From NCBI GenBank assembly GCA_015057055.1, contig SVFE01000021.1:1-40470 (forward strand): a stretch of 40,470 nucleotides of DNA, read 5' to 3'. Position 1 is the first letter of the stretch. Every line of letters starts with the position of its first letter. The stretch is from Lachnospiraceae bacterium. GTDB taxonomy: Bacteria; Bacillota; Clostridia; Lachnospirales; Lachnospiraceae. The notes beneath the pieces are model-generated. The model was not told the DNA's origin, ran no database searches, and saw nothing but the letters and a program-made list of their open reading frames with translations. Of the stretch, positions 1-40,470 are shown piece after piece. The translations under genes and the position numbers were made by a program.

Positions 1-43
1 TTTTCATTTTTTATTTGTTTTTCTGAAGATTGCAATATGTCAA

Positions 44-1021
44 TTACAGAATCTTGCTCACCTCATACTCGTATTCCGGAATTGCTTTTTCCATTGCCAA
101 TGCTTCGTCAATGTCATAGTCCACAAAGGCACCGTTTTTGTATGCTACTACGCGATTGGTCTTGCCTTCCTTTAAAAGGTCCGCTGCCATAGCACCCATG
201 ATGGAGGCATAGTAACGGTCTTTACAAGAAGGAGAACCGCCCCTTTGCATGTATCCCAAAATCGTAGCTCTGGTTTCCATACCGGTTGCCGCCTCAATTC
301 GTCTTGCCATGGAAGTGGAATGCCCGATTCCTTCCGCATTGATAATGATATGATGCTTTTTGCCGAGCTTACGGTTTTCAATAATATGATTGATGATACT
401 CTGTTCATTGTAATCATATTTTTCCGGAAGCAAAATATCCTCCGCACCGTTTGCCACGCCGCACCACAGTGCGATATATCCGGCATTTCTGCCCATAACT
501 TCAATAATACTGCAACGTTCATGGGAGGAAGACGTATCTCTTACCTTATCAATGGCTTCCATCGCCGTATTAATTGCCGTATCAAAACCGATGGTGTACT
601 CTGTGCAGGCAATATCCAAATCGATGGTTCCCGGAAGTCCGATGGTGTTGATTCCTTCATGGGACAATTTCTGCGCACCGCGATAAGAGCCGTCGCCACC
701 AATAACAACGATTCCGTCAATGCCATGCTTACGACAAATCTCTGCGCCTTTCTTTACGCCCTCTTCCGTCTTAAATTCCATACAACGAGCCGTACCAAGA
801 ATGGTACCGCCTTTGCCGATGGTTTCAGACACAGACTTTCTCTCCATATCGATGATTTCTTCATCCAAAAGGCCCTGATAGCCCTTCTTAATTCCTTTTA
901 CTTTCATCCCATTGGCCAATGCCTTACGCACTACCGCACGGATAGCCGCATTCATTCCCGGGGAATCCCCGCCACTGGTCAATACGCCGATGGTCTTAAT
1001 TTCTTTATTCGTTTGCGCCAT
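44..1021 (-). CDS. pfkA: ATP-dependent 6-phosphofructokinase
   Basis: The 325-residue protein has the length and motifs of bacterial PfkA, which phosphorylates fructose 6-phosphate to fructose 1,6-bisphosphate in cytoplasmic glycolysis. Visible motifs are the ATP-binding GGDSPGMN (17-24), GGTILGTAR (71-79), GGDGSYRGA (108-116) and SSHERCSIIEVMGRNAGY (from about 165). The catalytic loop reads TIDLD (132-136), where the usual sequence is TIDND; both aspartates are kept but the asparagine between them is leucine. The start ATG at 1021 has a strong AAGGAGGAG ribosome binding site. A sigma-A promoter lies about 50 bases upstream, so the gene appears to be transcribed alone. No terminator is visible because the gene ends at the window edge. 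Assignment is very secure; the loop substitution is the only oddity. Confidence 0.96.
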   Translation of the reverse strand: MAQTNKEIKTIGVLTSGGDSPGMNAAIRAVVRKALANGMKVKGIKKGYQGLLDEEIIDMERKSVSETIGKGGTILGTARCMEFKTEEGVKKGAEICRKHGIDGIVVIGGDGSYRGAQKLSHEGINTIGLPGTIDLDIACTEYTIGFDTAINTAMEAIDKVRDTSSSHERCSIIEVMGRNAGYIALWCGVANGAEDILLPEKYDYNEQSIINHIIENRKLGKKHHIIINAEGIGHSTSMARRIEAATGMETRATILGYMQRGGSPSCKDRYYASIMGAMAADLLKEGKTNRVVAYKNGAFVDYDIDEALAMEKAIPEYEYEVSKIL

Positions 1022-1068
1022 AGGATAACTCCTCCTTCTTGTTAAATCCTCGCAAAAATCACTTTCCT

Positions 1069-1097
1069 ATTTTAAAGCATTTCCTTTATTATTTCAA
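1069..1097 (-). promoter_or_regulatory. Predicted sigma-A promoter of pfkA
   Basis: On the minus strand TTGAAA (1092-1097) and TAAAAT (1069-1074) are separated by 17 bases, ending about 48 bases before the pfkA start. Both boxes are near consensus. Recognised by eye only. Confidence 0.55.
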
Positions 1098-1229
1098 TCA
1101 TTTTATCCCTTAAGATTTTTTACTTAAGAAAGAAAAGCAATTACGTCATTCCTTCTGCTAACCATAGATTTTTAGATTTGTATTTCGTAGTTTCGTTTTA
1201 GACAGAGTCTTATTCTTTCAAAAACACTT

Positions 1230-2186
1230 TTACCAGAATCGTTTCATGTACTCTGCCGCCTCTTCTTCAGTAAGGGAAAACTGTTCCATCAAAGAAGCAT
1301 ATGCATCCGTTTCGGAAACATTCAGTTTTTTTAGCATGCGGATGCTGTTCTCCAGACCTTGCTTCAAACCCTGTTCCATCCCCTGTTCCAAGCCTTGCTC
1401 CAGACCATCCTCATAGCTATACTTCTTTTCATTATCAATGATTTCCTGCAGTGTCATATAATGCGCTCCTACCTCTTTCCTGTGCTTTACCTTACCTACA
1501 ATGTCCTGCACTTCCCGAAGTTCCTCGTCCACCGCATTCTCCGGCTTGGTCTCCTCCAGATAGTGAAGAAGCTCCTTTAGTTTCGCGCTTCCTCCTTCGG
1601 TGCCCCGGGTGTACAAAAACAGTTTTTCCACACCATCATTATATACCATCCCCGGATTCTCTACCACCATATTTTTCACGGTATAAATCATCCGATTCAT
1701 GCCAAAAGGGTCGTAAGGAAGAATCCAAATCATCATTAGTTCCGGCAGTTTTTCGTAGCGGTCTCCCGAGGCTAAGAGTTTGGTATCAATCATGGATTGA
1801 TAGAACCGGCTTCGCCCGGGAAGTTCTTCCTCCACGTAGTTATTCGGTTCAATGTCATAAATCCGAAGCACAGAATCGCCTTCCGTTTCCTTTGTATAGA
1901 TGTCCATGCGAATCCCTCGGTTGTTACGAAAAATTCCTTTTAGTTCTTTCTGGGTTTCCACCGTCAGATTTTTCACCGGAATTCCGGTTACTCTTTCAAT
2001 GATGACTTTTGCGATTTTCTTGGCATCTTCACTGTCCTCCGTAGATGCTTCAAAGAGAAAGGAATCCATGAGGTTTAACTCTTCCAGCGAGCGGTTATAA
2101 CGTGATTTCTGGTTGGAATTAAAATAAGATGTTTGCGGATTCTTAGTTTCCGCTGTTTTTTCGTCAAGATTACCAGATTTGTTCAT
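1230..2186 (-). CDS. Rpn-family PD-(D/E)XK nuclease / putative transposase-like protein
   Basis: This 318-residue protein resembles the Rpn/YhgA-like group (PD-(D/E)XK nuclease family transposases), whose characterised members are DNA endonucleases that promote RecA-independent recombination. The core includes GIRMDIYTKE (91-100, with D95) and RIYDIEPNNY (108-117, with E113). The second half of the catalytic motif is E-x-N, where E-x-Q or E-x-K is usual. The C-terminal region has the glycine-phased repeat EQGLEQGMEQGLKQGLE (about 263-279) typical of the family, followed by a helical tail. There are no terminal inverted repeats or partner genes, so this is not an insertion sequence. The ATG at 2186 is preceded by a GGAAAGGA site and its own promoter. 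Family call is good; biochemical activity is uncertain. Confidence 0.82.
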   Translation of the reverse strand: MNKSGNLDEKTAETKNPQTSYFNSNQKSRYNRSLEELNLMDSFLFEASTEDSEDAKKIAKVIIERVTGIPVKNLTVETQKELKGIFRNNRGIRMDIYTKETEGDSVLRIYDIEPNNYVEEELPGRSRFYQSMIDTKLLASGDRYEKLPELMMIWILPYDPFGMNRMIYTVKNMVVENPGMVYNDGVEKLFLYTRGTEGGSAKLKELLHYLEETKPENAVDEELREVQDIVGKVKHRKEVGAHYMTLQEIIDNEKKYSYEDGLEQGLEQGMEQGLKQGLENSIRMLKKLNVSETDAYASLMEQFSLTEEEAAEYMKRFW

Positions 2187-2225
2187 TAGATTTGTCCTTT
2201 CCGCAGAAGGAAATGACGTGAGGAT

Positions 2226-2254
2226 AGTCTAATATAATTACTTTGGATTGTCAA
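2226..2254 (-). promoter_or_regulatory. Predicted promoter of the Rpn-family gene
   Basis: TTGACA (2249-2254) and TAGACT (2226-2231) on the minus strand are 17 bases apart, about 40 bases upstream of the start codon. The -35 box is perfect and the -10 box is moderate. Confidence 0.5.
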
Positions 2255-2288
2255 ATTTCTATTCTTTCAACCCCCTAATTCACAGAAT

Positions 2289-2327
2289 CCAAAAGACACC
2301 GATTCTTCCGAACCGATGTCTTTTCTC
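2289..2327 (-). terminator. Intrinsic terminator downstream of dnaE
   Basis: A 15-base-pair stem with two G-U pairs (arms 2291-2305 and 2310-2324) and a tetraloop closes with AAAAGACA/TGTCTTTT. It lies just beyond the dnaE stop. The T-rich end gives a minus-strand Rho-independent terminator. Confidence 0.75.
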
Positions 2328-2336
2328 TTTCACTTT

Positions 2337-5300
2337 TTACACCAATCGTATATTCTCTTCCCCGATAATCTCTTTCAACGCGGCCAGCAAATTCACATTC
2401 GCGTGCACCGTCTGATTGGGCGGTAATGTCCGCACCTGCTTGGTTTCGGTGATATAAATCTTAACGGTATCCTTGCCATCGGAGGGTGCAAGCACATCCA
2501 TCACGGCTTTTTCTTTTTCCGCAAAATCCGCCTCCGATGCAAACTGCAGCCACAGAGCCCTCGGAATATCTTCAAACAAAATCACATCTTCGCAGATAAG
2601 TTTTCCGTCCTTTTCTTCTTCCACGGTCACCCGGCCCACCAATTTTACTTTGGCATCCGGCACCAGTTTTTTCCCGTGCTGGCGGTAAGTTTTGGGAAAT
2701 ACAATGACCTCCATGGTCCCCACCAAATCTTCCAGCGTCAGGAACGCCATGGCCTCGTTTTTCTTGGTATATTTTTCCTTTTTCTCGGTAATCAGACCGC
2801 CGATGGATACCTTGGCACCGTCCTGCACCTTAGTCTCCCCGGTCTCCTCATCCATATAAAAATCCGCCGTGGTATTGGTAATCTGCTTATTCCAAAGCGT
2901 GGTATACGCCAACAGGGGATGTCCGCTGACATAAACCCCCAGCACTTCCTTTTCAAATGCCAGAAGCATTTCCTCGCTGTACTCTCCGATGTTTTTCGGA
3001 AGGGCAACCTCCAGGTTTTCTTTTTCCTCTTCGTCAGCAAAATCAAACAGCGTCATCTGCCCTGCCATATTGCTCTTACGGTCATTGTGGGTAGTCTCCA
3101 TCACCTGCACGTAAATGCTCATCAACTGCTTTCTGGTACCACCCAGGCTGTCAAACGCCCCGGCTTTGATAAAGTTTTCCACCGCCCGCTTATTTACTTC
3201 CCGGTCCGCCGTCCGCACCACAAAATCCCGAAGATTTTTATATTTTCCCCGCGCTTCCCGCTCCTCTACGATAGCCTCGATAACATTACGCCCTACGCCT
3301 TTAATGGCGGTCAAAGCATAACGAATTCCATCCTCTGCCACAGAAAAACCTACATCACCTTCATTAATATCCGGCGGCAAAATGTCGATTCCCATTGCCC
3401 GGCAGGATACAATATATTCGGAAACCTTTGCGGGAAAATCCATAACAGAAGTTAACAGCGCCGCCATGTATTCCACGGGATAATAGTATTTCAGGAAGGC
3501 GGTCTGGTAGGAAACCACCGCATAACATGCCGCGTGGGATTTGTTAAATGCATATTTTGCAAAGTCCATCATGGTATCATAAATTCCGGATGCAACTTCC
3601 GCAGGAATCCCTTTCTTCACGCAGCCCGGCACTTCCAAAGGCAAATCCTCCGGCCCCTTTCCCGCAAGGACACCGTCGGCAATCTCCTCACCGTTTCCGT
3701 AGATGAATATTTCTTTTTCCTTTTTCATAACGTCCAGTTTTTTCTTACTCATGGCACGGCGCACGTTATCGCTCCGCCCCATGGTATAACCGCCAAGGTC
3801 CCGGACAATCTGCATAACCTGTTCCTGGTATACAATACAGCCGTAAGTGGGCGACAAAATCGGCACCAGCTCCGGACAGGCATAGGTAATGTTTCCGGCA
3901 TCATTTTTGCCGGCAATATACTTGGGAATAAAATCCATCGGCCCCGGACGATACAGGGAAATCCCCGCAATGATATCCTCCAGACTCTGGGGCTTTAATT
4001 CCTTCATGAAGCTCTTCATCCCCGCGCTTTCCAGCTGGAACACACCTTCCGTTTTTCCGGCGCCGATGGAAGTAAGAACTTCCTTATCATCATAATCGAT
4101 GGCATTCATGTCAAGCAAAATGCCCCGGGTCTTCTGCACATTTTTGACCGCGTTCTGAATCACCGTCAAGGTACGAAGGCCAAGGAAATCCATCTTGAGA
4201 AGCCCCAGCCGTTCCAAGGTCACCATGGTAAACTGCGTGGTAATGGAGCCGTCACTTCCCCGGCTTAAAGGCACGAATTCATCCGCCGCCATGGGACAAA
4301 TTACCACGCCGGCCGCATGCATGGAGGTATGCCTTGGAAGCCCTTCCAAACGCACACTCATATCAATTAGGGAGTGAACCTCCTCGTCATTTTCATACAG
4401 GCTGTTCAATTCCGGATTCATCTGCAACGCCTTTTCAATGGTGATTCCCAGTTCTCCCGGAATCATCTTGGCAATGGCATCCACCTGGGCATAGGGCATA
4501 TCCATTACACGTCCCACATCCCGGATAACTCCTTTGGCCGCCATGGTACCAAAGGTGACAATCTGCACCACCTTGTCCGCGCCGTATTTACGCCCCACAT
4601 AATCAATGACTTCCTGACGCCGTTCAAAGCAAAAGTCAATATCAATATCCGGCATGGACACACGCTCCGGATTTAGGAAGCGCTCAAACAGCAGATTGTA
4701 TTTAATCGGGTCAATATCCGTAATCTTCAAGGCATAAGCCACGATACTTCCTGCCGCACTTCCTCGGCCCGGGCCCACGATAATGTCATTTTGCTTGGCG
4801 TAATTGATGAAGTCCCAAACAATCAAAAAGTAATCCACAAACCCCATGGTGCGGATGGTGTTTAACTCATAATCCAAACGCTCTCGCAGATTTTCATAAT
4901 CTGCCGGATAACGTTCCTTCAGTCCGTCGTCGCAAAGCTTGTTGAGATAGGTCCAGGAATCGTACCCCGCCGGCACCTCGAAGTGCGGGAGCTTAGTCTC
5001 CCCAAACGTAATCGTCACATTGCAGCGCTCCGCAATTTTTGCGGTATTCTCCAGCGCCTCCAGGGCATAAGGAAAAAGCTGACGCATCTCTTCTTCGCTT
5101 TTGACATAATACTGGCCGCCTTCGTAGCGCATACGGTCTTCATCCGCCAATTTTTTTCCGGTCTGCAGACAAAGAAGCACATCATGAGAATCCACGTCAC
5201 TGTAGTAGGTATAATGCACATCGTTGGTAGCTACCAGGGGAATATCCAGTTCTCTGCTCATCTGCAAAAGCTCGGTATTTACCGTGGTCTGCATGTCAAT

Positions 5301-5837
5301 ACCATGGTCCTGAAGTTCCAAAAAGTAATTGCCCTTTCCAAAGCACCGCTCATACTTTCTGGCACACTCCCTCGCCTCCTCCAAAAGGCCCTTTTGAATC
5401 AGGCGGGGCACTTCGCCTGCAAGACAGGCAGACAGCGCGATAATTCCTTCGTGGTATTTTTCCAACACTTCCATATCCACCCGGGGGCGATAATAATATC
5501 CTTCCGTGAAACCTTTCGAAACAATCTTCATCAGATTGGAATAACCGATATTGTTCTCCGCCAAAAGTACAAGATGGTGGTACCGCTCCTCGCCTCCCGT
5601 CACTTCCTTGTCAAACCGCGAGCCGGGCGCCACATACACCTCGCATCCGAGAATCGGTTTAATACCGTTTTTCTTGGCTTCCTCATAAAAATCAATCACA
5701 CCGTACATAACGCCGTGATCGGTAATGGCTGCGGCATCCATCCCCAACTCCTTCACACATTTCACATATTCTTTTATTTTGTTGGATCCATCCAAAAGGC
5801 TGTATTCCGTATGAACATGAAGATGCGCAAATGCCAT
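2337..5837 (-). CDS. dnaE: DNA polymerase III subunit alpha (DnaE type)
   Basis: The 1166-residue protein is a C-family replicative polymerase. It begins with a PHP domain (HLHVHTEYSLLDG, residues 5-17, and AAITDHGVMYG near 36-46). The palm contains GPGRGSAAGS (355-364) and PDIDIDF (396-402), whose D399 and D401 are the expected metal-binding catalytic residues. A helix-hairpin-helix region (RYALTAIKGVG) follows, then an OB-fold near residues 970-1060 (VSIGGLITEKKEKYTKK). The lack of an inserted exonuclease separates it from PolC, which Firmicutes also carry; DnaE there usually extends primers before handing over to PolC. The ribosome binding site GGAGG lies directly after a hairpin that also looks like the metK terminator. 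It ends in its own terminator. Confidence 0.96.
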   Translation of the reverse strand: MAFAHLHVHTEYSLLDGSNKIKEYVKCVKELGMDAAAITDHGVMYGVIDFYEEAKKNGIKPILGCEVYVAPGSRFDKEVTGGEERYHHLVLLAENNIGYSNLMKIVSKGFTEGYYYRPRVDMEVLEKYHEGIIALSACLAGEVPRLIQKGLLEEARECARKYERCFGKGNYFLELQDHGIDMQTTVNTELLQMSRELDIPLVATNDVHYTYYSDVDSHDVLLCLQTGKKLADEDRMRYEGGQYYVKSEEEMRQLFPYALEALENTAKIAERCNVTITFGETKLPHFEVPAGYDSWTYLNKLCDDGLKERYPADYENLRERLDYELNTIRTMGFVDYFLIVWDFINYAKQNDIIVGPGRGSAAGSIVAYALKITDIDPIKYNLLFERFLNPERVSMPDIDIDFCFERRQEVIDYVGRKYGADKVVQIVTFGTMAAKGVIRDVGRVMDMPYAQVDAIAKMIPGELGITIEKALQMNPELNSLYENDEEVHSLIDMSVRLEGLPRHTSMHAAGVVICPMAADEFVPLSRGSDGSITTQFTMVTLERLGLLKMDFLGLRTLTVIQNAVKNVQKTRGILLDMNAIDYDDKEVLTSIGAGKTEGVFQLESAGMKSFMKELKPQSLEDIIAGISLYRPGPMDFIPKYIAGKNDAGNITYACPELVPILSPTYGCIVYQEQVMQIVRDLGGYTMGRSDNVRRAMSKKKLDVMKKEKEIFIYGNGEEIADGVLAGKGPEDLPLEVPGCVKKGIPAEVASGIYDTMMDFAKYAFNKSHAACYAVVSYQTAFLKYYYPVEYMAALLTSVMDFPAKVSEYIVSCRAMGIDILPPDINEGDVGFSVAEDGIRYALTAIKGVGRNVIEAIVEEREARGKYKNLRDFVVRTADREVNKRAVENFIKAGAFDSLGGTRKQLMSIYVQVMETTHNDRKSNMAGQMTLFDFADEEEKENLEVALPKNIGEYSEEMLLAFEKEVLGVYVSGHPLLAYTTLWNKQITNTTADFYMDEETGETKVQDGAKVSIGGLITEKKEKYTKKNEAMAFLTLEDLVGTMEVIVFPKTYRQHGKKLVPDAKVKLVGRVTVEEEKDGKLICEDVILFEDIPRALWLQFASEADFAEKEKAVMDVLAPSDGKDTVKIYITETKQVRTLPPNQTVHANVNLLAALKEIIGEENIRLV

Positions 5838-5851
5838 AATAAACCTCCAAT

Positions 5852-5899
5852 AAAAAATCTCCGTGATAAATCGTTGTCATTCCATTTATCACGGAGATT
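5852..5899 (-). terminator. Perfect 16-bp stem-loop between metK and dnaE
   Basis: The arms 5856-5871 and 5884-5899 are perfectly complementary and enclose a 12-base loop. On the minus strand the stem is followed by six T residues, so it reads as an intrinsic terminator for metK. The dnaE Shine-Dalgarno sequence (5844-5848) starts only a few bases after the T-run. The same structure would therefore sit at the 5' end of any transcript continuing into dnaE. Confidence 0.75.
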
Positions 5900-5923
5900 A
5901 TTCTCATCCTGTAACTCTGTAAA
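5895..5923 (-). promoter_or_regulatory. Possible weak promoter for dnaE
   Basis: TTTACA (5918-5923) and TAATCT (5895-5900) on the minus strand are spaced by 17 bases. The -35 box is good and the -10 box is poor. It is the only candidate I see in the metK-dnaE gap, and transcripts from it would begin inside the stem-loop. Confidence 0.25.
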
Positions 5924-5952
5924 ATGCAAACGTCCTTGCTTCTATTTTACAG
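5917..5952 (-). other. Second inverted repeat overlapping the metK stop codon
   Basis: CTGTAAAAT (5917-5925) and ATTTTACAG (5944-5952) form a 9-bp stem, extended inward by GCAA/TTGC pairing. It lacks a T-run and overlaps the end of metK, so it is more likely an mRNA 3' structure or part of a compound regulatory element than a terminator. Confidence 0.45.
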
Positions 5953-7134
5953 ATATTTTTTCAATGTTTCAACCTTGTCTGTCTTTTCCCATGGAAGATT
6001 TAAATCATTTCTTCCGAAATGTCCGTAGGCTGCGGTCTGCTTGTAAATGGGACGTCTAAGATCCAGCATTTTAATGATTCCTGCGGGTCTTAAATCAAAG
6101 TTCTCACGTACAATTTCCACAAGCTTGGTATCTTCTACCTTACCGGTGCCAAAAGTATCTACCATAACGGAAGTAGGCTGTGCCACACCGATGGCATAGG
6201 AAAGCTGAATTTCACATTTTTCTGCAAGACCTGCTGCTACGATATTCTTTGCCACATATCTTGCTGCATAAGCTGCAGAACGGTCCACCTTGGTGCAATC
6301 CTTTCCGGAGAATGCTCCGCCGCCGTGTCTTGCATATCCGCCGTAGGTATCAACGATGATTTTACGGCCGGTAAGACCGGAATCGCCGTTAGGTCCGCCG
6401 ATAACGAAACGTCCGGTGGGGTTGATAAAGTATTTGGTATTCTCATCCAGCATCTCCTTGGGAAGAATGGGGTCAAATACGTATTTTTTAATATCCTCGT
6501 GAATCTGCTCCTGACTCACTTCTGCGGCATGCTGGGTAGAAAGTACCACTGCCTCCAGACGCTTCGGAACTCCGTTTTCATCATATTCTACGGACACCTG
6601 ACTCTTACCGTCTGCGCGAAGGTAAGGAAGAGTTCCGTCCTTACGAACCTTGGTCAGCTGTCTTGTCAGCTTGTGAGCCAAGGAAATCGGGTAAGGCATA
6701 TATTCCTCAGTTTCGTTGGAAGCGTAACCAAACATCATACCCTGGTCCCCTGCACCGATGGCTTCGATTTCCTCATCGGTCATTTTGTTTTCTTTTGCTT
6801 CCAATGCTTTATCCACGCCCATGGCAATGTCCGCCGACTGCTTGTCCAGTGCAACGATAACACCGCAGGTGTTGGCATCAAAGCCCTTTGCAGAATCATC
6901 ATAACCGATTTCCGCAATAGTCTCTCTTACGATTTTCTGAATATCCACCTGCGCTTTGGTGGTAATTTCACCCATAACCAGAACAAGTCCTGTGGTAATT
7001 GCTGTTTCACATGCCACACGGCTCATGGGGTCCTGCGCCATCATGGCATCCAACACTGCGTCAGAAATGTTATCGCAGATTTTGTCGGGATGACCTTCGG
7101 TTACAGACTCTGAAGTAAATAATAATTTTTCCAT
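5947..7134 (-). CDS. metK: S-adenosylmethionine synthetase
   Basis: The 395-residue enzyme makes S-adenosylmethionine from methionine and ATP in the cytoplasm. It starts with the family signature [18 protein letters not shown], contains the hexapeptide region [12 protein letters not shown] and the loop [19 protein letters not shown], and has the usual length. The frame stays open a further 47 codons upstream. The start at 7134 is chosen because it has an AGGAGG site at ideal distance, matches the conserved N-terminus, and because the upstream extension runs through a terminator hairpin. Expression is under a SAM-I riboswitch, giving product feedback control. The gene is followed by a stem-loop terminator before dnaE. 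Confidence 0.97.
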
Positions 7135-7202
7135 CTTACGTTCCTCCTGAATATAATAGATATTTATTGAAGCATTCGGAAAAACCCATAGATTTTTCCA
7201 AA

Positions 7203-7228
7203 CAAAAAATCCGCTTACATAAGCGGAC
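7203..7228 (-). terminator. Riboswitch-controlled terminator of metK
   Basis: On the minus strand TCCGCTTA and TAAGCGGA form an 8-bp stem (7210-7227) with a two-base loop, followed by a T-run (7204-7210). It is positioned directly downstream of the SAM-I aptamer and upstream of the metK ribosome binding site, as expected for the expression platform. Confidence 0.85.
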
Positions 7229-7237
7229 CACACAAAA

Positions 7238-7365
7238 TCTCTTATGATCCTCTTATCGTTCGACATCGGCCGCAAAGCCGTTCTCGCTCAGGTAGGCACC
7301 TTCCTTTGTAAGGGGTTGCCGTGGTTTCACAGGTCCTATGTACCTCCGCCACTCTGAATAAGAGA
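7238..7365 (-). ncRNA. SAM-I (S-box) riboswitch
   Basis: The minus-strand leader has the S-box order: a P1 arm CTCTTATTC (7356-7364), then GAGTGGCGGAGG, GGACCTGTGAAACC and CGGCAACCCC, then a P3/P4 region and the closing P1 strand GATAAGAG (7250-7257). A second copy of the closing strand (CATAAGAG, 7239-7246) lies just after and may take part in switching. The S-box family binds S-adenosylmethionine and terminates transcription when it is abundant. The location upstream of metK is the classical one. Confidence 0.93.
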
Positions 7366-7385
7366 AATTGTATTCAACTAAGGAG

Positions 7386-7414
7386 ACTTTACAACATTTC
7401 CTAATTCTTGTCAA
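7386..7414 (-). promoter_or_regulatory. Predicted promoter of the metK leader
   Basis: TTGACA (7409-7414) and TAAAGT (7386-7391) on the minus strand are 17 bases apart. The predicted start point falls a few bases upstream of the riboswitch P1 stem, which supports the call. Confidence 0.65.
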
Positions 7415-7470
7415 CTGAATTTACATAATTCACAAAAACTCCCAAATTCACCCCTTTTCAACACTTTTGT

Positions 7471-7500
7471 TTGACAAGGTTTTTATGGCTATACTATAAT
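7471..7500 (+). promoter_or_regulatory. Predicted promoter of the HD-GYP gene
   Basis: A perfect TTGACA (7471-7476) and perfect TATAAT (7495-7500) are separated by 18 bases, about 70 bases upstream of the start at 7571. Confidence 0.7.
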
Positions 7501-7570
7501 TATACTTACCTAATTTACAGCAATGTTTTTCCGGAATGACAAAGTTTAAATACAGGAGTTTATTTACTTT

Positions 7571-8821
7571 ATGAAGCACGTTAAAACCGACGTACTGGTG
7601 CCGGGCATGGTGGTTGCCATGGACTACATTGGCGACAACCGCCAATTGATTGTTCCCAAGGGTCTGGTACTGACCGACAAAGCCATTCGCCGGCTGGAAA
7701 TGTACGGCATTAAAACATTACATATTGAAGATCCTGTGGGTATTGACGTGGAAGAAGTTCCGGAAGAATTGGAACTGGATACGCCAAACGAAGAACTGCC
7801 GGAGCCCGCAGAGGATTTGCTTCTCGGCAATACCAGAGATGCACTTTTGTCCGCGCTGGAAGGTTTGGAAGGTTTCGACGCCGCGCAGGACGCTGAGCCC
7901 CTTGAGGACCTCTCCGGTCTGACCGTAGAGCAGCAGGAAGAGCCTTCTCATTTCGAAAAAGTCCAGGCCAGCCCGGAATTCAAGGTATTTAAAGAATCTT
8001 TTGAAAATAATGTCTCCGAATTAAAGGGACATGTGAATGATATCGTCGAGAAGAATTCCCCCATTGATGTGGATGTTATGCTTTCGTCTACCATGTCGCT
8101 CCTCAGCGACCAGACCAATTCCTTCGGCGTGTTCGACATGCTTCACAACATGCGCCAGTACGACGATATGACCTATGCCCACTGTATGAATGTGGCACTC
8201 ATCTGCAACGTATTTGCCGGCTGGATTGGTTTTACCAAAGAAGAAGCCAAGTTAGCAACCGCCTGCGGCATGCTGCATGATGTGGGCAAATTAAAAATCG
8301 ATGATGCCATTATCAAAAAACCGGGCCGTCTTACCGAGTCGGAATTCAAACAGATAAAACGTCACCCCATCGAGGGCTACAAGATTTTGCAGCATCAGGA
8401 CATCAGCGAGCACATCAAAAATGCAGCACTGATGCACCATGAAAAGTGTGACGGCAGCGGCTATCCCTTCGGTCTTAGCGGTGACAAAATTGACACCTTC
8501 GCCAAACTGGTTTCCATCGCCGATGTGTACGATGCCATGACTTCCGAACGTGTTTACCGGGGAGCGCTTTGTCCCTTCACGGTGATTGAACTGTTTGAAA
8601 AGGACGGACTTGAAAAATACGACATCCTGTATGTCATGACCTTCCTGGAAAATGTTATCAACACCTACATCGACAACCGGGTTATGCTTTCCAACGGCAA
8701 AATCGGCATCATCCGCTGGATTGACAAACAGAAATTGTCCCGTCCCATGATTCAGCTCGCCGACCAAAGTTTCCTGGAACTTTCCAAGCACCCGGAACTG
8801 CGGATTATTAAGATATTGTAA
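7571..8821 (+). CDS. HD-GYP domain protein, putative c-di-GMP phosphodiesterase
   Basis: The 416-residue protein has an N-terminal segment of about 55 residues (MKHVKTDVLVPGMVV) that often precedes HD-GYP domains. An acidic linker (about 55-125) and an HD-GYP domain (about 185-345) follow. Visible metal and catalytic motifs are HDVGK (236-240), RHP (264-266), HHEKCDGSGYP (289-299) and IADVYDAMTSERVYR (316-330). HD-GYP enzymes hydrolyse cyclic di-GMP; the GYP triplet and flanking residues are intact. No membrane segment or receiver domain is visible, so it is probably cytosolic with its sensor role in the N-terminal part. An AGGAG site is 12 bases before the ATG and a near-perfect promoter precedes it. 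A diguanylate cyclase occurs elsewhere in the window. Enzyme activity is inferred from motifs. Confidence 0.88.
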   Translation: MKHVKTDVLVPGMVVAMDYIGDNRQLIVPKGLVLTDKAIRRLEMYGIKTLHIEDPVGIDVEEVPEELELDTPNEELPEPAEDLLLGNTRDALLSALEGLEGFDAAQDAEPLEDLSGLTVEQQEEPSHFEKVQASPEFKVFKESFENNVSELKGHVNDIVEKNSPIDVDVMLSSTMSLLSDQTNSFGVFDMLHNMRQYDDMTYAHCMNVALICNVFAGWIGFTKEEAKLATACGMLHDVGKLKIDDAIIKKPGRLTESEFKQIKRHPIEGYKILQHQDISEHIKNAALMHHEKCDGSGYPFGLSGDKIDTFAKLVSIADVYDAMTSERVYRGALCPFTVIELFEKDGLEKYDILYVMTFLENVINTYIDNRVMLSNGKIGIIRWIDKQKLSRPMIQLADQSFLELSKHPELRIIKIL

Positions 8822-8842
8822 TTCTGAATTGAAACTAACAAC

Positions 8843-8873
8843 AAAAGCGTACCGCAATTGCGATACGCTTTTT
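8843..8873. terminator. Bidirectional terminator between the HD-GYP gene and murA
   Basis: AGCGTA (8846-8851) and TACGCT (8864-8869) form the stem around a loop containing CCGCAATTGCGA, with an A-run on the left and a T-run on the right. It can end both converging genes. Confidence 0.8.
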
Positions 8874-8881
8874 CTATTATC

Positions 8882-10177
8882 TTACTGTGCAATTCGGAAT
8901 CTGAACTTCTTCAAATCCCGGTCGGAATCAATTTTCTCGATTCGTGCTCCCAGTCCCTGAAGTTTCTTTTCAAAGTCCTCATAGCCTCGTTCAATATATT
9001 TAATGTCTTCAATTACCGTTTCACCTTCTGCCACCAGAGCTGCCAACACAAGGGCCGCACCTGCACGAAGATCCGGGGCGGTGATACGCGCTCCCGTGTA
9101 TTTTTCCACACCGGTAATAATTGCCGTGTTGCCTTCCACCTTAATGGATGCTCCCATCCGCATCAGTTCATCCACATATTTGAAACGGTTGTCAAAAATA
9201 CTTTCCGTTACGATACTGGTGCCGTGAGCAAGTCCGAGCGCCACCGTCATCTGAGGCTGCATATCCGTAGGAAATCCCGGATAAGGCAGGGTCTTAATCT
9301 GCGTACTGCTAATCGCCTTGTCCGCAATAACGCGAACCGCATCGTCGTACTCTTCCACCCGGCAACCAATTTCCAAAAGTTTTGCCGTAATACATTCCAA
9401 ATGCTTGGGAATGACATTCTTTACCGTGACATCGCCGCGACTGGCTGCTGCCGCCATCATAAATGTTCCGGCCTCTATCTGATCCGGAATAATCGCATAT
9501 TCCGTGCGATGCAGTTTCTCCACACCTTTGATACGGATTACGTCCGTACCGGCGCCTTTGATATTGGCACCCATACTGTTCAAAAAGTTGGCCAAATCTA
9601 CTACGTGGGGCTCTTTTGCTACATTCTCGATAATGGTCTTTCCGGTAGCCATCGTTGCCGCCATCATAATATTAATCGTCGCACCAACGGAAACCTTATC
9701 CATGAAAATATGGCTTCCACGAAGTTCCTTTGCTTCGGCGATAATGCTTCCGTGAGCAATTCGAACTTCCGCGCCGAGGGCTTTAAATCCCTTGATATGC
9801 TGGTCAATTGCACGGATTCCGATGTTACATCCGCCGGGAAGGGGAACCTCCGCCTTCTTGTATTTTCCCAGCAACGCGCCAATCATATAGTAGGACGCGC
9901 GGATTTTCTTCATATATTCATCGTCTATAATACAGTCGCAAATTTGCGAACTATTCATTTTTACTGTGTGACGTTCCGAACGGTCAATCATGACACCGAT
10001 ATTTTCCATTGCCTTAAGCAATACATTGGTGTCCCGCACATCCGGCACGTTTTCAATCACAACGGGCTCATCTGTCATAACTGCTGCTGCAAGAATGGCA
10101 AGCGCTGCATTTTTTGCACCGCCGATTTCCACTTCACCCCGCAACGGCTGACCGCCCATGATTGCGTATTTTTCCAT
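8882..10177 (-). CDS. murA: UDP-N-acetylglucosamine 1-carboxyvinyltransferase
   Basis: The 431-residue protein is an EPSP-synthase-like enzyme that transfers enolpyruvate from PEP to UDP-GlcNAc, the first committed step of peptidoglycan synthesis, in the cytoplasm. The substrate-binding GGAKNAAL (19-26, K22 N23) and active-site loop PGGCNIG (114-120) are present. C117 corresponds to the cysteine that fosfomycin alkylates. Length is normal. The start has a GAGGTG site and a promoter with a perfect -10 box just upstream. Firmicutes often have two paralogues (MurA and MurZ); which one this is cannot be decided here. Confidence 0.95.
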   Translation of the reverse strand: MEKYAIMGGQPLRGEVEIGGAKNAALAILAAAVMTDEPVVIENVPDVRDTNVLLKAMENIGVMIDRSERHTVKMNSSQICDCIIDDEYMKKIRASYYMIGALLGKYKKAEVPLPGGCNIGIRAIDQHIKGFKALGAEVRIAHGSIIAEAKELRGSHIFMDKVSVGATINIMMAATMATGKTIIENVAKEPHVVDLANFLNSMGANIKGAGTDVIRIKGVEKLHRTEYAIIPDQIEAGTFMMAAAASRGDVTVKNVIPKHLECITAKLLEIGCRVEEYDDAVRVIADKAISSTQIKTLPYPGFPTDMQPQMTVALGLAHGTSIVTESIFDNRFKYVDELMRMGASIKVEGNTAIITGVEKYTGARITAPDLRAGAALVLAALVAEGETVIEDIKYIERGYEDFEKKLQGLGARIEKIDSDRDLKKFRFRIAQ

Positions 10178-10232
10178 AACGCACCTCGTTATTTAATATG
10201 TAAATCCGAAGATTCCACAAAATTACATAGGT

Positions 10233-10261
10233 ATTATAAACCATATAATTAAAAAAGTCAA
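10233..10261 (-). promoter_or_regulatory. Predicted promoter of murA
   Basis: TTGACT (10256-10261) and TATAAT (10233-10238) on the minus strand are separated by 17 bases, about 55 bases before the murA start. Confidence 0.65.
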
Positions 10262-10321
10262 AAGTTTATGCAAAACGCTTCTTTTTAAAACACCCGAAGC
10301 AAAGTCCCGGAAAAGAAAATG

Positions 10322-10350
10322 CGGGGAAGGTCGCAACGCTTCCTTCCCCG
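10322..10350 (-). terminator. Terminator downstream of the TIR gene pair
   Basis: CGGGGAAGG (10322-10330) and CCTTCCCCG (10342-10350) form a perfect 9-bp GC-rich stem with an 11-base loop. On the minus strand it is followed by a T-rich stretch (ATTTTCTTTT). It closes the TIR operon before the murA promoter. Confidence 0.7.
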
Positions 10351-10405
10351 TAACCTTGTCCTCTTAAGCAGTCTCTGTATCTTCGTTTCCTCTACCCGAG
10401 AATCA

Positions 10406-11767
10406 TCAGTTTGTTCCATACATCCTTTCTTCCAGATCATCTTCATCTTCCATAGGAATTTCTGAAGTTTCTGCCTTGTAGTAACCAAACGAAGAACAGG
10501 TATACATATCTTCCCCATTGGTACAAATACACATTGTTTGATAACCATATGCTTCAAACGCATACCCGTTATAGTAATTCACACCATCCAACTCAATGAT
10601 GAAAAATACTCCATCCTCAACCCGATCCAGCATCTCTGACACATCTTCTTCGTCCAAAAATTCTAAACCTAAATCTACAACATCCTCTTTTTCATATTCT
10701 TCCATGGAATACTCTCCCGTATAATGATCCATAAGCGTCTTCGAGAATATATAATAGGTTCCGTCTTCTAAAAAATAGTATTCGTAAAAAGTCGTTTCAA
10801 AGGACGCACCTTCCAGTTCAAATAACACCACAGTCACATGAATCGTCCGTTCTTTACACCAAGGACCGGAAACAACAATATCCGTCGTACCCTCTTCCAG
10901 CCCGATAATTGTTGCGCTGCCGCGGTTGAATTCTACCTCCGCAATACTATCATCCTCTACGGTCCAAGTCAGTTCCGGCTTACCGATATCCTTGTAGTTC
11001 AAAACACTGACGGAATATTCTTCACCAACCACAACCGTAACAGAGGTATCTTCGACGCGGATTGTTTTCTTTTCAAACAGACCAAGGGCAAATGCAACAA
11101 TAACCGCAATTGCCGCAACGCCAACCAGCACCAACAGCAAGGGCCAAACCTTCTTCTTTGCTTTCTTTTCTTTGGGTGCTTTGGGCGCTTTTGCCTTCTT
11201 TTCTTTTACCGGTTTCACCGCACTATTTTGTGGCTGCACCATATTGCTTACCGGTTGTACCGGTGCCTCATATACAGACATTTCTGCCACCACCGGTGCT
11301 TCTGCTGCCTCATACACCTTTGCCGTTTCCGTTGACTTCTGTTTTGTCTTGTCGATACCCCTGGCAGAAAAAAGTTTCTGATAAGCATCTTCCGTATTAT
11401 CGTTATCATATTTATACCAGAAAATTGCCTGAATCCGGTTCATGCGCATTGCCATTCCTCCGGAAAGATTTACTTCCTCCAGATAAACCAACAGCTGCTC
11501 TTTATCCAACTCACGAGAATAATTCAACTCATCCTTGCAATTCTTTGAACCGATATAACCATTACTGATAAATGCGATAAAATAGGAACACGCGCTTACG
11601 TGCTTCGCAATATTTTCATCCCACTCCGTCCCAGGATCGATTCCTTCATCGTACCAAACATTGTAGCCTTCCGACTGAAGTCTTTCGACAATTTTAATTA
11701 CCTTGTCCGAATCTCTATGTGAATAACTGATAAAAATATACGGTTTTGTTTCATCACATTTAACCAT
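10406..11767 (-). CDS. TIR domain - single TM - Big domain membrane protein (copy 1)
   Basis: The 453-residue protein starts with a TIR domain (about 8-120): YIFISYSHRDSDKV (10-23), YNVWYDEGIDPGTEWDENI (35-53) and CKDEL (77-81). E80 aligns with the catalytic glutamate of NAD-cleaving TIR domains. A linker (about 140-207) ends in a lysine-rich stretch (KEKKAKAPKAPKEKKAKKK), then one membrane span (about 208-231). The basic flank places the N-terminus inside. Outside are a Big-like immunoglobulin fold (about 235-313, with the motifs VVVGEEYSVSVLNY and SATIIGLEEGTTDI) and an unrecognised domain (about 318-453) containing TTFYEYYFLEDGTYY. It lies 66 bases after its paralogue, which is probably in the same operon, and has an AAGGAGAGA site. 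Topology and domains are clear; function (signalling, NAD cleavage or defence) is unknown. Confidence 0.85.
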   Translation of the reverse strand: MVKCDETKPYIFISYSHRDSDKVIKIVERLQSEGYNVWYDEGIDPGTEWDENIAKHVSACSYFIAFISNGYIGSKNCKDELNYSRELDKEQLLVYLEEVNLSGGMAMRMNRIQAIFWYKYDNDNTEDAYQKLFSARGIDKTKQKSTETAKVYEAAEAPVVAEMSVYEAPVQPVSNMVQPQNSAVKPVKEKKAKAPKAPKEKKAKKKVWPLLLVLVGVAAIAVIVAFALGLFEKKTIRVEDTSVTVVVGEEYSVSVLNYKDIGKPELTWTVEDDSIAEVEFNRGSATIIGLEEGTTDIVVSGPWCKERTIHVTVVLFELEGASFETTFYEYYFLEDGTYYIFSKTLMDHYTGEYSMEEYEKEDVVDLGLEFLDEEDVSEMLDRVEDGVFFIIELDGVNYYNGYAFEAYGYQTMCICTNGEDMYTCSSFGYYKAETSEIPMEDEDDLEERMYGTN

Positions 11768-11833
11768 TTATCTCTCTCCTTCGTATCTCTCCCCGGTTAT
11801 CTTTGCATCTTCGTTCCCGGCATCCGAGAATCA

Positions 11834-13519
11834 TCAGTTTGTTCCATACACCATTTCTTCCAGATCATCTTCATCTTCCATGGAAATATCTGAAATCTCT
11901 AACGCAAAACAGGTAAATGTATCATAGATAACCGTGTCCTCACCATTGGTACAAATATACATGATTTGGTAACCAAATCCATCATACAACTGGCCTTGAT
12001 AATAATTCTCGCCGTCCAAATCAACACGGAAAAATTGTCCGTCATCAACCCGGTCCTGCATTATCGATAAATCGGTTTCGGAGGCATAATCTAAAACATC
12101 ATCTTCATCGCACTCTTCAATAGAATATTCTCCCACATAATGATCCCTATCTGTCTTCGAAATCAAATAGTAGGTTCCGTTTTCCAAAAAATAGTATTCG
12201 TAAAAAGTCGTTTCAAAGGATGCACCTTCCAGTTCAAATGACGCTTCTTCCACAGTTACATGAATCGTCCGGTCTTTACACCAGGGACCGGAGACAACAA
12301 TATCAGTCGTGCCCTCTTCCAGCCCGATAATCGTTGCACTTCCGCGGTTGAATTCTACCTCCGCAATACTATCATCCACTACGGTCCAGGTCAGTTCCGG
12401 CTTACCGATATCCTTGTAGTTCAAAACACTGATGGCATATTCTTCGCCAACCGCAACCGTAACGGAGGTATCTCCGACACGGATTGTTTTCTTTTCAAAC
12501 AGACCAAGAGCAAATGCAACAATAAGCGCAATCACCGCAACGACCACCAATACCAAAAGCAAGGGCCAAACTTTTTTCTTTGCTTTCTTTTCTTTGGGCG
12601 CTTTGTCTTTTACTTTCTTTTCTTTGGGCGCTTTTCCCTTCTTTTCTTTGGGCGCTTTGGGTGTTTTTGCCTTCTTTTCCTTTCCCGGTTTCACCGCACT
12701 ATTTTGCGGCTGCGCCATAATGCTTACCGGTTGTACCGGCGCCTCATATACAGGCACTTCTGCCACCGGAGTTTCTTCCACTACCGGTACTTCTACCACC
12801 ACCGGTACTTCTACCACCACCGGTACTTCTTCTGCCACCGGTACTTTCTCTTCTACCACCGGTACTTCTTCCGCCACCGGCGCTTCTTCTGCCACCGGCA
12901 CTTTCTCTTCTGCCACCGGCGCTTCTTCTGCCACCGGCGCTTCTTCTGCCACCGGCACTTCTTCCGCCATAGGCACTTCTTCTGCCACCGGTACATCTTC
13001 CACAGCAGGTGCTTTTTCTGCGGCCGGAGTTTCTTCCACAGTGGGAACTTCCTCTTCCGCAGGTGTTTCTTCTGTTGCATACGCTCCCATGTTCCGGGCT
13101 TTCTCAATTCCTTTGGTCGAAAACAACTTCCGATAAGCTTCCTCTACGCCCACTTTCTCCAAATCATACCAGAGAATCGCTTGCAAACGATTAAGACGCA
13201 TCGCCATACCGGCGGGAAGTTTCACATCTTCCAAATATACCAAAATCTGCTCTTTATCCAAATCACGGGCATAATTCAACTCATCCTTGCAGTTGCTTGA
13301 CCCAAGATATCCTTCACTGATAAAAGAAATAAAATAGGAACATTCATTTACATGATTGGCAATGTTCTCATCCCATTCCGTACCGGGATCAATACCTCCG
13401 TCATACCAGACATTGTATCCCTCCTGGCACATCCGCTCCATAATTTCAATTACTTTCTCCGAATTCCGGTGAGAATAACTGACAAATATATATGGTTTCC
13501 TCTCGTCACAATTAATCAT
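11834..13519 (-). CDS. TIR domain - single TM - Big domain membrane protein (copy 2, long linker)
   Basis: This 561-residue protein is a paralogue of the downstream gene: TIR domain (about 8-120, E80 in CKDEL), membrane span (about 318-341), Big-like domain (about 345-425) and the same C-terminal domain with TTFYEYYFLENGTYY. The extra length is almost all in the cytoplasmic linker (about 141-317). That linker consists of an acidic array of PVAEE/PVVEE units followed by a basic array of KAPKEKK units. Similarity continues about 40 bases past both stop codons, showing a tandem duplication. A GGAGGAACT site precedes the ATG, and a near-consensus promoter at 13612-13640 probably drives both genes. 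The retained glutamate permits NADase activity, but this is only inference. Confidence 0.85.
   Translation of the reverse strand: MINCDERKPYIFVSYSHRNSEKVIEIMERMCQEGYNVWYDGGIDPGTEWDENIANHVNECSYFISFISEGYLGSSNCKDELNYARDLDKEQILVYLEDVKLPAGMAMRLNRLQAILWYDLEKVGVEEAYRKLFSTKGIEKARNMGAYATEETPAEEEVPTVEETPAAEKAPAVEDVPVAEEVPMAEEVPVAEEAPVAEEAPVAEEKVPVAEEAPVAEEVPVVEEKVPVAEEVPVVVEVPVVVEVPVVEETPVAEVPVYEAPVQPVSIMAQPQNSAVKPGKEKKAKTPKAPKEKKGKAPKEKKVKDKAPKEKKAKKKVWPLLLVLVVVAVIALIVAFALGLFEKKTIRVGDTSVTVAVGEEYAISVLNYKDIGKPELTWTVVDDSIAEVEFNRGSATIIGLEEGTTDIVVSGPWCKDRTIHVTVEEASFELEGASFETTFYEYYFLENGTYYLISKTDRDHYVGEYSIEECDEDDVLDYASETDLSIMQDRVDDGQFFRVDLDGENYYQGQLYDGFGYQIMYICTNGEDTVIYDTFTCFALEISDISMEDEDDLEEMVYGTN
12571..12685 (-). 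repeat. Tandem repeat coding for Lys/Ala/Pro units in TIR copy 2
   Basis: Degenerate repeats of about 24-30 bases encode KAPKEKK-type units (about residues 280-316), just before the membrane span. The other TIR gene has a shorter version of the same stretch, so the array has changed in copy number since duplication. Confidence 0.7.
12745..13070 (-). repeat. 15/18-bp tandem repeat coding for PVAEE units in TIR copy 2
   Basis: About 20 short units, mostly 15 bases with some 18-base variants that add a lysine, encode PVAEE, PVVEE and KVPVAEE (about residues 150-258). The paralogue lacks the array. Several units are nearly identical, suggesting recent slippage or recombination. Confidence 0.85.
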
Positions 13520-13611
13520 AGTTCCTCCGCTCTGCGATGACGCATCTCGTATGTATTCCCCTTTTCAACGTCAAAAAATCCACCAAATAAGCCATTTTAA
13601 CGCATATAGTA

Positions 13612-13640
13612 ATTTTACTTGAAACCCTTAGTAATGTCAA
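13612..13640 (-). promoter_or_regulatory. Predicted promoter of the TIR gene pair
   Basis: TTGACA (13635-13640) and TAAAAT (13612-13617) on the minus strand are spaced by exactly 17 bases, about 90 bases before the first TIR gene. No terminator was seen between the upstream peptidase gene and this site. Confidence 0.65.
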
Positions 13641-13700
13641 GGAATCCACGCCTTTGGAAGGTACGCAAATTCCCTGCACACATTCTTTTTTGTATTCATT

Positions 13701-15305
13701 TTATAAGTATTCCAATGGATTTACCTGCACACCATTAATCAGGATTTCAAAGTGCAAATGCGGTCCGCTGCTTCGTCCCGTGTTACCACTGGCCGCAATC
13801 ACCTGCCCCTGGCTCACGTAATCACCTACATTTACATAAATTCTGCTCAAATGCGCATACCGAGTCTGACGGCCGTCAGGATGGTTGATATACACCACAT
13901 ATCCGTATCCGCTTCCCCAGCCGGCCCGTGCTACCGTTCCGCCGGAAGATGCATAAATGCTGGTTCCGATAGGTGTTGCCCAATCCACGCCGCGATGATA
14001 TGTGGATGCTCCTGCCACCGGTGCATTTCGTCCGCCAAAGCCGGAGCTTAATCGACCGCCGGACAGAGGCTTAATATAAGTAGGCGGTACGATGGTTCCG
14101 ATTTCCACCACTTTCGCCACCGGAGATGCAATAATCTGCTCGTATAAAACTGCCGTATCCAGCACCGTATCATTGCTATAGGTTACTCTGGCCACCACAT
14201 CATGATAGCCTGCCGAAGGTTGCTGAAGCGTTACCATCTGGTTGCTGTACCATTCGTCGTTGTACACATACTCAATGGGCAAATCATAGGTTTCCTCATA
14301 ACGGGTATCCACCGTCCAGATAACGGATAATTCCGGTTCCGGTACGGTAATAATAAGTTCCTGATCCACATAGATATAGGAATTTTCGTTCTCCAGTGAA
14401 TCATTTAACGCAATAATATCATCCAGGGGAAGTCCCACCGTTAAAGCAATCTCCGACAATGTATCTCCGGGCTGGACTTCGTAGATTTGCTGAATTTCCT
14501 GTTCCTCTGTCAAAAGATTGGTTGCGTAGGCTATATCATCAATATCACTTTCCGGCAAATAGGCTTCCACAACCTCAATAGGCTCCGAAAAACTCATTTC
14601 CGTGATTCCGAGTGTAAAGGATTCAAATCCCTCCTCTTCCGGGAACAAATCCTCTTCCGACAAGGCAAAAACCTGCTCTGCTCCCGCCATTCGAAGCACC
14701 TCTTCTTCCGGCTCCTCTTCCTGCTGCACCGCGCTAATTTCTGCCGTTAAAACATTCAACTCTCTTTGGCTGTCCCTTGTCAGGGATACCGCAAAAGCAC
14801 CATCGGTACTGTATCGGTCCACCGCAGTTTGGAACATTTCCCGGACCTCTTCCTCACTGGCAAGATTTACAACCACGCCGTTTACTTTCACCGAGTAGGC
14901 GTGCTCTAATGTCTGCACCTCATTGGCGGACAACACCGCCGCCATATTTGTTACAATCGTTTCCTCCGAATCCACGCTTCCCCAGATTACTTCTTCACCG
15001 GTCGTGGTAATTTCCGGGAACTCCGTAAACACCAAATCCTCCGTGCCCTCTGCCAATACCCGTTTCGCTTCGCTGTAGTATTCATAGACGCGCGCTCTGT
15101 CATCTGTCACGCCCACTGCCTGGCCATTCATGTAAATGGTGAAACGATTGTCGCCTTCTGCCACATAGCCTTTGATTTCCGGGAAAAGCCAAATGTTCAA
15201 AGCAATCACCACCACCGCCACGCGAAGTACCGATAAGGTAATCAAATGATGATACTTTGACTGATTTTTCTTTCTGTTTTCTTTTCTATCACTTCTGTTA
15301 CTCAA
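13701..15305 (-). CDS. M23 family cell-wall metallopeptidase with LysM and G5-like domains
   Basis: The 534-residue protein has an N-terminal membrane anchor (about 22-41) and a long region of low similarity. A LysM domain follows (about 275-320, YEVQPGDTLSEIALTVGLPL), then a G5-like segment (about 325-403) and a C-terminal M23 domain (about 415-530). Zinc ligands H437 and D441 (HRGVDW) and H518 (HLHFE) are present, with catalytic H485 (RYAHLS). M23 enzymes cleave peptidoglycan cross-links or linkers, and LysM binds glycan, so a cell-surface role in wall remodelling is likely. The start codon is TTG, chosen because GGAGAG lies seven bases before it and no better ATG is near. A good promoter precedes it, divergent from dinB. 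Confidence 0.9.
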   Translation of the reverse strand: MSNRSDRKENRKKNQSKYHHLITLSVLRVAVVVIALNIWLFPEIKGYVAEGDNRFTIYMNGQAVGVTDDRARVYEYYSEAKRVLAEGTEDLVFTEFPEITTTGEEVIWGSVDSEETIVTNMAAVLSANEVQTLEHAYSVKVNGVVVNLASEEEVREMFQTAVDRYSTDGAFAVSLTRDSQRELNVLTAEISAVQQEEEPEEEVLRMAGAEQVFALSEEDLFPEEEGFESFTLGITEMSFSEPIEVVEAYLPESDIDDIAYATNLLTEEQEIQQIYEVQPGDTLSEIALTVGLPLDDIIALNDSLENENSYIYVDQELIITVPEPELSVIWTVDTRYEETYDLPIEYVYNDEWYSNQMVTLQQPSAGYHDVVARVTYSNDTVLDTAVLYEQIIASPVAKVVEIGTIVPPTYIKPLSGGRLSSGFGGRNAPVAGASTYHRGVDWATPIGTSIYASSGGTVARAGWGSGYGYVVYINHPDGRQTRYAHLSRIYVNVGDYVSQGQVIAASGNTGRSSGPHLHFEILINGVQVNPLEYL

Positions 15306-15369
15306 TTTATCTCTCCGATTCTCGGTTAATCCTCATATTTTCACTTGTCCAATGGACATATACCGTTAT

Positions 15370-15398
15370 ATTTTAACAATAATCACTTTTCTTGTAAA
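15370..15398 (-). promoter_or_regulatory. Predicted promoter of the M23 peptidase gene
   Basis: TTTACA (15393-15398) and TAAAAT (15370-15375) on the minus strand are 17 bases apart, in the divergent gap with dinB. Confidence 0.55.
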
Positions 15399-15421
15399 GC
15401 CATTCCGTTGCCCCTTTCCCT

Positions 15422-15450
15422 TTTCAAAAAGCCACTCTCCGTGTTAAAAT
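15422..15450 (+). promoter_or_regulatory. Possible promoter of dinB
   Basis: TTTCAA (15422-15427) and TAAAAT (15445-15450) are 17 bases apart, ending about 22 bases before the start codon. The -35 box is weak. I see no convincing LexA box beside it. Confidence 0.4.
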
Positions 15451-15472
15451 CAGTACAGAAAGGAGGAACGGT

Positions 15473-16681
15473 ATGAGCAAAATCTTTTTTCACATTGATG
15501 TTAACAGCGCATTCCTTAGTTGGACTGCCGCCAAACGTTTGGAAGATGACCCTTCCTTGGATTTGCGCCTGGTTCCTTCCATCATCGGCGGAGACCGGGA
15601 GAAGCGTCACGGCATCGTCCTTGCGAAATCCATCCCCGCCAAAAAGTACGGCATAGAAACTGCAGAACCCATCGCAAGTGCACTGCGTAAATGCCCGTCT
15701 TTACTGGTCGAAGCGCCGGACTTTCATTTGTATAAAAAAAACAGCCGGGCTCTGATGGAATATCTTTCCACCGTTTCCCCGGATATTGAACAGGTCAGCA
15801 TCGACGAATGCTATATGGATTTTACACCGATTGCCCACGAATTTTCTTCTCCCGCTACTGCGGCAGACATCATACGCCGTACTGTTTTGGAAATGTTTGG
15901 CTTCACGGTAAACATCGGTATTTCCGACAAAAAAGTACTGGCCAAAATGGCTTCCGATTTTGAAAAGCCCGACAAAACCCACACCCTTTTTTCTCATGAA
16001 ATCAAAGAAAAAATGTGGCCTTTGCCGGTATCTGACTTATTTATGTGCGGAAAATCCAGCGTACAAGCCCTCTACAAACTGGGCATTCTCACCATCGGCG
16101 ATTTGGCGACGGCAGACCCCGCCATCATTCATTCCCACTTAAAAAGTCACGGCGACCTCCTTTATCAATATGCCAACGGCATCGATGATTCTGTTCTTGT
16201 AACCGAACCGGAAGATGCCAAAGGAGTGGGAAACTCCACCACACTACGGGAAGATGCCACCACGGAAAAAGAAGCTTTTGACGTTCTTCTCCGCCTTGCA
16301 GAAACCGTCTCTATGCGTCTTCGCAAATCCGGTAAATTCGCCGGTATGGTCAGCGTGGAAATCAAATACAGCACCTTTCAAAGTGTTTCCCACCAAACAA
16401 CGCTCCCTTCCCCTTCTGCTTCGGAAAAAGTTCTGTACGACACCGCATGCCGGCTCTTTTCCGATTTGTGGAATGGGCAGCCTTTGCGTCTTTTGGGCAT
16501 CCGCACCTCCAAACTGTGCGACCAAAACGAGCCCATGCAAATGTCCATTTTTGATTACGAAGAGGAACATAATGAAATTTCCCAAAAGCAAAAACTTTTG
16601 GAACAAACAATCGACGGCATCCGCCAAAAATATGGGGACGCCGCCGTCATTAAAGGTCGTTATTTAAATCAGGATGACTAA
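15473..16681 (+). CDS. dinB: Y-family DNA polymerase (DNA polymerase IV-like)
   Basis: The 402-residue protein is a translesion polymerase. It has HIDVNSAFLSW (7-17, metal ligand D9 and likely steric-gate F14) and SIDECYMDF (109-117, D111 E112). A helix-hairpin-helix region, a little-finger domain and a C-terminal QMSIFD that fits a beta-clamp binding motif follow. The first motif reads DVNSAF where E. coli DinB has DMDCFF, a form I associate with a Firmicutes subgroup. The last approximately 40 residues are a helical tail. AAAGGAGGAACGGT precedes the ATG. The gene is divergent from the peptidase and converges on the flavin reductase gene. Such enzymes copy damaged templates at a mutational cost. 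The family is certain; orthology to DinB rather than another Y-family member is likely. Confidence 0.9.
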   Translation: MSKIFFHIDVNSAFLSWTAAKRLEDDPSLDLRLVPSIIGGDREKRHGIVLAKSIPAKKYGIETAEPIASALRKCPSLLVEAPDFHLYKKNSRALMEYLSTVSPDIEQVSIDECYMDFTPIAHEFSSPATAADIIRRTVLEMFGFTVNIGISDKKVLAKMASDFEKPDKTHTLFSHEIKEKMWPLPVSDLFMCGKSSVQALYKLGILTIGDLATADPAIIHSHLKSHGDLLYQYANGIDDSVLVTEPEDAKGVGNSTTLREDATTEKEAFDVLLRLAETVSMRLRKSGKFAGMVSVEIKYSTFQSVSHQTTLPSPSASEKVLYDTACRLFSDLWNGQPLRLLGIRTSKLCDQNEPMQMSIFDYEEEHNEISQKQKLLEQTIDGIRQKYGDAAVIKGRYLNQDD

Positions 16682-16718
16682 AGATGTCCTCCCTAAGTTC
16701 CTCTTATGCAATCCTGCA

Positions 16719-17282
16719 TCACTTCTTTCGGACACTGTAACCGAAGGTTCCGAGTTTCTCTCCGATGGAATAATATTCTCCATGGGAATAAACCATAGGT
16801 TCTGCTTTACTGAGGCAGAACTTATTTTTTTCATCCAAATAAGAATCATCCACGGTAACCGCAACAACTTCTGCCAGGAACATATCATGGGTACCAAGCT
16901 CCAGCACCTCTTTTACCACACATTCCAACGCCACCGGGCTTTCTGCCACATAAGGAACCTTCACCTTTTCCGAAGTTCCTTTGGTCAGTTTCATCTCTTT
17001 CCACTTATCGGTATCCCGGCCACTTTTTACGCCGCAATAATCCGTCGCATAGGTCAAATCTTTCGTGGTCAGATTGATGACAAATTCTCCGGTATCCCGA
17101 ATCATATCATAGGAATACCGTTCTTTTCTAACCGATATGGACACCATGGGCGGGTCACTGCAAATCGTACCGGTCCATGCAACCGTGAAAAGATTACTGT
17201 TTCCTTTCTTATCCGCAACACTTACCAAAACCGCCGGAACAGGATAAAGCATATTGCCCGGCTTCCAACTCTGTCTGCCCAT
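16719..17282 (-). CDS. Flavin reductase-like domain protein (flavoredoxin type)
   Basis: The 187-residue protein matches the flavin-reductase/flavoredoxin family of FMN-binding proteins. Supporting stretches are KPGNMLYPVPAVLVS near the start, NLFTVAWTGTICSDPPMVSIS (the FMN-binding core, about 30-50) and GEFVINL. It would be a soluble, cytoplasmic FMN reductase or electron carrier; the substrate cannot be told from sequence. Its ATG overlaps the stop codon of the upstream coiled-coil gene by one base (TAATG), so the two are translationally coupled. It converges with dinB and no clear terminator is seen in the 37-base gap. A link between a redox protein and a tail-anchored coiled coil is unexplained. 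Confidence 0.85.
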   Translation of the reverse strand: MGRQSWKPGNMLYPVPAVLVSVADKKGNSNLFTVAWTGTICSDPPMVSISVRKERYSYDMIRDTGEFVINLTTKDLTYATDYCGVKSGRDTDKWKEMKLTKGTSEKVKVPYVAESPVALECVVKEVLELGTHDMFLAEVVAVTVDDSYLDEKNKFCLSKAEPMVYSHGEYYSIGEKLGTFGYSVRKK

Positions 17283-19096
17283 TAGAAAATACCCAAAATC
17301 TGCAATACCTGCACAACCAAGCTTGCTGCGCTAAGACATGCCGCAACGATTGCAATTACTTTTACCTGACCAACCTGTGCACCGGACTGCTTAATCTGCT
17401 CATCCAGGTTATCTGTCTGTCGATCCGTCTTCTCATTGAGAACCGCCTGCACGTTGCGGTATACCTTTACGCTCTCTTTATGCATAAAGTCTTCCGTCAT
17501 TTTGAAACGTTCTTCCAACTGACGTTTATTCTCCGCCTCGCGTTCCTTTGCTTCCTGCTCTTTGCGTTCCTTCTCCGGATCCACATCCTTCGCCATAAGG
17601 TTCGCATTCATACGCTGCATGAACTCAACGATTTCTTTATTATCCTGCTTCAAGCCGTAAATAGCACTGTCCAATGAAGTCTTCAAGGATACCTTCACAT
17701 CATCATTGCTTTCCTTCAATGTGCGCATTCCGGTTCTGATTTCTTCCGTAGATGTAACCACTTCGTACATTGCCGAACGCATCTCTTCCGATTCGGTCGC
17801 CTGTACTTTAGGCTGGTTATTTACAAGCTGGCTGAGGCAAATCTTAATATCTTCGTCTGCCTGCATAATACCGCTGAGGCAATTCTTGGTCTCTTCATTT
17901 GCCTGGCTGATGCCGCTGAGGTAATTTCTGGTCTCTTCATTTGCCTGGCTGATGCCGCTGAGAATATTCTTGGTCTCTTCATTGTTATCCGTAAGACCGG
18001 TAAAATGAGCCTGCATTGCCTCTTCGGCAAGCTGCATGGTCACCAACGTAGTTCTGGTAGATTCCTGCGCCTCCTGCATAGCGGTAAGCATTGCCTTGGT
18101 CTCGGCATCTGCCTGCTGTAATGCTGCAATGGCTTCCTTGGTCTCCGCCCCGGACTGCTGCATTGCTACGATAGCTTCCTTGGTCTCGGCTCCGGACTGC
18201 TGCATTGCATTCAACACTTCAGTATTATCCACGGTAGCCGGTTGCATATTGGCAAAGCAATCTTTGGTTTCCATGCTGGAAAGTTCCAAAGACTCCAACG
18301 CAGTCTTTGTTGCTTCCCCGGCCTGCTGCAATGCTGCAAGCATCGCCTTGGTCTCCGCATCGGACTGCTGCAGTGCCGCAAGCATCTCTTTGGTCTCTGC
18401 GTCGGACTGCTGCATTGCTGCAATCGCTTCCCTAGTCTCCGCTCCGGACTGCTGCATCGCTGCAATCGCTTCCTTGGTCTCTGCTCCCGACTGCTGTAAT
18501 GCTTCCAACACGCGCTTGGTATCTTCATCCGACTGCTTCAGCGTTTCCATAATCGCTTTGGTATTATCAGAAGAATCCTGCATTGCAAATACCAACTCTT
18601 CAATGCCGCTGATATTGCTCTGCATACCGCTGATGTTACTCTGCATGTCGGCCATATTATTTTTAACGAGATCGGCTACACTTCTGACTTCATCGGAAGA
18701 CAGTTTCAGAGCTTCCGTAGGTTGTGCCAATGCACCCTCCAATGACTCTGCGAGGGTTCGTGCAACCTTGTCATCCATGCTGTTCATTGCTTCATTAAGC
18801 GCTGTCGTAACCGCTTCGGACATTTCCTGGGAAATCATTTCCGTATTGGCACCGTTTTCAGACGCTTCAATCTGAAGTGTACGCACTTTTTCAATACTTT
18901 CATCTACCAAAGAATACATTTTCTCTGTGAGTTCCGTATTCTTGTAGTTCAATTTACGCATTTCCTGCAGAACAGTCTCATAGGCTTCAACCTGCTCCTG
19001 AAGATTCTGCATCTGGGCAGCTTCTGCCTGCGAATTTGCCTTAATCATCTCCTGCGCATTGTATCTTTGTGCTAATTTGTCCATGAAATTATCCAT
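17282..19096 (-). CDS. Tail-anchored coiled-coil protein with 14-residue repeats
   Basis: I do not recognise a named family for this 604-residue protein. Residues 1-170 are predicted helical, with QSNISGM/QSNISGI repeats near 152-164. Residues about 171-425 are roughly 18 copies of a 14-residue unit of the type AMQQSGAETKEAIA, drifting to GISQANEETKNCLS. Fourteen residues are two heptads, consistent with a long coiled coil. A charged segment (about 505-535) follows, then a single hydrophobic C-terminal segment (about 580-602) ending the protein, a tail-anchor arrangement with the bulk in the cytoplasm. The appearance recalls methyl-accepting protein or phage tape-measure coiled coils, but no signalling tip is seen. 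The start lacks a strong ribosome binding site. It is first in an operon with the flavin reductase gene. Confidence 0.8.
   Translation of the reverse strand: MDNFMDKLAQRYNAQEMIKANSQAEAAQMQNLQEQVEAYETVLQEMRKLNYKNTELTEKMYSLVDESIEKVRTLQIEASENGANTEMISQEMSEAVTTALNEAMNSMDDKVARTLAESLEGALAQPTEALKLSSDEVRSVADLVKNNMADMQSNISGMQSNISGIEELVFAMQDSSDNTKAIMETLKQSDEDTKRVLEALQQSGAETKEAIAAMQQSGAETREAIAAMQQSDAETKEMLAALQQSDAETKAMLAALQQAGEATKTALESLELSSMETKDCFANMQPATVDNTEVLNAMQQSGAETKEAIVAMQQSGAETKEAIAALQQADAETKAMLTAMQEAQESTRTTLVTMQLAEEAMQAHFTGLTDNNEETKNILSGISQANEETRNYLSGISQANEETKNCLSGIMQADEDIKICLSQLVNNQPKVQATESEEMRSAMYEVVTSTEEIRTGMRTLKESNDDVKVSLKTSLDSAIYGLKQDNKEIVEFMQRMNANLMAKDVDPEKERKEQEAKEREAENKRQLEERFKMTEDFMHKESVKVYRNVQAVLNEKTDRQTDNLDEQIKQSGAQVGQVKVIAIVAACLSAASLVVQVLQILGIF
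17822..18586 (-). repeat. 42-bp tandem repeat array inside the coiled-coil gene
   Basis: About 18 degenerate 42-base units encode the 14-residue repeat. Units around 18107-18220 and 18400-18510 are nearly identical to one another, indicating recent internal duplication. Confidence 0.8.
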
Positions 19097-19148
19097 TGCA
19101 ACAACCCATGCCTTTCTCTTTAATCGCTTAATCGCAAAATATAGAAAT

Positions 19149-19177
19149 ATTTTACCATTTTACAGCTATTTTTACAA
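19149..19177 (-). promoter_or_regulatory. Predicted promoter of the coiled-coil/flavin reductase operon
   Basis: TTGTAA (19172-19177) and TAAAAT (19149-19154) on the minus strand are 17 bases apart, about 50 bases upstream of the start codon. Confidence 0.5.
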
Positions 19178-19482
19178 CAAAAAAGTACAATTGTTGCTTT
19201 TGTGCATATTGCACATGCAACCACTCTATTAATGGTGTGTTTTCCGTCAAATTAACAGATAGTTAAATTCATATTCATACTTTGTTCATATTTTCGGGGT
19301 ATACTGAAACCATAGTAAAGGTTGACAACAATTAACTTTGAAGTTAAGCATTTTTTTCATAATAAGCCCAGGCGTTCGAGAGAGCGTCTGGGCACTCCTC
19401 TTTTTGGGGCACCTTGAAAATGAATCGCTTTGTCTGTACCCCGGCGTCTTTTGCTTTCCTAATTCCACTTTCCTAAAAATCC
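19178..19482. other. Gene-free stretch with several hairpins, possible structured RNA
   Basis: This approximately 300-base gap has no convincing gene. It contains a short TTAACTT/AAGTTAA hairpin followed by a T-run (19331-19357). A strong 9-bp hairpin, GCCCAGGCG (19366-19374) with CGTCTGGGC (19385-19393), has one G-U pair. The plus strand then runs into the terminator at 19483-19515. Direct repeats of TTCATATT lie upstream (from about 19268) beside a TATACT box (19300-19305). A plus-strand RNA of about 200 bases is possible. No known family is recognised, and short frames here lack ribosome binding sites. Confidence 0.3.
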
Positions 19483-19515
19483 AAAAAACGGCCTGCCGAA
19501 AGGCAAACCGTTTTT
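19483..19515. terminator. Terminator at the end of the relQ-like gene
   Basis: AAAACGG...TGCC and GGCA...CCGTTTT pair around a GAAA loop, starting at the relQ stop codon. On the minus strand it is followed by six T residues. The plus strand also ends in a T-run, so it can work in both directions. Confidence 0.8.
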
Positions 19516-20158
19516 ATGTTTGTTGCTGATTTGAATACTTGTGTATTTCTTCATTCAGGTGAAGCATCTCCGCATCCAATGCCGATACCATCTGTGCACA
19601 CTCAACCAGCGTCTGCTTGATGTGCTGCGGGGCATTTCCTTCGAACTTATAATAAATTTTGTGCTCTAAGCTCGCCCAGAAATCCATTGCAACCGTCCGA
19701 ATCTGAATCTCCACTTTGGCATTAACCACGCGGTTAGACAGGAAAATCGGAACCGTTACCAGCATATGAAAACTCTTATATCCGCTGGGCTTGGGATTCT
19801 CCATATAATCCTTAATAGAGATTACTGTCAAATCATTCTGGCTGGCAATCATTTCCGCAATTTTGTATATATCCGAAGTAAACGAACAAATCACTCGGAT
19901 TCCGGCAATATCATTAACATGTTCCACCATATTTTCAATGGTGGACTCCAGATTGTACTTGCGTAACTTCTTAACGATACTCTCTGCTGATTTCAATCGG
20001 GATTTGATATGCTCGATCGGATTATAGTTATGAACATGCTGAAATTCATCATTAAGAATTTCCAACTTTGTACCGACTTCTTTCAACGCGGAATTGTAGA
20101 CAAACATGACCTCTTTCCACTTATCCACCTCTTCAGCCTGAGTAGGTTGATATTCCAT
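19514..20158 (-). CDS. relQ: Small alarmone synthetase, RelA/SpoT-domain GTP pyrophosphokinase (RelQ/YjbM type)
   Basis: The 214-residue protein consists of a single synthetase domain without hydrolase, TGS or ACT regions, as in small alarmone synthetases. Typical motifs are IKSRLKSAESIVKKLRKY (54-71), DIAGIRVIC (near 87-95), KDYMENPKPSGYKSFHM (near 117-133) and VEIQIRTVAMDFWASLEHK (near 149-167). It would transfer pyrophosphate from ATP to GDP or GTP, making (p)ppGpp in the cytoplasm. The C-terminal helix fits the tetramer-forming helices of RelQ. AAAGGAGTAATGCA precedes the ATG. It has its own promoter and terminator and is divergent from a small unknown gene. Assignment to RelQ rather than RelP is by overall resemblance. 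Confidence 0.9.
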   Translation of the reverse strand: MEYQPTQAEEVDKWKEVMFVYNSALKEVGTKLEILNDEFQHVHNYNPIEHIKSRLKSAESIVKKLRKYNLESTIENMVEHVNDIAGIRVICSFTSDIYKIAEMIASQNDLTVISIKDYMENPKPSGYKSFHMLVTVPIFLSNRVVNAKVEIQIRTVAMDFWASLEHKIYYKFEGNAPQHIKQTLVECAQMVSALDAEMLHLNEEIHKYSNQQQT

Positions 20159-20191
20159 TGCATTACTCCTTTGTAGTTTTTTCTTAAAGAA

Positions 20192-20220
20192 ATCATATCA
20201 CACTTTTCTATTTTTGTACA
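20192..20220 (-). promoter_or_regulatory. Predicted promoter of the relQ-like gene
   Basis: TGTACA (20215-20220) and TATGAT (20192-20197) on the minus strand are 17 bases apart, about 35 bases before the start codon. The -10 box is good and the -35 box is partial. Confidence 0.45.
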
Positions 20221-20241
20221 GTTTTCACAACGTTTTCACAA

Positions 20242-20270
20242 TTGCGGGAAATCCTTTTTTCTGTTAGGAT
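20242..20270 (+). promoter_or_regulatory. Possible promoter of the 88-residue protein gene
   Basis: TTGCGG (20242-20247) and TAGGAT (20265-20270) are 17 bases apart, 31 bases upstream of the start. Both boxes are imperfect. Confidence 0.35.
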
Positions 20271-20301
20271 AAGCACATGAATTGTAAAAAGGAGCACCGC
20301 T

Positions 20302-20568
20302 ATGTTTCGTTTATGGGCAAAAATTTTTTCGGACAACCACATGCTTGCGGACACAGTTGTTTGCGACAATACACCGGATACCCGGACCCACAAAATTTTT
20401 CGGGCCTTAGAGCAGGTTTGCCATGAATTCGATTTGGGCAAACCCATCTGGCTTGACAAAACCGTTACCGAATTTCAGCGCCACTCCAAAGCCCGTTTTT
20501 ATCAGGACAACTTCATTGAAACCATCGATTTTGATTACCTGGAAATCCATGTCATTGAAGAAGATTAA
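20302..20568 (+). CDS. Small uncharacterised protein
   Basis: An 88-residue soluble protein beginning MFRLWAKIFSDNHMLADT and ending in an acidic tail (EIHVIEED). No signal peptide, membrane segment, cysteine cluster or recognisable domain is visible. A strong AAAAAGGAG ribosome binding site precedes the ATG, the frame is flanked by a plausible promoter, and it fits neatly between relQ and spoVT, so it is probably a real gene. It converges with spoVT with only an 11-base gap and no terminator. The function is unknown. Confidence 0.75.
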   Translation: MFRLWAKIFSDNHMLADTVVCDNTPDTRTHKIFRALEQVCHEFDLGKPIWLDKTVTEFQRHSKARFYQDNFIETIDFDYLEIHVIEED

Positions 20569-20579
20569 GGAAATCCCTG

Positions 20580-21125
20580 CTACTGCTCCATCTGTTTCCC
20601 GAGAAAATTGGCTGCAGTCTGCACCAATTTTTTCTCCGTTTCGGTCATAACGGCCTTTTCTTCCGATGCGAGAAGAATCACGGCACCAATCACATCCCCT
20701 TCGCAAATAATCGGGCAAATGATTTCCTCATGATATTTCCCGTCCCCGTCTTTAAAAACCTCCACAAAAGCTCTGTCTTCCTCCGTAGCCATCACCGTTT
20801 CCCTGGCATCCAGTTTTTGCTCCATTTCCGGACTGATGGACTTTCCCTGTAAATTTTTCATTCCTCCGGAAATTGCCACTATCTGATTACGGTCCGCCAC
20901 CGCCGCCACAAGACCGGTGGTCTGAAACAAACTCTCCGTATATTTTTTGGCAAATGTCCCCATTTCACCGATGGGTGAATATTTCTTGAGAATGATTTCC
21001 CCTTCCCGGTCCGTATATATTTCCAGCGGGTCCGATTCCCGGATACAAAGCGTTCTGCGGATTTCTTTCGGGATTACAATTCTCCCCAAATCATCAATCC
21101 TGCGCACAATACCTGTTGCTCTCAT
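20580..21125 (-). CDS. spoVT: Stage V sporulation protein T, AbrB-like transcription regulator
   Basis: The 181-residue protein has an N-terminal AbrB-type swapped-hairpin DNA-binding domain (MRATGIVRRIDDLGRIVIP, residues 1-19, to about 52) and a C-terminal GAF-like domain (about 55-178). This is the two-domain arrangement of SpoVT. In Bacillus, SpoVT modulates sigma-G-dependent forespore genes and controls its own expression. TGGAGGAATTTTTTGT precedes the ATG. A short direct repeat sits in the promoter region, a possible autoregulatory site. Its presence suggests a spore-forming lineage but does not prove that this organism sporulates. Confidence 0.93.
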   Translation of the reverse strand: MRATGIVRRIDDLGRIVIPKEIRRTLCIRESDPLEIYTDREGEIILKKYSPIGEMGTFAKKYTESLFQTTGLVAAVADRNQIVAISGGMKNLQGKSISPEMEQKLDARETVMATEEDRAFVEVFKDGDGKYHEEIICPIICEGDVIGAVILLASEEKAVMTETEKKLVQTAANFLGKQMEQ

Positions 21126-21148
21126 ACAAAAAATTCCTCCATTTACAT

Positions 21149-21177
21149 TTTCTAGTATTGAACCTAGTATCTGTAAA
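21149..21177 (-). promoter_or_regulatory. Possible promoter and direct-repeat operator of spoVT
   Basis: TTTACA (21172-21177) and TAGAAA (21149-21154) on the minus strand are 17 bases apart. Within the spacer are two plus-strand copies of CTAGTAT (21152-21158 and 21164-21170) with a 12-base period, suitable for a regulator site. Confidence 0.35.
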
Positions 21178-21194
21178 CAAAGGAATTTTATACC

Positions 21195-22268
21195 TTAGCC
21201 AAACAAAACCACTTGATTTCTTCCGGCTTCTTTTGCTTTATACATGGCGTCGTCCGCATTTTTTATCGTTTCATGGTAGTCGCCGCCCTGATACAGCGCA
21301 ACTCCTATCGAAACCGTAGTCTTGCAAATACCGTTATCGGCACTTTCCACTTTTTCCCGAATCTTTTCGCCAATCTGCATCGCCTGCGCCTGCGTGCACC
21401 CCGGTATAATCACCAGAAACTCTTCTCCGCCCCAGCGAATGACATAATCCGTAATACGCAGACTGCTTTTAATGATACCGGCAAGAGCAATCAGCACTTT
21501 ATCCCCGGCTTCATGGCCGTATGTATCATTGACCTTCTTGAAATAATCAATGTCAATCAGCATCATGCACACATCAAGATTGGGAAAAATCGTCAGTTTC
21601 CCGGTGCCTGTCTCACTGATTCCTTTTAAAATATTACGGTTGTGCACTTCCGTAAGCTGGTCATGAACCACCAGCCGTTCCAATTTATTTTTGTCCAAGA
21701 ACTGTTCCAAATACACCCCTTGCATCATAAGGTGCATCGCGCACACCGCAACCACACAGGGAATATTAAACATATACATCATGGACAAATTCTCATACTG
21801 AATAAAAATATTAGCCACGGCAATATCCGCAATCAGCAGTGCATGGGCTATCACGCTGTATGCAAACGGCGCAGCAAATCCTGCACACATAAAAATCAGG
21901 TTCATGATAATCATTCCGGATATCGCATGCTGTCTGTCCGGCAGAAGATAAGTCGCCCAATCGGTACACCAGATAATCATATGGATCATCAGATAAGTGC
22001 AGGGAACCATAATCCGGTAATCCTTCACCTTCCGGTCCAAAACCAGATACAACACAAAAGGAAGCAGGATAATCACCCTGGACAACAATGTTTCATAGGA
22101 AAATCTGCCGAAAATACCGCAATCCGTTGCAAAAAAGGAAAGATAAGCGAGGCAGCTTACCACAATCATTCTTACATTAAAGGAATGATAATAATCATAT
22201 TTTGACTGAAAAAAACTTCGTCTTTCTTCTTTTGATAATTTGCTCAATGCAACCTTTTCCATTTGCAT
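21195..22268 (-). CDS. Membrane-bound diguanylate cyclase (GGDEF domain)
   Basis: The protein has about six hydrophobic segments in its first 190 residues and a C-terminal GGDEF domain. With the start at 22268 it is 357 residues long. The signature is GGEEF within RWGGEEFLVII, and an RITD motif five residues earlier fits the inhibitory RxxD product-binding site. DYFKKVNDTYGHEAGD is the metal/substrate region. It should make cyclic di-GMP from GTP at the membrane. An in-frame ATG at 22298 is rejected because it overlaps a TATAAT box and lacks a ribosome binding site. The ATGs at 22268 or 22262 follow GGGGG. It lies directly downstream of pgaC-pgaD, whose complex in E. coli is activated by c-di-GMP, so a dedicated cyclase is likely. 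Confidence 0.9.
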   Translation of the reverse strand: MQMEKVALSKLSKEERRSFFQSKYDYYHSFNVRMIVVSCLAYLSFFATDCGIFGRFSYETLLSRVIILLPFVLYLVLDRKVKDYRIMVPCTYLMIHMIIWCTDWATYLLPDRQHAISGMIIMNLIFMCAGFAAPFAYSVIAHALLIADIAVANIFIQYENLSMMYMFNIPCVVAVCAMHLMMQGVYLEQFLDKNKLERLVVHDQLTEVHNRNILKGISETGTGKLTIFPNLDVCMMLIDIDYFKKVNDTYGHEAGDKVLIALAGIIKSSLRITDYVIRWGGEEFLVIIPGCTQAQAMQIGEKIREKVESADNGICKTTVSIGVALYQGGDYHETIKNADDAMYKAKEAGRNQVVLFG

Positions 22269-22297
22269 CCAACCCCCATAAAGTATACGTGAATCCA

Positions 22298-22323
22298 TTA
22301 TATCATACTATCCACTAATTTAT
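22298..22323 (-). promoter_or_regulatory. Possible internal promoter of the diguanylate cyclase gene
   Basis: On the minus strand a perfect TATAAT box lies at about 22297-22302, 19 bases after a partial TTGTAT. It would let the cyclase be expressed apart from pgaCD. Confidence 0.4.
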
Positions 22324-22330
22324 ACAATAA

Positions 22331-22813
22331 TTATTCCTCTTCCTTTTCTTTCTTCTTCCTTCCCATGCCGAGATCCGGCGGAATTATGTTCTTTTCCAAT
22401 ACAACCACCCGCCTGCTCTGCATATCCTTTACCGTTGCCAGATCCATTTCAAAAAGTTCCGCGATTTCCTCATCACTGACATCGCTTCGAAACTTTCTTC
22501 TGCGAAGTTTTCCGAACCGGTGCAGATTATAATTTTTCCAGATAATAAGAAGCACACAGATAATCAGTGTCGCCACGAAAAGATAGAAAAAATACTTTTC
22601 AATTTCAAATACCATTTCTGCAGTAAAAAATCCGAATTCCGGCAAATACCACCCCTTTCGGAGCGCAATCATTCCGTAGATAAGGTAGGCCACATAAGCA
22701 AACAAAACGCCCCAGGCCAGAATGGTCAGCATCCATTCCAAAACTTTCTTCCATCCCTTTTGACGGCCGTATATCAAATGTTCTTCCAAATCATATTGTT
22801 TTTTTGAATTCAT
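22331..22813 (-). CDS. pgaD: PgaD-like subunit of poly-beta-1,6-N-acetylglucosamine synthase
   Basis: The 160-residue protein has two membrane segments (about 27-49 and 72-93) and a basic, then charged, C-terminal tail ending KKKEKEEE. Sequence identity to PgaD is weak by eye. The size, two-helix topology and position 17 bases after a PgaC-like synthase are what the family shows. In E. coli, PgaD and PgaC together form the inner-membrane, c-di-GMP-binding polymerase. The tail here is longer than I expect for PgaD and includes an SDEEIAELFEMDLATVKDM helix. It is in an operon with pgaC and the GGDEF gene. Confidence 0.7.
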   Translation of the reverse strand: MNSKKQYDLEEHLIYGRQKGWKKVLEWMLTILAWGVLFAYVAYLIYGMIALRKGWYLPEFGFFTAEMVFEIEKYFFYLFVATLIICVLLIIWKNYNLHRFGKLRRRKFRSDVSDEEIAELFEMDLATVKDMQSRRVVVLEKNIIPPDLGMGRKKKEKEEE

Positions 22814-22830
22814 CTATGCCTCCATGCTGT

Positions 22831-24045
22831 TTACAAGCCTCTGTCCGGACTCTCCCATTTTGCCGTCGTTTTTCGTTTCTTAAATAGCGAAGGCAGGGAT
22901 GCAATTACGATAATTGCGTTAATGTACCAATATAGAAACGGATACCAAATTGCAGTTACCGCATTCCTAAATAAATGTTTATCATAGCGGCTGTCCAATA
23001 TCATGGCCACGGTAAACTGAATAATACAAACCACCGACAAAAACAAGCTCTTCCAAATGTACGGGCGGGACAACCATTCGCCGGTCCGTATCCACGCCAC
23101 CACAAGAATAATGGTTAATATCAACCAGCAGATAGCCCAGGCTATGGTGGTTATCTGCTCCAGATATACCGCAACCATCCGCCTTGTTTTCCAGCTGTGG
23201 AAGATATCAAAATGACGCCGGAGAATTTCCATTCCGCCCTGGGTCCAGCGCCGTCTTTGCGCCTGCAGCCCCTTCACCGTCTCCGGTACCAGCATCATAC
23301 AAAGGGCATTGGGCTCATACCGGACATCCCAAAACTTCTTCTCCAGTTTCCAAGTAACACCGATATCTTCCGTAATCATATCTCTGTCCCAAAGCTCACA
23401 ATCTAAAAGGGCGCGTTTGCGAAAGGCCACCACCACACCGGATACCGTCATCACTTTGCCCCAGATTCTCTGGGTTCTCTTAATCAGACTGATGATGCTT
23501 GCATACTCACACAACTGCAATTTCGCCAAAAGAGTGTTCCGGTTTCGTACTCTGGGATTGCCGGTTACAGCCCCCACACGCTCTCCGTTGTAAGGGTTGG
23601 TAAAATGGGGCACAAAGTAATCCAGCGCATCCGGCATCAAATAGGAATCCGAATCAACGCCCACCAGGATTTCTCCGTTTGCCGCAATCAGCCCCAGATA
23701 AAGAGCATTTGCTTTCCCGTTATTTTCCTTCAGGTTAATAAAACGCATTTTCTCATAGGTTTCCAGCAACCCGCAAACAACTTCCTCGGTATTGTCACTG
23801 CTGCCGTCATTGATTACGATAATTTCATAATTGGGGTATTGAATTTTTGAAAGTTCCCGCACGGTGTTTTCGATGGTTTCTGCTTCATTATAACAGGGCA
23901 CCAAAATTGACACCATGGGCGTCTTGTTGAGGGGCAAGGGCTTACGCCGCTCATTAGATATGTAAAACATAATGCCCCCGACAATCCATGCCATAGACAT
24001 AATTGCCGGGTACCAAAATACAAAAAGTTCTATGTATCGTAACAT
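22831..24045 (-). CDS. pgaC: Family 2 glycosyltransferase, poly-beta-1,6-N-acetylglucosamine synthase
   Basis: The 404-residue membrane glycosyltransferase has one N-terminal hydrophobic segment (about 8-30), a GT2 catalytic domain and three C-terminal segments (about 293-395). Catalytic features of processive beta-glycan synthases are present: D80 in INDGSSDN, DSDS (131-134), TED (225-227) and QRRRW (263-267). This matches PgaC/IcaA, which polymerise N-acetylglucosamine from UDP-GlcNAc and export it as a biofilm polysaccharide. The start has a GGAGGCTGAAA site. No deacetylase (PgaB/IcaB) or export gene lies next to it. Hyaluronan- or cellulose-like products are an alternative, but pgaD next door favours PNAG. 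Confidence 0.85.
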   Translation of the reverse strand: MLRYIELFVFWYPAIMSMAWIVGGIMFYISNERRKPLPLNKTPMVSILVPCYNEAETIENTVRELSKIQYPNYEIIVINDGSSDNTEEVVCGLLETYEKMRFINLKENNGKANALYLGLIAANGEILVGVDSDSYLMPDALDYFVPHFTNPYNGERVGAVTGNPRVRNRNTLLAKLQLCEYASIISLIKRTQRIWGKVMTVSGVVVAFRKRALLDCELWDRDMITEDIGVTWKLEKKFWDVRYEPNALCMMLVPETVKGLQAQRRRWTQGGMEILRRHFDIFHSWKTRRMVAVYLEQITTIAWAICWLILTIILVVAWIRTGEWLSRPYIWKSLFLSVVCIIQFTVAMILDSRYDKHLFRNAVTAIWYPFLYWYINAIIVIASLPSLFKKRKTTAKWESPDRGL

Positions 24046-24172
24046 TTTCAGCCTCCATGCTTTTACGAATTTACACTGTCGTTAAAGATATATCGGCAAA
24101 AAAATGTTTTCCTTAACCTTTTTTTACAATTTTATCAATTTTTGTATATTAATCGTCATTTCCCGCAATATG

Positions 24173-25951
24173 TTATTTCAATCGGTCCGCCATGGTGTAG
24201 AAATCGTAATACATTCCCTTTGCTTCCATCAAAGATTCATGATTTCCTTCTTCTGCAATGCCGTCCTCCGTAAGCACCACAATCCGGTCCGCATTTTTGA
24301 TGCTGGATAACCGATGGGCAATGGTAATGGTGGTGCGCCCCTCCGATAATTTATTCAGCGAAGCGGCCACCGCAAATTCGCTCTCGTTATCCAACGCCGA
24401 CGTGGCTTCATCCAGAATCATAATGGGCGGATTTTTCAGAAAGACCCGGGCAATGCTGATGCGCTGCTTTTGTCCGCCGGAAAGCTTCACGCCCCGCTCT
24501 CCCACGTACGTATCATACCCGTCCTTTAAACTCAAAATAAACTCATGGGCACCGGCCTTCTTCGCTGCCTCGATTGCCTCTTCCCGGCTTGCAAGAGGGC
24601 GGCCGTAAATGATATTTTCCAGCACCGTACCCGAAAACAGATACACATCCTGCTGCACGATTCCGATGTTTTCCCGAAGGCTTTTTAGGGTAAAGCTGCG
24701 AATGCTTTTTCCGTCAATTTTGATATCCCCCTCCGTCACATCATAAAACCGGGGAATCAAATTGCACAGCGTCGTTTTGCCCCCGCCGGAAGGTCCAACA
24801 ATGGCCAGTTTCTCCCCCGGTCGAATGTGCAAATCGAAATTCCGGAAGACCTTGTTGTGATCGTCCGGGTATTCAAAGGAAACACCGGAAAATGTGATGT
24901 CCCCTTTGGGATTCTCAAGCGGCACTGCATCCGGTTCATCAAAAATTTCAATGTCCGCATCCATAATCTGCAAAAACCGCTCAATTCCGGTAAGTCCCCG
25001 CTGGAACTGCTCCGCAAATTCAATGATGCGGCGGATGGTGGCAATCAACGTAGAAACATACATGGTATAAGCCACCAAATCCCCCGGCGTAATCTTTTCG
25101 TTCATCACAAAAATACCGCCGGCCAGAATGACAATCAGATACATCACTCCGTCAAAGGCCCGGATGGAGGTATGAAAATCCGCCATGTACCGGTAGGTTT
25201 CCTTTTTGATATCCAAAAATTTGCGGTTTCCCTCTTCAAATTTTTCACACTCCAGCGCCTCGTTGGTAAACGCTTTCACTACCTTTTGCCCAAGAAGGGT
25301 ATCCTCAATGGCGGCATTGAGCTCACCGATTTGCACCCGCTGTCTCGCAAATGCCTTCCGGTTTCTGCGATTTAGTTTGATGCACACAAAGGCCATCACC
25401 GGTACCATCACAAAAACCATCACGGTCAGCGGCAGATTCACCCTTGCCAATATAATAAAGGCCACCAGCGCCTTTACGCCGGCGATAAAAAATTCCTCCG
25501 GACAATGATGGGCAAATTCCGTGACATCGAACAAATCGTTGGTAATCCGCCCCATAATCTGCCCCACCTTGGTGTTGTTAAAATAGGTATTGGACAGTTT
25601 TTGCAAATGGGCATAGGCATCCGAACGCATATCCGTCTCCATTTTTGCACCCATCACATGCCCCATATTGGCCATGTAATAGTTGGCTGCGCAATCCACC
25701 AGGCGAAGGAGCAGATACAGTCCCGCCATGCTTCCCAGCGTTTCCATGGTTAATTTCGTTACGTCCTCCATCCCCGTATTGGTGATGTATCGGATAATCA
25801 TGGGCAAAATCAATTCGCAAATCGTCGTCAGGGCCGCGCAAAACAAATCCAGTGCCAAAACACCTTTGTGCTTGGCATAGTACGGCAAAAAGCGTTTCAG
25901 CAGTTCTTTGGTGGAATATTCTTTTATTGTTTCGGTTTTTTCTTTTTTCAT
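24173..25951 (-). CDS. ABC exporter, fused permease and ATPase
   Basis: The protein is a half-size ABC exporter: six transmembrane helices (about 1-320) and a nucleotide-binding domain with Walker A GPSGGGKTT, signature LSGGQKQRIS, Walker B ILDEATSALD and the switch histidine in IAHRLSS. It should form a homo- or heterodimer and move a substrate, possibly lipid or drug, out of the cell. An ATG four codons further upstream (25963) is in frame, but GGAGAG lies six bases before the ATG at 25951, which is preferred. No partner half-transporter is adjacent, so a homodimer is likely. It lies directly after the asnA terminator with no obvious promoter of its own. Substrate unknown. Confidence 0.92.
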   Translation of the reverse strand: MKKEKTETIKEYSTKELLKRFLPYYAKHKGVLALDLFCAALTTICELILPMIIRYITNTGMEDVTKLTMETLGSMAGLYLLLRLVDCAANYYMANMGHVMGAKMETDMRSDAYAHLQKLSNTYFNNTKVGQIMGRITNDLFDVTEFAHHCPEEFFIAGVKALVAFIILARVNLPLTVMVFVMVPVMAFVCIKLNRRNRKAFARQRVQIGELNAAIEDTLLGQKVVKAFTNEALECEKFEEGNRKFLDIKKETYRYMADFHTSIRAFDGVMYLIVILAGGIFVMNEKITPGDLVAYTMYVSTLIATIRRIIEFAEQFQRGLTGIERFLQIMDADIEIFDEPDAVPLENPKGDITFSGVSFEYPDDHNKVFRNFDLHIRPGEKLAIVGPSGGGKTTLCNLIPRFYDVTEGDIKIDGKSIRSFTLKSLRENIGIVQQDVYLFSGTVLENIIYGRPLASREEAIEAAKKAGAHEFILSLKDGYDTYVGERGVKLSGGQKQRISIARVFLKNPPIMILDEATSALDNESEFAVAASLNKLSEGRTTITIAHRLSSIKNADRIVVLTEDGIAEEGNHESLMEAKGMYYDFYTMADRLK

Positions 25952-25977
25952 CTTTCTCTCCATCCGAATTTTGTGTC

Positions 25978-26016
25978 AAAAAATGGTCACGCCTCTTTCG
26001 AGCACGTAACCATTTT
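25978..26016 (-). terminator. Terminator of the asnS-asnA operon
   Basis: AAAATGGTCACG (25980-25991) and CGTAACCATTTT (26005-26016) form a stem with one mismatch, followed on the minus strand by a T-run. Confidence 0.75.
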
Positions 26017-26030
26017 CATTCATCCTGTCT

Positions 26031-27041
26031 TTATAAGATATACACGCCTTTTTCCTTTGCGTACGAGTATACTTCCTCAGGCCAAATCGAAGACTGCACT
26101 TCCCCGATGTGGGCTCTTTGCAAAAAGAACATACAGATTCGGGACTGTCCGATACCGCCACCGATGGTGTAGGGAAGCTTTCCTTCCAACACTTCTTTCT
26201 GGAACGGAAGGGACGCTCTGTCCTCGCAGCCGGAAATTTTCAGCTGCCGCGCCAAGGATTCCTCATCCACACGGATACCCATAGAGGACAATTCCAGAGA
26301 AATATCCAGCACCGGGTAATACACCAAAATATCACCGTTTAATTCCCAGTCATCATAATCCGGTGCACGGCCGTCGTGACGCTCACCGGACTTTAACGCG
26401 CCGCCGATTTTGGAAAGGAACACCGCACCTTTTTCCTTGGCAATCAAGTTCTCTCTCTCCTTGGGCGTCTTATCCGGATACAAATCTTCCAATTCCTGGG
26501 TTGTAATAAATGTAATTTCATTGGGCAGGAACGGATCCATAAAATGATACTTTCCGCACATATAGTATTCCGTCTGCTTAATCGCCATATAAATGCGAAA
26601 TACCGTTTCTTTCAAGGTCTCTTCCGTGCGTTCGGACTTGTCGATAATCTTCTCCCAGTCCCACTGATCCACATAAAGAGAATGGATGTTGTCCGTCTCC
26701 TCATCTCTTCGGATGGCGGTCATATCCGTATATAAGCCTTCGCCTTTGGCAAAGCCGTAATCGCGAAGTGCCAGTCGTTTCCACTTTGCCAGGGAATGTA
26801 CGATTTCCACCATCGCCTCATTCTGCTCTTTGATACCAAAGGTTACCGGACGCTCCACACCATTTAAGTTGTCGTTGAGGCCGGACTCCGGCTTGACAAA
26901 CAAGGGCGCAGAAACTCGGGTAAGGCTTAAGGCATCTGCCAGGGCGCGTTCAAAATAATCCTTTACTTCCTTAATTGCAATCTCTGTTTCTTTAATATTC
27001 TGAGGGCTCTGATACCCTTCCGGAATATAGATTTTGCTCAT
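26031..27041 (-). CDS. asnA: Aspartate-ammonia ligase (asparagine synthetase A)
   Basis: The 336-residue enzyme forms asparagine from aspartate, ammonia and ATP. It has the class-II-synthetase-like fold of AsnA, visible in [22 protein letters not shown] (about 40-60), [22 protein letters not shown] and the C-terminal [17 protein letters not shown]. The start follows GGAGAGGTAGAAAA and lies 17 bases after asnS, so the two are one operon. The pair couples asparagine synthesis with its charging to tRNA. No T-box was seen in the leader. Confidence 0.96.
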
Positions 27042-27058
27042 TTTTCTACCTCTCCAAA

Positions 27059-28450
27059 TTAAAGATCACAGTTATTTACGGTTCTGGGGAAGGGAACAAC
27101 GTCACGGATATTGCCCATACCGGTCAAGTACATTACGCAACGTTCAAATCCAAGTCCGAATCCTGCATGTCTGGTGGAACCGTATTTTCTAAGGTCCAAA
27201 TAGAAATCGTAATCTTCCGGTTTCAGTCCGAGTTCCTCCATACGGGCAGACAACTTAGCAAAGTCATCCTCTCTCTGGCTGCCGCCGATGATTTCGCCGA
27301 TGCCGGGAACTAAGCAGTCCATCGCTGCCACGGTCTTACCGTCTTCGTTCAACTTCATGTAGAAGGCTTTGATTTCCTTCGGATAATCGGTAACGAATAC
27401 CGGACGCTTAAATACTTCTTCTGTCAGGTATCTCTCATGCTCGGTCTGCAAATCGCATCCCCAGGATACCTTATATTCAAAGTTGTCATTATTCTTTTCC
27501 AGAATCTCAATGGCTTCCGTATAGGTAACGTGGCCAAATTCGGAATTCATAACACCTTCCAAACGCTCGATGAGCCCTTTATCAACGAAGTTATTAAAGA
27601 ACTTCATCTCTTCCGGTGCATTTTCCAATACATAGCGGATGATATATTTAATCATACTTTCTGCCAACATCATATCGTCCTTCAAATCCGCAAAGGCGAT
27701 TTCCGGCTCAATCATCCAAAACTCTGCCGCATGACGGGTAGTATTGGAATTTTCCGCACGGAAAGTAGGTCCGAAGGTATAAATATTACGAAATGCCATA
27801 GCGTAAGTCTCACCGTTTAACTGTCCGCTTACGGTAAGATTGGTGGGTTTATTAAAGAAGTCTTTAGAAAAATCCACTTTACCGTCTTCTGTCATAGGAA
27901 GATTATTCATATCCATCGTGGTTACGGTAAACATTTCTCCCGCGCCTTCACAGTCACTTCCGGTAATAATGGGTGTATGCACATACACGAAATCTCTTTC
28001 CTGGAAAAACTTATGAATCGCATAGGCAATCAACGAACGCACACGAAATACCGCCTGGAACGTATTCGTTCTGGGACGAAGGTGAGTAATGGTACGCAAA
28101 TATTCCATGGAATGACGTTTCTTCTGCAAAGGATAATCCGGGGTGGATTCACCTTCGATTTCCACTTCCGTTGCCTGAATTTCAAAAGGCTGCTTTGCCT
28201 GCGGAGTGGGCACCAAAGTTCCCTTTACGATAAGGGCCGCCCCAACATTCACTTTGCTGATTTCCGCAAAATTACTCATGGTATCGTTGTAAACCACCTG
28301 CAGGGGTTCAAAAAAGGTACCGTCATTGATTACAATAAAACCAAATGTCTTACCGTCACGGATGCTGCGAACCCAGCCTCCGATGGTAATCTCTTTATTT
28401 AAATATTCTTCTTTGTTACGAAAAATCTCTCTTACTGTTACCAGTTCCAT
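27059..28450 (-). CDS. asnS: Asparaginyl-tRNA synthetase
   Basis: The 463-residue class IIb synthetase has an N-terminal OB-fold anticodon-binding domain (about 1-120, [20 protein letters not shown]) and a catalytic domain. The class II motifs include motif 2 ([21 protein letters not shown]) and motif 3 ([16 protein letters not shown]). The frame continues ten codons upstream, but the start at 28450 has GGGAGGCG at ideal spacing and the family-typical N-terminus. It is first in the operon with asnA. Together with a consensus promoter and the absence of a leader structure, this suggests constitutive expression. Confidence 0.96.
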
Positions 28451-28479
28451 AATACGCCTCCCATATTTATTCCATGGCA

Positions 28480-28508
28480 ATTATAACTCACAAAGTCATA
28501 CTTTACAA
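28480..28508 (-). promoter_or_regulatory. Predicted promoter of asnS-asnA
   Basis: TTGTAA (28503-28508) and a perfect TATAAT (28480-28485) on the minus strand are 17 bases apart, about 30 bases before the asnS start. Confidence 0.65.
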
Positions 28509-28513
28509 ATATT

Positions 28514-29983
28514 TTAATTATTTTTTTTATATCTTTCAAAAAAGTCCTTGGTTTCCTTCGCGACCACACCACTTAATGCAAAAAGGGCAATCATATTGGG
28601 GAACGCCATCAGACCGTTGAAAATATCTGCGATGGTCCATACCGCCTGCACCGTCATGTACGGGCCGATAAATACTGCAATGATATATAACCAGCGATAT
28701 ACCAGAATTGTCTTCTTATTTTTTCCGGTCAAATATTCCAGACACCGTTCCGCATAATAATCCCAGCCAAGAATCGTGGTAAAGGCAAAGAACACCAAGC
28801 AGAGCATCAGGACGAAGGAAGTAACCCTTTCCGGGAAGGGAAGTCCGTGATTAAACGCATAGGTCGTAACATTCACGCCTTCCAGACCTTCCACCTGCCA
28901 TGCACCGCTGATTACGATTGCAAGTCCTGTCATGGTACAGATGATGATGGTATCGATAAACGTACCCGTCATGGATACCAATCCCTGTCTTACCGGTTCC
29001 TTGGTCTGCGCCGCTGCGGCCGCAATGGGTGCGGATCCAAGTCCTGCCTCATTAGAGAAGATACCTCTTGCCACACCTTTTTGCATTGCTATAAAAAGGG
29101 AACCAACCACACCGCCGGTAACCGCCCGGGGATTAAAGGCGCCTTGGATAATGAGTTCAAATGCTGCCGGTACCTTATCAATATTGAAACAAATCAATCC
29201 TAACGCAAACAACACATAAATGATTGCCATGAAAGGTACCACAATCTGGGAAACACCGGAAATTCGCTTGATACCGCCAATCAGCACCAGCGCAACGCAC
29301 ACACTGAGTACCAGGGAGGTGATTACCACATACCAGGAATAGGTTCCCAAATCAATGACTCTATTTCCGAAAGGAATTTGGAGACTTACCGTATTGGTTA
29401 AATCCGGGTCAAAGAAGGAAACCACTGCCGTGGAAATACCGTTTACCTGCGTAAAAGTACCGATTCCCAAAAGGCCGGCACACACACCGAAAAACGCAAA
29501 AAGTTTTCCGAGCCATTTCCAATTTTTACCCATACCTCTTTCTATGTAGTAGAACGGTCCGCCGAGCGCATGTCCGTCTTCATCCATCACACGGTATTTT
29601 ACCGCCAAAAGCCCTTCTGCATATTTGGTTGCCATTCCGAGAAATGCCGCAACCTCCATCCAAAACAGCGCGCCGGGGCCTCCGGTACAAATCGCCGTAG
29701 CCACACCTACGATATTACCGGTTCCGATGGTGGCGGAAAGAGCAGTACAAAGCGCCGCGAAAGAGGATACTTCACCCTCTCCTCCTTCTTCATTTTTTAC
29801 CATCCATTTCAATGCTAGCGGAAGTTTCCGGACCTGCAAAACGCCAAGTCTTACCGTAAGCAAAAATCCGCCTGCAAGAATAAGCACCATCAAAGGAACT
29901 CCCCAGACAAGGTCATCAATCTTTACAAGAAAACCTTCTATGTAGTTTAAGAACTCCAGAATACGTTCTAATTTACCTGACAT
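28514..29983 (-). CDS. Sodium:alanine/glycine symporter, AGCS family
   Basis: The 489-residue polytopic membrane protein has about ten hydrophobic segments and the AGCS signature region SATIGTGNIVGVATAICTGG (about 84-103), plus NEAGLGSAPIAAAAA. AGCS carriers take up alanine, glycine or glutamine with sodium. The TATA-type start has only a weak ribosome binding site, but the conserved N-terminal region supports this start. A promoter is seen upstream. It ends about 63 bases before asnS, whose promoter overlaps its 3' end, and no clear terminator intervenes. Substrate is not decided. Confidence 0.93.
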   Translation of the reverse strand: MSGKLERILEFLNYIEGFLVKIDDLVWGVPLMVLILAGGFLLTVRLGVLQVRKLPLALKWMVKNEEGGEGEVSSFAALCTALSATIGTGNIVGVATAICTGGPGALFWMEVAAFLGMATKYAEGLLAVKYRVMDEDGHALGGPFYYIERGMGKNWKWLGKLFAFFGVCAGLLGIGTFTQVNGISTAVVSFFDPDLTNTVSLQIPFGNRVIDLGTYSWYVVITSLVLSVCVALVLIGGIKRISGVSQIVVPFMAIIYVLFALGLICFNIDKVPAAFELIIQGAFNPRAVTGGVVGSLFIAMQKGVARGIFSNEAGLGSAPIAAAAAQTKEPVRQGLVSMTGTFIDTIIICTMTGLAIVISGAWQVEGLEGVNVTTYAFNHGLPFPERVTSFVLMLCLVFFAFTTILGWDYYAERCLEYLTGKNKKTILVYRWLYIIAVFIGPYMTVQAVWTIADIFNGLMAFPNMIALFALSGVVAKETKDFFERYKKNN

Positions 29984-30018
29984 AATCCAACCATGCCTTT
30001 CTGCAAAAATACCTTTTT

Positions 30019-30047
30019 AGTTTATCACATTTTCATGGAATCCACAA
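30019..30047 (-). promoter_or_regulatory. Predicted promoter of the AGCS symporter gene
   Basis: TTGTGG (30042-30047) and TAAACT (30019-30024) on the minus strand are 17 bases apart, about 36 bases before the start. Confidence 0.5.
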
Positions 30048-30119
30048 AAGTTTTTCATCTTCCGTGCTTTTTCCTAAAAATAAAGTAAAAAATTTTAACG
30101 CAAATCTCCTATATATCCC

Positions 30120-30149
30120 TTGCTGATTCAGGGTAAAATAGCATATAAT
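30120..30149 (+). promoter_or_regulatory. Predicted promoter of the GH5 gene
   Basis: TTGCTG (30120-30125) and a perfect TATAAT (30144-30149) are 18 bases apart. A leader of about 85 bases follows. It contains a small AACTGC/GCAGTT hairpin trailed by four T residues (about 30175-30200), possibly an attenuator. Confidence 0.5.
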
Positions 30150-30242
30150 ATTAGTAACTATTGATATAAATCAAACTGCAACTGTGAAGGCAGTTTTAAA
30201 ATCAAAAAAGCGGATGAATTTACTCAGGAAAGGAATAGCACT

Positions 30243-31202
30243 ATGATTATATGCAAGACAGAACGAAACGGCCGCTCCACTCCCTTTGGAATCCACGGAA
30301 AACTTCATGTGGAAGGCACAAAACTTATGGACGAGCACAATAATCCCTGTCAGTTAAAAGGCGTCAGCACACATAACCTTTCTCTTTATCCCGGTTATGT
30401 CAATGAATCCTGTTTTACGCAAATCACTGACCGCTTTGGTATGAGCGTACTTCGACTTGCCATGTATTCTGAAAAAGCAGACGATGTTCTCGGATATGCG
30501 GACGGTGACGATGCTCATCGCGCAGAGTTGGAAGATCTGGTTTTGAAAGCCGCCGAAATTTGCGCAGGCCTTGGTATTTATATGATTGTGGACTGGCATA
30601 TTCTGTTTGATTACGATCCCAATATGCATACCGACAAAGCAATCTTATTCTTCAAAAATATATGTCCGAAATTAAAAGGTTACGACCATATTCTTTACGA
30701 AATTTGCAACGAACCCAATCTGGAGACCACCTGGGAGCAGATTACCAATTACGCCAATCAAGTCATTCCCGTCATTCGGGAAATCGATCCGGACAAGGTG
30801 ATTATCGTTGGTACTCCGGTCTGGTCCCAAAGAGTGGATAAAGCAGCGGCTGCACCGCTTCCCTATCCCAATTTGGTTTATACACTGCATTTTTATGCAG
30901 ATACCCACAAAGAGGAGTTACGCCAAATTATGCTGGGGGCCATTGAAAAGGGACTTCCCGTATTTGTTTCGGAATTCGGTATTTGTGATGCTTCCGGAAA
31001 TGGTCCCATCAACGACGAAGAAACCAACATCTGGCTTGAATTACTGAACAAGCATCAAATCAGCTATGTGATTTGGAACCTCTCCCGCAAGGACGAAACA
31101 TCCGCAATTTTTGTTCCTACCTGCGAAAAAAATTATGATTTTGAAGACAGTGATTTCTCCGAATGCGGAAAGCGCGTTCCCGGTTATATGCAGATGAAAT
31201 AA
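30243..31202 (+). CDS. Glycoside hydrolase family 5 (endoglucanase-like), no signal peptide
   Basis: The 319-residue protein covers one GH5 catalytic barrel. Key residues are R71, DWH (117-119), acid/base E157 in CNEPN, H216 and Y218, nucleophile E244 in VSEFG, and W278. The VSEFGICDASGNGP stretch resembles the GH5 subgroup of endo-beta-1,4-glucanases. There is no signal peptide, carbohydrate-binding module or membrane anchor, which is unusual for a cellulase and suggests an intracellular substrate such as imported oligosaccharides, or a different export route. AGGAAAGGAA precedes the ATG. A bidirectional terminator follows. Specificity could equally be another beta-glucan or mannan. Confidence 0.88.
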   Translation: MIICKTERNGRSTPFGIHGKLHVEGTKLMDEHNNPCQLKGVSTHNLSLYPGYVNESCFTQITDRFGMSVLRLAMYSEKADDVLGYADGDDAHRAELEDLVLKAAEICAGLGIYMIVDWHILFDYDPNMHTDKAILFFKNICPKLKGYDHILYEICNEPNLETTWEQITNYANQVIPVIREIDPDKVIIVGTPVWSQRVDKAAAAPLPYPNLVYTLHFYADTHKEELRQIMLGAIEKGLPVFVSEFGICDASGNGPINDEETNIWLELLNKHQISYVIWNLSRKDETSAIFVPTCEKNYDFEDSDFSECGKRVPGYMQMK

Positions 31203-31227
31203 TTTTCCTTTTACGCAAATGATAAGC

Positions 31228-31277
31228 AAAAAACCGGCAGACTCCAAAGCTGATGCTTGTGAGTCCGCCGGCTTTTT
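31228..31277. terminator. Bidirectional terminator between the GH5 and hydrolase genes
   Basis: CCGGCAGACTC and GAGTCCGCCGG form an 11-bp stem with one mismatch, with A-run and T-run flanks (about 31230-31277). It abuts the stop codon of the converging hydrolase gene. Confidence 0.8.
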
Positions 31278-32209
31278 TAAACCCTTTTCTTTATCCAGCA
31301 ATAGATTTCTCCGAACACGGAAAACCGATCTATTTCATTTATCGGTTCATGCCTGCTGCCCTCATATAAACAGAGTTTCATTCTTTTCAGTCCTGCCTTT
31401 TTATAACGGCGATACACTTCCTTTACTCCTTTTCCGTAGTTTCCGATGGGGTCTTCACTTCCGCTGAGATACAAAATCGGAATATCCTTGGGTATTTTCT
31501 CAATATTCTCTTTCTTTTGTATCGCTTCCAAACTGTTAAGCAGTGTCCGATAGCCGTTCACCGAAAAGAAATAATTGCAATTTTGGTCTCTGAGATACTC
31601 ATCCGTCTTCTTCACATCGGTGGTAAGCCAATCATATTGCGTTCGGGGATTGGGAATTTTTGCGTTATTGACCCGGTTAAACAGCTCTCCCAGCCAATCA
31701 CTTTTATATTTATCTCCCCACTTCAATTCCATCAATTTCAGCAAGGCATAGCCACCCTTGATTCCCGCTGCAGACATCCAGGTCGTTCCGCTCAGAATAA
31801 CCCCGTCTATTTTCTCTTCGTACTCCGACAAATACTGTCTCACAAAGAAGGAACCCATACTGTGTCCAAGGAAAAAGAACGGCGCATCCGGATATTGTTT
31901 GCGCACCAATCCATTCACGCGGTGCATATCCGTAACCGCAGTTTCCGCACCGTTTTTTCCTGCAGCGAGCCGAAAATACCCACGTTCGTCCAAGGAATCC
32001 ACGGATTTACCATGTCCGATATGATCGTGGCCGACTACCAAAATGCCACGATAGCAAAGATACGTAGCCAATTCTTCATAACGCTCCGCATATTCCTTCA
32101 TACCGTGAGCAATCTGCAAAACGGCCCGAATTTCTCCTTCCGGTTCCCAAAATACCACATGAAGTTTTGTGTGCTTATTGCAAGAAATAATCTGTGTCGT
32201 TTTTTTCAT
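31277..32209 (-). CDS. Alpha/beta hydrolase, monoacylglycerol lipase-like (Hydrolase_4)
   Basis: The 310-residue protein has an alpha/beta-hydrolase fold of the lysophospholipase or monoacylglycerol-lipase group: HGMKEYAERY (35-44, oxyanion region), HDHIGHGKS (61-69), nucleophile S117 in GHSMGS, acid D253 in SGSEDPIG and H287 in SRHEP. It probably hydrolyses an acylglycerol or related ester in the cytoplasm. The frame continues 30 codons upstream, but the start at 32209 follows AGGAGGGGAC directly and begins the conserved domain. It shares its terminator with the GH5 gene and has a terminator from the next gene immediately upstream. Substrate unknown. Confidence 0.9.
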   Translation of the reverse strand: MKKTTQIISCNKHTKLHVVFWEPEGEIRAVLQIAHGMKEYAERYEELATYLCYRGILVVGHDHIGHGKSVDSLDERGYFRLAAGKNGAETAVTDMHRVNGLVRKQYPDAPFFFLGHSMGSFFVRQYLSEYEEKIDGVILSGTTWMSAAGIKGGYALLKLMELKWGDKYKSDWLGELFNRVNNAKIPNPRTQYDWLTTDVKKTDEYLRDQNCNYFFSVNGYRTLLNSLEAIQKKENIEKIPKDIPILYLSGSEDPIGNYGKGVKEVYRRYKKAGLKRMKLCLYEGSRHEPINEIDRFSVFGEIYCWIKKRV

Positions 32210-32269
32210 GTCCCCTCCTGCGATAAAAAATCTTTCCCGCCACTGTACTCGCGCGATTTCCCATAAGTT

Positions 32270-32299
32270 AAAAAATGGCAGCCCAAACCGGGCTGCCAC
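32270..32299 (-). terminator. Terminator of the zinc-ribbon/Big protein gene
   Basis: GGCAGCCC and GGGCTGCC form a perfect 8-bp stem (extended to TGGCAGCCC/GGGCTGCCA) around a 5-base loop, with a minus-strand T-run at 32270-32275. Confidence 0.85.
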
Positions 32300-32315
32300 C
32301 TCATCCTACCTTACT

Positions 32316-34646
32316 TTAGTACGAAATATTATTCAGTTCCGTTACTTCAAATGTTTCCATATCCATGGCCACACAAAGCGGCATATTACTGAAATCGTAC
32401 ATATACATTACAAGCTGGTCATTTACAACCTGCAAGTCATTTGCATACCAATAGTTGTAATCCACGTCCTCGTAGAAGTTAAGAACTACTTCCTCGCCGG
32501 TGGTTACATCCACACGCACCAAGTCTTCTCTGTCATTTGCAGTATAGAAGATATAATTCTCATAGAATGCCACCATGTAAGTATCGTAATTCAAACCATA
32601 ATGGGAATTTCCGAGCTGAATGCGGTTTCCGTCAAGGTCCATTGCATACGCGGTTACTTCCACGGTGTAATCATCATACATAACGTAGAACAGATAATCT
32701 CCGCATACGCGAACCACGTCTACCTCATATGCATAATCATTGTAATGAACATAGCCCAAATCTTCTCCGGTATAAGCATCCAACACTTCCCAGGTATATC
32801 CGTCAAAAACATATACATACGTATCGTCTACATCATAAGCAAATGTGCTGTATTCCCAGATTTCCTGGATGTTTCCGCTAAAGTCACACATGCGAAGGGA
32901 AGAATAGTCCGTATAATATACCATATCATTTTCTACGATAATGGTGCTGGCTGCATAACCGTCATCCAACACAGTTACCTGTCCGTCCAAGGTTGCCATA
33001 CAAAGCTGAGCATTTCCGGAGTTCGTTTCTATGGAATAGAAAATCTTATCTCCGGACATTACAAGACGTATCAGACTACCATCCACGTCAACAATCCGCT
33101 CCGGTGCCGCTCCGCTCAAAAGGTCATCATTGGAAATACCGTAAATATCTCCGCCGATATCCGTTATAAAATAGCCATTGTCACCGCTCATATACCAGCC
33201 GCTGTGATTTTCACCCGGAAAGTTGGTTCCGGGAACAGTTCCGGAAGTAACAGAGGTATCCGGCGTTGTGGTTGTTGTGCCGGTATCCGGTTCCGGTTCT
33301 GCAGGCGCAGAAGCAAAATAGTTGTTTTCCAAGGTATCTGCATCTTCCATGGAGATATCATCCGCACCGCTGACAACTCCCCAGCCGGCATCATAAATTG
33401 CAGCATCTTCTCCGTTATAGCAAATCATAAACACAAAATTCTCGGTTGTGCTGTATCCGCCGTTATAAATATCTTCTTCTTCCTCAATCTCCAGTGCATA
33501 GAATACGCCGTCCTCAGCTTCTGCAAGCAGTGCTTCCACATTATCCGCACCGATTTCATCTTCTGCTTCATCAAGGTCCATTTCCTCTACGGAATACTGA
33601 CCCTTGATATAATTTTCCTGAGCAGAATAAATTTCGTAGAAAGTTCCGTCTTCCATGAAATAATATTCAATTCCGTCGTCGGTCTCCCATGCGCTTCCTT
33701 CTACTTCCAGTTCAATGGGCTCTTTTACAATAATGGTACAGGTATATTCTTCCGATGTGGAAAGCAAACCAAAAAGTGCCGGTGCTGTGGAAATCGTAAG
33801 AACGGTTTCTCCTTCTTCCAAACCTTCCAGTGTGAATTTACCGCCCTTTCCTTCCTCTACGGAAACGATGGATTCATCTTCTACAGACCAAACCAATTCC
33901 GGCTTATCCAATACCAGATAATTGATGATGCTGAGCGTTTCTTCCTCGCCGATATGTACGGTCAGTTCCGTTGCATCCAATTCCAACACATTATCTTCCT
34001 GGAAAATAATCACTGCAAGAACACCGAGTGCTGCCACGATAAGAAGGCAGATGATAATGATTACCGCAACCAAACCACCTTTTCCTTTTTTCTTTTCGCC
34101 CGATGCCCCGTTTGTTCCGGTAACATAGGAAGGTGCCACCGCGACATTATTCATCGGCGGCATGTTCATTCCCGGCTGTCCCATAGGGGGCATACCCATT
34201 CCCGGCTGCTGGAATCCGTTATTCATAGGTGCCGCAGGCGTGGGATTTACCGGTGTTACAGGCGCAGCTGCCGGCTGTTCATTTACCACAGGGGCGGCAG
34301 GCGCAGGATTTACCGGCGTTACAGGCGCAGCTGCCGGCTGTTCATTTACCACAGGGGCGGCAGGCGCGGGATTTACCGGCGCTACAGGTGCAGCTGCCGG
34401 CTGTTCATTTGCCACAGGGGCGGCAGGCGCGGGATTTACCGGCGCTACAGGTGCAGCTGCCGGCTGTTCATTTACCACAGGGGCGGCAGGCGCGGGATTT
34501 ACCGGCGCTACAGGCGCAGCTGCCGGCTGTTCATTTGCCACAGGTGCTGCAGGCGCAACCGGAAACTGGTAACCGCACTGGTTACAGAATTTCGTCGTAG
34601 CACCATTGGCTTTACCGCACAGCGGACAAGATTTCATGTTATCCAT
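32316..34646 (-). CDS. Zinc-ribbon, TM, Big-domain and propeller-like membrane protein
   Basis: This 776-residue protein starts with a zinc ribbon (C7, C10, C21, C24). A cytoplasmic Pro/Ala-rich linker follows with about five copies of a 21-residue unit (about 31-140), then a methionine/proline stretch (about 140-170). After a lysine-rich segment comes one membrane span (about 190-215). Outside are a Big-like domain (about 221-308) and a module (about 315-445) with EYYFMEDGTFYEIYS. Both closely resemble the ectodomain of the two TIR proteins at 10.4-13.5 kb. A Thr/Pro spacer leads to a C-terminal region (about 480-776) with repeated YFITDIGGDIYG- and MVYYTDYSS-type strands, compatible with a DUF5050-like beta-propeller. 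It has a good ribosome binding site (GAGAGGAG), promoter and terminator of its own. The function is unknown; an envelope sensor is plausible. Confidence 0.82.
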   Translation of the reverse strand: MDNMKSCPLCGKANGATTKFCNQCGYQFPVAPAAPVANEQPAAAPVAPVNPAPAAPVVNEQPAAAPVAPVNPAPAAPVANEQPAAAPVAPVNPAPAAPVVNEQPAAAPVTPVNPAPAAPVVNEQPAAAPVTPVNPTPAAPMNNGFQQPGMGMPPMGQPGMNMPPMNNVAVAPSYVTGTNGASGEKKKGKGGLVAVIIIICLLIVAALGVLAVIIFQEDNVLELDATELTVHIGEEETLSIINYLVLDKPELVWSVEDESIVSVEEGKGGKFTLEGLEEGETVLTISTAPALFGLLSTSEEYTCTIIVKEPIELEVEGSAWETDDGIEYYFMEDGTFYEIYSAQENYIKGQYSVEEMDLDEAEDEIGADNVEALLAEAEDGVFYALEIEEEEDIYNGGYSTTENFVFMICYNGEDAAIYDAGWGVVSGADDISMEDADTLENNYFASAPAEPEPDTGTTTTTPDTSVTSGTVPGTNFPGENHSGWYMSGDNGYFITDIGGDIYGISNDDLLSGAAPERIVDVDGSLIRLVMSGDKIFYSIETNSGNAQLCMATLDGQVTVLDDGYAASTIIVENDMVYYTDYSSLRMCDFSGNIQEIWEYSTFAYDVDDTYVYVFDGYTWEVLDAYTGEDLGYVHYNDYAYEVDVVRVCGDYLFYVMYDDYTVEVTAYAMDLDGNRIQLGNSHYGLNYDTYMVAFYENYIFYTANDREDLVRVDVTTGEEVVLNFYEDVDYNYWYANDLQVVNDQLVMYMYDFSNMPLCVAMDMETFEVTELNNISY
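34231..34560 (-). repeat. 63-bp tandem repeat coding for Pro/Ala-rich units
   Basis: Five nearly identical 63-base units plus a partial sixth encode the 21-residue unit PAPAAPVVNEQPAAAPVAPVN (with A/V and T variants). The period is exact, so copy number can vary by slippage without frameshift. The low divergence suggests recent expansion. Confidence 0.9.
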
Positions 34647-34721
34647 TCTTATTCTCCTCTCACGTATATCATATTATTCTCGTTTAAGTCTTCCGACTGA
34701 ATTTAAATCCACTTATGAGTA

Positions 34722-34751
34722 AGCATACCATTTTTCCATGCCATAATTCAA
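34722..34751 (-). promoter_or_regulatory. Predicted promoter of the zinc-ribbon/Big protein gene
   Basis: TTGAAT (34746-34751) and TATGCT (34722-34727) on the minus strand are 18 bases apart, about 75 bases before the start codon. Confidence 0.5.
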
Positions 34752-34791
34752 CCTTTTTAGGAAAAAACCTTGTATTTTCCACATTTTTCCC

Positions 34792-37700
34792 TCAATCCTC
34801 TTCGTACAAAACGGCCATGGTCTCCAATAATTTCTTTGTCTGCTCCAAAAGGAGGATTTCATCTTTTTCCACCAAACCATCAATTTCATAGCGCAGCAAA
34901 AACTCCGGAATCCCCTTCGTCTGCAGACGCAAATCTCCGGCGTATTCATTTAACAGAACCGGAATCTGCGTCAGATTTACCGGCGCATCCTTTTGCATAA
35001 CCACCCTGATGCGTCCGACTTTCCCGCGAATCTCCGTGATATATAGTTCCTTGGCCCGCACTTTCAAAAGGGCAATTGCCAGCAGATGCTCTGCCTGAGG
35101 CGGTACCTCACCGAAACGGTCCCGTAGTTCATCCCGCATCTCTTCATAATCATTCTCGCCGGCAATGGATGCAATCCTTTTATAAATGTCCAGTTTTTGC
35201 ACTTCATTGACAATATAGGTCTCCGGCAAATAGGCATCCACATCCAAATCCACCGTGACCTGTTTCGTCCCGGTTTCGGAAATACCCTTTTCCTCCTTCA
35301 CCGCCGCTTCCAGCATTTTGCAATACAAATCGTACCCTACCGCCTGCATGTGACCGTGCTGCTGCCGGCCCAGGATATTTCCGGCGCCCCGGATTTCCAA
35401 ATCCCGCATTGCAATCTTAAAGCCGCTTCCAAGGTCAGTAAATTCTTTGATTGCCATAAGACGTTTTTCCGCAATTTCTTTGAGCACTTTATTTTTCCGG
35501 TACATCAGAAAAGCGAAGGAAGTCCGGTTGGAACGTCCGACTCTTCCCCGGAGCTGATATAACTGCGAAAGCCCCAGATTATCCGAATCATGCACAATCA
35601 TCGTATTCGCATTGGGGATATCCAATCCGGTCTCAATGATGGTCGTGGACACCAGTACATCGATTTCCCGATTGACAAAATCCATCATGATGTTTTCCAG
35701 TTCCGTCTCCTTCATTTGTCCGTGGGCAAATGCCACCCTGGCTTCCGGAACCATATTTGCCACCTTGGCTGCCGTTTCCGCGATTCCTTCCACCCGGTTA
35801 AATACATAATAGACCTGGCCGTCGCGGCTCAGTTCCCGCAGTATCGCTTCCCGGACCATCTCCTCATTATACTCCATGACATAGGTCTGTATCGGCTGCC
35901 GGTCCTGAGGCGCTTCTTCCAATATACTCATATCCCGAATGCCGATAAGGCTCATATGAAGGGTTCTTGGAATCGGCGTTGCCGTCAGGGTAAGGACATC
36001 TACATTTTCCTTCATCTGCTTGATTTTTTCCTTGTGGCTCACGCCAAAGCGCTGTTCCTCATCTACAATCAGAAGGCCCAAATCCGCAAACGCTACGTCC
36101 TTGGACAAAAGCCGGTGGGTGCCAATCACAATATCCACCAGTCCCTTTTTTAAATCCGTCAGGGTTTTCTTGTTTTCCCCCGGAGTACAGAAACGGGACA
36201 ACATTTCAATCCGTACCGGATAGTCCTTCATTCTCTGGCGGAAGGTGTTGAAATGCTGCTGCGCAAGGATGGTGGTCGGCACCAGATAAGCCACCTGTTT
36301 TCCCTCCTGCACCGCCTTAAATGCCGCACGTATTGCTACCTCCGTCTTACCGTAGCCCACATCACCGCAAATCAGACGGTCCATGATTTTCGTGCTTTCC
36401 ATATCATCTTTGGTGGCCGCAATGGCAGTCAGCTGATCTTCCGTCTCCTCAAAAGGAAACATTTCCTCAAACTCTTTCTGCCACACCGTATCCCGTTCAA
36501 AACAAAATCCCTGTTTTTGGTTTCGCACCGCATAGAGATGCACCAGTTCCTTTGCCACTTCCTTGGTGGCATTTTGTACCTTGGTCTTGGTTTTTGTCCA
36601 CTCCTGAGTACCCAGTTTGTTAAGTTTCGGCGCCTTGCCTTCCTTGGAGGCATAAAGCTGAATCATGTCCAGTGAGGTTGCAAGTACATACAGATTCCCG
36701 CCGTCGCGGTACTCTATCTTCATGTAATCCTTCAGCACCCTGTCCACCGGCACCTTTTCAATTCCCCGGTAAATGCCCAGTCCGTAATTTTCATGAATGA
36801 CATAATCACCCACTTTTAATTCCCCGTAGCTTTGCACCTTCTGCCCGCCGGTATATTTGGGTTTTCTTCTTTTCTTTTTTCGCTCCGGTCCGAAAATATC
36901 CGATTCCGGAATCATGATAAATTTTATTTCCGGATATTCAAATCCTTTCCTTATACTTCCGTAAAAGGTTACAATCTCTCCGTTTTGCAAAATCTTATCC
37001 GCGTTTTCCGTGTAACTTGCAGTTACGCCTTGCTCGGTAATATCAGCCGCAAGACGGGTGGCCCTGGTTCTGGAGGTGGACAAAATAACCACCTTGTACC
37101 CCATGCTTTTATATTTTTTCAATTCGGAAATCAACGTGGAAAAACTGCCGTTAAAGGACGAAACGCTTCGAGCGGAAATCATATAAGAGGCATCAAAAGT
37201 AAGCTGCCCGTCTCCCGTTTCCATCCCGGAAAATGCCGCCACTTTCATCTGCCCCATCCGGGCAAATGTCTCTTCCACACTTTTTAAAATTTTAATCTGC
37301 CCCGGCAGTACATAACCCTTTTCCAAACGGGCGCTCATGCTGTCCGCAAATTCCATTTCCACAGCGCCGGCATGCTCTCTTAATTTTGCGGTTTCATCCA
37401 GCAAAAGAACCGTTTTATCCTTGGAAAACAAATCCAAAAAAGTGCCTGTTTTATCATAAAAATAATGGATATAACTCTCTAAATTAATTCCGATATCCGC
37501 CTCTGTAAGCTGCATGGAAAGTTCTTCCAAAAGCATTTTTATCCGATGGGCTTCCTCGGTCTTAAACTCTTTGCGGAAAGCTTCCTCCAAAGCCTTCCCT
37601 TCTTTTTCCAGTTTTTTATAGCCCTCCAGTTTCCGGTTTTCGGAAAGCACCATTTCCGTTCCCGGGAAAATGGTCACTTCCTGAAGCACTTCTACGGAAC

Positions 37701-38328
37701 GCTGGCTTAGAAGGTCAAAACTCCGAATGGATTCCACTTCATCGCCCCAAAGTTCAATCCGGACAGGATTGTCCGCCGTCAAATCAAATATATCAATAAT
37801 CCCGCCCCGAATAGAAAACTGTCCCCGGTCTTCCACCTGATAATTTTTCTCGTATCCCATGGAAACCAGTTTGTAAGCCACTGCACTTTCCGAAGCAAGG
37901 GCTCCCACGGAAAGTGTAATGCAGTGCTCCTCCAAAATTCCCTTGGGAAGCATGGGACTCATAAGCGCATCCAAAGTCGTTACCACCGTTACCTGCTCCC
38001 CCGAAAGCACGCGCTTCACTACCCGCATGCGGTCCATCGCAAGCTGCTTTCCGTTAATATCCGCCTGATAAAAAATTAAATCCTTTGCCGGATAAAGCAT
38101 CACTTCTTTGTCGTAAAAAGAGTATTCCTCATAAATCTCTCTTGCACGTTTTTCCGAGTACGTGACAATAATAGCGGCATCCCAGGGAGCCGCCAAAGCA
38201 TTCATAATATGCAGTTTTTCCGAATCCACACAACCACTGATTTGTATGGACTTTTGTCCGCTACGGAGCTTTTCCTCCGCTTTTGCAAACCATTTTAATT
38301 CCCGCAGGGGATTTTTCAACAATTCCAT
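34792..38328 (-). CDS. mfd: Transcription-repair coupling factor
   Basis: The 1178-residue protein removes stalled RNA polymerase and recruits UvrA to damaged DNA. In order it shows a UvrB-homology region, an RNA-polymerase-interacting CarD-like domain (about 500-560, GDYVIHENYGLGIYRGIEKV), a RecG-like translocase with Walker A GDVGYGKTE (near 655) and DEEQ box (near 756), and a TRCF C-terminal domain. Length is normal. It lies 27 bases after pth, and is the last gene of that operon. AGAGG precedes the ATG. No clear terminator is visible in the gap to the next gene. Confidence 0.96.
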   Translation of the reverse strand: MELLKNPLRELKWFAKAEEKLRSGQKSIQISGCVDSEKLHIMNALAAPWDAAIIVTYSEKRAREIYEEYSFYDKEVMLYPAKDLIFYQADINGKQLAMDRMRVVKRVLSGEQVTVVTTLDALMSPMLPKGILEEHCITLSVGALASESAVAYKLVSMGYEKNYQVEDRGQFSIRGGIIDIFDLTADNPVRIELWGDEVESIRSFDLLSQRSVEVLQEVTIFPGTEMVLSENRKLEGYKKLEKEGKALEEAFRKEFKTEEAHRIKMLLEELSMQLTEADIGINLESYIHYFYDKTGTFLDLFSKDKTVLLLDETAKLREHAGAVEMEFADSMSARLEKGYVLPGQIKILKSVEETFARMGQMKVAAFSGMETGDGQLTFDASYMISARSVSSFNGSFSTLISELKKYKSMGYKVVILSTSRTRATRLAADITEQGVTASYTENADKILQNGEIVTFYGSIRKGFEYPEIKFIMIPESDIFGPERKKKRRKPKYTGGQKVQSYGELKVGDYVIHENYGLGIYRGIEKVPVDRVLKDYMKIEYRDGGNLYVLATSLDMIQLYASKEGKAPKLNKLGTQEWTKTKTKVQNATKEVAKELVHLYAVRNQKQGFCFERDTVWQKEFEEMFPFEETEDQLTAIAATKDDMESTKIMDRLICGDVGYGKTEVAIRAAFKAVQEGKQVAYLVPTTILAQQHFNTFRQRMKDYPVRIEMLSRFCTPGENKKTLTDLKKGLVDIVIGTHRLLSKDVAFADLGLLIVDEEQRFGVSHKEKIKQMKENVDVLTLTATPIPRTLHMSLIGIRDMSILEEAPQDRQPIQTYVMEYNEEMVREAILRELSRDGQVYYVFNRVEGIAETAAKVANMVPEARVAFAHGQMKETELENIMMDFVNREIDVLVSTTIIETGLDIPNANTMIVHDSDNLGLSQLYQLRGRVGRSNRTSFAFLMYRKNKVLKEIAEKRLMAIKEFTDLGSGFKIAMRDLEIRGAGNILGRQQHGHMQAVGYDLYCKMLEAAVKEEKGISETGTKQVTVDLDVDAYLPETYIVNEVQKLDIYKRIASIAGENDYEEMRDELRDRFGEVPPQAEHLLAIALLKVRAKELYITEIRGKVGRIRVVMQKDAPVNLTQIPVLLNEYAGDLRLQTKGIPEFLLRYEIDGLVEKDEILLLEQTKKLLETMAVLYEED

Positions 38329-38355
38329 GTGAGCCTCTTTTTCTGCATTCTATAC

Positions 38356-38928
38356 TTACTGATTTTTTCCGTTAAACCGGTTCATCGCTTTATCCGCACC
38401 GTCTTCCATAATGGAAAGGGCAGCCTTTCCGGCTCTTTCATAAGTCTCTTCCATCAACGTTACTTCCTCTTTCGGGAAATGTCCCAGAACATAATCTGCC
38501 AAATCATAACCGGAGGGTTTTTCACCCACACCGATTTTCACCCGCAGAAATTCATCGTGTCCCAGGTGAGCAATAATGTTTTTGATTCCGTTATGTCCGC
38601 CGGCGCTTCCTTTTTTTCGGACCCTGAGCTGACCGGGCGCAAGGCTGATATCATCATAAAGAACAATGAGATTTGTCTTTGCATCCACGCGGTAATAATC
38701 CAACAACTCCCGTACGCTTTCACCGCTGAGATTCATAAACGTCTGGGGCTTCGCAAGAATCACCCGCTCGCCGCCGATGATTCCTTTTCCCAAAATCGCC
38801 TTATGCTTTTTTTCTGCGAATACCACGTGATTCTCTTCGGCCAATTTATCCACCGAAGCAAATCCCACATTATGTCTTGTATTCTGATATTTGTTTCCCG
38901 GATTTCCGAGCCCTACTATAATATACAT
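38356..38928 (-). CDS. pth: Peptidyl-tRNA hydrolase
   Basis: The 190-residue enzyme releases peptides from peptidyl-tRNA that drops off the ribosome. Family motifs are MYIIVGLGNPGNKYQNTRHN (1-20, with the catalytic histidine in TRHNVGF), PQTFMNLSG and LYDDISLAPGQLRVRKKGSAGGHNGI. A TTG three codons upstream is in frame, but AAGAAGG is correctly spaced only for the ATG at 38928. It sits 19 bases after a small membrane protein gene and 27 bases before mfd. The pth-mfd pairing is common in Firmicutes. Confidence 0.97.
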   Translation of the reverse strand: MYIIVGLGNPGNKYQNTRHNVGFASVDKLAEENHVVFAEKKHKAILGKGIIGGERVILAKPQTFMNLSGESVRELLDYYRVDAKTNLIVLYDDISLAPGQLRVRKKGSAGGHNGIKNIIAHLGHDEFLRVKIGVGEKPSGYDLADYVLGHFPKEEVTLMEETYERAGKAALSIMEDGADKAMNRFNGKNQ

Positions 38929-38947
38929 ATTCGTCAACCTTCTTTGT

Positions 38948-39448
38948 CTATTCGTTGTTTTGGGATTTCATTGCTTTTCTTTCCATCGGAATATAGTAAA
39001 TCAACAACATAAACAGCGGTTGCTGCCAGAACACTAAAATAATATTTCCCACCAAATGAATGTTGGTAAGCGCAATTCCCAGCAAAAACGCAACCACAGA
39101 TGATGCCACAATAACATTCCTTGCAAACACCGTTTCCTCTTTTGCAATTGTTTTTGCCCTGCGAATTAACCAAAACCACATAATAATTGCGGTAAGAAAT
39201 GCAACAATCAAGGTAACCGCCGCATAAATTCCTGCCACAACAAGAACAAAAAGCCCATTGGCTCCGTCCACCATAATATTGGCCAATGGCGTAAAATCAG
39301 CGCCATCAATGATCACGCCGTCCGGTCGAGCAATCATATGATTTTCCAACATGGATTGTCCGATTTCCCACGCGTATCCCACCGAAAAAAAACTGTTAAT
39401 CAGCACCGCTGCAATCAGTGCGATTTTTCTGATCAAACTTTTCTCCAT
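38948..39448 (-). CDS. Uncharacterised four-helix membrane protein
   Basis: I do not recognise this 166-residue protein. It has four hydrophobic segments (about 8-26, 66-94, 111-128 and 133-153), with an extracytoplasmic loop of about 40 residues between the first two that contains RPDGVIIDGADF. The second segment is followed by positively charged WLIRRAKTIAKEE, which places it inside. AAAGGGACGAA precedes the ATG. It is the first gene of an operon with pth and mfd, so it is co-transcribed with translation and repair functions but need not share their role. Confidence 0.75.
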   Translation of the reverse strand: MEKSLIRKIALIAAVLINSFFSVGYAWEIGQSMLENHMIARPDGVIIDGADFTPLANIMVDGANGLFVLVVAGIYAAVTLIVAFLTAIIMWFWLIRRAKTIAKEETVFARNVIVASSVVAFLLGIALTNIHLVGNIILVFWQQPLFMLLIYYIPMERKAMKSQNNE

Positions 39449-39521
39449 TTCGTCCCTTTCTTTCTTAATTCCTTAATCCCTTGTAAAAATTCTACACAAC
39501 AATTTCCTCTTCTAATATAAA

Positions 39522-39550
39522 ACAGAGGCTGCCGTTTTGGCAACCCCTGT
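39522..39550 (-). terminator. Terminator of the glgD-spoVG unit
   Basis: ACAGAGGCTGCC and GGCAACCCCTGT pair imperfectly around a GTTTT loop. On the minus strand the stem ends in a T-rich TTTTAT. It separates spoVG from the membrane protein-pth-mfd operon. Confidence 0.7.
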
Positions 39551-39566
39551 CCGTAACCCATATTTG

Positions 39567-39833
39567 TTATGCTTCATCCTGCATGGCTTTTTCATAATTT
39601 TCCAAAATCAAGGTCTGAAGCTGCTCTCTTGTTTCCGTATTGATCGGATGAGCAATATCCCGGTAGGTCCCATCTTGTGCCTGCTTGCTCGGCATCGCAA
39701 TAAACAACCCGCGTGTTCCTTCTATTACTTTAATATCGTGCACAACAAACACATTATCAATTGTAATGGATACAACGGCTTTTAACTTTCCGTCCTGTTC
39801 TACCTTGCGCACACGTACATCTGTTATATTCAT
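39567..39833 (-). CDS. spoVG: Septation/sporulation regulator SpoVG
   Basis: The 88-residue protein has the SpoVG signature [33 protein letters not shown] and [15 protein letters not shown]. SpoVG proteins are small nucleic-acid-binding regulators that influence septation, sporulation and capsule or virulence genes. Length is near the family's usual 84-97. AGGGGGT precedes the ATG. It follows glgD by about 27 bases and ends in a terminator, so it is co-transcribed with glycogen genes. Confidence 0.96.
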
Positions 39834-39860
39834 GATGGTACCCCCTTCTTAAATAAAAAA

Positions 39861-40470
39861 CTAAATAACGTATCTCTCGTTCTTTTCCACAACGATTTTA
39901 ATTCCGTCTTCTCCCTTATGGAAAGAATTTGCACGAATGGTATCCCGGCTTTCCACGATACAGTTTTCAATGTATGTGTTGTCTCCGATATAAACATCGT
40001 TCAAAATGATGGAATTTTTAATTGTACAATTGTTACCCACAAATACCTTCTTGAAAATGACTGAATTTTCTACCGTTCCGTTGATAATGCTTCCGCTGGA
40101 AATCAAACTATTCTTTACCTGTACCCCAACATTATATTTCGCAGGCGGAAGGTCATCAATTTTGGAATAAATATCCGGATACTGTTTGAAGAAATAGTTC
40201 CGGATGTCCGGCTTTAAGAAATCCATATTAGTATCGTAGTAATCCTGCACGGTGGAAATATTTTTCCAATAATCCTCCGTCTTGTATGCATAGATTCTCT
40301 TCAAATCCTTGTAACGAATCAGAATATCACTTACGAAATCATAACGATTTTCTTCTGCCGCCTTTTCAATCATTTCGATTAACTGTCTTCTGCGGATTAC
40401 ATAGATACCACAGGAAATAGTATGGGAAGTTGCCTTTACGGGCTTTTCCTCAAATTCACGGATTCTTCCG
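39861..40470 (-). CDS. glgD: Glucose-1-phosphate adenylyltransferase subunit GlgD (C-terminal part)
   Basis: The open frame runs to the window edge, so only the last about 203 codons are present. Upstream of the internal ATG the reading continues as REFEEKPVKATSHTISCGIY, the typical end of the nucleotidyltransferase domain. The rest forms a left-handed beta-helix (VKNSLISSGSIINGTVENS, IKNSIILNDVYIGDNTYIEN). The combination fits the regulatory GlgD subunit of ADP-glucose pyrophosphorylase, used in glycogen synthesis; the catalytic partner GlgC would lie upstream outside the window. It is not safely distinguished from GlgC on this fragment, but the sequence resembles GlgD more. Confidence 0.85.
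   Translation of the reverse strand, partial: GRIREFEEKPVKATSHTISCGIYVIRRRQLIEMIEKAAEENRYDFVSDILIRYKDLKRIYAYKTEDYWKNISTVQDYYDTNMDFLKPDIRNYFFKQYPDIYSKIDDLPPAKYNVGVQVKNSLISSGSIINGTVENSVIFKKVFVGNNCTIKNSIILNDVYIGDNTYIENCIVESRDTIRANSFHKGEDGIKIVVEKNERYVI

Follow-up and report, generated by a model that had tools for sequence, protein, structure and literature searches.

Two tandem minus-strand genes of a gut Lachnospiraceae bacterium (assembly GCA_015057055.1, here genome G000; contig SVFE01000021.1, positions 1-40,470, the whole stretch analyzed and hereafter the window) are best explained as a two-gene unit of their own at an M23-murA junction. They would encode single-pass membrane receptors in which a TIR half akin to that of TIR-span-Sel1 proteins was joined to an ectodomain of a zinc-ribbon family, and in which clustering of the ectodomains would initiate NAD+ cleavage by the TIR domains, leading to arrest or signaling. 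Taken jointly, we give this reading a probability of about 0.5. Each gene encodes a TIR domain, a linker, one span, a Big/Ig-like domain, and a C-terminal module (C-module) (Table 1).

Table 1. Features of the gene pair and of the ectodomain paralogue (window positions)
Feature	Position	Strand	Remarks
TIR2 gene (P0003, 561 aa)	11834..13519	-	First of tandem pair; Shine-Dalgarno-like GGAGG precedes ATG
TIR1 gene (P0002, 453 aa)	10406..11767	-	Second of pair, 66 bp downstream of TIR2
Promoter-like TTGACA-17-TAAAAT upstream of TIR2	13612..13640	-	11/12 consensus positions; consensus match only
Terminator-like 9-bp hairpin and T-rich tail after TIR1	10310..10350	-	z -2.25; 5/200 shuffles equally good
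TIR domain of TIR2 (aa 11-132)	13124..13489	-	Pfam TIR_2 3e-19
TIR domain of TIR1 (aa 11-132)	11372..11737	-	
E80 codon, TIR2	13280..13282	-	
E80 codon, TIR1	11528..11530	-	
TIR2 linker (aa 140-319)	12563..13102	-	Repeat-rich Pro/Val/Glu, then Lys-rich; tandem repeats 12757-13003
TIR1 linker, short (aa 140-209)	11141..11350	-	From alignment
TIR2 membrane span (aa 320-338)	12506..12562	-	Hydropathy 3.53
TIR1 membrane span (aa 210-228)	11084..11140	-	Hydropathy 3.18
Big/Ig-like domain of TIR2	12254..12487	-	92.5% identical to TIR1 counterpart
Big/Ig-like domain of TIR1	10832..11065	-	
TIR2 C-module	11837..12253	-	No convincing family match
TIR1 C-module, mostly beta	10409..10831	-	No convincing family match; pair 62% identical
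Ectodomain paralogue P0001 (776 aa)	32316..34646	-	Zinc ribbon that scores under the Pfam cut-off, then Pro/Ala linker and span; Big and C-module as in the pair, followed by another C-terminal region

The architecture had been proposed from the sequence alone, and domain matches together with structure prediction confirm it for both genes. The N-terminal domain scores above the Pfam cut-off for TIR_2 and yields a confident TIR fold model (pLDDT 92), and the ectodomain model (pLDDT 90) supports an extracellular Big-like domain. In TIR2, the 30 residues before the span carry 15 positive and four negative charges, versus three and four after it; in TIR1, the counts are 12 and two versus three and five. 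This bias predicts an N-in/C-out topology, with the TIR domain in the cytoplasm and the ectodomain outside, as first suggested; among the 32 TIR proteins with a single span in the survey described below, 27 have a higher charge on the TIR side than on the far side. Bacterial single-pass receptors ordinarily have this N-in/C-out order (e.g., PASTA kinases). The PASTA Ser/Thr kinases (Stk1/PrkC) likewise place a cytosolic enzyme, linker, span, and outer domains in this order, but have a kinase where the pair has TIR; the NCBIfam PASTA kinase match to the pair is weak, far under the cut-off, and confined to linker and span.

Animal Toll-like and IL-1 receptors also have one span, a TIR domain inside, and a ligand-type domain outside, but in the opposite chain order, the TIR domain of the pair being N-terminal, and an adaptor pathway is known only on the animal side. 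The IL-1R family has Ig-like domains too, according to excerpts of PMC7075850, and the outer domain of the pair is of Big type. Toll-like receptors have leucine-rich repeat ectodomains, whereas the pair has Big plus C-module, with no leucine-rich repeat match in domain, structure, or C-module family searches. The original prediction of an "inverted Toll-like" topology is fair as a description of domain order, but the order is recurrent. Among 123 TIR_2 matches in 150 genomes of Lachnospiraceae (seven of 130 rows fell below the cut-off and were excluded), 30 combine an N-terminal TIR domain, one span, and a tail of at least 100 residues, with counts that are approximate (a weak span in L159, scored as soluble, escaped the hydropathy cut-off of 1.9). 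The tails include propellers, leucine-rich repeats, Sel1, and others, and the ectodomain of the pair occurs only in its own two proteins. The pair is part of a broader set of bacterial proteins whose outer region varies from one member to the next. Among the matches listed by literature searches, judged by titles and abstract openings, none dealt with bacterial N-TIR/span/ectodomain receptors.

Each half has relatives of its own. The TIR domain of TIR1 is 77%-80% identical to those of three TIR-span-Sel1 proteins of Lachnospiraceae (L034, L037, L038), which share the TIR-linker-span-outside order but carry a Sel1 ectodomain in place of Big and C-module. The span, Big, and C-module instead align with P0001 (34% identity over query aa 171-450, and 37%) and 10 relatives, and the pair carries TIR where this zinc-ribbon/span/Big family of the genus has its N-terminal zinc ribbon. 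Judged by these alignments, both genes are chimeras of a TIR domain related to TIR-span-Sel1 proteins and a genus ectodomain of the zinc-ribbon/short-anchor type; the halves are shared with these families, and from this we infer the direction of the domain swap. As for the C-module, Pfam searches at E up to 5 gave only chance-like matches. A PDB profile search of the ectodomain hit chiefly the Big part, along with a stretch of lactate dehydrogenase at E 0.15, and structural matches to the ectodomain model span residues 4-91 (the Big stalk).

Divergence within the pair is uneven. TIR1 and TIR2 differ at 19/28 fourfold sites in the TIR half versus 16/57 in linker, span, and Big (P 0.0009), a silent-site mosaic in line with our main reading. 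We dropped the claim that the two TIR domains are not sisters, as an AU test does not reject the sister relation (p 0.49); given this compatibility, the mosaic may reflect gene conversion inside the tandem pair. The C-module differs at 7/27 fourfold sites, similar to linker-span-Big, but its protein identity is lower (62% versus 92.5% for Big), so it has changed faster in protein. Positive selection was considered and rejected, since dN/dS for the C-module is 0.43, below 1 (dS of the TIR part is saturated and yields no ratio).

How such receptors might act follows from the domains. Envelope sensing by the ectodomain is plausible: an envelope or surface signal would bind or cluster the outer parts (Big stalk and C-terminal recognition module) and bring the TIR domains together inside. 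Known TIR NADases build a composite active site between two TIR domains, as excerpts on SpbK (PMC12847820) and Cat1 (PMC12162218) describe, so clustering would start NAD+ cleavage. Because searches of the pair's genome returned no RyR-type partner, the output would be either depletion of NAD+ or an ADP-ribose signal that another protein reads, and the outcome growth arrest or stress/defense signaling. The pair shares the TIR fold and Glu with clustering-activated TIR NADases (SARM1, AbTir, SPARTA, Cat1, SpbK), but these are without an outer sensor domain.

The statement that the catalytic Glu is retained in both proteins held: E80 falls in the same alignment column as the Glu in Cat1 and 7uxr, and is invariant in the TIR subfamily alignment A2 (32/32 rows). 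However, the residue four positions before it (E-4), Trp in Cat1 and 7uxr, is Asn76 in the pair; Trp occurs there in 0/32 rows of A2, versus 17/32 single-span and 42/91 other survey TIRs. The motif with this Trp is labeled WxxxE. With E80 kept and Trp replaced, NAD cleavage by these TIR domains appears, from sequence, less certain than first implied, although this Trp may not be needed by every NAD-cleaving TIR enzyme. A conserved Glu is in any case no proof of activity: it is also frequent in TLR subgroup 3.2, according to the same excerpts of PMC7075850. Of 152 TIRs assayed in published work, 28 showed activity. These points bear on an alternative that we consider unlikely, namely, that the TIR domain has no enzymatic role and acts as a scaffold, drawing other TIR or cytosolic proteins to the membrane in the manner of animal TLRs. 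The replaced Trp and the fold comparison, in which the animal receptor TIR TRR-2 ties with SARM1 at the top by Z, would fit a scaffold. The invariance of E80 argues against it, and no adaptor was identified, with one further short TIR_2 frame in the genome (G000:C2). Also, according to PMC12847820, SpbK is a NADase despite missing aromatic residues where SARM1 and AbTir hold the adenine. This may concern a position other than E-4, but it demonstrates that changes in the pocket are tolerated.

Membrane RCK-RyR-like genes are often found next to TIR genes. After a recount (repeated TIR places merged, TIR-bearing loci removed from the controls, and loci L240-L261, from partner searches, omitted), such a neighbor was found at 17/140 distinct TIR places versus 0/74 loci without TIR (P 0.0008); in 15 of the 17, the distance to the TIR frame is at most 201 bp. 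It should be noted that four matches among the 17 (L055, L121, L144, L183) are weak, that the profile was built partly from counted loci, and that the non-TIR loci stem from different searches, with many of them in a single genus. The RyR label rests on an EHxRW region and a partner profile that matches PF02026-positive frames; Pfam makes no RyR call in the partner copies of L034, L037, and L038, and PF02026 finds nothing in G017, although that genome has an L037-type partner. Four of the seven closest TIR-span-Sel1 genes (L034, L037, L038, L043) adjoin such a gene, L039 does not, and L036 and L008 have short flanks. Reciprocally, RyR searches of the genus match genes adjoining TIR-span proteins in G025 (L250) and G034 (L249). 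The neighbor accompanies 5/19 single-span versus 6/62 other TIR matches in loci of at least 6 kb (P 0.12, not significant).

This adjacency suggests a TIR-to-channel nucleotide signal, and excerpts of PMC13232231 describe binding or cleavage of 2' and 3'cADPR by RyR-domain proteins of phages. For the pair itself, a scheme in which the TIR domain makes an ADP-ribose-type signal for an RCK-RyR channel-like protein, its partner being divergent or unassembled, seems improbable to us: in contrast to L034, L037, and L038, no such protein was found in the 96.2% complete genome by a single-protein search (E 1e-10), PF02026, or a 13-row profile (1e-3), the last of which finds one in 11/35 genus genomes. 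We tentatively entertain a broader possibility, a class of membrane TIR receptor-enzymes of gut Clostridia, reverse-order counterparts of Toll/IL-1 receptors with freely differing outer parts (Big, leucine-rich repeats, Sel1, propellers, and, by eye, lectin-like). Many would send an ADP-ribose-type messenger to an adjoining RCK-RyR channel, in a cADPR-to-ryanodine-receptor-like circuit at the envelope, and the pair would be a hybrid that lost or never had the channel. The direct adjacency in the recount and the reciprocal matches lend this some weight, but we consider it less likely than not. In the cited work, bacterial TIR defense proteins sense inside the cell; if the class is real, with TIR inside and exchangeable outer domains, it would imply surface-to-cytosol TIR signaling in bacteria and make the Toll and IL-1 receptors directly comparable. 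The gene adjacency also gives a specific, testable proposal for a TIR nucleotide signal acting on the membrane. TIR and RyR domains were reportedly placed in bacterial conflict systems by Burroughs et al. in 2015, and the link may already have been predicted there or by Yirmiya et al. in 2025.

Next to the pair lie a murA-like gene of the EPSP-synthase family and a gene for an M23 peptidase; at the corresponding site, 17 of 29 relatives lack the pair and have M23 immediately upstream of murA in the same orientation (gaps of 94-313 bp). These neighbors, and the occurrence of the same ectodomain under zinc ribbons or short anchors in the genus, could point to an envelope-stress or housekeeping role apart from phage, as a cell-wall monitor. 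We think this quite doubtful, as the pair has its own promoter-like site and terminator-like hairpin (the latter absent from the sites listed by the site scan of the region), the combination of TIR and this ectodomain occurs in just one of 35 genus genomes, and the M23-murA arrangement is absent at the five TIR loci with other ectodomains whose flanks were covered (the flanks of L036 are short, and the M23 gene at L039 is unrelated). The flanking genes are housekeeping ones, and no conserved neighbor of the pair was found among them.

Nor did we find a defense island. PADLOC was run on 10 proteins of the window and gave three matches: to PDC-S33, over part of its model (E 1.1e-24), for a RelA/SpoT-type protein 6 kb from the pair; to Cas3 models (6e-6) for an HD protein; and at 1.3e-4 for a PDDEXK protein. 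Thoeris ThsB shares the TIR domain, but PADLOC matches of the pair are weak; ThsA_Macro (macro-type ThsA only) had no match in the genome, but its control search was also silent. Carriage by phages or plasmids was rejected: no relatives turned up in IMG/VR scans with alignments A3 and A2 (a single peptide pattern for each), and one of 50,697 GenBank phage records (32% identity) and two of 72,556 plasmids matched, in the TIR part only. A comparison of 48 neighbor ORFs drawn from six TIR loci gave, apart from the RCK-RyR family, four further inter-locus matches: two link L034 with L039, and two (a GGDEF and an M23 domain) link L039 with the window.

As originally predicted, the window holds two tandem TIR/span/ectodomain proteins, TIR1 and TIR2. 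Prediction gives good support for describing them as membrane receptors with the TIR inside. Of the 30 residues preceding the span, 12 are Lys/Arg in TIR1 and 15 in TIR2, against 3 of the 30 following it in each protein, an excess that, by the positive-inside rule, predicts cytosolic TIR domains. Of the 32 single-span TIR proteins in our survey, 27 carry the higher net charge on the side of the TIR. The order, inverted relative to Toll-like receptors, is seen in both proteins but does not stand as a novelty, because it is shared by 30 of 123 over-cut-off matches to TIR_2 (PF13676) in the window's family (each an N-terminal TIR with one span and a tail of 100 residues or more). Of the 150 genomes of that family, 71 contain PF13676 (70 over the cut-off). 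Two of the remaining matches have a tail below 100 residues, two have several spans, 63 have an N-terminal TIR without a detected span, and 26 have a TIR further in. Since these bacteria use the order repeatedly, what is new is the hybrid ectodomain, a recorded exchange of parts and, in relatives, a possible TIR-to-RyR circuit.

Among the 25 of 54 Pfam families listed for the 30 tails (several per protein being possible) are a beta-propeller model (THOC3-type, 9), LRR_4 (4), Sel1 (3), and DUF6273 (3). Five loci (L046, L049, L051, L052, and L053) encode TIR, span and leucine-rich repeats (the repeats recognized by eye), a parts list like that of Toll receptors but in reversed order. The ectodomains of TIR1 and TIR2 are 74% identical to one another and, in forced alignment, at most 18% identical to the other 28 tails. 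One locus, L186, carries three single-span TIR genes; by eye, one ectodomain resembles a C-type lectin, and the other two resemble DUF6273.

The span, Big domain and C-module also occur under a zinc ribbon in the window's 776-aa surface protein (34% identity), which has an extra C-terminal region. Among relatives in the genus, the same ectodomain lies under a zinc ribbon in L011 and (by eye) L018, below a Pro-rich linker truncated by the contig end in L009 and L010, and below a short anchor in L013–L017; L012 is truncated before the span. A full-protein query gave matches in 26 of 35 genus genomes at E 1e-5, and only in the window's genome among these 35 is a TIR joined to this ectodomain. Across 294 genomes of the order, and leaving aside the window's own, matches of the ectodomain profile fall mostly on the Big part. 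The TIR of TIR1 shares 77%–80% identity with the TIRs of L034, L037, and L038, and 71% with that of TIR2. A frame in L247, adjoining an RCK-RyR-like gene, joins two zinc ribbons to a TIR, a span and Sel1-like repeats and is a natural link between the zinc-ribbon and TIR N-terminal types.

Coordinates of the features discussed
Feature	Source	Coordinates	Strand	Remark
TIR2	window	11834-13519	minus	first gene of pair
TIR1	window	10406-11767	minus	66 bp after TIR2
M23/LysM/G5 peptidase gene	window	13701-15305		flanks pair on TIR2 side
EPSP-synthase-family gene	window	8882-10177		flanks pair on TIR1 side; read as murA from position and length
Tandem repeats	window	12757-13003		periods 18, 36, 57 bp
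776-aa zinc-ribbon protein	window	32316-34646		between hydrolase and mfd genes
Zinc-ribbon-TIR-Sel1 frame	L247 (G030)	3383-4834		
C-type lectin-like ectodomain	L186	6398-7336		
RCK-RyR-like membrane gene	L034	5917-7797		directly beside TIR-span-Sel1
RCK-RyR-like membrane gene	L037	11002-12882		directly beside TIR-span-Sel1
RCK-RyR-like membrane gene	L038	5167-6864		directly beside TIR-span-Sel1
RCK-RyR-like membrane gene	L043	2-1438		directly beside TIR-span-Sel1
Short TIR_2 frame (262 aa)	G000:C2 (L205)	1025-1372		elsewhere in window's genome

At the protein level, TIR1 and TIR2 are 70.5% identical in the TIR, 89.4% in linker-span, 92.5% in Big, and 62% in the C-module, and their fourfold sites differ at 19/28 in the TIR versus 16/57 in linker-span-Big (P 0.0009) and 7/27 in the C-module. 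The ectodomain halves therefore have a more recent common ancestor, via gene conversion or exchange, and protein change in the C-module has been faster since then. The two TIRs could not be separated by an AU test (p 0.49). In TIR2 the tandem repeats code for a long Pro-Val-Glu linker, most of which TIR1 lacks.

A promoter-like TTGACA-17-TAAAAT lies upstream of TIR2 (a consensus scan gave 9 such sites against 6.0 expected). Downstream of TIR1 lies a 9-bp hairpin and its T-rich tail; the pair is therefore probably one transcription unit. A murA-like locus was available from 29 relatives in the genus. In 17 of them the M23 gene is directly upstream of the murA-like gene on the same strand (gap 94–313 bp), and these 17 show no TIR match; they include L068, the nearest relative by the murA-like gene (87%). 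Of the other 12, six have an M23 match in a different orientation and six lack M23 in the flank examined. The simplest reading of these arrangements is that the TIR pair is an insertion in the window's lineage. Seven of eight named relatives found by sequence are titled Lachnospiraceae, with sources including cow, cattle, horse, sheep, and roe deer, and on this basis Lachnospiraceae is assumed to be the window's family.

Comparison of 48 neighbor ORFs showed one family adjoining TIR in L034, L037, and L038, to which a profile added L043. The L034 partner has five N-terminal hydrophobic segments (lax cut-off) and a Rossmann region that weakly matches TrkA_N-type models (no such match in the L037 partner), and EHxRW is invariant in 13 rows of the C-terminal region. 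Pfam did not call RyR in the L034, L037, and L038 copies; we nevertheless class the family as putatively RyR-like because its profile also finds frames over the PF02026 cut-off (G011, G014, G016, G023, G025, G028, and G034 among others). Once repeats were merged, a partner match was present at 17 of 140 distinct TIR places (794,804 bases), in 13 cases at E <1e-20 and in 15 at most 201 bp from a TIR frame, versus 0 of 74 loci without TIR (272,520 bases; Fisher P 0.0008), a contrast that is only indicative because the profile was built partly from counted loci and the controls are non-random. The adjacency itself is plain. From the partner side, an RyR gene (PF02026) directly precedes a TIR-span-TPR/Sel1-like repeat gene in L249 (G034) and L250 (G025), both from near relatives of the window's genome, and in G030 the partner adjoins the zinc-ribbon-TIR-Sel1 gene. 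In L241–L245, it adjoins a second gene with a TVGYGD-type (potassium-channel) pore, and the examined flanks hold no TIR frame. The pairing has a reason, as phage RyR-domain proteins are reported to bind or cleave 2' and 3'cADPR (PMC13232231), and a TIR-to-RyR circuit in these relatives is possible. The window's genome (2.23 Mb in 104 contigs, 96.2% complete) gave no RCK-RyR-like match in single-protein, PF02026 or profile searches.

The predicted catalytic glutamate, E80, is invariant in all 32 rows of our TIR alignment and in all 32 single-span survey TIRs, and is kept in 60/63, 25/26, and 1/2 of the other survey classes. Position E-4 is Trp in Cat1 and 7uxr; in the alignment it is Asn in 27/32 and Trp in 0/32, and in the survey Trp in 17/32 single-span and 42/91 other TIRs (gaps in 16/123). 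SpbK lacks the aromatic residue that holds the adenine, yet is reported to be an NADase (PMC12847820). According to Weagley et al. (PMC9092222), 28 of 152 bacterial TIRs were active in lysates, false negatives being possible, among them TIR_2 proteins from Coprococcus, Dorea, and Roseburia. The window's TIRs may plausibly cleave NAD. A further short TIR_2 frame lies elsewhere in the window's genome.
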